From Nitrososphaerota archaeon (GTDB lineage Archaea > Thermoproteota > Nitrososphaeria > Nitrososphaerales > CADDZS01), in contig JAJPHP010000017.1 in NCBI GenBank assembly GCA_021325255.1, forward strand, positions 1 to 40,132: 40,132 nt of DNA, given 5' to 3'. Position numbers and translations under genes: made by a program. The notes beneath the pieces are model-generated. The model had not been told where the DNA came from. It made no database searches and worked only from the letters and a program-made list of their open reading frames with translations. Shown piece after piece: positions 1-40,132 of the stretch. The first letter of the stretch is position 1. Each line of letters starts with the position of its first letter.

Positions 1-262
1 AGTACATGATTTCGAACGGTGTTCGTTCTCTTTCCAATGTTGGTCACAAAGAAAGGAGAGCGGGCACTCGGCCTTAGGCCGATCGGTCGTTAAGTAAACG
101 GGGCAGGTGGAGCCCTAGGTATGCTTAATTAAGCAGGACGGCCAAAGTTGCTTTAGCATACGGTCTCGATGAATGCGGAAAAAGCCTGCGGTTGCATCAC
201 ACGAGAAGACAAGATGTGCTGATGCATTTTTCTTGCTAATCTACCGGTGATCTCCTACAAAT
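1..262 (+). other. Left-edge non-coding region with structured-RNA character
   Basis: No convincing gene is seen. One frame is open from base 3 to a stop at 75-77 (25 codons); it could be the tail of a gene starting outside the window, but the peptide is not recognisable. The rest folds locally. GTATGCT (119-125) pairs with AGCATAC (155-161) around an inner AAGCA/TGCTT stem (131-135/149-153). A second long hairpin followed by T5 lies at 193-231. The stretch could be the 3' part of a non-coding RNA or a leader for the thiolase gene. I do not match it to SRP RNA, RNase P RNA, 5S rRNA or tRNA. Confidence 0.35.
193..231 (+). terminator. Hairpin followed by a T-run
   Basis: TGCATCA-CACA (193-203 region) pairs with TGTG-c-TGATGCA (215-226) with one bulged C and a loop of about a dozen bases. 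TTTTT follows at 227-231. It looks like the end of an upstream transcript. Archaea mainly need the T-run, so the hairpin may instead be part of the RNA itself. Confidence 0.4.
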
Positions 263-1459
263 TTGACTTTGATGCCAGAGAATTCCCCAGTTATAGTCAG
301 CGCCGCCCGCACTCCGATTGGAAAGTTCGGGAAGACGCTCAGAGATTACTCCGCCACCAAGCTCGGCGCGCTGGTCGTCCGCGAAGTGCTGAATCGAGCG
401 CCCGGAATCCAAGATTCCGATGTACACGAAGTAATTATGGGGAATGTCATTTCCGCTGGATTGGGCCAAAATCCAGCAAGGCAGGCTGCTCTCTATGGCG
501 GGCTTCCAGCAGAAGTTGGAGCCACGACGGAGAACAAGGTTTGCGGTTCGGGACTCAAAGCCATCATGTTCGCGGCACAGGCGATCAAGGCCGGAGACGC
601 GGACTGCCTTATCGCAGGTGGTATGGAAAGTATGAGCAACGCTCCATACATTCAAAAGAACCTGCGCTGGGGTCTAAAGTTTGGAGACTCGAAGGTACAC
701 GACGCTATGCTCTTGGACGGGTTATGGGATGTATACAACGATTTTCACATGGGGATTACGGGAGAGATAGTCGCTCAAAGACACAAGATAACTAGAGAAG
801 AGGCCGATAGTTTCGCTCTCGAATCGTACAAACGTGCTGCATCAGCGGCAAAGTCGGGGATGTTCAAAGCCGAGATGTTGCCCATCGAGGTAAGACTTCC
901 CAATGGCCTGCTAGGAATGCTCGAACTGGACGAGTGCATAAGAGAAGATACGACTCTCGAAGGATTGCGCGCCCTGAAGCCAGTATTTCAGCCGAATGGC
1001 GTCCTCACTGCAGGAAACTCTTCGCAGTTAAGCGACGGAGCTGCGGCGGTACTTGTAACTTCTGAGGCCAAAGCAAACTCTCGCAAGGCGGAAATTCTCG
1101 CGCGTATCACTGCATATGCTCAGGCCGCTGTAAAACCCGAGCTCGTAATGGAGGCTCCAATACCTGCATGCAAGAACGTTTTGAAAAAAGCAAACCTCAG
1201 CGTCTCAGACATTGATCTTGTGGATCACAATGAAGCTTATTCTACTGCCAGCATCGCGGTTCGCGATGAACTCTCCATTCCTTATGACAAATTCAATGTC
1301 AACGGCGGTGCAATCGCTCTCGGGCATCCTATCGGAGCTTCAGGAGCGAGGCTTGTCGCCACCATGATCTACGCTTTGAAACAACGAAAGCTCCATCGCG
1401 GGCTCGTTACCCTCTGTCTGGGTGGAGGCGAGGCTGTCTCAATGATCTTGGAAGTCTGA
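263..1459 (+). CDS. Acetyl-CoA C-acyltransferase (thiolase)
   Basis: Thiolase II/degradative-type enzyme of 398 residues, a usual family length. It catalyses CoA-dependent cleavage of 3-ketoacyl-CoA, the last step of beta-oxidation, or the reverse condensation. The nucleophilic cysteine is in NKVCGSGLKA (C94). The catalytic histidine is in GHPIGASG (H355), and the second cysteine is in CLGGGEA (C385). A GGTGAT element at 245-250, which matches the archaeal anti-SD, sits about 12 bases before the TTG at 263. That favours TTG over the in-frame ATG at 272. An acyl-CoA dehydrogenase gene follows after 86 bases on the same strand. Direction in vivo (degradation or synthesis) cannot be read from sequence, but the surrounding genes point to degradation. 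Confidence 0.93.
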   Translation: MTLMPENSPVIVSAARTPIGKFGKTLRDYSATKLGALVVREVLNRAPGIQDSDVHEVIMGNVISAGLGQNPARQAALYGGLPAEVGATTENKVCGSGLKAIMFAAQAIKAGDADCLIAGGMESMSNAPYIQKNLRWGLKFGDSKVHDAMLLDGLWDVYNDFHMGITGEIVAQRHKITREEADSFALESYKRAASAAKSGMFKAEMLPIEVRLPNGLLGMLELDECIREDTTLEGLRALKPVFQPNGVLTAGNSSQLSDGAAAVLVTSEAKANSRKAEILARITAYAQAAVKPELVMEAPIPACKNVLKKANLSVSDIDLVDHNEAYSTASIAVRDELSIPYDKFNVNGGAIALGHPIGASGARLVATMIYALKQRKLHRGLVTLCLGGGEAVSMILEV

Positions 1460-1545
1460 GAGAAAGAGATGTGCTGAGAAGATTACAATGACCGAATGCG
1501 AGGTCGTTCGATTAGTTTTCTAGAATCTTAAGGTCAGGTTTTTTC

Positions 1546-2676
1546 TTGTACGCCATAACTCCTGAGCAGCAGTTACTCAGAGATACAGTACGGGAATTTG
1601 CGGAAAGGGAGATAGTGCCCGAAGCCTCGAGGATGGACAGAGAATCTAGCCTCTCTTCTACTGTTTTGAGCAAACTGCCATCTCTCGGCCTTTTCGGCGT
1701 TACCGTTCCTACGGAGTCTGGCGGGTCCGGTACGGATTTTCTAACGCTGATAATCGTATCAGAGGAGCTCTCCAAGGCAAGCGGCTCACTTGGCGCATGT
1801 GTCTCGTTGCACAATGCTGTGGTCTGCGAAGCCTTCAGGATGAGCTCAAACGCCGAGATGCGAGAGTCGATTCTGCCTAAGCTCTGCTCTGGTGCTCTTG
1901 GAGCCTTTTCGTTCAGCAACGAGTCTTCTCAACTAACATGCACGTTCGATGGATCTGAGATAATTGTAGACGGCTCAGCCGAGTACGTGGTCTCTGCTGC
2001 CGACGCTGGAATATTCGTATTCTCCGCTAGATTGAGTGGAGAAAAATCGGGGAAAAACGTACTGTTTGGATTTGCAAGAAGCGATGTGAACGCAAATTCG
2101 AATTTCTCCGTTACCCAGCCAAAGAAGATGCTCGGCATGAGAGCATCCGGAACTGCTGGGGTCTCTTTCAGAAGACTCAAATTGCCTGCTAGTTCAGTTC
2201 TCGTGGATCCCATCGAGAGCACCCAATTCATTGAAAAACTGAAAGTGCGAGCAAGGTTCGCCATAGCTGCTCAAGCCCTCGGCATCGCGCAGGCCTCCGT
2301 AGATTCCGCGATTGCGTATGCGAATGAACGCAAGCAGTTCAACACAAAGATTGGAAGTTTCTACGCCATAAAGGACTACATCGCGAGCGACCTAATTTCG
2401 ATCGAGACCGCAAGAGCCTTCCTCTACTCTGCCGTCTCCCGCCTCGACATTAATGCGCGAGAAAACAATCTGAGAGAGAGCGCAATCGCGAAAGTCACTG
2501 CTTCCGACTGTGCAGTGAGTTCTGCAAGACATGCCGTAAGAGTGCACGGTGGTTACGGGTTCTTGAGAGATTATCCAGTTGAACGATTCGCGCGCGACGC
2601 GAGGTTCACTCAAATATTTGAGGTGTCCAACGAAACGCTGAAATCAGAGATCGCGGTCTCGCAGCTTAGTCCTTAG
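1546..2676 (+). CDS. Acyl-CoA dehydrogenase
   Basis: FAD-dependent acyl-CoA dehydrogenase of 376 residues. It introduces the trans-2 double bond in the first oxidation step and would pass electrons to ETF. The C-terminal domain has the HGGYGFLRDYPVERFARDAR motif region. The catalytic base appears kept as E359 in IFEVSNET, where most relatives have YEGT; this loop is unusual. The start is TTG at 1546, preceded by AGGTCAGG at 1530-1537; no ATG is available near the N-terminus. The stop overlaps the convergent acyl-CoA ligase gene by four bases. It is a paralogue of the enzyme at 9.5 kb, with a different active-site loop, so chain-length or branching preference may differ (inference). Confidence 0.9.
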   Translation: MYAITPEQQLLRDTVREFAEREIVPEASRMDRESSLSSTVLSKLPSLGLFGVTVPTESGGSGTDFLTLIIVSEELSKASGSLGACVSLHNAVVCEAFRMSSNAEMRESILPKLCSGALGAFSFSNESSQLTCTFDGSEIIVDGSAEYVVSAADAGIFVFSARLSGEKSGKNVLFGFARSDVNANSNFSVTQPKKMLGMRASGTAGVSFRRLKLPASSVLVDPIESTQFIEKLKVRARFAIAAQALGIAQASVDSAIAYANERKQFNTKIGSFYAIKDYIASDLISIETARAFLYSAVSRLDINARENNLRESAIAKVTASDCAVSSARHAVRVHGGYGFLRDYPVERFARDARFTQIFEVSNETLKSEIAVSQLSP

Positions 2677-4418
2677 TCTTCGGCGACTCTGTTCTTTTGG
2701 AGGGGTTGACCTCCAGTTTTTTCTTCATCACTTTCTCTCAATTTTCTTCGAAGCACTTTGCCCACAAGTGTCTTTGGCAGCGAATCTCTGAACTCAACAA
2801 TCCTCGGCACTTTGTAGGCCGCGATTCTCTCTTTGCAGAAAGATCGGATTGCTTCTTCATCTACGTCTCTATGGCCGTCTTTCAGCACTACGTATGCCTT
2901 TACAGTTTCAATCCTGTATGGGTCTTTCATACCAACTACCGCGGCTTCCTTGACATCCGGATGAGCATACAAAATTTCTTCCACTTCTCTCGGCCAGACT
3001 TTGAACCCTGAAGCGTCTATCATGTCCTTCTTCCTGTCGACGATGTAGAAGTAACCATCATCATCCATTTTTGCAATGTCTCCAGTCAGGAGCCATCCTT
3101 CTTCTCTGAAGACGAGCTTTGTCTCTTCAGGTTTGTTCCAGTAGCCTCTCATTACCTGAGGGCCTTTGACTGCTAGTTCTCCTGTCTCGCCAATTGGGAG
3201 ATCTCTTGTCCCTGTCTCCAAATCGACTATCTTTGCATCCGTGTCAGGTAATGGAATTCCGATAGAGCCCGTCTTTACCACGACTGCGTCGCCAAATGGA
3301 TTGCAGTGAGTTACGGGACTAGCTTCAGTGAGACCGTATCCTTCAACCAAGTTCCCTCCTGTGATCTTGTTGAATTGGCGTTGCACTTCGGATGGCAGAG
3401 GAGCGGCCCCTGAAAGACATCTTCTAACAGTCTCGAGCGAATACTTTGAAATCTGTGGATGATTTATGAGCGCCACATACATCGTAGAAACGCCCGGAAA
3501 GATGGAGATCTTTTCTTTCTGGAGTATCTCGAGAACTTCGTCTACTTTGAACTGTGGAAGAAGGAAGATCTCCTGTGCCGCATGGATTGGCGAGTTCATG
3601 GCGTTGGTCAAACCGTAGATGTGGAAGAATGGAATTACCGCCAGCACCCGTTCATTTTCAGAAGTCAGCCCGCTCCAAATCGAAGATACCACTGCATTCG
3701 ATACCAAATTGAAATGCGTAAGCATTGCACCCTTTGGCGTGCCGGTCGTACCGCCCGTATACTGAAGTGTAGCGACATCCTCCTTTGGATTGGTCTGAGG
3801 AGTGCCGCCCGGACCACCGGCCCTCGCAGAATTTGCCAAGAATTGCTCAAGGTTTATTGTGTTTGGTCTCGCTATGGTCTTGATCTTCTTGACCGGGCCC
3901 GCAAGCATCCTCTTGTGCGGAGGAAGAAAATCCGTGATCGAGGTTACGAAAACGTGCTTCATTTTCGGCAGGTGCCCGCGACATTTTTCAAACTCGGCAA
4001 AGAAGTCGTTCGGCTGGATGAAATTGTTTAGCAAAATTGCCGCCTCGCATTCTGAGTCCAAGAGTTGGAATTCGAGCTCTCTGCACTTGTAAAGTGGATT
4101 GCAGGGTACAACAGTCGCACCAGATTTCAGTATCCCATAGAAACATAAGACGAACTGTGGAATGTTGGGTAATATCAGAGCAACCCTTGAGCCCCTTCCA
4201 ATTCCTAGTGCGGAGAGGCCGCTGGCGAAGTTCTCGGAGAGGTGATTTAATTCGGCATAAGTGATCTTCCTGCCTTGAAAATTAAGGGCAGGTCGGTTGG
4301 GGAACTTGCGCGCGCTCTCTTCCAACAAGGCGTGTACTGGTATCACTGGGTAATCGATGGTAGCAGGTACCCCTTTAGGGTAAAACCTAAGCCATGGTCG
4401 CGCAGTTATGTTGAGCAT
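2673..4418 (-). CDS. Long-chain acyl-CoA synthetase (AMP-forming)
   Basis: ANL-superfamily adenylating enzyme of 581 residues that activates fatty acids to acyl-CoA at the cost of ATP to AMP. Visible motifs in order: phosphate loop YTGGTTGTPKG (220-230), aromatic/acyl pocket segment EGYGLTEASP (359-368), TGDIA aspartate motif (445-449), and hinge DRKKDMI (461-467). The adenylation lysine is in PKTLVGKVLRRK (K554). The ATG start at 4418 gives the normal family N-terminus. It lies convergent to the acyl-CoA dehydrogenase and divergent from the SCP2-type thiolase, so it feeds the surrounding beta-oxidation genes. The class is certain; fatty-acid chain length is not. Confidence 0.93.
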   Translation of the reverse strand: MLNITARPWLRFYPKGVPATIDYPVIPVHALLEESARKFPNRPALNFQGRKITYAELNHLSENFASGLSALGIGRGSRVALILPNIPQFVLCFYGILKSGATVVPCNPLYKCRELEFQLLDSECEAAILLNNFIQPNDFFAEFEKCRGHLPKMKHVFVTSITDFLPPHKRMLAGPVKKIKTIARPNTINLEQFLANSARAGGPGGTPQTNPKEDVATLQYTGGTTGTPKGAMLTHFNLVSNAVVSSIWSGLTSENERVLAVIPFFHIYGLTNAMNSPIHAAQEIFLLPQFKVDEVLEILQKEKISIFPGVSTMYVALINHPQISKYSLETVRRCLSGAAPLPSEVQRQFNKITGGNLVEGYGLTEASPVTHCNPFGDAVVVKTGSIGIPLPDTDAKIVDLETGTRDLPIGETGELAVKGPQVMRGYWNKPEETKLVFREEGWLLTGDIAKMDDDGYFYIVDRKKDMIDASGFKVWPREVEEILYAHPDVKEAAVVGMKDPYRIETVKAYVVLKDGHRDVDEEAIRSFCKERIAAYKVPRIVEFRDSLPKTLVGKVLRRKLRESDEEKTGGQPLQKNRVAED

Positions 4419-4590
4419 ATTATCTGTCGCGCGCGCTCTCTCTGAATACCTTTTCTTTTCTGCGTCACTTCTTTGGAGGATGAGTCCTTTATTTTAACGT
4501 TGATCGACACCTTCCTCTAATTGAGTAAGTCGAAGTGGGGAAAACACCAATCAATTCTTATTAGTTAGAAAACTGACTTTAGTGTCAGGT

Positions 4591-5754
4591 ATGCGCAGGG
4601 TATACGTTCTCGGGGCTGGCATTACAAAGTACGGGAAATCGCCATTTTCAGCAAGAGAACTTGCTCTTGAGGCCTCAAGGAAAGCCATTCTCAGCGCCCA
4701 GCTATCGCCGAGCGAAATTCAGGCTGGTTTTGTCGCAAACGCGTTCTCTCTTTCTGAGAAGCAGGGTCACTTGGGACCGATAGTAATGTCGGGCCTCGGG
4801 ATTCCCGATGCTCCCGCTTCAACGATCGAGTCTGCATGTGCGAGCGGAGCCTCAGCTGTCCGAGAAGCTTGGATTAACATCGGAGCTGGCATTTACGATT
4901 GTATGCTGGTCGTGGGAGTTGAAAAAGTGAGCCAGCTCGATACGATTACGGCGACAACTTACTTCTCCTTCGGATCAGACTATATCTTCGAAGGTGCTTG
5001 CGGTGCGTCGTTTCCCGGACTTTACGGAGCTCTTGCACGCGCTCACATGACCAAGTACGGAACCACCGAACTTCAGCTCGCAAACGTAGCCGTCAAAAAT
5101 CACGAAAATGCTCTCTTGAATCCAAACGCGCATCTGCACAAAAAGATTTCAGTCGAAGATGTACTGCACTCGCCGGTTGTAGCGAGCCCACTCAAATTAT
5201 TTGACTCCTGCCCCTTCTCAGATGGAGCTGCCGCTGCAGTACTATGTAGCGAAGATTACCTCAGGCTAAAAGGTAGAACTCTTTCAGAGAAGATTCTCAT
5301 CCGAGGATCAGGTAGAGCTGGGGGGACGGGCGCGCTCCACCAACGAAAAGATCTTACTACGCTCGGCGCGGCAGTTCTCGCTGGCCGCGAGGCCTTCAAT
5401 CGGGCTGGTCTCTCTTACAAAGATATTGATTTCGCTGAGGTCCACGATTGCTTTACAATTGCAGAGCTAGTAGCCGAGGAAGACCTCGGCTTCTTTCCAC
5501 GTGGGGATGCTGCAAAGATGACCGAACAGGGAGTAACAAAGATAGGCGGAGACCTGCCAATCAATCCATCCGGTGGACTCAAGGCAAAGGGGCATCCGGT
5601 TGGGGCGACAGGTGTGGGCCAGGTCGTTGAGATTTTTGAGCAGCTCAACGGTATAGCTGGCGAAAGGCAAGTGAAGGATTCGAGGATTGGTCTGACGCAC
5701 AACGTAGGTGCGACCGGTGGAAGCTGCGGCGTTCATATTTTCGAACTGACTTGA
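4591..5754 (+). CDS. SCP2-type thiolase (acetyl-CoA acetyltransferase)
   Basis: Thiolase of the SCP2/archaeal type. With the ATG at 4591 it has 387 residues; an in-frame GTG lies nine bases upstream. Catalytic residues, counted from that GTG: C86 in ESACASGA, H338 in AKGHPVGATG and C382 near the C-terminus in GGSCGVH. A TTATTAG box near 4557-4564 sits about 25-30 bases before the ATG, as expected for a leaderless transcript. The next gene encodes a DUF35 protein directly downstream. In archaea this thiolase class works as a complex with a DUF35 zinc-ribbon/OB protein, in mevalonate synthesis together with HMG-CoA synthase. Here no HMG-CoA synthase is adjacent, and beta-oxidation genes surround the pair, so thiolysis or acetoacetyl-CoA metabolism are both possible. 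Confidence 0.9.
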   Translation: MRRVYVLGAGITKYGKSPFSARELALEASRKAILSAQLSPSEIQAGFVANAFSLSEKQGHLGPIVMSGLGIPDAPASTIESACASGASAVREAWINIGAGIYDCMLVVGVEKVSQLDTITATTYFSFGSDYIFEGACGASFPGLYGALARAHMTKYGTTELQLANVAVKNHENALLNPNAHLHKKISVEDVLHSPVVASPLKLFDSCPFSDGAAAAVLCSEDYLRLKGRTLSEKILIRGSGRAGGTGALHQRKDLTTLGAAVLAGREAFNRAGLSYKDIDFAEVHDCFTIAELVAEEDLGFFPRGDAAKMTEQGVTKIGGDLPINPSGGLKAKGHPVGATGVGQVVEIFEQLNGIAGERQVKDSRIGLTHNVGATGGSCGVHIFELT

Positions 5755-5783
5755 AATCTTCTAGAGTGCTCGGAGGGTGTTTT

Positions 5784-6200
5784 TTGAAATTGGCTGAAAG
5801 TGCCAAGGTTGAAGAGAGAGGAGCGCTGACTGAGGGTCAAGTGACAATCAAGAGTTTTCAGGAGGGCATACGCGAAGGAGTCATTAGGGGGTACTTGTGC
5901 TCTAAATGCGGCGCAAAGTACGTCGACATACTGGCGTTTTGTCCGGTGTGCCATAGTTCCGACCTGAAGGAGACAGATCTTCGAGGCGAAGGCAAAGTGC
6001 TCACTTATACTATACAATTTGTAGCTCCTGAACAGTTCATGAACGAAGTCCCGTATGCTTGGGTGATAGTCGAGCTAGACGAGGGGCCGAAGATCACCGG
6101 ATGGATCCCATTTGTGCGGAGTCCCTCCGATCTCCCAATCGGGCAAAGGGTGAGACTGAGGAAATCCTACCTCCCCGGCGTCGTATTTGAAAAGATTTAG
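5784..6200 (+). CDS. DUF35 OB-fold/zinc-ribbon partner of thiolase
   Basis: Small acyl-CoA-binding scaffold protein of the DUF35 (ChsH2-like) family. The N-terminal rubredoxin-like zinc ribbon is visible as CSKCG...CPVCH. It is followed by an OB-fold-like half with DLRGEGKVLTYTIQF and a conserved Pro-Tyr (VPYAWVIVELDEG). The frame is open from 5751, overlapping the thiolase stop, but the best start is TTG at 5784. That start is preceded by GGAGGGTG (5772-5779) and gives 138 residues. Members of this family bridge thiolase and partner enzymes to channel acyl-CoA intermediates. The tight spacing to the thiolase supports a complex. Confidence 0.88.
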   Translation: MKLAESAKVEERGALTEGQVTIKSFQEGIREGVIRGYLCSKCGAKYVDILAFCPVCHSSDLKETDLRGEGKVLTYTIQFVAPEQFMNEVPYAWVIVELDEGPKITGWIPFVRSPSDLPIGQRVRLRKSYLPGVVFEKI

Positions 6201-6233
6201 AATATTAGCGCTGAGTGCTTGATTTTCGCTTTG

Positions 6234-7211
6234 ATGTTTGTAAGAAAGGTAGGCGTAGTGGGGGCTGGCGCTATGGGCAGCCAGATCGCCGAAGTACTGG
6301 CCCTAAATGGATACGACGTCTACATTAGGGACATTTCGAAGGCATTCTTGGATAAGGGGATGGCAACAGTAAAGGCCGACCTCGATGCACTCTTAAAGTT
6401 CCACAACACGAAAGCTGATCGGGAAATCCAGAGGATCACGGAACAGGATGGCGTGGAACTCTCAGAAGTTCAAAAGAGCGCGATCAGGGCAAGACTGAAA
6501 CCGTCCTATGATGAGAAAAGGATTTCCGAGATTCTGTTGAGGATGCACCCCACGGAAGAGTTCTCGCCTTTCAAGGAAGTTGACCTTGTAGTCGAGGCAA
6601 TTGTAGAGGACATGGATGAGAAAAAGAAAGTATTCAAGGAGCTTGACGCCCTAGTTCCGAAAAGTGTCATCCTAGCCTCAAACACTTCAACGCTTTCGAT
6701 AACCGAGATCGCGTCTGCTACAAGGAGGCGGGGGAAAATCATAGGTACTCACTTCTTCAATCCTCCGATAACGCTTCCGCTTGTCGAAGTTATTCCAGGA
6801 CTTGAGACGAGCGAAGAAACGATTTCAGACATGCTCGAGTTTGTGTCGGCTCTAAGGAATCACAGATACCCAATGTTGCCAGTCAAGGTGAAAGAAGTTC
6901 CAGGCTTCCTAGTTAACAGAATCCTCGGAGCCATGCTTCATGAAGCATACGCACTATATGAAGAAGGAGTAGCGTCGATGAGAGACATAGATCAAGCGAT
7001 GAAAGCAGGTGCTGGGATGCCCATGGGGCCGTTTGAACTTTCCGATTTGATCGGGATCGACGTGCTATATCACACTGAACAGTCGATAAGGGAAATGGAG
7101 GGTGGGTTCCTCTCGCCCAGACCAACCCAGATAATCAGAAAGATGTTCAATGCTGGAAGATACGGTAAGAAGGTCGGGAGGGGATTCTACGAATATTCGC
7201 CTTCCTCTTGA
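6234..7211 (+). CDS. 3-hydroxyacyl-CoA dehydrogenase (long form)
   Basis: NAD-dependent L-3-hydroxyacyl-CoA dehydrogenase, third step of beta-oxidation. The Rossmann loop is GAGAMG. The catalytic histidine region is THFFNPP, the domain junction PGFLVNR, and the dimerisation domain ends with GRYGKKVGRGFYEY. The start is taken as the ATG at 6234 (325 residues); a TTG lies 15 bases upstream. An AATATTA box at 6201-6207 fits a leaderless promoter. The protein is about 30-40 residues longer than the usual 280-295. The extra length is a charged helical insertion between the nucleotide-binding motif and the DLVVEA motif, roughly residues 55-100. The paralogue at 12.4 kb lacks it. Confidence 0.9.
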   Translation: MFVRKVGVVGAGAMGSQIAEVLALNGYDVYIRDISKAFLDKGMATVKADLDALLKFHNTKADREIQRITEQDGVELSEVQKSAIRARLKPSYDEKRISEILLRMHPTEEFSPFKEVDLVVEAIVEDMDEKKKVFKELDALVPKSVILASNTSTLSITEIASATRRRGKIIGTHFFNPPITLPLVEVIPGLETSEETISDMLEFVSALRNHRYPMLPVKVKEVPGFLVNRILGAMLHEAYALYEEGVASMRDIDQAMKAGAGMPMGPFELSDLIGIDVLYHTEQSIREMEGGFLSPRPTQIIRKMFNAGRYGKKVGRGFYEYSPSS

Positions 7212-7292
7212 CATCAACACACTTAAACGGCACGAAGGCTAATCTTTACTTCTCTCTCTGTGGTTTGGTAAGCGGAGAATGAGTAAGAGACT

Positions 7293-8264
7293 ATGCACAA
7301 GAGATTGGTGATAATTGGCTCAGGCCCTGCTGGGTATACCGCCGCAATTTATGCGGCACGTGCGAACTTGGAACCGCTTGTCTTGGCTGGTGTTCAATCT
7401 GGAGGACAGTTGATGATTACTTCCGACGTTGAAAACTACCCTGGATTTCCTGAAGGAATACAAGGCCCCGAGCTTATGGAAAAGTTCCGAAAGCAGGCAG
7501 AACGGTTTGGCGCGACTATAATTGATAGCGATGCAACACGGGTTGATTTTGGAAAAAGGCCATTCGTAATCGAGAGCGGGGAGGAGAGGTACACCGCTGA
7601 TTCTGTCATTGTTGCCACAGGTGCCTCCGCAAAGTGGCTCGGTCTAGAGTCGGAGTTAATGCGCAGGGGTAAGGGGGTGTCTGCCTGCGCCACATGCGAT
7701 GCATTCTTCTTCAGGAACAAGGATGTCTTTGTAGTCGGCGGCGGTGATACCGCGATGGAGGAAGCCACTTTTCTGACCAAATTTGCAAACCACGTCACCG
7801 TCATACATCGGCGCGACAAACTCCGCGCATCTAAGATAATGCAGGAAAAGGCAAGATCCAACCCGAAGATCTCTTTTATCTGGAATTCAGCTGTCAAGGA
7901 GGTATTGGGAGATAATCACGTAGACGCCCTTGAGATTCAGAACGTTGTCGACGGGTCTCTGACACACGTCAAGGCGGACGGCCTCTTCATAGCGATAGGG
8001 CACGAACCTCTAACTTCACTTTTCAAAGGGCAGCTAGAGATGGACGCCAAGGGGTACATCAAAGTGCATGATTTCACAAAGACAAACATTGAAGGTGTCT
8101 TTGCTGCTGGCGACGTTCAGGATCCGCGATACAGACAAGCTATAACTGCTGCTGGATCGGGTTGCCAGGCCGCGCTCGATGCAGAGAAGTATTTGGAAGA
8201 ATGTTGCCCGGAGTCAATAAGTGCTTACAAGGTAGTCGAGAAACCAACTTCACAGCAACATTAG
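7293..8264 (+). CDS. trxB: Thioredoxin-disulfide reductase
   Basis: Low-molecular-weight thioredoxin reductase of 323 residues, a flavoprotein that passes NAD(P)H electrons to thioredoxin-like proteins in the cytoplasm. The FAD Rossmann motif is GSGPAGYTAAIYAAR at the N-terminus. The redox pair is C132-A-T-C135. The nucleotide-binding GGGDTAMEEA motif and the closing GVFAAGDVQDPRYRQ motif are present. HRRDKLRAS after the second Rossmann motif is typical of NADPH-binding members. The ATG at 7293 gives the normal N-terminus. It stands between beta-oxidation genes but with its own 80-base upstream region, so it is probably a separate unit. No thioredoxin gene is adjacent. Confidence 0.93.
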   Translation: MHKRLVIIGSGPAGYTAAIYAARANLEPLVLAGVQSGGQLMITSDVENYPGFPEGIQGPELMEKFRKQAERFGATIIDSDATRVDFGKRPFVIESGEERYTADSVIVATGASAKWLGLESELMRRGKGVSACATCDAFFFRNKDVFVVGGGDTAMEEATFLTKFANHVTVIHRRDKLRASKIMQEKARSNPKISFIWNSAVKEVLGDNHVDALEIQNVVDGSLTHVKADGLFIAIGHEPLTSLFKGQLEMDAKGYIKVHDFTKTNIEGVFAAGDVQDPRYRQAITAAGSGCQAALDAEKYLEECCPESISAYKVVEKPTSQQH

Positions 8265-8627
8265 CCCCCTCATTCTACGAATAACTGCAGCGAAATTGCT
8301 ATACCGCCGTTTCTCGGGTCTATTCTAGTGATAATCTCACTTTACATTTTTGAAATCGTAAGTTGAAACCGAGGCACGCGCAGAAGAAGAAGACGACAAC
8401 CCGCGAGAGCCATGTTTGAAAAAGGGGAATCCAGGGATTATGTAGTGCAGTATTTCTCGCTGATCTCCATCACGAGTTCAGTCCGGTTTTTCTGGAAGCC
8501 TACGCACGAAAATGCGCTGATCGGGATCTCTCCCACAGTCCGCACTTCAAATGACAATGCTTAAAATCAATGGAAGGGTCTTCTTTCAAGACCGAAGAAA
8601 AACTAACGAGTGTGTCAGTTTTAATTC
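8265..8627. other. Intergenic region between trxB and enoyl-CoA hydratase
   Basis: A 363-base gap. The only thing noted is a 50-codon open frame at 8412-8564. No tRNA or strong palindrome was seen. Confidence 0.5.
8412..8564 (+). CDS. Possible small ORF, 50 residues
   Basis: ATG-initiated frame ending in TAA inside the trxB to enoyl-CoA hydratase gap. The peptide begins MFEKGESRDYVVQYFSL and is not recognised. It has a hydrophobic-aromatic central part and no cysteine motif or clear membrane span. There is no convincing ribosome-binding site. It may be chance. Confidence 0.2.
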   Translation: MFEKGESRDYVVQYFSLISITSSVRFFWKPTHENALIGISPTVRTSNDNA

Positions 8628-9413
8628 TTGACAGGCGAGTATGTAAAGACAAAGCAGGAAGAAAGTGCTCTCCTGATTACTCTCGATAATCCTCCGGTGA
8701 ACGCCCTAAATTTAAAAATGCTGGAGGAATTGCAGGAAGCGGTCACCGTGGCAAACCAGTCCTCGGAGATCAGAGGGATCGTAATCACTGGATCAGGAGC
8801 AAATGCGTTTTGCGCGGGTGCCGACCTCAAGATAATGCAAAATGTAGAGCCAGAGGATGCCTCAAAGATTGCCGGGATGGGACAGCGCGCGTTTTCATCC
8901 CTTGAAGATTCTCCAAAGCCTGTGATAGCGGCCGTGAATGGTGTCGCAATAGGCGCAGGCAATGAACTTGCGCTCGCCTGTGATCTTAGATTTGTTTCAG
9001 ACCGGGCGAGATTTGGCAATACTGAGGTAAATCTGGGGCTGATTCCTGCATTTGGTGGAACTCAAAGACTCAGCAGACTGGTTGGGAAAGCGAAATCCAA
9101 GGAGCTCATCTTCTCTGGACAAATAATTAGTGCGCAAGAAGCCTATAGGATTGGATTGGTAAACAAAGTGGTACCAGATGGCGAGGAAGTTAGGGCGTCT
9201 GTAGATTACATCAGAATGCTCGCAGCAAAGTGCTCGCCACTAGCAGTATCACAGGCAAAGATTGCTATTGACAAGGGGTTGCAAAAGGCTTCTCTCCAGG
9301 AAGCTCTTGAATGCGAGGTGGACGCGATCAAAGTACTCTCGCAGAGTGAGGACCTGAAAGAAGGAATACTGGCATTTCTCGAAAAGAGGCCTCCTAGGTT
9401 TGCGGGGAAGTAA
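8628..9413 (+). CDS. Enoyl-CoA hydratase (crotonase family)
   Basis: Crotonase-fold enzyme of 261 residues, adding water to trans-2-enoyl-CoA in the second step of beta-oxidation. The oxyanion-hole segment is FCAGADLK (61-68). Both glutamates of true hydratases are present: E113 in GNELALACD and E133 in NTEVNLGLIP, followed by the GGTQRL motif. This separates it from isomerases or decarboxylases that lack one of them. The only in-frame start near the expected N-terminus is TTG at 8628. An AT-rich stretch (TTTTAAT) precedes it closely. The stop is followed by an acyl-CoA dehydrogenase on the same strand after 85-127 bases, depending on its start. Confidence 0.93.
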   Translation: MTGEYVKTKQEESALLITLDNPPVNALNLKMLEELQEAVTVANQSSEIRGIVITGSGANAFCAGADLKIMQNVEPEDASKIAGMGQRAFSSLEDSPKPVIAAVNGVAIGAGNELALACDLRFVSDRARFGNTEVNLGLIPAFGGTQRLSRLVGKAKSKELIFSGQIISAQEAYRIGLVNKVVPDGEEVRASVDYIRMLAAKCSPLAVSQAKIAIDKGLQKASLQEALECEVDAIKVLSQSEDLKEGILAFLEKRPPRFAGK

Positions 9414-9540
9414 TGAGGGGCACTTACATGCTTCCTTTGGTCTGGAATGCACTCTCAAGTAATACTCTGATTGATACCGAGGCCGACGAAAAGAAAACTT
9501 GAGGCCTGACCCTTACAGCGGCCGGTCAAAACGCCAAAGA

Positions 9541-10728
9541 ATGTACGATTATAGACTTGCCGAGGAATATGAACTACTTCGCTCTGCACTCTGCGAATTT
9601 CTGCAGTGCGAAATTGCCGGTAGTGCGGAGTACTATGACAAGGCGGAGCAGTTTCCGGAAGAAAACATTGCAAAGTTCGCAAAGCGCGGGTACCTTGGGA
9701 TTCCGATCCCAGAAAAGTACGAAGGTGCGGAACTTGGAGAGCTGGGCTACGGTGTTGCAATCCAAGAGATAAGCAAGGTCTGTTCAGCGCACGGAACAAT
9801 TATCGGAGCGCACACGGGGCTCTGTGAGGTTCCGATATACCTCTTTGGAAACACTGATCAAAGATCTCAATACTTGCCAGATCTGGCATCTGGCAGGAAG
9901 CTGGGCGCTTTCTGCCTGACCGAACCCGGCGCAGGAAGTGATGCTGCAAATATACGGACAACGGCGACTAGGGATGGCGATAACTACATTCTCAACGGTA
10001 CAAAACAATTCATCACGAACGGAGACAGGGCAGATACCATAGTTGTCTTCGCAGCAAACGATCTCTCACTCGGCGCATTCGGTGGGATAACCGCGTTCAT
10101 CGTTGAGCGAAAGAAATTTGGTGGAATAACGACCTCGAAGGTTGAGAAGAAGATGGGAATCAGGGCATCCTCCACGGCTCAGGTTGTCTTTGAGGATTGC
10201 CACGTACCGAAGGAGAATGTACTTGGCAAGTTCGGGCTTGGCTTCCTTGTCGCGCTGACTGCCCTTGATGGTGGAAGGGCTTCACTCTCAGCGGGCGCTG
10301 TTGGAGGAGCTGAGATGGCCCTTGAATTCATGGTTGACTGGGTAGAGCAGAAGGAAGAACTGGCTAGGGATGAAGCCGTTCAGCGAATGATAGCAGATAC
10401 TGTGATTGATGCACACACTGCGAGGCTAACGAGTTATCAATCGCTTGCAGAGGTCGATTCATATTTCTCTAGGCTTGCAAACGGTGTGAAGATTCCGAGA
10501 GAGGAGAGAGAGGCAATTTCTAGGCACACCGCGATAGCAAAAGCGTACTGTTCCGAGGTCGCAAGTCGAAGCCTCGAAAGAGCACTACAAGTGCTCGGAA
10601 TGCACGGATATACCGAGGGTTTGGGGCTGGAGAGGGGGTATCGCGATTCGTTCATCTCTGAAATCTACGAAGGCACAAACGATATTCAACGATTAATCAT
10701 CGCTCGGGACATTCTTGGGCTGACATAG
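9541..10728 (+). CDS. Acyl-CoA dehydrogenase
   Basis: Second acyl-CoA dehydrogenase, 395 residues from the ATG at 9541; the frame is open back to a TTG at 9499. It has the canonical flavin and substrate motifs CLTEPGAGSDA and FITNG. The catalytic glutamate is in IYEGTNDIQR near the C-terminus (E391 counted from the TTG). The helix before it, LGMHGYTEGLGLERGYRD, is typical. It has a more standard active site than the enzyme at 1.5 kb and is close to short/medium- or branched-chain dehydrogenases. It would reduce the ETF pair encoded immediately downstream (inference from neighbourhood). Confidence 0.93.
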   Translation: MYDYRLAEEYELLRSALCEFLQCEIAGSAEYYDKAEQFPEENIAKFAKRGYLGIPIPEKYEGAELGELGYGVAIQEISKVCSAHGTIIGAHTGLCEVPIYLFGNTDQRSQYLPDLASGRKLGAFCLTEPGAGSDAANIRTTATRDGDNYILNGTKQFITNGDRADTIVVFAANDLSLGAFGGITAFIVERKKFGGITTSKVEKKMGIRASSTAQVVFEDCHVPKENVLGKFGLGFLVALTALDGGRASLSAGAVGGAEMALEFMVDWVEQKEELARDEAVQRMIADTVIDAHTARLTSYQSLAEVDSYFSRLANGVKIPREEREAISRHTAIAKAYCSEVASRSLERALQVLGMHGYTEGLGLERGYRDSFISEIYEGTNDIQRLIIARDILGLT

Positions 10729-10764
10729 AGTGGGTTTTTGCACACAAAATGTGCTGATCTTCAA

Positions 10765-11442
10765 ATGGCATCACCTGGCCGCCCGCGAGTGCTTGTCTAT
10801 GTGCAGGCGCTACCGACTTCAGTTGAGGTCGATCTATCTGGGAGAAATTCTGAGCCCAATTTTGAAAGATGCTTCAAGAATTCAGATTTTGTCATGGCAC
10901 ACTCGAGCAAGTTAGCTATTTCCAAGGCGCTGGAGTTAAGCGGAGCAGAAGTTGTTGCAGTAGGCTTCACTCCAATCCTTCGCGAGGCCCTAGTTCAGGG
11001 AGCATCGAGTGCAATACCCGTTCCGCTTTGCTCCGATCCTATAGATCAGTCGGCATCATTTCCACAAGAGGCTCAGAGTCAAATACTAATTGGCGAATGC
11101 TTGGATGGTTTCTTCACAGGAGCGAGTTTTGCCGGCGTTCTCGCCCTGAGACTCGGATTTTCGCTTGAGGTGTGGGACGGTGATAGCTTGGCGGAGCACA
11201 GGCCTAGCAATGTCACGCTGGTCAAAGACAATTGTGGAAGGCCAAAAATGCCTGACATTCGACGTATCAGAATGGCTGTAAGCCATTCTTTCACTTCGCA
11301 AGGGATTAGTGGTAAGTTCAGAGTGTCAAAGAAGGAGCAACGTGACGAGCGAAAAAGAAGTAGCGAGGTATTGATCGGAAATCTTGAGGAACAGTCGGTG
11401 GCACTTCGAAAGCGCCTGAGGAGAGCTCTTGGGGCAGTCTGA
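10765..11442 (+). CDS. Divergent electron-transfer flavoprotein beta subunit
   Basis: EtfB-like protein, about 225 residues from the ATG at 10765; a TTG at 10738 is in frame upstream. Similarity is in the overall pattern: N-terminal RVLVYVQALPTS strand, an ALELSGAEVVAVG segment, ILIGECLDG strand-turn, and a C-terminal GRPKMPDIRRIRMA stretch matching the arginine-rich EtfB tail. The nucleotide-binding loop, DGDTAQVGP in ordinary EtfB, is replaced by LDGFFTGASFAG. AMP binding is therefore doubtful. It lies just after an acyl-CoA dehydrogenase and just before an EtfA-like frame, the classical order. The function is probably electron transfer from acyl-CoA dehydrogenases, but with a changed or lost cofactor. 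ETF assignment is good; activity is uncertain. Confidence 0.7.
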   Translation: MASPGRPRVLVYVQALPTSVEVDLSGRNSEPNFERCFKNSDFVMAHSSKLAISKALELSGAEVVAVGFTPILREALVQGASSAIPVPLCSDPIDQSASFPQEAQSQILIGECLDGFFTGASFAGVLALRLGFSLEVWDGDSLAEHRPSNVTLVKDNCGRPKMPDIRRIRMAVSHSFTSQGISGKFRVSKKEQRDERKRSSEVLIGNLEEQSVALRKRLRRALGAV

Positions 11443-11471
11443 AAGGACAATTCGATAAGCTTACGAGGGAG

Positions 11472-12379
11472 ATGACATCATCCTGATAGCAGTTCTTGCA
11501 GAGTCTGAAGGGGAGAAACTCTTAGGCAAAGCTCGGGAGCTCGCTGATTATCAGGGATATCATGTTCTGGCCTTTTGCTCCGAGAATGAGGAGTCGGAGA
11601 AGGCGAAGAGGTGCGTTTCTCTTGGCGCCGACGAGGTTCGCGTATTCGACTTCGGCGCCGATTGTTCTCGTTGGGTTCAGGCTATATCGGAGGCAATCCA
11701 GACCGAGCCAACGCTACGGATGGTCATGTTCCCTTCGTCCTTGATCGGTAACTTCATCCTGGGAGCTGTCTACGCTTCGACACCATCCAAGATTGGATCT
11801 GTAATGGATCGCGCTGATTACGTCGGCGAGAGCACTGCTGGGAAGACGATCCCCTCATGCGGTGCGGATGTCGACTCTCTTCCCGCGGAAAGGAAGGTCT
11901 GCCTCTGGTCAGTCAAGCTTTCCTCGATCGTGGAGCCTTTCCAGGACTCTATGAGAAAAGGCAAAATCGTGCGCGTATCAAGCCCTCTCCCAGGAAAAGT
12001 TCAGAGGGGGGCAGCGAAGCAATGGCGCCTCAAAGAAAATTGGAGAACGTCCCGAGAATCTGCTTCCCAACTAGTGATACTGCTTGGCAGCGAAGAACAC
12101 CCAACGCTAGACCAAAAGGAGCGACTAAACCCAAAACTGATTAATGATCTTGCAACCAAACTCGACGCTTTGATTCTGCAAGAAGCCGATTCCGCCGGTC
12201 GCGTGATTTACGGCCCTTGCCTTGCAATAGGAGTGGCATCGCAGATTCGAGGATTGCCCTATTTCCAGGGCGATCTAATTTCGGTCTGCTCGGACCGGTC
12301 GGCACCGATCGTAAAGATCTCGGATCTTGCGATCATATCATCGGAGATCAATCGATTGCTCGAAACGCTGCTTGATTAG
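11472..12379 (+). CDS. Divergent ETF alpha subunit, start unclear
   Basis: EtfA-like protein of about 300 residues. The reading frame is open from 11459 and encodes [20 protein letters not shown] followed by [13 protein letters not shown], the usual EtfA N-terminal domain. It has no ATG, GTG or TTG until 11720, well inside the domain. An ATG at 11472 would fit exactly if one base were added after it; as written it meets a stop after four codons. The C-terminal FAD domain is degraded: the SR..VD.GW...QVGQTG region is missing. Only the final [12 protein letters not shown] and [16 protein letters not shown] strands match. Cofactor loss or change is likely. It overlaps the convergent 3-hydroxyacyl-CoA dehydrogenase gene by four bases. 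Confidence 0.65.
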
Positions 12380-13269
12380 GAATAATCATAGAACCCCTTT
12401 CCTGTCTTTCTTCCAAGGTAGCCAGCTCTTACCATCTTGCGAAGCAACGGACTTGCCCTGTACTTCGGGTCTTGATATTCCCTGTATAGAACCTCCATGA
12501 CATCGAGTAGGACGTCCAGGCCCACAAAGTCTGCTAGTTCAAGGGGGCCCATCGGATGGTTCATTCCAAGTTTCATCACGGTGTCGATATCTTCTTTCGA
12601 TGCAATTCCTTCCTCTAGGGCAAAGATAGCTTCGTTTATCATCGGACACAGCACTCTGTTTGAGATAAAGCCAGGAGAGTCAGTGACGACAACTGGGGTC
12701 TTTCCCAGTTTCAGCCCGACGGACCGAATCGCCTCGATTGTCATTTCCGAGGTCTGTATTGCGCGAACGATTTCGATTAGCTTCATTACCGGTACGGGAT
12801 TGAAGAAGTGCATTCCCGCGACACGTCTGGAATTTGACACCAAACCAGCGAGCTGGGTGACCGGAATTGAAGAAGTATTCGTAGCTAGGATTGCATCTGC
12901 TGAGCATATCTTGCCAAGCTTTTTGAAAATGTCGCTCTTGATCTCTATCTTTTCGAGGGCCGCTTCGACCACGAGCTCCCGATCAGAAAAACCAGAAAGG
13001 TCGGGACATGGAGCGACCCTTGAGAGGGTTTCGTCTCTTTGTGCTTCTGAAAGCCTCCCTTTCGAAACGGAGCGATCAAGGTTGTTTTTGATTCTCTTTA
13101 TACCGCCATTTATGAAATCCAGGCTAACGTCATTCATTTTCACGTTGAAACCAGACTGAGCAAAGACCTGAGCTATGCCATGACCCATCGTGCCAGCCCC
13201 TATCACTCCGACTTTGCTTATACTCTCAAGATTTGCACCCTTATTCGAAGTCCCTGCCGTCATGGTCAT
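12376..13269 (-). CDS. 3-hydroxybutyryl-CoA dehydrogenase
   Basis: NAD(P)-dependent 3-hydroxyacyl-CoA dehydrogenase of 297 residues. Motifs: [11 protein letters not shown]ossmann loop, LVVEAALE, catalytic histidine in [20 protein letters not shown], and [16 protein letters not shown], which is typical of the short-chain 3-hydroxybutyryl-CoA type. It ends with [11 protein letters not shown]. The ATG at 13269 is fixed by a perfect AAGGAGGA five bases upstream. That is an unusually strong signal here, as most neighbours use weak signals or none. It is the second such enzyme in the cluster and lacks the insertion of the first. It is convergent with the EtfA-like gene, so it forms a separate transcription unit. 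Confidence 0.94.
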
Positions 13270-13274
13270 TGAAA

Positions 13275-13282
13275 TCCTCCTT
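13275..13282 (-). promoter_or_regulatory. Strong Shine-Dalgarno site
   Basis: AAGGAGGA on the minus strand, separated by TTTCA from the ATG of the 3-hydroxybutyryl-CoA dehydrogenase. It decides the start codon. Confidence 0.85.
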
Positions 13283-13472
13283 CATTCCTCCTCTTTCTTG
13301 CTACGCTCCACTATACTTATCTTGATGAGAAAAGAATCTCCTGCTTTGAAATAGGTTTTTGCATAATGCGGTGGATCGTCGAGAAGGAAGCCTTGACTCC
13401 TTTACTCGCTGTTATTGAAATCAATGTCTATACAAGCGACGCTTTTGAATTACAATTAAGTGACGCAAATCA

Positions 13473-14546
13473 ATGCTCTTCTTGATAGGCCTAGGTCTTG
13501 AGCAATCTCCATCGACATTGGCAATGCAAGAAATGAAATCCTGCAACCGTGTTTTTTACGAAACATACACTTCTCCGATCATAAATGAGCCAGCCACAGT
13601 GGAACTATCCGTTCTTTTGGGCGACAGGTTTGAGAAGGTCAGTAGAGAATTCGTAGAGGACGGGCGGAAGATAATCGAACTTGCAAAGTCAGGCAAGGTG
13701 GCTCTTGTCTGTTCTGGAGACCCACTCGTGGCAACCACTCACCAAGAACTACGGACAAGGACCCTCGAAGCGGGAATCGAGACTAGGGTGATTCACGGGA
13801 GTTCGATACTGTGTGCGATTTCGGGCGAGTTTGGGCTCCATTCATACAGTTTTGGGAGATGTGTAACACTAACTGATGAACCGATGCAGCATACCGCCTA
13901 CAACACGATTTTTCAAAACATGTTGCTGGGTCTACATACTGCGATATTGTTACAGTGGGATCAGTCCAGAGATTTCTTCCTTTCTCCAAGTCAAGCTACC
14001 AAGTTGCTTTGTGACGCGGAAAATGACCTCAAGTACAATTTGATAAGACCGGAGACAAGAATTCTGGTGGGGTCAAGACTCGGAACTTCAAAGCCAAGCT
14101 TGAAAGCCACGACCGTTGAATCTCTCTCCACTGAGGATTTTGGGAGCCCGCCACATGTTCTCGTCATTCCCGGCAAATTGCATTTCACCGAAAGGGAGGC
14201 GCTTGCCGTGATTACGCACAGAAGTCCAGACTGGCTTACCGATAACTCGGATGGCATTCCAAAGTTATCTCGAAAGATGGTTGAAAAGTATTCGCAAAAA
14301 ACGTTGGCCGCTCTTTCTCGAGCTAGACGAGCAGTCGAATTGCTACCCACGGGTGAAGAAGGCACTACGATCCGGAAGAGTCGTGCTCGGTTTGCTGACG
14401 TCTTTGAAAACGTGGAATGCTATACACGAGACGCGGTAAGATTCCTCAACGAGGGCCGAGAGGAACTAGCTGTGCTGAGCATTGGATATGCGGAAGGACT
14501 TCTTGACTCACTCAGATTTGCCGGGCTCCTCGAATTCGAGTGGTGA
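13473..14546 (+). CDS. dphB: Diphthine synthase fused to a DUF357 domain
   Basis: The first 255 residues or so are DphB, the SAM-dependent methyltransferase that builds diphthamide on elongation factor 2. It opens with MLFLIGLGLEQSPSTL. The GKVALVCSGDPLVATTH motif follows, then HGSSILCAISGEFGLHSYSFG, and the domain closes with VIPGKLHFTEREAL. About 100 further residues follow. They contain MVEKYSQKTLAALSRA and the helical segment with YTRDAVRFLNEGREELAVLS and GYAEGLLDSL, matching the archaeal DUF357 helical domain. A lone DphB is near 260 residues, so this 357-residue protein is a fusion. An AATTACAATTA box at 13447-13457 just upstream of the ATG suggests a leaderless mRNA. The DphB role is secure; the role of the appended domain is unknown. 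Confidence 0.9.
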   Translation: MLFLIGLGLEQSPSTLAMQEMKSCNRVFYETYTSPIINEPATVELSVLLGDRFEKVSREFVEDGRKIIELAKSGKVALVCSGDPLVATTHQELRTRTLEAGIETRVIHGSSILCAISGEFGLHSYSFGRCVTLTDEPMQHTAYNTIFQNMLLGLHTAILLQWDQSRDFFLSPSQATKLLCDAENDLKYNLIRPETRILVGSRLGTSKPSLKATTVESLSTEDFGSPPHVLVIPGKLHFTEREALAVITHRSPDWLTDNSDGIPKLSRKMVEKYSQKTLAALSRARRAVELLPTGEEGTTIRKSRARFADVFENVECYTRDAVRFLNEGREELAVLSIGYAEGLLDSLRFAGLLEFEW

Positions 14547-14554
14547 TACGCGCC

Positions 14555-15592
14555 CTAAAAGAGTAGCGTTACAATCAAGAGGGCAGCAAGTCCTGAGAGG
14601 ATAGGTATCGGCAGGCCCGGAGCAACATCCTTATTCCTGAAGGCATAAAACGAGACCAAGAGGCCGGCGTCAACTGCGACCAAGACGACCACGAATGCAA
14701 ACATATTCTTGATAATCAGAGCGACCGCTGGAACCATGGAGTAGAAGGCAATGTCTGCCATGCCGATCTCAATCTTATCAATGTTCACCGTGAGGAGCCC
14801 AAAGTCAGGCCATCCGCCGGATTCTCGGCGCTTCGTTCTGCACTTGTTTTGTGCCTCATCGCCATCCGCTTGGGATATCCCCTGCATCTGAGAATCCGTC
14901 TTGTCGCTTCTCGACTTTCCGGCAGGATTTTCTTCATCTCGGGATTTTCCAACCTGCCTCACGAGCCGGCCTAGCCTCCCAAAGTAGATGGCATAGATAT
15001 CAAAGAATGAGTAAACCGCGGGTACAATCCAGTTAAGCGGTGTCTGCAAAAGTACCGGAAACGAGCTTCCGAGTTCCAAGGCAAGAACCAGCGCAAGCGC
15101 GTTTACAAGCCACGGTCGCCTACCGAAAGCAGCGAGGATGGTGGCAAGCGAAGCAACTGCGGCGGCTATAAAGGGGAGGGCTGAGTAGAGGCCCGTGATG
15201 AAGGATACGTACAACTCTGTGACGTTAAAAATCAGAAAAACCGAAACTATGATTGAAAACAGTTTCATCCTCTTCTTCCTATACAAATATGCTAGCAAGG
15301 ATATGACAACAATATTTGCACCAACAAAGAGTGCCGCGAGCAGAAAAGATGCGTCGAGCCCGTTACCTGCTGGATTCTGAAACTGAGGCGTGGACTGTGG
15401 AACCGAGACGCTTTCGTTCAATGAATGCGGAATAACGATTACAGCGCCGGTAGAATTTGATTGCCCGGTGGAGGGAGGGTTTACGGCCGCGACTCCTGTT
15501 GAGACTCGAAGCAACGTTACCATCGAGATGATTTGGAAGGCTATAGTCACTCCGAGAAGCAGAAGCTCGCTCCTCTCTATCAGACGCGGCAA
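14555..15592 (-). CDS. Presenilin/SPP-like intramembrane aspartyl protease
   Basis: Membrane protein of 345 residues, not a standard annotation target but carrying the presenilin/signal-peptide-peptidase pattern. The first catalytic aspartate motif is YSFFDIYAIYFGR (D198, equivalent to YD). A charged cytoplasmic loop follows (about 208-262). The second aspartate is in IEIGMADIAFYSM (D280, in the position of GxGD), and the PAL-like segment is LPIP (327-330). Hydrophobic spans lie near 10-30, 81-103, 111-133, 137-155, 162-180, 185-205, 275-293, 296-315 and 326-344. Residues 35-80 form an external Ser/Asn/Pro-rich loop. Such enzymes cut transmembrane peptides in the bilayer. The start is TTG at 15592. 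The GxGD glycine is Ala here (GMAD), a point to check. Confidence 0.65.
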   Translation of the reverse strand: MPRLIERSELLLLGVTIAFQIISMVTLLRVSTGVAAVNPPSTGQSNSTGAVIVIPHSLNESVSVPQSTPQFQNPAGNGLDASFLLAALFVGANIVVISLLAYLYRKKRMKLFSIIVSVFLIFNVTELYVSFITGLYSALPFIAAAVASLATILAAFGRRPWLVNALALVLALELGSSFPVLLQTPLNWIVPAVYSFFDIYAIYFGRLGRLVRQVGKSRDEENPAGKSRSDKTDSQMQGISQADGDEAQNKCRTKRRESGGWPDFGLLTVNIDKIEIGMADIAFYSMVPAVALIIKNMFAFVVVLVAVDAGLLVSFYAFRNKDVAPGLPIPILSGLAALLIVTLLF

Positions 15593-15688
15593 CTTGAAAC
15601 AGGCGCCTCTTTCTTTCCTTTTGTTTCGAAAGCAGAATGTGTGAATCGGATGAGCGGAAATCTGTCCAAAAGGAGAATTGTGGGCTCT

Positions 15689-17023
15689 CTAGTCCGTGCC
15701 CGAGAGACCTATCGCCCTCCGTTCCTCTTTGAACGTTGCGCTTCTTATTTCACTGTACAGGGAACCCAGATAGAAAAGGCAGAAAATCGAAAACAGGACC
15801 GCACTTATCGCCATCGCGTCATACCTTAAAGTCCCAGCAAGACCTGTCGTTAGGTTGAGGCTGAGGTTCTGGTAGTATGTGGAGAGCGGCTCGAAGAATC
15901 TAACGAGAAGAGTGTTGTTTGCAATGAGGAACGCTAGAGCAACGATCCAAATTAAATGAAACAATCTCCTTCTGGTCTTGGTGGGAGTAACGTAGTAATC
16001 TATCAATCCAAATCCGATAAAGTAAATTGCATACTGCTCATTGACTACCGTCTTTGTCAGAAAGAAGATCAGTGTTATGAACTGAACGGACAAGAAGAGA
16101 TATCTTTGCTGTTGTGAAGTGTCTGCGGATTTGGCTCGAACCGCTTTGCTGCAAAAATACGTTGCGTAGAGCACCGCGGGTATCCAGGCATAGCTCAGGA
16201 TTTTGACCAGTGCTGACACACTGGGACTGAACGAATTTCCAAAAACATTGTACAAAAATAGCAAGATCCAGTAATTAAGACTGGTGCCCCTTTTCTGTGC
16301 GACGTCCGCGCCCACTCCAATCAGAGACCTTACATTCCAGCTGTTGAATGCGAGATACGGAGCGAGACAGAGTATAACAGAGACGCCCACCGCGATGATC
16401 AGATATTGGACGACTTTTTTGGCCGAACTCTGGGAAAAAGCGAGCACTGGGATGTAGATGAGCGGAATCACTTTGAGGATGAAACCCAGTGATGAGAGGA
16501 GCGCGCTCCTCCTCGTTTCACGAGATAACAAAACGGAAGTCAGCAAAATAATCAAGATGATTTGATCAAACATCCCCCACATTGACGAAATTATCACAGT
16601 AAACGGACAAAGCAACCAAAAGCCGAAAGCCCTAATTGCGGATGTCTTGCCCCTGTATGAGTTTACGATCCAAAGGAGGAGGAAAGCGCAGATTACGTCC
16701 GCAATAATCATGGGTTGCTTCAATAGAAAGTAGTAAACGAAACGGTTACTCGAGCCAGTTACGGTGAAAATGTGGTAGAGACCCGCTTGGAAGAAAGCCC
16801 ACGTTGGAGGATAGCCAATCCAGGTCATATCTCCCGCTCCGGGCATGCTTAGGCCGGCAATGGGGGAGGTCACGGTGTAAGGATCGGTTCCACGTGATAC
16901 GTAATAGCCAAGCCGGAGCCACAGTTCAAAGTCAAAGGGGTGCCCGGTAAATGGCGCAAAAACTTCTCGTATTGCCAGTCCTAGCAACGAGAGAGCCAGG
17001 ATATTTCGGGTGAACTTATCCAA
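15689..17023 (-). CDS. GT-C-type membrane glycosyltransferase
   Basis: Polytopic membrane protein of 444 residues with about eleven or twelve hydrophobic spans. The acidic motif HPFDFELWL in the first extracytoplasmic loop fits GT-C glycosyltransferases that use polyprenyl-phosphate sugars. So do the aromatic segment TWIGYPPTWAFF and the SSMWGMFDQIILIILL segment. The likely job is adding mannose or another hexose to lipid-linked glycans or surface proteins on the outer face of the membrane. TTG at 17023 is the start, with CCCGGTGA about 13 bases upstream. A T-rich TATA-like box lies at 17081-17088 on the minus strand. The presenilin-like gene follows 96 bases downstream on the same strand. 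Donor and acceptor cannot be deduced. Confidence 0.65.
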   Translation of the reverse strand: MDKFTRNILALSLLGLAIREVFAPFTGHPFDFELWLRLGYYVSRGTDPYTVTSPIAGLSMPGAGDMTWIGYPPTWAFFQAGLYHIFTVTGSSNRFVYYFLLKQPMIIADVICAFLLLWIVNSYRGKTSAIRAFGFWLLCPFTVIISSMWGMFDQIILIILLTSVLLSRETRRSALLSSLGFILKVIPLIYIPVLAFSQSSAKKVVQYLIIAVGVSVILCLAPYLAFNSWNVRSLIGVGADVAQKRGTSLNYWILLFLYNVFGNSFSPSVSALVKILSYAWIPAVLYATYFCSKAVRAKSADTSQQQRYLFLSVQFITLIFFLTKTVVNEQYAIYFIGFGLIDYYVTPTKTRRRLFHLIWIVALAFLIANNTLLVRFFEPLSTYYQNLSLNLTTGLAGTLRYDAMAISAVLFSIFCLFYLGSLYSEIRSATFKEERRAIGLSGTD

Positions 17024-17295
17024 AGTAAATCGCTTTCACCGGGAGGATTCGAAATGGTCTTGTTGCCTTGAATTTCAAACATAAAAAGGGAACTTTCAGA
17101 CTATCGGGAGCAGTCAATCAGTGACAAAGAAAGCGCGGGCACAGGGTTGGCCTTTGCTCGCACAAACCTTTTCTACTACCGTGATAGAAGTAACCAACCA
17201 GGCCGGGCGAAGAAATTATTTCAATTCATGGGCCCAGCATAGCAATTCCAAGATAACGCATCAGACAATGAAAGAGGAGAAAGCCAAATCAAGAT

Positions 17296-17688
17296 ATGGA
17301 AGCAATAGGAGAGCTAGAGTCACAGGTTCTCGAGGTCCTCAAGGACAAAGGGTCAGCGACTGCGAGTGAAGTTCTCGAAGTCCTTCAAAATGACCGTGAT
17401 ATTGCATACACTACAGTGAGTACCACGTTAGATAGACTTCACAAAAAGAAGCTCGTGGAGCGCAAGGCGCTTGTAGGGCCAGGAGGAACGAAATATCAGT
17501 TCAGGCTCGGGAAGGATGAAAGGAGAAAGGCAAAGATCGTCGAGGCGACGATTGATAGACTGACTAGCGCGTTCGGTGAAACAGCTTACTCTGCCATTTA
17601 TAGAAAATTGGACTCATTGCCCGATGACGAGCTCCAGAACCTAAAGCGACAGGTTGATCGGGCGAGAAAGAAGAGGGGGAATAGCTAG
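17296..17688 (+). CDS. BlaI/MecI-family transcriptional repressor
   Basis: Winged-helix regulator of 130 residues. The DNA-binding domain covers about residues 5-75: LESQVLEVLKDKGSATASEV, then YTTVSTTLDRLHKKKLVERK. The latter is the BlaI recognition-helix pattern. The remainder is a helical dimerisation tail. The ATG at 17296 follows a GAGGAG element some 14 bases away. The next gene, a membrane zinc protease, begins 19 bases after the stop, the arrangement of BlaI/MecI with BlaR1/MecR1. By analogy the protease would inactivate this repressor after a signal. No beta-lactamase is nearby. The natural target genes are unknown but probably include this operon. Confidence 0.85.
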   Translation: MEAIGELESQVLEVLKDKGSATASEVLEVLQNDRDIAYTTVSTTLDRLHKKKLVERKALVGPGGTKYQFRLGKDERRKAKIVEATIDRLTSAFGETAYSAIYRKLDSLPDDELQNLKRQVDRARKKRGNS

Positions 17689-17707
17689 CAACCGGGAAGA
17701 GGAGAAA

Positions 17708-18727
17708 ATGAGCGCCCCAGACGTGTCAATGTACTTTGACTTCTTTCGTGATTACTATGGGACGTTCTATATCCTCATCGCACTCGGAATCATGGCTGTG
17801 ATGTTGGGTGCATTGTACGCCGTTTTTCATTTGAGCCATAACTCGAGGATTCGTACCCTTTCACTCGTCGCGATGATGGCGACTTCGGCGTCACTTTGGA
17901 CTTTCGTTCTTTTCAGTTTCGCTTTTTGTACATTATTGATTCTGGAATACCTAAAGGCTCCGGTGGAAGCGATAAATCTCGCGGCCCAGTTTTCCCTAGT
18001 TTTTTGTTTGATAGTCGTCCCGATGTCGGTCTTGTTTCTTAGGAACAGGGCTGCTAAGATTCTCTTCCTTGCGTTGTTGCCTTCGTTTGATTTTCTCAGT
18101 CATTCAGCACCTGCAAAGCAAGGAAACTCGAGCAGTATTGGAGCTAGGGTCTCGACAGCGTTTGCTGGGGCCTCGGTGAAAGCATCGAGCAATCCACTCC
18201 GATCTAAGATTGAGCTTGGAGTTGTTTCTGGCCACATCCTGCCCTCATCAGCTGCCGTCGATTGGAGGGGAAGGAAAATCGTCGCCGTATCCAGAGAGGT
18301 AGTGGATTTGCTTGATGATCAAGAACTTGAGAGCGTGCTTGCCCACGAGCTCGGACATATTGAAAACCGCGACTCGCTTTTCAAGACATTAGCCACCGCA
18401 TTGAAGATGGCTTTCTTCTTTGACCCGATAGCGCACCTGCTTGAAGCCGCGATATACAGAGAAAGGGAGTTTGACGCAGACGAGTATTCTGCTAGAGCAA
18501 CTCGAAATCCTTCGTCTCTTGCCTCTGCGCTCATTAAGATCTACGAAAATATGGCTCGATCTCCATTATCGAAGCAACTGACTTTCCGCGAAGGCTCGGC
18601 CTTTCAAGGTGGTGGCCCTGTCTCTCTACTTTCGGTCTCGATTGGAACACGTCGGTTTCTTGCAAAGGAACCTCCCTTGAGTCTGAGGATACGGAGGCTG
18701 TTGGAAATCGAGAAGACGTTGTCTTAG
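17708..18727 (+). CDS. Membrane zinc metalloprotease (M48/M56 type)
   Basis: 339 residues from the ATG at 17708, which follows GAAGAGGAG. The frame stays open upstream, but that part overlaps the repressor gene. Three or four N-terminal membrane spans (about 20-40, 52-80, 88-110, 116-130) precede a cytoplasmic metalloprotease domain. The zinc site is HELGH (213-217), and the third ligand is E254 in REREFDADEYS. No extracellular sensor domain follows, unlike BlaR1. It is the partner of the BlaI-type repressor just upstream. HtpX-like quality control of membrane proteins is the alternative role, but pairing with BlaI argues for signalling. Protease fold and site are clear; substrate is inferred. 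Confidence 0.85.
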   Translation: MSAPDVSMYFDFFRDYYGTFYILIALGIMAVMLGALYAVFHLSHNSRIRTLSLVAMMATSASLWTFVLFSFAFCTLLILEYLKAPVEAINLAAQFSLVFCLIVVPMSVLFLRNRAAKILFLALLPSFDFLSHSAPAKQGNSSSIGARVSTAFAGASVKASSNPLRSKIELGVVSGHILPSSAAVDWRGRKIVAVSREVVDLLDDQELESVLAHELGHIENRDSLFKTLATALKMAFFFDPIAHLLEAAIYREREFDADEYSARATRNPSSLASALIKIYENMARSPLSKQLTFREGSAFQGGGPVSLLSVSIGTRRFLAKEPPLSLRIRRLLEIEKTLS

Positions 18728-19126
18728 CAAGAATTCGTGTCAGGTGCACGCCTTCCCATAACTTTGTACGTCTGACTAGAGTTCGCAACAACGCTTATTA
18801 CTACGACAGCAATAGTAGTAAGAATGCAGGGCGCAGAAACCAAAGGAACTTAGAATGGCAGGTGTAGGATTTTCAGCCTCAAGAGCTCAAAAGCCATGGC
18901 AATGCAGCTGAATCAAGGTTCTCTAACAAAGCATTACGGACGGGAAATTTCACCTGTTTCAATCTCAAAGAATCGTGTTTGGAAGGCAAAGAAAAAGTAA
19001 AATCATCCGAACACTTGGTATCTGCGAGACCAAAGAGAGATACTCGCATTTGAAGTCTCTAGAAGTAATTTCATGTCTGTGATTCAGCCGACCTGACAGA
19101 ACGGAGAAAGAGTGTGATCTAGCCTC
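18728..19126. other. Intergenic region before the GT2 gene
   Basis: A 399-base gap without a credible gene. It holds an inverted repeat, TTACTAC (18798-18804) with GTAGTAA (18815-18821), separated by ten bases. That could be an operator or the end hairpin of the protease transcript. Confidence 0.5.
18798..18821. repeat. Inverted repeat TTACTAC/GTAGTAA
   Basis: Perfect 7-base arms around a 10-base spacer, 70 bases after the protease stop. Arm-to-arm distance of about one and a half helical turns would suit a dimeric repressor. A transcript-end hairpin is equally possible. Confidence 0.4.
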
Positions 19127-20071
19127 ATGCAATCCCTTTTGAAACAGGGAAGCGACATTGTCGATTTTACAGTCGGGATATGTGCCAATGGCGAGGCTCG
19201 CAATCTCCTCGCCCTTCTGGAGGGGATCAGATCCGAGTGGACACCGGATTCCATGAGACTCGCGAGAATAGTTCTCGTAGCCAGCGATTGCGACCCGGAT
19301 GTCCTGCTTTGCATCAAGCAGCGAGCACAAAATGATTCACGCATTTTCGTCCTCGAAGAATCGCAGAGGCACGGAAAGGCAGACGCCGTCAACAAGATAA
19401 TCCGCAATTCACTGGGCAGTTACGTAGTTTTCATCAATTCCGACGCCATGCCAAGGCGAGGATCGATACAAAGACTAGTCTCTGCAATGGAATCAAATCA
19501 GAGAGCTGGGGTTATCTCGGCGTGTCCGTACTTTGAGGTTAGGGACAGCCCGCTGTCGCAGGTAGAGGCGCTTATGTGGAATATTCACAATCAATCTTCG
19601 CTTCTTCTCAACCATATGCAGATCAGCAACCACAGCAGCGACGAAATGATGGTTGTGCGCAGGGTTTCGTTGGAGGAGCTGCCCTCGGGACTTGTAAACG
19701 ACGGTGCCTATCTCGCGGGTTGTGCGAAAGCAAGGGGGTACTTGGTCAACTTTTGCGAGGATGCAAGGGTCAGGATAGATGTTCCGTCAAGTTTCCTTGG
19801 ACTGATCCAGCAGAGGCGAAGAATAATCTACGGTCATTTCCAGATAAGGAAATTGATTGGAGAGGCGCCCAGGACGGTCGAAGCGCTGATGTTTTCTTCG
19901 CCCGGGCTTGCACTGTCCATCGTGTTGCGGGCACTACGTAAATCCCCGCGGCTTGCGCTGTTTCTTCCGCTTGCCATCTTGTCCGAGGGCATCTCGACAA
20001 TGCTCGCTGCAGCCGATGCTCTAAGAAAGCAAAACAAGCATGGTGTTTGGCGCAGATATGGAAGGAACTGA
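19127..20071 (+). CDS. Family 2 glycosyltransferase
   Basis: GT2 (GT-A fold) enzyme of 314 residues. The nucleotide-sugar domain has VGICANGEARNLLALL at the start, GKADAVNKII (83-92), and the metal-binding DXD-like NSD in VVFINSDAMPRRGS (104-106). The acceptor-side NDGAY (191-195) and the QQRRR segment (228-232) resemble the ED and QxxRW motifs of processive synthases. The C-terminal 60 residues are hydrophobic and may attach it to the membrane. The next gene, for a nucleotidyltransferase-like protein, starts 37 bases downstream. Likely role: surface glycan or glycolipid synthesis. Sugar and acceptor are unknown. Confidence 0.85.
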   Translation: MQSLLKQGSDIVDFTVGICANGEARNLLALLEGIRSEWTPDSMRLARIVLVASDCDPDVLLCIKQRAQNDSRIFVLEESQRHGKADAVNKIIRNSLGSYVVFINSDAMPRRGSIQRLVSAMESNQRAGVISACPYFEVRDSPLSQVEALMWNIHNQSSLLLNHMQISNHSSDEMMVVRRVSLEELPSGLVNDGAYLAGCAKARGYLVNFCEDARVRIDVPSSFLGLIQQRRRIIYGHFQIRKLIGEAPRTVEALMFSSPGLALSIVLRALRKSPRLALFLPLAILSEGISTMLAAADALRKQNKHGVWRRYGRN

Positions 20072-20108
20072 GTGGGCGCAAGGGCGCCTCGCCGAAGGTG
20101 ACGGGCCG

Positions 20109-21086
20109 ATGACTCCCTTCAGTATCAGCCGAGAAAAAGCCACTGAGATTGCCCTTTTCTGCAAAGTGGCAAAGGCAAACGAGTCTGCACTCTCACTGAA
20201 GGAAATAATCCAACTTACGTCGCTTGATTTGTCAGAGGAGGGTCTTGCCCGAGCGTGGCACTCGGCCCCGGCTCTTTCGAAGTACGAAATCGGAGATTAT
20301 GGAGTGGTCTACGAGAAGGAAGAGTGCCAGGCAGAGCGGCAGGCGTCATCAGTTGAGCAGAACGAAAGGAAGCAAAGGGCGAATGCGAACATAGAGTACG
20401 CTCGAAAATTCGCAGAGTTAATCGGGGGTATTCACAATAGGAAAGCGCAGGTCATCTCGATAAGCGGGTCGACTTCATACTTTTCTGTCTCGAGGCAGGA
20501 CGACCTGGACATCTTCTGCATCGCGCGTCGCGGAAGTATGTGGTCCATCTTGTGCAAGTCGCTTCTCTTAGCCAGAGCGCTCAAGGTCTCAGACGACAAG
20601 AGCCCACAGCTATGCCTTAGCTACATCATGGACGAAGAATATGCTCTGAGGGAATTCACCAGACCACAAGACGGCCTCTTTGCACGCGATGCGATATCTA
20701 CACTCGTGATCCACGGAGCTGACTTTTACAATTCGCTGCTCGCCAAGAGTGATTGGATGCGGGCCTATTTTCCAGCAATGTATGCGGCTAAAATTGGAGG
20801 CGGAGACCGCGATACCCAGGAATTTCAATCCCGGCATAGCCAAGATCTCGTAACTCCAGCAAGAGTGCGACCGAGAGAGCGTATTCTGAATCTCTTTCTC
20901 TATGCGACTGCGGGGACTTACATCAGGATGAAATCCTACCTTCTGAATCGAAGGTTTGCAAAGAAGAGGCAGAAATCGAGGGCCTTCCGTCTGAGGATTG
21001 GCCCCGATCGATGCATCTACGAATCTCTGAATTATCTCGAGCTGAGGAAAATGTACTCGAAACTCGAGAAGAGAGTTACGTCGTGA
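20109..21086 (+). CDS. Nucleotidyltransferase-like protein with N-terminal helical domain
   Basis: 326 residues if started at the ATG 20109, which has AAGGTGAC seven bases upstream. The frame is open further and overlaps the glycosyltransferase gene. Residues 5-70 look like a winged-helix domain. Then comes a polymerase-beta-type nucleotidyltransferase signature: GST (120-122), followed by DDLDIF with acidic residues D131, D132 and D134. These match the GSxxx...DxD metal site of the minimal nucleotidyltransferase family. The basic C-terminus is not recognised. It is sandwiched between a GT2 enzyme and a methyltransferase fusion, which suggests a shared pathway. It may transfer a nucleotide to a protein, sugar or lipid; the substrate is open. 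Confidence 0.55.
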   Translation: MTPFSISREKATEIALFCKVAKANESALSLKEIIQLTSLDLSEEGLARAWHSAPALSKYEIGDYGVVYEKEECQAERQASSVEQNERKQRANANIEYARKFAELIGGIHNRKAQVISISGSTSYFSVSRQDDLDIFCIARRGSMWSILCKSLLLARALKVSDDKSPQLCLSYIMDEEYALREFTRPQDGLFARDAISTLVIHGADFYNSLLAKSDWMRAYFPAMYAAKIGGGDRDTQEFQSRHSQDLVTPARVRPRERILNLFLYATAGTYIRMKSYLLNRRFAKKRQKSRAFRLRIGPDRCIYESLNYLELRKMYSKLEKRVTS

Positions 21087-21167
21087 GAGTGACCACACAA
21101 AATATCCGACGACTCGAGAAATGACGAATTTGATAGGCCACATGATATTGACGAGTACGTTTACCAA

Positions 21168-22385
21168 GTGGGCTATGGAAGAAAGAGTGGTCGGAGACAC
21201 GTCGTCAAGCTCAGGTTCGTTGAGCTTGGTCCGACGTCGATCTGTGTGCTCAGCATGACGAGTGAGCCTGAACTTCCAAATTGGCTGAGGAACCTTCTTT
21301 TTTCAAGAAATCGTGAGGCTCCCGTCAATGGTCAACATGATATTTCTCACTCGCCTCTGGTCGCGTCCAAGAATATTTTTGGGAAGATTACACGAGTGAA
21401 TATTCTAGTTGATCAGCTTGAGGCAAGCAAGGTACTCGCCAAGTTCTTTCAAAAATACCGCACACACAGCTTTGCACTTCACATGAAAAGATATTACGCA
21501 AACTCCCGCCCCATAGTCATAGAATTTTCTCATCTTCCGAGAAATGATGAATTGATCCGGGAGCTAGAATTTGACTTTCAAGCCTCAAAGTATACTGAGA
21601 CAATACTGAACAACGAAATCTCGAGGTGGCAGAGGGGGGTCACAGTGAGCTCGCTTCTGAGGATTTTTGCTTCGGGCGAAACCGTCCTCGAGATCGGGTG
21701 CGGTACAGGCGTTGAAACGCTCGAGCTTTCAAAGCGCGGGATTAACGTCGTCGCGGTCGATATTTCATCATCGATGCTCGAACACCTGCACAGACGAGCT
21801 GCAGAGTTAGGCGTCAAGGGAGTGAAGACAAGAAGGCTATCCAGTTCAGAGATCGCTGACCTGAAGAGCGACAAGTATGCCTTTCCAGTCGGAGGGTTTG
21901 ACGGGGCTTTCTCACACTTTGGCGCGATGAACCTCGAAAGCAATCCGGAAGAGTTCTCCGAGAACCTAGCAACCATTTTGAAACCCGGCGCGCTGGTCTC
22001 ATTTGCGCTGTGGAACAGGTATTGCCTATCCGAGTTGCCATTGAGAGCTCTCAAACTCGAAATGTCTCAAGTAGCGCAGAGATTCGGCGGCCTTGTCAGA
22101 GCCGGAGAACATACAAAGTATTCGTTGGACACGCTCACGTATACCCCGAGGGAATTTGCGTCACACTTTTCGCGTTTCTTCGACCTTGTCTCCTACTATG
22201 CGCTTCCCGCTCTCCTGATTCCGCCATCTGAGTACGCGCCGAGGCTAGGAGGATTGTTGAAACTCGCTAGAATTGACCAATACCTAGGCCACCTGCCTGT
22301 ACTCAGGGACTTGGGAGACAACTTTGTAATGACACTCAAGCTGCGAAAGCAGGCAGACGCCCACACGTGCCATAGCCGCACCTAG
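21168..22385 (+). CDS. Flavin/F420-barrel domain fused to SAM methyltransferase
   Basis: The C-terminal half (residues 150-405) is a class I methyltransferase with VLEIGCGTG (173-181), VVAVDIS and a GGFDGAFSHFGAMN loop. The N-terminal 125 residues resemble the split-barrel DUF385/deazaflavin-dependent nitroreductase family. GRKSGRRHVVKLRFVELG is followed by NWLRNLLFSRN and ends with KYRTHSFALHMKRYYANSRP. GTG at 21168 is the first usual start, but the conserved strand begins earlier. The frame is open from 21093 and encodes DEFDRPHDIDEYVYQ before it, without a start codon. A GTG at 21083, overlapping the previous stop, would join if one A were removed from the AAA at 21118-21120. The true gene is probably 21083-22385 with a shift. 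Confidence 0.7.
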   Translation: MGYGRKSGRRHVVKLRFVELGPTSICVLSMTSEPELPNWLRNLLFSRNREAPVNGQHDISHSPLVASKNIFGKITRVNILVDQLEASKVLAKFFQKYRTHSFALHMKRYYANSRPIVIEFSHLPRNDELIRELEFDFQASKYTETILNNEISRWQRGVTVSSLLRIFASGETVLEIGCGTGVETLELSKRGINVVAVDISSSMLEHLHRRAAELGVKGVKTRRLSSSEIADLKSDKYAFPVGGFDGAFSHFGAMNLESNPEEFSENLATILKPGALVSFALWNRYCLSELPLRALKLEMSQVAQRFGGLVRAGEHTKYSLDTLTYTPREFASHFSRFFDLVSYYALPALLIPPSEYAPRLGGLLKLARIDQYLGHLPVLRDLGDNFVMTLKLRKQADAHTCHSRT

Positions 22386-22586
22386 AAGTGGTGGTTTGAT
22401 GAAATCAGAATTCCAACTGCTATCATGCCCTATTTCTTCTTGGATAGAAAAGCAAAAGCAGATTGACCGGATCGCTCTGGCGCTCGCCAAAATCTAACAA
22501 AAGGAGCGTTCAAGGGCCGCAATTCTTGGATTACTAACTTTTCCCGATTTTTGGTCTCTGAAATTCTGTCTCACAATTCTCGTCAC

Positions 22587-22596
22587 TTAAATAAAA
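22587..22596 (+). promoter_or_regulatory. TATA box for the small membrane protein
   Basis: TTAAATAAAA, a near-consensus archaeal TATA element, about 30-40 bases upstream of the TTG start at 22628. Confidence 0.5.
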
Positions 22597-22627
22597 TTGA
22601 GAAATGAGATAATTCAGCACGCAAGAA

Positions 22628-22879
22628 TTGCAGAACCACACCAAAAACAACATAATTGCATCGGCAGTCGATATCGCGAGCATCCTCTTCGCGTACAGAC
22701 TCGGCCTGGCAGAACTGGGCATAGGAGCCGGACTTGCATACGGAATGTTCGACGCCTGGCTCGTAGTTTGGCAGAGGGAAAGAATAGCTGAGGGAATGCG
22801 GAGAATCGAAGAAGTAGTCAGGCGAAGAAAAGGGGTGTTTCGCAGAAAAGACATACTCCCCTGGGCCGCAAACAACTAA
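22628..22879 (+). CDS. Small single-span membrane protein, 83 residues
   Basis: Not recognised. The TTG start gives MQNHTKNNIIASAVDIASILFAY... with a hydrophobic stretch from about residue 9 to 47. It could be one long or two short membrane spans with a Gly-rich turn (LGIGAGLAYG). A very basic cytoplasmic-looking tail follows, RERIAEGMRRIEEVVRRRKG and RRKD. The coherent amphipathic design, absence of in-frame stops and a good TATA box 30-40 bases upstream argue that it is real. It lies between the methyltransferase fusion and the FtsZ-like gene on the same strand. A role at the membrane with either is only a guess. Confidence 0.5.
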   Translation: MQNHTKNNIIASAVDIASILFAYRLGLAELGIGAGLAYGMFDAWLVVWQRERIAEGMRRIEEVVRRRKGVFRRKDILPWAANN

Positions 22880-22972
22880 GCACACACCCATCAATTTCTC
22901 TCCCATCTACTGGTTTCATACTCGGTGACTCAAAAATAAGGTGAGATTTTTCGCTCGGGAGAGTCCCAGTTC

Positions 22973-23923
22973 ATGTTCTCTGCTAACCCTTCTGGTGAAG
23001 TAGAGCAGGAGCACTGCCATCTGCCCAATTCCCATGAGATTTTGGCTCCCACTTTCAACAATAGTGCGGGACAAGGGCGAAGGAGGAGCAGACCAGTCAG
23101 GGTTGCCTTACTTTACTTTGCTTCGAAAGCGGAAGGCAGTGAGATCGATACTCTGCTAGAGGAGCGCTTTGCTATACTGGGCATCGACGCAATCGCAATC
23201 CATCCGGGTGTAAGAGATTTTGATTTCGGATTCGGCCAAAAAGGCAACTACGACGTAGTGGGGATAACCGGATCGCCGAGTCTTCCAGATCTTGCCAGTG
23301 CAATTTCATCTTTTGAATCCGAAAGCGAACCGGAAAGATGCACGACGCTCACCTTCCTTCCAGAGAGTACAAGTGCCAAGATTGCGGAGTCCTTCCTTCG
23401 GTACGTTGATTCGGTCGTCCTTTGCGAAACCGCCGCTGGTGCGGCGTCGGACTGTTCGCCTGATCTTGCAACGTTGCGGGTATTGGACGTCGTCTACAGG
23501 TTCTTTGAGAGCCTCATAGTTCCAAGCCTTCTCAACATCGACATCTCGGACGTGAGAAACATCTCCAAGGGAATCGGGTTTTCCTTCTACCTTGCTTTGG
23601 ATGATCCAAACGCAATGATTTCAAAGCTCCCACCCTCCTGCGCTTTCGCAAAGTCGGCGCTGCTCCATTTTTCATGCAAGGAAGACGTGACCCTTAGCGA
23701 GGTGTACCGGGTTTCCCGGGCTATAGCTAGCAGGCCGAGCATGAACGCGGAGCGCACGGACGAAACCCAGCTTTCGCATAGCAACGCGAAAAAGTTCTTT
23801 CGAAAGATGAACGTCAAGCTTGGCCTTAGAATAGAAGGCGGAGAGGACGCTGAAGAGGAACAGAGCATTAGGGCGGAAAGCGATAGGCGGATGAACCTCA
23901 CGGCGATCCTGTTTGGAATATAA
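22973..23923 (+). CDS. Divergent FtsZ/tubulin-like protein without a usual G-box
   Basis: 316 residues. Residues 43-190 follow the FtsZ GTPase-domain order: VRVALLYFASKAEGSE, YDVVGITGSPSL, TTLTFLPE (as in PF.EG), VDSVVLCE, and VLDVVYRFFESLIVP. The T7 catalytic loop NxDxxD is kept as N188-I-D190-I-S-D193, followed by VRNISKGIG. The second domain keeps SALLHFSCKEDVTLSEVYRVS, the FtsZ 'dltl.Ev' strand-helix, and ends NLTAILFGI. The tubulin signature GGGTGTG is absent; ITGSPSL occupies its place. GTP binding is therefore doubtful. Thaumarchaeota are known to carry divergent FtsZ beside Cdv division proteins. A cytoskeletal or membrane-remodelling role is possible. The ATG at 22973 has an AAAAATAA box 35-42 bases upstream. 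Confidence 0.65.
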   Translation: MFSANPSGEVEQEHCHLPNSHEILAPTFNNSAGQGRRRSRPVRVALLYFASKAEGSEIDTLLEERFAILGIDAIAIHPGVRDFDFGFGQKGNYDVVGITGSPSLPDLASAISSFESESEPERCTTLTFLPESTSAKIAESFLRYVDSVVLCETAAGAASDCSPDLATLRVLDVVYRFFESLIVPSLLNIDISDVRNISKGIGFSFYLALDDPNAMISKLPPSCAFAKSALLHFSCKEDVTLSEVYRVSRAIASRPSMNAERTDETQLSHSNAKKFFRKMNVKLGLRIEGGEDAEEEQSIRAESDRRMNLTAILFGI

Positions 23924-24008
23924 CGCCCTAATTGTGAGCTCTACTAGCCTGTTTTATGCGCTAGGCTCCTATTACACGGAAGGGCGCCTAAGAAAATCCG
24001 AGTGCGTC

Positions 24009-24215
24009 CTAGCGCCTAGTCATGTCTATGAGCGCGTAGATACTTACGCCCAGGAACAAGAAGAAGATCGACAGGACCATCTGCCAGCCGATCGCAAGTT
24101 GGAACGGGGTATCTGGACCTATGAAAAAGAAGGCAACCCACTCTGCGAGGCTTGCTAGGAATACGAGAAGAAACAGACCGAATAAGACCTTCCCCACGCC
24201 AACTAAGCTGACCAT
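24009..24215 (-). CDS. Small two-span membrane protein, 68 residues
   Basis: Not recognised. The ATG at 24215 gives MVSLVGVGKVLFGLFLLVFL, then spans at about 8-32 and 42-63 separated by IGPDTPFQLAIG, ending in DMTRR. Composition and clean hydrophobic segments favour a real protein. Upstream on the minus strand, an AT-rich block (TTATTTATTA, near 24286-24297) may be its promoter, giving a leader of about 50 bases. It is convergent with the FtsZ-like gene, 85 bases away. Confidence 0.45.
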   Translation of the reverse strand: MVSLVGVGKVLFGLFLLVFLASLAEWVAFFFIGPDTPFQLAIGWQMVLSIFFLFLGVSIYALIDMTRR

Positions 24216-24483
24216 TTTCTACTCTGGCTACACTCTCCCCTGTCTCCGTGTGTGTCCGTTTTCACTAAGCCACTTGTAAAAAATCGGTAATAAATAAGAA
24301 TATGGTGGGACCCCTGTCCGGTACTGTTTTCTGCTCTTAAACCCTTGACGGCGGCACTCAGGTTCCTTCTTCTCGTAACGAAAACTGGGGTGGTGAGACA
24401 AAGGTTTGCGCTCCCCTTTATCCGAATTCTAGATCCTGTTAGCTTGGTCATGAGCACCAGGTGTTGTAGATGTGTCAACTTTG

Positions 24484-24506
24484 AAGCAAGCGGGGCGGGC
24501 TTGCTT
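24484..24506. repeat. Hairpin AAGCAAGC/GCTTGCTT
   Basis: Perfect 8-bp arms around the G-rich loop GGGGCGG. No T-run follows, so it is not an evident terminator on the plus strand. Confidence 0.45.
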
Positions 24507-24738
24507 GGTTCAAAGAGCTGTGAATGAACTCCTGGCCTTCCTCAGCGGTGGCATTGAAGTGATTCTCCCAGTGTCAAATGTTGCGATGAGCTTGACTTCA
24601 GAAGGCTGATTGTCTGTTTGCACGAATGTGACTTTCTGTTACGTGGTTGTACTTGTTCCCTTGTACGCGATCTGAGTTTTGCCCGTTTGCGACTTCTAAT
24701 CTATGCTCCGATTGGTGGCATTCTCCTCCGTTTCCCTC

Positions 24739-24746
24739 TTTAAATA
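24739..24746 (+). promoter_or_regulatory. TATA box without an assigned gene
   Basis: TTTAAATA in a locally T/C-rich stretch. A transcript would start near 24770 and run through both palindromes. Only a 30-codon frame (ATG near 24824) exists there, so a small RNA or the leader of the SWIM gene is more plausible. Confidence 0.35.
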
Positions 24747-24796
24747 CAATGATAGCACCGTTCCGTACCTCCTCTAGGGGGGTACGCCATCAAAAA

Positions 24797-24812
24797 CTCG
24801 ACAATTGTCGAG
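24797..24812. repeat. 16-bp perfect palindrome
   Basis: CTCGACAA joined directly to its reverse complement TTGTCGAG. Palindromes of this length are typical operator sites for dimeric regulators. It could also be a recombinase site. Confidence 0.5.
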
Positions 24813-24907
24813 AACTCCAAAAGATGCTTTGGGTGGGAATTCCTCCTCCAAATTATGGAAACATCCGAACACACCCATTGCCAAGGTTCGCCCTAAAGCT
24901 ATGGGAC

Positions 24908-24927
24908 TTACTGTAATATTACAGTAA
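24908..24927. repeat. 20-bp perfect palindrome
   Basis: TTACTGTAAT joined directly to ATTACAGTAA. It lies 80 bases before the SWIM-finger gene and is a strong operator candidate for a dimeric helix-turn-helix protein. Confidence 0.55.
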
Positions 24928-25006
24928 CGCTTATTGCCCGCCTGGACGCGTGTACTCTTTCCACTTCGAATCACAAGCGCGTGCGAATGCAGGAGTCGAA
25001 TAGAAA

Positions 25007-25297
25007 ATGAGTGCGATGAATTTGAGCAGGAAGGGTGAGCAGAGAGGGCTCCCCGAAAAGTTGGATGCCCGCAAGATGCGGGCGTGGGAGATTCTCTCTT
25101 CAAAGCGCTGCGACATACGCAGGTTCAGGAAGGACGAGGAGGACAGCTACCTGGTGAAGTCCCAGTCAACAACCGGATACTACGAAGTGCGCAAACTGAA
25201 AGATTCAACATGGGTCTGCGAGTGTCCCGACTATAAGAACAGGAGGATACCGTGCAAGCACATCTACGCTGTGCGGTTCAAGCTCGAGCGCAACTAG
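25007..25297 (+). CDS. SWIM zinc-finger protein (possibly a truncated transposase)
   Basis: 96 residues with a C-terminal SWIM finger CxC...CxH: C71, C73, C83, H85 in CECPDYKNRRIPCKHIYAV. It is preceded by YLVKSQSTTGYYEVRKL. This exact architecture stands at the N-terminus of several archaeal DDE transposases, where the protein continues for 300 or more residues. Here it stops eleven residues after the finger, and the next gene is convergent 15 bases later. Either it is a stand-alone SWIM adaptor or the surviving head of a broken transposase. The palindrome-rich upstream region fits both views. The finger assignment is firm; the DNA- or protein-binding role is family knowledge. Confidence 0.8.
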   Translation: MSAMNLSRKGEQRGLPEKLDARKMRAWEILSSKRCDIRRFRKDEEDSYLVKSQSTTGYYEVRKLKDSTWVCECPDYKNRRIPCKHIYAVRFKLERN

Positions 25298-25312
25298 GGA
25301 AAATTCGCTATC

Positions 25313-27076
25313 CTAGCCTAGCGGGAGTCGGGTCGGCCGAAAGCCCAACGCCTCGAGATTTATCTCTGAGATTACGGTTACCTGCCCTTCCTTTACTTTC
25401 GCTCTTTGGATCTTCTGATTTGCGGTTTTTGGCAGGGCTTCGACTATCCTAATCGTCCTTGGCATCATGTAGAACGGCAGCTCGCGATCAAGCCACTGCA
25501 CGAAGGACTTTGGATCACCGAGTGCGCCTTTCTCCTTGAGGACGAGGTACAATACTACATCCTCCTCTCCGAGCTCGGATTTTTCACCGACGGCGCAGCA
25601 CTCTAGGACAAGCGGGTGGGTCGAAACGGACCGCTCGATGTCCGAGGGCGCGATATTTTCGCCCCTCCTCCTGATGATGTCTTTCATCCTCTCGATAAAG
25701 TAGAAGAAGCCGTCTTCGTCCACGTATCCGACGTCGCCGGTGTGAAGCCATGTACTTCTTGACGCGTTAATGCTTCCAGCCTCCAACTCGCCGTTGTGGT
25801 ATCCTATCATCATGGTGCCGACTATCTTCGGCCTGAGGCAAATCTCTCCGATTTTCCTTGGAGTCGGCTTTTCGGTTCCTTCGTACTCTATCTTGGCGTC
25901 TACGCTTGGAAGCGGCTTTCCTATGGACCCAACCCTATAATCGTCGAACTTGTTGAAGATCGCTATGCCGCATGTCTCCGTCATTCCAAATCCCTCAAGG
26001 AGCTTCACCTTGAACGACTCTTCAAACTCGCGCCAGATGCTCGCGGAGGCGCCGCCGCAGAGGATGCGCTCCAGTTCTGACTTGACATAGCTCTCCTTCC
26101 TCTTGAGGAGGGAGTTGAGCATCGTCATGAGGAGAAATGAAAACCTGGAGCCGGTCTTTCTTGCTATTTTCCAAAACCTACTCGCGTGGAACCACTCCTC
26201 GATTACAACGGTGCCCCCGTTCAGGAAGGCAGGGAGCGTGGTCATTACCTGCCCCGAGGTGTGAAACATCGGGAGAGCGTTGAGGAAGATGTCTCCTGCG
26301 TCGGGCTTTGCGTCGAGCAGCGCGGTTACCTCAGACGCCCTGTTCAGGTAGGCCCTGTGGGTGAGGACGACACCCTTCGGGCTCCCGGTTGTTCCGGACG
26401 TGTAGAGAATTGAGGCCGGCTGCAAGTCCGCTTGTGAGTCTTTTGCTTCCCCAATGCTGGGCGCTGACCAAAGTTCAGACGTGAACTCGTCAAAGTTTCG
26501 AAGCTCAGACATTTCTCTTCGCACTATGCCTCGAGGAATAGGAATGGAATCTTCCGGTTCGCTGATTCTCTCCCTTCGGGCGACTACGATCGCATGGACG
26601 TTGCGAGGCATCTTCACATTAGCCAGGTTTTGCGCAAGCCTTTCCTCAACGCACAGGACGGAGACGCCGCTGTCTTCGAGCTGGAATGCGAGCATCTCTC
26701 CCTTGAGCGCAAAGTTGAACGGTACGAATACCGCTCCGATGACGGACGAGGCAAACCACGCTTCCAAGAACTCCGTGCCGTTTGGAAGGATTACCCCGAT
26801 CCTGTCTCCGGTCTTTGCTCCAAGAGACGCAAAACCCGAAGCGATTCTGAGGGACCTTGTAGCTAGCTCAGAGTAGCCTACGGAAGTTAGAGGCCCTTCG
26901 ATGTTTAGGGGATCAGTGAGGATGACGGCCGGGCGAGGATTCTTTGCATAGACGTTCTTGGCGATGAGGTCGAAAAGCATGGTGGGCCGATTCGCAACTG
27001 AACTGTCTTGCATTCTTGTCATCTCGGAGAGAGTCCTATAGAAAGAGACGTTCTCTTCTCTTGCTCTTGAGGGCAT
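25313..27076 (-). CDS. Acyl-CoA synthetase (AMP-forming)
   Basis: Second ANL-family ligase, 587 residues, clearly different from the one at 2.7 kb. Motifs: LYTSGTTGSPKGVVLTH (224-240), EGFGMTETCG, LHTGDVGYVDEDGFFYFIER, KDIIRRRGENIAPSDIE, and the adenylation lysine in PKTANQKIQRAK (K555). The segment RRRGENIAP and the overall pattern are closer to CaiC/medium-chain or aryl-acid ligases than to long-chain FadD. The ATG at 27076 follows AGGAAAGGA. An alternative ATG lies about 19-22 codons in. It is downstream of the cupredoxin gene on the same strand with a 164-base gap, probably a separate unit. Substrate is unknown; it may feed the beta-oxidation block. Confidence 0.92.
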   Translation of the reverse strand: MPSRAREENVSFYRTLSEMTRMQDSSVANRPTMLFDLIAKNVYAKNPRPAVILTDPLNIEGPLTSVGYSELATRSLRIASGFASLGAKTGDRIGVILPNGTEFLEAWFASSVIGAVFVPFNFALKGEMLAFQLEDSGVSVLCVEERLAQNLANVKMPRNVHAIVVARRERISEPEDSIPIPRGIVRREMSELRNFDEFTSELWSAPSIGEAKDSQADLQPASILYTSGTTGSPKGVVLTHRAYLNRASEVTALLDAKPDAGDIFLNALPMFHTSGQVMTTLPAFLNGGTVVIEEWFHASRFWKIARKTGSRFSFLLMTMLNSLLKRKESYVKSELERILCGGASASIWREFEESFKVKLLEGFGMTETCGIAIFNKFDDYRVGSIGKPLPSVDAKIEYEGTEKPTPRKIGEICLRPKIVGTMMIGYHNGELEAGSINASRSTWLHTGDVGYVDEDGFFYFIERMKDIIRRRGENIAPSDIERSVSTHPLVLECCAVGEKSELGEEDVVLYLVLKEKGALGDPKSFVQWLDRELPFYMMPRTIRIVEALPKTANQKIQRAKVKEGQVTVISEINLEALGFRPTRLPLG

Positions 27077-27240
27077 TCCTTTCCTCGCTTCTATTTAGCC
27101 AATTCAAACTGTAAATCGAAGCTTGGGAAAGTAGACCGTGCATGTACCGAATCTACTATGTGTTAATCCACCTGAAGACTCTTTTGGGTGGGAAGCCCAG
27201 CGGACGATGAAAAATGAAAAGTAGGGCTGGGAACGAGCTA

Positions 27241-27867
27241 CTAGCTGCTGGACTGAACCACAGTCAACTTGCCGTGCATCCATCCGTGGAGGGTGCAGAC
27301 GTAGTCATACGTGCCTGGCACACTAAACGTGACGGTGTACTTCCCACCAGCGCCTAAAAGGCCAGAGTTGAAAGTGCTCGCCCCGGATGGTACGCTAGTG
27401 GATGTCACGGTGTGGGTTGTGGTATCGTCGTTTGACCACTGCACTGTGTTGTTCTTCCCAATCACGATGGTCGCGTTCTGCGGCGAAAATGTGATTTGAG
27501 TGCCCGGAACCTGGGAGCCCTGCAGTATGCTGATGAAGCCGTTTGCCTTTGGAGCAGTCTGAGCACCGGCGCCTGGAAGCATAATTATCGTGGTGAAGAC
27601 CAGGCCGACCACGACAACGAGCACAATTCCGAGGAAGATCCTCGCGCCCGGCCCTGGGATTGGCAGCCCATCCTTGAAAAGGCCCGCGGGGAGAATGATG
27701 AGCCCGAGTATCATGGCGTATCCTGTGACATTCTGAATTTCCTGGAATGATGCCTGAGTGGGCTGTCCGCCAACGCCCCCGTGCATTGCGAAGAAGAACC
27801 AGACAAGCTGTCCTGCGACGCCGATGACTATGAGGAAGAGGCTAATGTAAAACAGGTCTTTGTCCAT
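27241..27867 (-). CDS. Membrane-anchored cupredoxin (plastocyanin-like)
   Basis: 208 residues. Three N-terminal membrane spans (about 6-27, 48-64, 76-97) are followed by a type 1 copper domain facing outside. Ligands visible: H152 in TTTHTVTS, and C191, H194, M197 in CTLHGWMHG. The gene follows coxA with only ten bases between them, so it belongs to the oxidase operon. It could carry electrons from the quinol/bc-type complex to the CuA centre of subunit II, replacing cytochrome c, as is known for archaeal chains that use blue copper proteins. The fused multi-span anchor would keep it next to the oxidase. No signal peptidase site is evident. Confidence 0.88.
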   Translation of the reverse strand: MDKDLFYISLFLIVIGVAGQLVWFFFAMHGGVGGQPTQASFQEIQNVTGYAMILGLIILPAGLFKDGLPIPGPGARIFLGIVLVVVVGLVFTTIIMLPGAGAQTAPKANGFISILQGSQVPGTQITFSPQNATIVIGKNNTVQWSNDDTTTHTVTSTSVPSGASTFNSGLLGAGGKYTVTFSVPGTYDYVCTLHGWMHGKLTVVQSSS

Positions 27868-27877
27868 ACTTTCAGAA

Positions 27878-29758
27878 TTACAACTCCTTTAACCGGTTTG
27901 CAGAATTCGATTCATCGTTCTGATTGTTTGACACGTCCAGATTTGCACCGAGCAAACCTGGAGCTGGATTGAGGGGATCGCCGCTAACATCACTCTCGCT
28001 CTGAGGCGAAGCTATCGTCGAAAGTGCAGGCGTCAGATTTACTGCGTTTTCAGGGACGTTTCCTTGTGCACCTTCGGTAGCCCTTGTCACTGGCGTGGGG
28101 ACCGACACGGGTACCTGCGGAGTCACCGAGACCTCGGCTGGCACGATGATAGACGGCCCTGAAAGTGTCTTGATAATATTCCAGATGAAAGGTATCTGAG
28201 CCGCGGCTGCGACAAACGCAAAGAAGAATGCGCCCAGCAGGTAAGCATGATAGTCAAGTGTTTGGGTGAATGGGAGACTTGCCAATATGGGATTGTACTC
28301 TCGTCTTGGCACGCCGAGGTAGCCCATCGCAGCAAAGTCAAATGCCAATCCGAAGCCGCCAACACAGGTGCCCCAAAAGTGAATCTCTCCAAGCGTCTTG
28401 CTGTACCACTGTTTGTTGGAAATCTCTGGAAGGATCCAGTAAAGCACTCCAAAGGCTGCAAGCACGATTCCGTCGAGTGCGTTGAAGTGGAAGTGTGAGA
28501 CGATGATGTACGTATTGTGCTCGTACAAGTCGAGCGCGTTGTTTCCGTTCTCGACGCCCATGACGCCTCCAACGATCCATCCGATAATGCTCGCGAAGAG
28601 GAACTTTGCAGTCAGGGTCCAGTTGTACTTCGATCTCCAGATAAGTGCGAACAAAGTAAAGACGGAGATCCCCGAGGCGAATCCGATTGACATCGACATG
28701 TTCTGAGCCACAAACTGGAGGAGGTAGGGCTGAGAGGTGTCGATGAAGAGGTGGTGACTATAGACTCCTACTCCGGTGATCAGGAGTATGGGCCAGGGTG
28801 CCTTTGCCCATCTCATGCTTGAAAAGTTCCTATTGGCAAAGATTGGGACGAGCGTGTAATACATCCCGATCAGCGGAAAGAAGGCAAAGTAGACGATTGG
28901 GTGGTAGTTGATCCAGAGGAAGTTCTTTGCTACGAGGTTATTCAAAAAGCCTGGCTGACTCATCGAAGTCCAAAAACCGTCGACAAGCAAGGTGAAGAAT
29001 GGTGGCGCTGAAATTACCATATCGAGCGTCGTGACCATTGCCGCGATCACTGCGACTGGATACCCGAGAACTCGCGAGCGGACGGCCTTTGGCATGTATG
29101 CGTCAAATCCAATCGAAGCCGCAAACTTGGCTGACATTGAGTGGTTCATTCTCGGCGCTTCATTGTACTCGTCCTTGTACTTGCCCGAGAAAGCGCTCCC
29201 GAAGATGTTGTATGCAAAGACGAAGAGCGAAAGATTTGCGAGAATCATTCCAGCAAAGAAGATTGCTGCTTGAATCAGGCCCCAGGGAGCAGAGCCAGCG
29301 GGTCCGCCGTGGAAGGGCAAAGGCCAGAGGAAGTACCAGCCCGGACCAAAGCCCCAGAAGATGGAGAACCAAACCATGTAGAAACCGATGGCGAAGGAGT
29401 AGAAGACTATGGGGAGCAGCCTCTCGCTGAACAGTTTGCGCTTCATGTACTTTGGAAAAACGTATGAGCATAGTCCGTACGCGAAGGGGAACTGCCATCC
29501 GACGAACATCCCGAGCCCGTGAGCTGTGAGGAGCTGACCGAATACAGTTGCGCTGCCTAGAGGCCCGATGTTTGAAGCCGCGCCCCCCTGGTCTGTCCTC
29601 ATGAAAAGCGCGAGAGTCCCAGCAATCATAAAGTTGAGGAATGAAAGATAGAGCAGTCTCCTGACCCATTTCTTCGTGTATGGGGTGAGAGGGTCTGCGG
29701 CGCCCGTTGCTACAACGGGTTCATGGTCGATTTCCGAAACAGTTGAAGCAGAACTCAA
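27878..29758 (-). CDS. coxA: Haem-copper oxidase subunit I (B-type)
   Basis: 626 residues, about twelve membrane spans. Haem and copper ligands are all visible: H80 (TAHGLGMF), CuB ligands H286 with cross-link tyrosine Y290 in NYHPIVYF, H335-H336 in VYSHHLF, and haem ligands H422 and H424 in SHFHFNALDG. The HPIVYF motif, rather than HPEVY, places it in the B (ba3-like) family, which lacks the D channel. Those enzymes tend to have high oxygen affinity. The last 80 or so residues (from about 545) are a Pro/Ser/Thr/Asn-rich tail without membrane segments, unusual for the family. It lies between coxB and the cupredoxin gene. No subunit III gene is present. Confidence 0.95.
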   Translation of the reverse strand: MSSASTVSEIDHEPVVATGAADPLTPYTKKWVRRLLYLSFLNFMIAGTLALFMRTDQGGAASNIGPLGSATVFGQLLTAHGLGMFVGWQFPFAYGLCSYVFPKYMKRKLFSERLLPIVFYSFAIGFYMVWFSIFWGFGPGWYFLWPLPFHGGPAGSAPWGLIQAAIFFAGMILANLSLFVFAYNIFGSAFSGKYKDEYNEAPRMNHSMSAKFAASIGFDAYMPKAVRSRVLGYPVAVIAAMVTTLDMVISAPPFFTLLVDGFWTSMSQPGFLNNLVAKNFLWINYHPIVYFAFFPLIGMYYTLVPIFANRNFSSMRWAKAPWPILLITGVGVYSHHLFIDTSQPYLLQFVAQNMSMSIGFASGISVFTLFALIWRSKYNWTLTAKFLFASIIGWIVGGVMGVENGNNALDLYEHNTYIIVSHFHFNALDGIVLAAFGVLYWILPEISNKQWYSKTLGEIHFWGTCVGGFGLAFDFAAMGYLGVPRREYNPILASLPFTQTLDYHAYLLGAFFFAFVAAAAQIPFIWNIIKTLSGPSIIVPAEVSVTPQVPVSVPTPVTRATEGAQGNVPENAVNLTPALSTIASPQSESDVSGDPLNPAPGLLGANLDVSNNQNDESNSANRLKEL

Positions 29759-29802
29759 ATTTTTCTATTTTCACCAAACAAAGCGGACATGCCATAATGT
29801 CT

Positions 29803-30381
29803 TCAGGAGGAGGTCACGTTGATCTGACCTATCATCGCAAAATGACCGTATCCACAGAACTCCAGACATCTGATGTAATAGATTCCTGGTGTTGTGAATC
29901 GGTAAAGAATACTATTGACAAATCCCGGCATTACTTGCACTTGGAAGACAATCGCGCCGGCGGGATCGTATACCCCAAAGCCGTGCGTGACATCGGAACT
30001 ATTGACGCGGAAAAGCACGTTCAAACCAACGGGAATTTTATAGGCAGACTGGCAACTTGTTCCCCAATTTGGAGGCGAGCTGAGGCACCAAGCAAATTGC
30101 TGCGCCTGCACATCAACGGTCATGTCGGGCGTAATGTTTGCATGCGCATATGGATAGGGGAGCATTCCAAACGTCGAAATGCTGAAAGCGATGAAGATCA
30201 CAAGGATTATGGCAACCCAGTATTTTTCGTACTTTGCGAGCGAGTGCTTGTCCACTTCGTCTGGATGCCTCGTGGACCAATAGAGAGCAATCGAGGCAAC
30301 TGCTGTGATTGCCACGCCCATAACTAAAATAATAGTAAGGTACGTGGTGTTCATCCCAAAGTCTGCTGGGAAGATCCCCAT
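29803..30381 (-). CDS. coxB: Cytochrome c oxidase subunit II (CuA)
   Basis: 192 residues. Two membrane spans (about 12-34 and 54-72) precede a soluble cupredoxin domain outside the cell. CuA ligands are complete: H133 in DVTHGFG, and C172, C176, H180, M183 in CLEFCGYGHFAM. It receives electrons, probably from the membrane cupredoxin, and passes them to subunit I. A second ATG lies ten codons in, so the start may be 30354. On the minus strand a CTTTATAG box near 30417-30424 could be the operon promoter. The subunit I gene follows after 44 bases. Confidence 0.95.
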   Translation of the reverse strand: MGIFPADFGMNTTYLTIILVMGVAITAVASIALYWSTRHPDEVDKHSLAKYEKYWVAIILVIFIAFSISTFGMLPYPYAHANITPDMTVDVQAQQFAWCLSSPPNWGTSCQSAYKIPVGLNVLFRVNSSDVTHGFGVYDPAGAIVFQVQVMPGFVNSILYRFTTPGIYYIRCLEFCGYGHFAMIGQINVTSS

Positions 30382-30494
30382 CGCACGCTCAGCTTGGGAG
30401 GGAGCTCCTCAATTTTTACACTATAAAGATTATGATTCACTCTCTGATTTGCTAAATCGCATTTCTTTCAATCCGAAAAATCCTGCGTCGCTAG

Positions 30495-30511
30495 TTGAAA
30501 TTCAATTTCAA
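30495..30511. repeat. 17-bp palindrome upstream of the oxidase operon
   Basis: TTGAAATT-C-AATTTCAA, perfect 8-bp arms around a single base, about 115 bases upstream of coxB. Candidate operator for oxidase control. Confidence 0.45.
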
Positions 30512-30682
30512 TCAGCTAAGAATCGCGTTTGAACGTGAGGAAAACAAAGAAAAAAAAGTGGCATTGCTTTTTGTGGGCAAGCTATATCCAATCTTAGTAT
30601 GGAAAAATTCTTGGAATCTATTCTTCATCTGCGAATGAGTTGAGAACGATATGCGGGAGATATCAAGAGGAATTCGCGATAG

Positions 30683-30690
30683 TTATTTAT
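30683..30690 (+). promoter_or_regulatory. TATA box of the tRNA-Tyr gene
   Basis: TTATTTAT, 27-34 bases before the first base of the tRNA. Standard spacing for an archaeal promoter that starts at or just before the mature 5' end. Confidence 0.6.
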
Positions 30691-30747
30691 GCGAGATTCG
30701 GAAGCTTTGTGCTCGACCCGCGGTAGCTCAGCCTGGTAGAGCTTCCG

Positions 30748-30816
30748 ACCTCGAACTCACAGGATGCACACTTTCCATCATCGGGAATTGCTGCGAATGT
30801 GCAGTCAAGGGGAGAT
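30748..30816 (+). other. tRNA intron 1, after position 30
   Basis: 69 nt, in the anticodon stem. The central helix CTTC (30742-30745) pairs with GGAG (30811-30814), including one G-U pair. Bulges are CGA (30746-30748) and ATG (30815-30817), cut after the second base of each. Inside, TGCACA (30765-30770) pairs with TGTGCA (30798-30803). The outer exon helix is short (two pairs), so this is the weakest of the three motifs. Confidence 0.8.
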
Positions 30817-30823
30817 GCTGTAG

Positions 30824-30911
30824 AGATCTTTGGCTCCGCTTGCACGATGCGCGTAACAGCGAGAAAATGTATTCGGCGCTGATCCCGTTCCAGCTTATCA
30901 GGCTTACAGAA
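30824..30911 (+). other. tRNA intron 2, canonical 37/38 site
   Basis: 88 nt. CTGT (30818-30821) pairs with ACAG (30906-30909). Bulges are AGA (30822-30824) and AAA (30910-30912). The exon side is closed by the anticodon stem. Standard archaeal position. Confidence 0.88.
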
Positions 30912-30933
30912 ACCGGAGTGTCGTCGGTTCAAT

Positions 30934-30976
30934 AGGTGTGCGGTGCAAAAAATTGTTGCAATCGCGCTCTTGAAAG
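30934..30976 (+). other. tRNA intron 3, T loop after position 59
   Basis: 43 nt. TTCA (30928-30931) pairs with TGAA (30971-30974). Bulges are ATA (30932-30934) and AGT (30975-30977), with the T stem as outer helix. The intron itself folds with GTGCG/CGCGC and TGCAA/TTGCA. Splicing restores a 7-base T loop. Confidence 0.88.
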
Positions 30977-30991
30977 TCCGACCCGCGGGAC

Positions 30992-31007
30992 TTCTTTTTC
31001 TCTTTCT
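30992..31007 (+). terminator. T-rich terminator after tRNA-Tyr
   Basis: TTCTTTTTCTCTTTCT directly after the discriminator base, a typical archaeal oligo-T end. It also overlaps the 3' flank of the convergent nitrilase gene. Confidence 0.6.
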
Positions 31008-31022
31008 ATATTGTCCTGTCTT

Positions 31023-31910
31023 TCAGCTTCGGGAGGCGATGGCGTAATTTTTCATTTGCTCTGTCTCGACTGATCCTTTTGCGCTTTCTGAATAGAACTC
31101 TGTGCGTCGGTCCTCGAGTAGATTGTTCATCGATGTTACGTTCTTGTTTCTTGACAAGGAAAGATCGAGTTTTGCGCTCTTCGCTACGGTCTCAGTTGCA
31201 GTTGCTGTAGCGATCTTTGTCATCAAGGGGGTTGATATTTGGCTGCGACCCGTGAAACGGAAATTGTCTTTCTCTCCTCTGTTTTCCCTGCCAACTCTGT
31301 TCGCGGTGATGACGAAGACTTTGTTTTCGAATGCTCGAACCAGCGTGCCAGCTTGTGCCTTACCAGGCAAGACCAAGTTCGACGGGTGACAGATGACATC
31401 GGCACCTTTTAGCATCACTTCTCGGGATGCTTCTGGGAAGAACCAATCAAAGCATATCAGGATGCCAATTCTGCAACCCAAAGTCTCGAGATCGTAGACT
31501 TTGAAACCGGATTCGGAACGATCAAACCAAAGCTTCTCTCGGTAGAACAGGTGCATCTTTCTGAAGGTGCCAAGAATTTTTCCCCTCTCTATGATGACAG
31601 AGGAGTTGTAGACCTTTCCTCTATCCTTCTCTGCCAGCCCGGCTACGAGTGCACATTTTCTCTTCTCTGAGAAGGAGCGTAGCTTCTCGACCGAGGGGCC
31701 ATCAGAGAGCGATTCAGAAAGTCTCTGCGATTCTTCCTTTGAAGTGAAAGCATAGCCTGTGTTGCAGAGTTCCGGAAACACGTACAGGTCTGAGCTCACT
31801 TTGGAAGCCAGCTTGATCGCTGAGTCGATATTCTCGTCGTTGTTTCCAAAATTCGGACGAGTCTGAACAAATGCGCCTCGAATCCATTTGTTATGACTAG
31901 ACTTGCTCAA
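31023..31910 (-). CDS. Carbon-nitrogen hydrolase (nitrilase superfamily)
   Basis: 295 residues with the full Glu-Lys-Cys triad of the superfamily: E47 in FPELCNTGY, K118 in FRKMHLF and C153 in ICFDWFFPE. It hydrolyses a C-N bond, most often an amide, in the cytoplasm. The sequence is of the amidase/N-carbamoyl type rather than true nitrilase, judging by the general pattern. The exact substrate is not readable. The last 45 residues are polar and poorly conserved. TTG at 31910 is the start (SKSSHNKW follows). It is convergent with the tRNA-Tyr gene. No transporter or pathway partner is adjacent. Confidence 0.88.
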   Translation of the reverse strand: MSKSSHNKWIRGAFVQTRPNFGNNDENIDSAIKLASKVSSDLYVFPELCNTGYAFTSKEESQRLSESLSDGPSVEKLRSFSEKRKCALVAGLAEKDRGKVYNSSVIIERGKILGTFRKMHLFYREKLWFDRSESGFKVYDLETLGCRIGILICFDWFFPEASREVMLKGADVICHPSNLVLPGKAQAGTLVRAFENKVFVITANRVGRENRGEKDNFRFTGRSQISTPLMTKIATATATETVAKSAKLDLSLSRNKNVTSMNNLLEDRRTEFYSESAKGSVETEQMKNYAIASRS

Positions 31911-32226
31911 TCTTCACAATCACCAATCGAGAAGGCTGCTTCCCAGTCTCTTGAAATCCGATAATCCAGTGCTAAATATGTAACTATGGATACTTGGAAA
32001 AGCTCCATGTAGTTGAGATTGAGAGGCCCCATCGTATTCCAAGCGAACTTATCGATTACGAAACAGCTATCGACAATTCGCGTCCTGATCGAACTTGTTT
32101 TTGACGATCTGAAAAATGTACGCCATATTTCTCCTCGATGAGGCCACAACGAAGGGCCTTCTAGCGAGTGTTAACTCATGCGACCGCTCCGGCAGCGGAA
32201 ACAAATACCTTAAGATACGGCACCCT

Positions 32227-32253
32227 GCGCTATAAGCGCCTGTAGCTTTACAG
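32227..32253. repeat. Two adjacent small hairpins
   Basis: GCGCT-ATA-AGCGC (32227-32239) and CTGTA-GCTT-TACAG (32240-32253) abut without a gap, 85 bases before the kinase gene. They lie upstream of its presumed TATA box, so a regulator-binding site is more likely than a leader structure. Confidence 0.35.
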
Positions 32254-32302
32254 TGCAACAATGCGAATCTTAGCGCAAAGTAGAGAACTTTTCCGTATAC
32301 AG

Positions 32303-32310
32303 TAAATATA
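32303..32310 (+). promoter_or_regulatory. TATA box of the histidine kinase gene
   Basis: TAAATATA, 28-35 bases before the TTG start at 32338, which fits a leaderless transcript. Confidence 0.55.
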
Positions 32311-32337
32311 GTGTGAGAAGCGAGGCCCTATCAGTTC

Positions 32338-33831
32338 TTGGATTCAAAGTCAAACGACAATCGAGCCTCTCCTTCACAGAGCGATCCCAAGCAACCATTC
32401 GCCATTTCACTTGGTAGCGCTGTGAGCGATCTGATGCAGAGGCCCATGGAGGAGGAGATAAGATACCTTCACGGTCCCGCTAATGTACGCGACCTCTTTC
32501 AGAAACTTACCGCTGAAGCAATTGAGGAAGTTCGCCTAGTATTCCCTTCGGCTACAGCGTTGAAGGAATATTACTTCATCATAGAGCAGCTCGCGAGCCT
32601 ATCTATCTCCCGAAAGAATCATCATCCAAAGGTACGGGTACTTCTCTCGCTTACACCCGACGAGGAGCGCAACAACTCATTTGGGGGAGTGACGCTCAAA
32701 GCGGCTGAGTGGCGAAAGACGGAGCCGATTGACATCGGGATTGGAATCTACGATCGCTCTAAACTCGTTCTGTTCCAGCCCGCCTCCTCTCCGCAAAAGG
32801 AGGGGCCAGAGTCCGCCGAAACTGCGATTCTGATTTCGAACAAATTCATTGTAGCTGCGATTACCGCGTTTTTCAACGTCTTCTGGAAGGAAAGCGAGCT
32901 CAGGGAGACTGGAGACATTGCCCGCAGAGAACTCGTGGAGGCGCTCACTAGAGAGGAGCGGGCAAGGAGAGAGGCTCAGCTCCTGCAAGATATACTCACC
33001 CACGACATCAGGAACTACAACCAGGTAACCAAACTAAGCGTCGAACTCCTGAAGGAAGAGCTCAGAGACAAAGAGAGCGTGCAGATGATCCTCGGCAGTA
33101 TGCTTAACGCGATCGAGGGATCAACCGACTTGCTTGAAAGGGCAAAGAGGCTCGGGCGCGTCATTTCGGAACAGAACCCTAGACTCTATCCTGTGAACCT
33201 GATTGAAATCATAGAGAACTCGCTCGACGTAATCCGGCACGCTTTCCCAGAGAAGAGGATCAAGTACGAGCGTTCAGTTTCGCCTTTGAAAGGTTCCGAA
33301 CTGAGTAAAGTGGAAGGGCAGCAGGAACTCTACGATGGAGCTAGAGGGTCTATTTCGAGGAGGATAATCGCACAGGACATTGCGAATGCATCTTCTGCAA
33401 GTGGTTCGAGTTTCAACTACTGCGCTGTGCTCGCAGACGACCTCCTGAACGAAGTCTTTACCAATCTCTTCTCAAACTCAGTAAAGTACACTGATGGGAA
33501 GGAAGTCAGCATAGTTGTCTCGATAACGGAGGTTCCCGATACAGAAGTGCCGATTGATAATGTGGATATTCGTCAAGGGCAATCTAGTCCGGCTTGGTGG
33601 AAAATCACTGTGACCGACAGGGGGCACGGTATACCTGACCAGTCGAAAGGCGAAGTGTTTTCGAGATATCTAAGAGGAGCGAGGGGAACGGGGCTAGGAA
33701 TGTCGATTGTCCACGCACTCGTTGTGGATCGATATGCGGGGAAGATCGTCTTAAGGAACAGGGTAGAGGGAGATTGCACTCAGGGTACTTCACTTGATAT
33801 CTGGCTCAAGGGAGCTGAGTGGCAATGGTGA
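32338..33831 (+). CDS. Soluble sensor histidine kinase
   Basis: 497 residues without membrane spans. The N-terminal 180 residues contain a sensor-like alpha/beta domain: HGPANVRDLFQKLTAEAIEE, then VRVLLSLTP. It resembles the ligand domain of TrmB-like regulators found in thaumarchaeal kinases. A coiled linker of charged residues (about 180-215) leads to the phosphoacceptor H222 in ILTHDIRNYNQV. The ATP-binding domain shows the N box NEVFTNLFSNSVKYTDG, G1 DRGHGIPD and G2 GTGLGMSIVHAL. All catalytic elements appear intact. No response regulator is nearby, so it is an orphan kinase. The start is TTG at 32338, set by the TATA box. The signal is probably cytoplasmic (inference). Confidence 0.88.
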   Translation: MDSKSNDNRASPSQSDPKQPFAISLGSAVSDLMQRPMEEEIRYLHGPANVRDLFQKLTAEAIEEVRLVFPSATALKEYYFIIEQLASLSISRKNHHPKVRVLLSLTPDEERNNSFGGVTLKAAEWRKTEPIDIGIGIYDRSKLVLFQPASSPQKEGPESAETAILISNKFIVAAITAFFNVFWKESELRETGDIARRELVEALTREERARREAQLLQDILTHDIRNYNQVTKLSVELLKEELRDKESVQMILGSMLNAIEGSTDLLERAKRLGRVISEQNPRLYPVNLIEIIENSLDVIRHAFPEKRIKYERSVSPLKGSELSKVEGQQELYDGARGSISRRIIAQDIANASSASGSSFNYCAVLADDLLNEVFTNLFSNSVKYTDGKEVSIVVSITEVPDTEVPIDNVDIRQGQSSPAWWKITVTDRGHGIPDQSKGEVFSRYLRGARGTGLGMSIVHALVVDRYAGKIVLRNRVEGDCTQGTSLDIWLKGAEWQW

Positions 33832-34002
33832 AGGGCCAAAACCTATCTTTGAGTTCTCTCCTGATTTCGTAAAGGCCTTTGATCTACACTCGTTGGGGGA
33901 GAGTCCAGGTCATAATGGATATCGCTCCTCAAGGAACAGATTTTGATCTCAATTCCAACTGTTGAGCACGAAGGGCCTAAATGCGACCTGCTCCCCTTCA
34001 TT

Positions 34003-34020
34003 ACTGTCCCTCCCGACAGT
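34003..34020. repeat. Hairpin just before the NicO-type gene
   Basis: ACTGTC-CCTCCC-GACAGT, ending ten bases before the presumed TTG start at 34031. It could bind a metal-responsive repressor or act on translation. Confidence 0.4.
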
Positions 34021-34030
34021 GGTGTGAAAA

Positions 34031-34701
34031 TTGGCGATTGTTCTCCTTCCGTTTTTGGTTGCCGTAGCAATCGTTGGCATCCTTCACATATCTGCTTCTG
34101 ATCACTGGGGTACACTTTGTCACTTGGGAAGAACCACCAGTTGGCCAGGAGAAAGTTGTTTGGAGTTTCTTTGGCTACGGCGTTTGGACACGCTGGGCTT
34201 TCGGTTGTCTTGGGGGTCGCTGTAGTGGCCGTCGAGCTTGCATTCTCGAGCTTGGTCTCACTATATCTCACCATTAGCATCGGTTACGCAATGGTTGCGA
34301 TTGGGCTGATAATTGGAGTCAGATCACTCGTTGCACGACACGCAGCGAAAACACCTGGGCAGGAGCTTGAGGAAGAGAAGAAAGTTTTGGAGCACGAGAA
34401 ACCAAGCAGCAGAGATTCTGGGTTTAAGGGCATAAGCTATTTTGCGGTGCTGGGAGCTGCTTTGTCTCCGGATCTAAGTATCACTCCTGTTTTTCTTTCT
34501 GCGATTCCGGCTGGTCTAATTGCGGCAATTGACCTGTCTGTAGTTTTTGCCGTGGCCTCAATCCTTTCGCTTGTAATCCTAGTTCAAGCAGGAACGCTTG
34601 GACTGGCAAAGACATTCGAGCGAGTTCCAGAAAAGTACAACGATTCACTGATCGGCTTCGTGATTGTTGCCGTTGGAATATACGTAATAGTTGCGGGATA
34701 G
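34031..34701 (+). CDS. NicO/NiCoT-like metal transporter, frame broken near the start
   Basis: Two overlapping frames make one protein. The first (from TTG 34031) encodes MAIVLLPFLVAVAIVGILHI followed by SASDHWGTL. HISASDH is the HX4DH nickel/cobalt-binding signature of this superfamily. The second (TTG 34117 to 34701) continues with SLGKNHQLARRKLFGVSLAT and AFGHAGLSVVLGVAV, then four or five more membrane spans and a charged loop near residues 75-100. The switch needs a one-base shift at about 34105-34118 (around ACACTTTGTCA). Without it the metal-binding helix is lost. Real decay, ribosomal frameshifting and a base-calling error are all possible. The transported ion is inferred from the motif only. 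Confidence 0.65.
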
Positions 34702-34764
34702 CAAGAACAGTGAGCTAAACACCAATAACCTCCATTCTGGCAATGGCATGTCAGTTGTGTTAGT

Positions 34765-34938
34765 TCAGATCCCTTTTTCCTCGATCTGGCTGATGCACTC
34801 TTTGCAGACGAGGTTGTACGACTTGACCGACAAGCCTCCCATCTGCGTTGTGACTTCAGAGTGATCCTTGCACACGCCTCTGCCGCATTTGGTGCAGACC
34901 CCCCTCGCATCTGTATCGGGACAAAAGTAGCATTTCAT
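34765..34938 (-). CDS. DUF2180-like small zinc protein, 57 residues
   Basis: Short gene of 57 residues, easy to miss. The protein begins MKCYFCPDTDARGVC and has paired zinc ligands C3/C6, C15/C18, C23/H26 and C45/C48, a B-box-like double zinc site. It matches the archaeal DUF2180 pattern (MKCYxC...CxxCGxGxCxxH). A GGGGAG element stands about eight bases before the ATG at 34938, and a TTAAGATA box lies further upstream near 34968-34975. It is convergent with the NicO-type gene. The function of the family is unknown; a zinc-dependent adaptor is likely. Confidence 0.75.
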   Translation of the reverse strand: MKCYFCPDTDARGVCTKCGRGVCKDHSEVTTQMGGLSVKSYNLVCKECISQIEEKGI

Positions 34939-35233
34939 GGTAGCTCCCCTCTAGACCTCCATATCGTATCTTAAGAAGTCTTGCTTCTAAAGAGGTATCT
35001 TATTGGGAGTGATTTGGAGGGCAAGCTTTTTGGTGCTACTGAACCAATTTTCTGTAGAACTTTGGTCGATTTAGCGTCCAAGTGAGACCTTGAAGCTATT
35101 GCCCTGTTGAAAATAGGGCACAGCCTAACGCCGTCATAATTGGCAAGCCAGTTTGTCTACCATACATTTTCATTTGATATCCAATTCAAAAATTCATTTT
35201 TGAGACTTTATTCCTAATCACTGTCACATTGTT
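34939..35233. other. Intergenic region between the DUF2180 and methyltransferase genes
   Basis: 295 AT-rich bases. One hairpin is visible: TGCCCT (35100-35105) with AGGGCA (35115-35120) around a 9-base loop. No gene was recognised. Confidence 0.45.
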
Positions 35234-36004
35234 TCACTTTTGATCCAATTTCTTCGCGGCAACGCGAATTCTCACATAATCCACAACCCACGCACCGTTG
35301 CGAAAACTGGTACTCCTGAGCCTCTCTTCAACCTCCCGAATCACTTGAGTACTCTCTTTGGGAGGCAGCTCTGCCATGAGTCCTGCGACAAATGTCCTCA
35401 ACCAGCTCTCGAGTCCGTTTTCTCCTCCTTCAAGTTCGGCGGGACGATCAAACAACTGCGCGAATGTTGTGACGAACCCTTCCTCTTCCAAGAGCTTTGA
35501 GAATTCAGCGATGCTTGGAAAGTACCATAGATTGGATATTCTGTCTCCATAACGGTTCAGAGATTGTCTTAACGCGCTGAGAACCATGCTCACGTTCCCT
35601 TTGCCGCCGAATTCTGCTACAAACCGGCCACCTGGCTTGAGACTCTTCGAAATTGATCTGACGGCATTTCTCGGAGAACGAACCCAGTGAAGAGCTGCGT
35701 TTGAGAATGCTGCATCAAAGGAGTACGGAAAAGTAAAATCCTCCACGCCTGCCAATTCGAACTCTAGGCTGGGAAAATTCTTTCTCGCTTGATCAATCAT
35801 GTCCTGCGAGTTGTCGATTCCAACTACATTTGCCCCACTCTTCGCAATCATGCTCGTCAGGTGGCCCGTGCCGCACCCAATGTCTAAGATTCGCTCGCCA
35901 CTTCTGGGTGCAAGCATTTCGACAAGATCTTGACCATACTTCCACACGAACGAATGCTTTTCGTCATATTCGCTTGCGTTCCATTTCAATAATCGAATTG
36001 CCAC
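35234..36004 (-). CDS. SAM-dependent methyltransferase (trans-aconitate methyltransferase-like)
   Basis: 256 residues, class I Rossmann methyltransferase. Motif I is ILDIGCGTGHLT (39-50); the acidic end of strand 2 is VVGIDNS (59-65); motif IV region FDAAFSNAALHWV (94-106); post-motif KPGGRFVAEFGGKGNV. The SNAALHWV signature and the FGGKGN segment are typical of the Tam/ubiquinone-biosynthesis-like group acting on small acids. The start is GTG at 36004. A CTTATTCTTA box about 25-35 bases upstream on the minus strand fits a leaderless mRNA. It is flanked by empty regions, so it is monocistronic. The substrate is not known. Confidence 0.88.
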   Translation of the reverse strand: MAIRLLKWNASEYDEKHSFVWKYGQDLVEMLAPRSGERILDIGCGTGHLTSMIAKSGANVVGIDNSQDMIDQARKNFPSLEFELAGVEDFTFPYSFDAAFSNAALHWVRSPRNAVRSISKSLKPGGRFVAEFGGKGNVSMVLSALRQSLNRYGDRISNLWYFPSIAEFSKLLEEEGFVTTFAQLFDRPAELEGGENGLESWLRTFVAGLMAELPPKESTQVIREVEERLRSTSFRNGAWVVDYVRIRVAAKKLDQK

Positions 36005-36276
36005 CTCAGACTAGCTGAGACGTGTAAGAATAAGCGTGCTCTTCTGCAAATTCAGTGACGATTATGCCTTGCTACGTAGATATGTGAATCAATCGTTGCT
36101 TTAGCAAAACATAATGTGTGTAATACCCTTATTCGCATGATTTGATTTGAAAAAATATCTGCTGGTTGGTTAGGCGCTGGCGGGGTCGGCGGAACTATGA
36201 ATCATCTTGGGTCCTGTCGTCGCTTTGAACAAGCACTCTGACCTGGCAACGGAATAGGAGACTTTACACGAGTTTC

Positions 36277-36804
36277 TTAGATCTTGTCCTGCTTTAGCAC
36301 TCTCGACGTTTCAAACCAGAACAGACCGGCAAGCACTGCAGCTACTACGATCCCATAGGAGAGCAAGACCCCCACAGCAAGTGAGGGCGCTCTGCTTTCC
36401 GAAAGAAGACTATTCGGGGAAAAGTAGACGAGCACACAGAGAACAATCCATCCGAAGAGAAAAAAAGTTGCAAGCGCCGAGTGAAAGACATACCTCGGTA
36501 TCAGGAATCGCCTCAGGCGAAAATAGTGCTTAAGGTACAGTTTACTGACCGAGTAATGTCCGTCCGCGGATTTGCTGGCTAGCCCAAGCCTTTCAAGCTT
36601 CTCAAGATGGAAAATTGCGAGTGATGGCGTGCTCATTTGGAGACGCTTCTGCACCTCTCTAGCAGCCAGCGCTTCCCTTGACGTCAGGAGGAGCCTGTAC
36701 ACCCTGAGAGTTGGGCCCACGAGCGCTGAGTCGGGGTCAGAAGGAGCAGTGGAATTCGAATTCTGCAGCGACGAGTCACGAACTCTCTGCCAAGGCGTCC
36801 GCAC
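36277..36804 (-). CDS. Membrane-tethered winged-helix regulator
   Basis: 175 residues. A polar N-terminus (1-28) is followed by a winged helix at about 29-90: LRVYRLLLTSREALAAREVQ, MSTPSLAIFHLEKLERLGL, then GHYSVSK for the wing. After a basic stretch come two membrane spans (about 104-128 and 139-163) and a short polar tail. The DNA-binding domain would face the cytoplasm. Archaea have several such one-component membrane regulators. The start is GTG at 36804; other starts within the first 28 residues are possible. It is divergent from the YVTN surface-protein gene, 142 bases away, which it may control (inference). Confidence 0.75.
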   Translation of the reverse strand: MRTPWQRVRDSSLQNSNSTAPSDPDSALVGPTLRVYRLLLTSREALAAREVQKRLQMSTPSLAIFHLEKLERLGLASKSADGHYSVSKLYLKHYFRLRRFLIPRYVFHSALATFFLFGWIVLCVLVYFSPNSLLSESRAPSLAVGVLLSYGIVVAAVLAGLFWFETSRVLKQDKI

Positions 36805-36946
36805 GCTAAGGAGCAGCTTGAAAGGTTGAATGTAAGGTTGACTGAAGGTTCATCTGTTCAAGAAAGTAGAACAACCGAGAGAGGGCAACTTTGACAAGTT
36901 CTATGGCATAGAATTAAGAATCAACACTGCGCATGCACACGACAAA

Positions 36947-38272
36947 ATGGCCGAGTTCAGGACACAAATCATCCGCAATGTGGTTATTGCGGGCATCGTG
37001 TTTTCAACGATAATGGGCGGGCTATTGTATGCAAATTTGCAAATCTCCGGCGGCGTTAGAGGTGCCAACAGTGCTCAGAGTGCTGTGACTACAGCGACTA
37101 CCAGTCTTCAGTCTGCCAATTCAACGTATAGTCTTAGCACTACTTTGGAGAGATCCGCTTCATATCTATCTTCAGAGACTCTTTCTTTGAGTTCCACCCC
37201 TGCTGCCGCCAGTAATCTTACTCTCTCGACAGTAACAACGACCGAGTCACCGTACAGCACTTCAACTTTTGAGATTACAAATTCTAGCCAGAGCGAAACC
37301 CCGCCCTACACTTCATCCTCACAATGTCCAGGTGAGTACACCACCTCGCCCTACTTTGAGAATAACACGATCACCACGCAGTATGCACCGTATGGAATGG
37401 CCTACGATAATGCGACCAACGAGCTCTACGTGGCAAACAGCAGGAGTTACACCGTCTCTGCCATAAATCTGAAGACCAACGCAACAAGCGCAGTAATTCC
37501 AGTCGGCGTTCTGCCGACGGGTGTTGCGTACGACCCTTCAAACGATGAGGTCTATGTCGCAAACACTTGCTCAGACACCGTCTCCGTAATCAATCCTTCG
37601 GTTCATCGTGTAGTCTTTACGATCCAGGTTCCAAGCCAGCCCATTGATGCTATTTACGATCCAGCCAACGGCCACATCTACGTTTCCGAAACTGGCAATC
37701 GAAACAATACGCAGACAAGCAACGGGACGCTCTCAGTGATTGATGGAAAAACAAACACGGTCATCCAGAATGTCCAGATCGGAGGCAATTCGTGGATGAT
37801 TGACCTGAACCTAGCGACGAATGAGATCTACGTGGTAGACCATGGCGCCGCAGCGGATTCAACGAATGAAAACATCACCGTTGTTAATGCAACGACTAAT
37901 CGAGTAGAAGCGAGAATTCCAATTGGTGTTCCTCTGTTTGGAATCGCGTACGATCCTTCAAACAACGAGATTTACGCCTCTACCTGGGCGGGAAACACGG
38001 TCTACGTAGTCAACGCGAGCAGCCATGCTCTCATCACCAATATCAGTGTCGGCGGTGCGCTTGTAGGTATCGGATACAACTCTCTGAATCAAGAGATCTA
38101 CATCGTGAGCAATGGGGATAGCACAGTGTATCTTGTTTCGAGCAAGGATAACTCTGTCGTCGGCAACGTTCAGGTCGGCCCTGCGCCGAAACTTGCTTAC
38201 TTTGTTCCATCAACTGGTGCCATGTACGTTTCCAACACGGGTGACTCTAGCCTCTCCGTCCTTGGTTCCTAA
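36947..38272 (+). CDS. Surface-anchored YVTN beta-propeller protein
   Basis: 441 residues. A single N-terminal membrane span (about 10-30) anchors the protein. A Ser/Thr-rich, glycosylation-prone linker (about 38-125) follows, then a beta-propeller of repeated YVTN units such as GMAYDNATNELYVANS, GVAYDPSNDEVYVANT, YDPANGHIYVSET and GIAYDPSNNEIYAST. Many Asn-X-Ser/Thr sequons are present. Such proteins occur in archaeal cell envelopes and are thought to mediate adhesion or cell-cell contact. The ATG at 36947 is preceded by an AT-rich box near 36909-36918. The membrane-tethered winged-helix gene is divergent. The class is clear; the binding partner is unknown. Confidence 0.88.
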   Translation: MAEFRTQIIRNVVIAGIVFSTIMGGLLYANLQISGGVRGANSAQSAVTTATTSLQSANSTYSLSTTLERSASYLSSETLSLSSTPAAASNLTLSTVTTTESPYSTSTFEITNSSQSETPPYTSSSQCPGEYTTSPYFENNTITTQYAPYGMAYDNATNELYVANSRSYTVSAINLKTNATSAVIPVGVLPTGVAYDPSNDEVYVANTCSDTVSVINPSVHRVVFTIQVPSQPIDAIYDPANGHIYVSETGNRNNTQTSNGTLSVIDGKTNTVIQNVQIGGNSWMIDLNLATNEIYVVDHGAAADSTNENITVVNATTNRVEARIPIGVPLFGIAYDPSNNEIYASTWAGNTVYVVNASSHALITNISVGGALVGIGYNSLNQEIYIVSNGDSTVYLVSSKDNSVVGNVQVGPAPKLAYFVPSTGAMYVSNTGDSSLSVLGS

Positions 38273-38606
38273 GGATTCCATACGCAACGAAATTTGGAAT
38301 TCTTTCGAACTCTTAGTTCTAACTCGCAATGACTTGAAGAGCAAGGTTGGGTTACCTGAAATGATTTAGCTGTGGTACTATCCGCATATCTATCCCTCGG
38401 AACTATCTCGAAAAATACCCTTAACTAGGACAGACTCTGAGGCGACACGGCTCTTCCAAATTCTGCTCCCTACGCTCTAGAAGAATTCTTCTTTGAATTT
38501 TGCTTTAGCAGCGAGCGCGCCACTCTATTGTATCTGCTTAGGGCGAAATATCACTCTCTTGAAATAGGCGACTAGACCACTTCAATTAACATAGGCGCAT
38601 GTTGCC
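38273..38606. other. Intergenic region between YVTN and zinc-ribbon genes
   Basis: 334 bases without a recognised gene. A 14-bp perfect palindrome lies at 38479-38492. Confidence 0.5.
38479..38492. repeat. 14-bp perfect palindrome
   Basis: AGAAGAA joined directly to TTCTTCT, about 115 bases before the zinc-ribbon gene. It could be an operator or chance in an AT-rich stretch. Confidence 0.35.
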
Positions 38607-39005
38607 ATGACAGAGGAGCAGCAGCAAACAGAAACCAAGAAGAAACGAAGGGAGCAACAGCCAAGTAGATCAAAAGAGGCTCAAGAAACGAAGAAGGAAA
38701 AGCTTCCCGAGGAAAAGGAATTCGAAAAGCTGATCACAATACTCGACGATTTGAAAAAGCAGGGGAAATTCCTCGCAGTGCAAATCTGCCCCCAGTGCAA
38801 AAGTGCCAGACTCAGAAGGGTCGGGAGCATGAGCGGCGACATGTCGGGGCAGATGGACATGACCAATCCAAAGTTCGAATGCTTGGATTGCGGTTGGAGA
38901 GGTCGTATTGCAATCTACGCGACAAACCAGCCGATCGACAAGAAACAAATGGAGGTCGTCGCTGACTTTACTGATTTAGAGAAAGAGAAAGAGGAATATC
39001 GCTAA
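38607..39005 (+). CDS. Zinc-ribbon protein with charged N-terminus
   Basis: 132 residues. The first 50 are extremely rich in Glu, Lys and Gln (MTEEQQQTETKKKRREQQ...) and probably disordered or coiled. A helical stretch EFEKLITILDDLKKQG follows, then a zinc ribbon with C61-P-Q-C64 and C92-L-D-C95, and an acidic tail. Ribbon type CPQC...CLDCGWRG resembles transcription-factor-like or RNA-polymerase-associated ribbons. It also resembles small conserved proteins I associate with Thaumarchaeota. A nucleic-acid-linked role is likely but unproven. The ATG at 38607 is clear. Confidence 0.75.
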   Translation: MTEEQQQTETKKKRREQQPSRSKEAQETKKEKLPEEKEFEKLITILDDLKKQGKFLAVQICPQCKSARLRRVGSMSGDMSGQMDMTNPKFECLDCGWRGRIAIYATNQPIDKKQMEVVADFTDLEKEKEEYR

Positions 39006-39179
39006 CGCTCGTGTCACTTACCGGGTTGTTATCGCACTAATTATACTGCAGCGTGAAGATAGTCCACAAACGATGACAGGATTAGAATAAGTACATAGAA
39101 GTCCAATTTCGCAGAACGAACCCACGTTTAGATCACAGCATCTTAAATGATCGCGCCTTGTGCCTAATGTGAATGCAGT

Positions 39180-39419
39180 TTGGTTTTCAGGAAATGCCCC
39201 AGTTGTCACAAATACTTAGCCTCTATCGAAGCAAAACGGGAACAGTTGACGGGCGGAGGATTTCAAGTCGGGGGATCTGCTCCGCTTCCCGCTGGCCACG
39301 GGGAATCTCAAAGAGCTCGCGATTTTCGCTTCAGTAAGCACGTTGTGACATACAAGGTGACCTTCCGGTGCAGGCACTGTGGGCACGAATGGGCTGAACT
39401 TCAGAAAAAGAAGATTTAG
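39180..39419 (+). CDS. Small zinc-ribbon protein, 79 residues
   Basis: Two CxxC knuckles: C6-P-S-C9 near the start and C64-R-H-C67-G-H at the end (FRCRHCGHEWAELQ). A Gly/Ala-rich loop lies between them. The fold resembles ribosomal or transcription zinc ribbons. The start is TTG at 39180. A TTAAATGA box at 39143-39150 lies about 30-37 bases upstream, so a leaderless transcript is plausible. It is downstream of another zinc-ribbon gene on the same strand. No function can be named. Confidence 0.65.
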   Translation: MVFRKCPSCHKYLASIEAKREQLTGGGFQVGGSAPLPAGHGESQRARDFRFSKHVVTYKVTFRCRHCGHEWAELQKKKI

Positions 39420-39536
39420 TACTTATAGTTCTTCCTGCCCCTTTCTTCTGCAAGTCTCTCCTGAGAAACGAAGAAACACTTTTTCTTCCCGAGACGCAGC
39501 CTCTCAAAATAGTTGATCCTGTTTTATCGCGTAATT

Positions 39537-40067
39537 CTAGTCCTTGGTATTCTTTCTCCCAACTATTCTCAACAAGGGAAACATTGCAAAGAGTGTGAGG
39601 TTGGCTGTCGCAGGAGAAATCCCCGGGGGTAGTAGGAACGAGACACCGATCGCGAGGGCAAATACAATTGAGGGAACGTAGCCTCGAAGTCGAATGTTTC
39701 TGACCTGATCTTGCGTTAGTGACTTGCTTATCAGCAGTTGCTTACTCGTTGCATGATTCCACACCGAATTCAACGCCAGGCCTCCCATAAATTGAGACAG
39801 ATTGTAGATGATCAGGGCAACCTCAATATCTCCGTATTGATCCAAGATTTCAGTCAGAAATGGAATTATTGTAATGAATAATAGAAAAACAAGATTCCTC
39901 CACATTAACGCTGCGTCGTATCCGATTATGTATCGGAACAGCCTGTGGTGGGCGACCCACCAGACTGCAATTATGAAAAAACTGAGACCTCTATAGGAGC
40001 GCGCGTGGCGACAAAAATGGTGGGCGTGTGTGTGGAGGCGAGTATCGTGCATTGAAGATTGTATCAT
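39537..40067 (-). CDS. TMEM175-like potassium channel, probably 5'-truncated
   Basis: 176 residues. From residue 28 onward it matches the DUF1211/TMEM175 family: LSFFIIAVWWVAHHRLF, then ALMWRNLVFLLFITIIPFLTEIL, and two more hydrophobic segments at about 128-146 and 153-167. The hallmark first helix of the family (FSDGVFAIAITLL) is absent. The first 27 residues, rich in His and Arg, look unrelated. The start codon falls inside the left arm of an inverted repeat at 40057-40127. This suggests an insertion or rearrangement that removed the first helix. A full bacterial or archaeal member is about 200 residues with six helices. Probably non-functional as drawn. Confidence 0.6.
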   Translation of the reverse strand: MIQSSMHDTRLHTHAHHFCRHARSYRGLSFFIIAVWWVAHHRLFRYIIGYDAALMWRNLVFLLFITIIPFLTEILDQYGDIEVALIIYNLSQFMGGLALNSVWNHATSKQLLISKSLTQDQVRNIRLRGYVPSIVFALAIGVSFLLPPGISPATANLTLFAMFPLLRIVGRKNTKD

Positions 40068-40127
40068 ATTGTTACGGCAAATTATATTGAATGATGATAA
40101 TTTGCCAATTTTCTAAATGATACAATC
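40057..40127. repeat. Nested inverted repeat at the right edge
   Basis: Outer arms GATTGTATCAT (40057-40067) and ATGATACAATC (40117-40127) are perfect over 11 bp. Inner arms GGCAAATTAT (40076-40085) and ATAATTTGCC (40097-40106) are perfect over 10 bp. The 71-bp unit looks like a miniature element end, a recombination site or a cruciform-forming operator. The short ATTG word occurs near both edges, which could be a remnant target duplication. Confidence 0.6.
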
Positions 40128-40132
40128 ATTGG

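Follow-up and report, generated by a model that had tools for sequence, protein, structure and literature searches.

Does a stretch of archaeal DNA in which no tRNA can be recognised hold a working tRNA gene, and if so, how many pieces is that gene in? The question is raised by positions 30717-30990 (+ strand) of the 40,132-nt stretch analysed here, hereafter the window, for which a preliminary description had proposed a tRNA-Tyr gene split by three introns, with an anticodon exon of only 7 nt. By removing 30748-30816, 30824-30911 and 30934-30976, which prove exact to the base, we obtained a 74-nt tRNA-Tyr(GTA) with a full cloverleaf, all stems paired, a GUA anticodon, a C1-G72 pair and A73. 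The four exons measure 31 + 7 + 22 + 14 nt, and the introns, of 69, 88 and 43 nt, lie at Sprinzl positions 30/31, 37/38 and 59/60, respectively. Taking all observations together, this is almost certainly a single functional tRNA-Tyr(GUA) gene with three archaeal BHB introns, whose transcript, judging from its sequence and that of its relatives, would be cut by EndA and joined by a ligase.

Anatomy of the locus

The features of the locus are listed below; the family is the group of nine related genomes introduced in the next section.

30675-30691, + strand: predicted promoter with a TATA-like box about 26 nt upstream, CGCGATAGTTATTTATG; a like element lies upstream of eight family genes and of L018, the copy in the ninth genome.
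30717-30747, + strand: exon 1 (positions 1-30), 31 nt; the same in 9/9 family genomes save for one base in L003 and L006.
30748-30816, + strand: intron 1, site 30/31, 69 nt; central helix CUUC:GGAG, bulges CG|A and AU|G; found in 9/9 family genomes with 30-85 nt.
30817-30823, + strand: exon 2 (positions 31-37), GCUGUAG, with the GUA anticodon, 7 nt; unchanged in 9/9 family genomes.
30824-30911, + strand: intron 2, canonical site 37/38, 88 nt; central helix CUGU:ACAG, bulges AG|A..AA|A; core conserved in the family.
30912-30933, + strand: exon 3 (positions 38-59), 22 nt.
30934-30976, + strand: intron 3, in the T loop, site 59/60, 43 nt; central helix UUCA:UGAA, bulges AU|A..AG|U; found in 4/9 family genomes.
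30977-30990, + strand: exon 4 (positions 60-73), 14 nt.
30991-31006, + strand: T-rich stretch 3' of the gene, putative transcription terminator.

Each of the three junctions has the 4-bp helix between 3-base bulges that had been described: the central helix is paired at 4/4 positions, with one U-G in that of intron 1, and each strand carries a 3-nt bulge. The outer helix of the intron 1 motif is imperfect (4/6 pairs), which we count against our reading. Removal of the introns restores a cloverleaf with a sensible anticodon, as expected of archaeal BHB introns, and there are three of them in this one gene. The exons are collinear, on one strand and at one locus, so the gene is neither a split nor a permuted tRNA.

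The genomic copy had been called unrecognisable as a tRNA, and this is borne out. ARAGORN reports tRNA-Tyr(gta) when the spliced form is supplied within its flanks, but no tRNA either in the unspliced 500 bases or in the whole window. At gathering thresholds Rfam found no tRNA and no C/D family in the unspliced window; in E-value mode, 30600-31100 gave four weak matches far under threshold (E 1.1-4.8), none of them to a tRNA and two of them to CD-box sRNA models on the minus strand. Since these two general tools miss the gene, some tRNA genes of these archaea may go uncounted. Matches to the Rfam tRNA model number at least 20, 7 and at least 17 in the family genomes G004, G006 and G008, while G138 has 43 and G010 has 32; G019, G064 and G078 have 29, 25 and 16. 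The low counts in G004, G006 and G008 hint at many interrupted tRNA genes, but incomplete assemblies could also lower them, as could the limit of 150 candidates scored in G004 and G008.

A family of nine related genomes

In the window, the tRNA-Tyr gene adjoins a COX1 gene (27878-29758, - strand), and a protein search with COX1 led to nine loci of 67-75% identity, with 76% as the best value in the tree alignment. Record titles name Thaumarchaeota or Nitrososphaerales in six of the nine cases, an archaeon in two and a bacterium in one; these nearest loci do not place the host in Thermoproteales and agree with the thaumarchaeal source proposed earlier. The tRNA-Tyr gene lies beside COX1 in 8/9 loci, while the copy of the ninth genome (G008) is on another contig (L018). 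The same nine genomes make up the genome family of G006. Its COX1, its gene order and the tRNA introns it has in common with these genomes lead us to infer that the window is a member of the family.

One member, L003, is SubAcS9-71, which figures in the list of Heterotrophic Terrestrial Thaumarchaeota with 74.3% completeness in the available text of PMC10640624. The window itself carries many fatty-acid oxidation genes at 263-13269 (thiolases, acyl-CoA dehydrogenases, 3-hydroxyacyl-CoA dehydrogenases and an AMP-binding ligase), which fit a heterotrophic archaeon like those of that group. The source archaeon probably came from soil.

Introns at both 30/31 and 37/38 are present in 9/9 relatives, so that the 7-nt anticodon exon is common to all. 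The 59/60 intron is present in L001, L002, L003 and L006 and absent from L004, L005, L007, L009 and G008 (L018). Across the window and the nine relatives, the central helix has 4/4 pairs in 24/25 junctions; the lone exception, L004 at 37/38 with 3/4 pairs, was counted against our reading. Intron lengths in the same ten genes range over 30-85 nt (30/31), 56-88 nt (37/38) and 21-43 nt (59/60), and the exons barely vary. Such steady exons beside drifting introns are what one would expect if the introns are spliced out of the transcript.

On a COX1 tree of nine rows, from which L009 was omitted with only 115 residues matched, the three-intron label needs two changes, of which well-supported branches force only one. 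The T stem reads GUCGG/CCGAC in 5/5 genes with the 59/60 intron and GCAGG/CCUGC in 5/5 genes without it, counting the window and its nine relatives. We set aside a general link between T-stem sequence and this intron, which breaks outside the family.

Could intron 2 have a second role?

Intron 2 has a distinct core that is conserved in the family (GATC..GGCTCC..GGCGCTGATC..GGC). It is conceivable, and in our judgement unlikely, that this intron is also a guide or binding RNA, for instance for Psi35 of the same tRNA, in place of a missing aPus7/TruD. First, profile and protein searches gave no match to TruD/aPus7 (PF01142) in 9/9 family genomes, all nine of which have TruB_N (PF01509), which we take to be Cbf5. 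TruD is present in 10/11 other genomes tested in the order, and the exception, G013, is also without TruB_N. Second, the 37/38 introns outside the family share features that speak for such a role. In an H/ACA guide, two guide arms flank U35-A36 directly beside the upper stem, with the ACA placed 14-16 nt downstream of the pocket. Distinct 37/38 introns of 43-50 nt carry a CAG[CT]-type motif in 52/52 cases. Among the 52 distinct non-family introns, a covarying hairpin is paired at 7/7 positions in 36, at 6 in 14 and at 5 in 2 (shuffled mean 4.6), and a conserved CAGC is complementary to G31-G34. Counted from the C of CAGC, the ACA follows at 15 nt in 41/52 and at 8, 13 or 14 nt in 11, the ACAG being part of the splice helix too. 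Third, there are precedents: as far as the available text of PMC6313347 goes, Psi35 of archaeal tRNA-Tyr is made by TruD/aPus7 and a Psi35 guide RNA is reported in Sulfolobus and Aeropyrum, and a tRNA-Trp intron acting as a C/D guide is described in partly available sources.

Several observations weigh against this role. There is no usable left arm, the complementary GGUC being inside the covarying hairpin and reading GAUC in the window's family. The CAGC..ACA part occurs in TruD-bearing genomes as well, and its ACAG is already accounted for by the splice motif. Moreover, there was no Rfam match above threshold, and the fold of the window's intron 2 is not more stable than those of its shuffles (z 0.27; 120/200 shuffles at least as stable).

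A search of intron 2 for H/ACA and C/D guide features led to no consistent two-armed guide: judged by eye, the right arm of an H/ACA guide (CAGC) is present and the left arm absent or hairpin-paired. A bolder idea has tRNA-Tyr as an intron hot spot with up to five introns, in which the family's canonical intron replaces the lost aPus7/TruD and couples its own removal to anticodon modification; we regard it as a long shot.

A working gene or a relic?

It is very doubtful that the locus is a tRNA-Tyr pseudogene, silent or in decay, while another copy in the genome does the work. Its exon bases are intact and its stems paired, the exons are conserved in the relatives while the introns drift, and the promoter-like element is retained. 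An intact tRNA-Tyr gene elsewhere, which the preliminary description had named as grounds for abandoning its proposal, did not turn up in the relatives: a pattern made of the first 26 nt (up to 2 mismatches) has exactly one match in each of the nine genomes, a count that covers these nine incomplete assemblies.

We also scored the gene by dynamic-programming alignment to a mature tRNA-Tyr template, with introns carrying a cost and central-helix pairs a credit. The window gene scored 129.0, whereas 300 dinucleotide shuffles retaining the entire exon 1 averaged 72.7 and peaked at 85.5, and 100 full shuffles averaged 7.1 and peaked at 21.0; these comparisons are partly circular, the template having been derived from the window gene. 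The independent and stronger evidence is, to our reading, the conservation of exons and junctions in the relatives. That chance parsing or faulty assembly produced the three introns can be practically dismissed, for although an exon search with free gaps is flexible and its template came from the same gene, the shuffles score far below it and nine other assemblies have the same exons and junction sites, with two or three introns each.

A proposed path of splicing

The observations thus favour a functional gene with three BHB introns. Its anatomy, its junction motifs, the conservation of exons and intron positions and the EndA genes of the relatives are seen directly, and we infer its transcription, its splicing, the order of removal and the part of the ligase. 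Going by the known behaviour of the family, the tRNA-splicing endonuclease EndA, probably a two-subunit enzyme, would cleave the primary transcript at every junction, and an archaeal tRNA ligase would join the exons. Intron 1 would probably leave ahead of intron 2, whose outer helix is the anticodon stem, since this stem forms only once positions 30 and 31 are joined: 1/6 of its pairs are possible in the unspliced RNA and 6/6 after removal of intron 1. Before that step, the anticodon exon could pair with the D-arm in the intron 1 motif. Removal of intron 3 would be independent of the others, because the T-stem gives its outer helix locally. Stepwise removal of neighbouring introns is described by the tRNAscan-SE authors in the available part of PMC8450103.

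At least one EndA match is present in 8/9 family genomes and two in 7/9; G003 has a single match and G001 has none, both of which we count against our reading. In G006, the sole genome in which the pair was inspected, the protein L116 has as its best PDB matches the archaeal splicing endonucleases 2cv8, 3p1z, 3ajv and 2zyz. It keeps Y, H and K, presumably the catalytic residues of EndA, and its paralogue L131 is without the H at that column. On their sequences, the two proteins fit a two-subunit enzyme. The paired matches in seven relatives would suit the heteromeric EndA that the preliminary description proposed to look for, and the counts in G003 and G001 would not. As for the broad-specificity endonuclease that it had deduced from the intron positions, the paired matches and the G006 pair, with one catalytic and one H-less member, lend it partial support, but the window gene does not demand such an enzyme, because all three of its junctions are strict motifs.

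Intron number across the class

We then parsed tRNA-Tyr genes more widely, using a template with a degenerate T loop. The first-26-nt pattern matched 265/400 genomes, other tRNAs included; an intron upstream of position 25 or a different acceptor stem hides a gene from it. From the matches listed for the order we chose 85 genes, window included, which form an uneven sample. We excluded sequences that do not begin with CC (other tRNAs; L019, L029 and L030) and duplicates over the initial 200 nt (L054, L059, L060 and loci fetched twice); two entries each come from G077 and G033, and L069, cut by a contig end, is scored with 0 introns. By this count, 4 genes have four introns, 36 have three, 23 have two, 21 have one and 1 is the gene cut by the contig end. 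The 7-nt exon, made by introns at 30/31 and 37/38, occurs in 28/85 parsed genes. Within this uneven sample, the gene organisation is therefore not unusual for its lineage, contrary to what had been supposed, the more so as multiple noncanonical introns in Thaumarchaeota are already in print in the available text of PMC8450103. The window gene belongs to a known kind, the triple-intron archaeal tRNA, and is ordinary among its parsed relatives.

Nineteen further loci, none of them among the 85, were also parsed; L176 and L188 gave no parse, and an ORF check on L139 found nothing. A pattern for two T-arm introns has matches in 12/400 genomes of the class. By parse, four introns are present in eight of these twelve (G038, G012, G028, G013, G051, G058, G044 and G074) and five in the other four, in L153, L157, L158 and L161 (genomes G420, G019, G078 and G064, respectively), many of these assemblies being small or fragmented. 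The central helix has 4/4 pairs at all five junctions of L153, L158 and L161, and 3/4 at two junctions of L157 and at the 59/60 junction of L079, L080 and L081. Scores of the five-intron genes are 108-113, compared to shuffle maxima of 28.5 (60 full shuffles per gene) and 42.0 (60 with the first nine bases kept). ARAGORN reports tRNA-Tyr(gta) on 10/10 spliced four- and five-intron forms (G012 and G028 left out). Intron sites met overall are 9/10, 15/16, 22/23, 30/31, 37/38, 53/54 and 59/60. Rare sites appear in a few parses at 8/9, 35/36, 56/57 and 58/59, where the parsed boundary may be off: the true site could be 59/60 for 56/57 and 58/59, 37/38 for 35/36, and 9/10 for the 8/9 site of L157.

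Hence, going by their sequences, distant relatives of the window gene appear to bear up to five introns, above the reported three. In the available texts, Thermoproteales tRNAs have three introns at most (PMC4033280), archaeal tRNA genes up to three (PMC8450103), and as many as three are reported elsewhere (PMC3293823). A search of full-text literature, which left subscription journals mostly outside, gave no paper on archaeal tRNA genes with four, five or otherwise more than three introns, judging by titles and the opening of abstracts. If confirmed, the four- and five-intron relatives would lift the reported maximum. The tRNA-Tyr family is a natural series of one to five introns that varies between related genomes and is useful for studying the number, order and origin of tRNA introns. 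Specialists may be interested in this series up to five introns and in the missing pseudouridine synthase.

Comparison with known systems

The closest parallel is found in the multi-intron tRNAs of Thermoproteales (Pyrobaculum and relatives), which, as the preliminary description had stated, include triple-intron genes: as far as the available texts of PMC4033280 and PMC8450103 go, they have up to three BHB introns at canonical and noncanonical sites, as does the window gene. The differences are that the window comes from another lineage, that we followed one isotype, tRNA-Tyr, and that its more distant relatives give four- and five-intron parses.

In phylum and intron type, the noncanonical tRNA introns reported for Thaumarchaeota with tRNAscan-SE 2.0 are also like those of the window; the available part of PMC8450103 gives 107 of them, notes that they can be multiple and does not name the window's lineage. 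The maximum per archaeal tRNA gene is three in the same part of the text, whereas the window's distant relatives give parses with up to five.

The C/D-guide intron of tRNA-Trp, known to us from partial sources, resembles intron 2 as a conserved archaeal tRNA intron that possibly does more than being removed. In contrast to it, the tRNA-Tyr locus has no C/D family at the Rfam threshold, and intron 2 yielded no consistent two-armed guide.

Finally, the split and permuted archaeal tRNAs, as presented in the available text of PMC3218864, have the junction motif and the endonuclease family in common with the window gene, whose exons, unlike theirs, stand in order, on one strand and at one locus.
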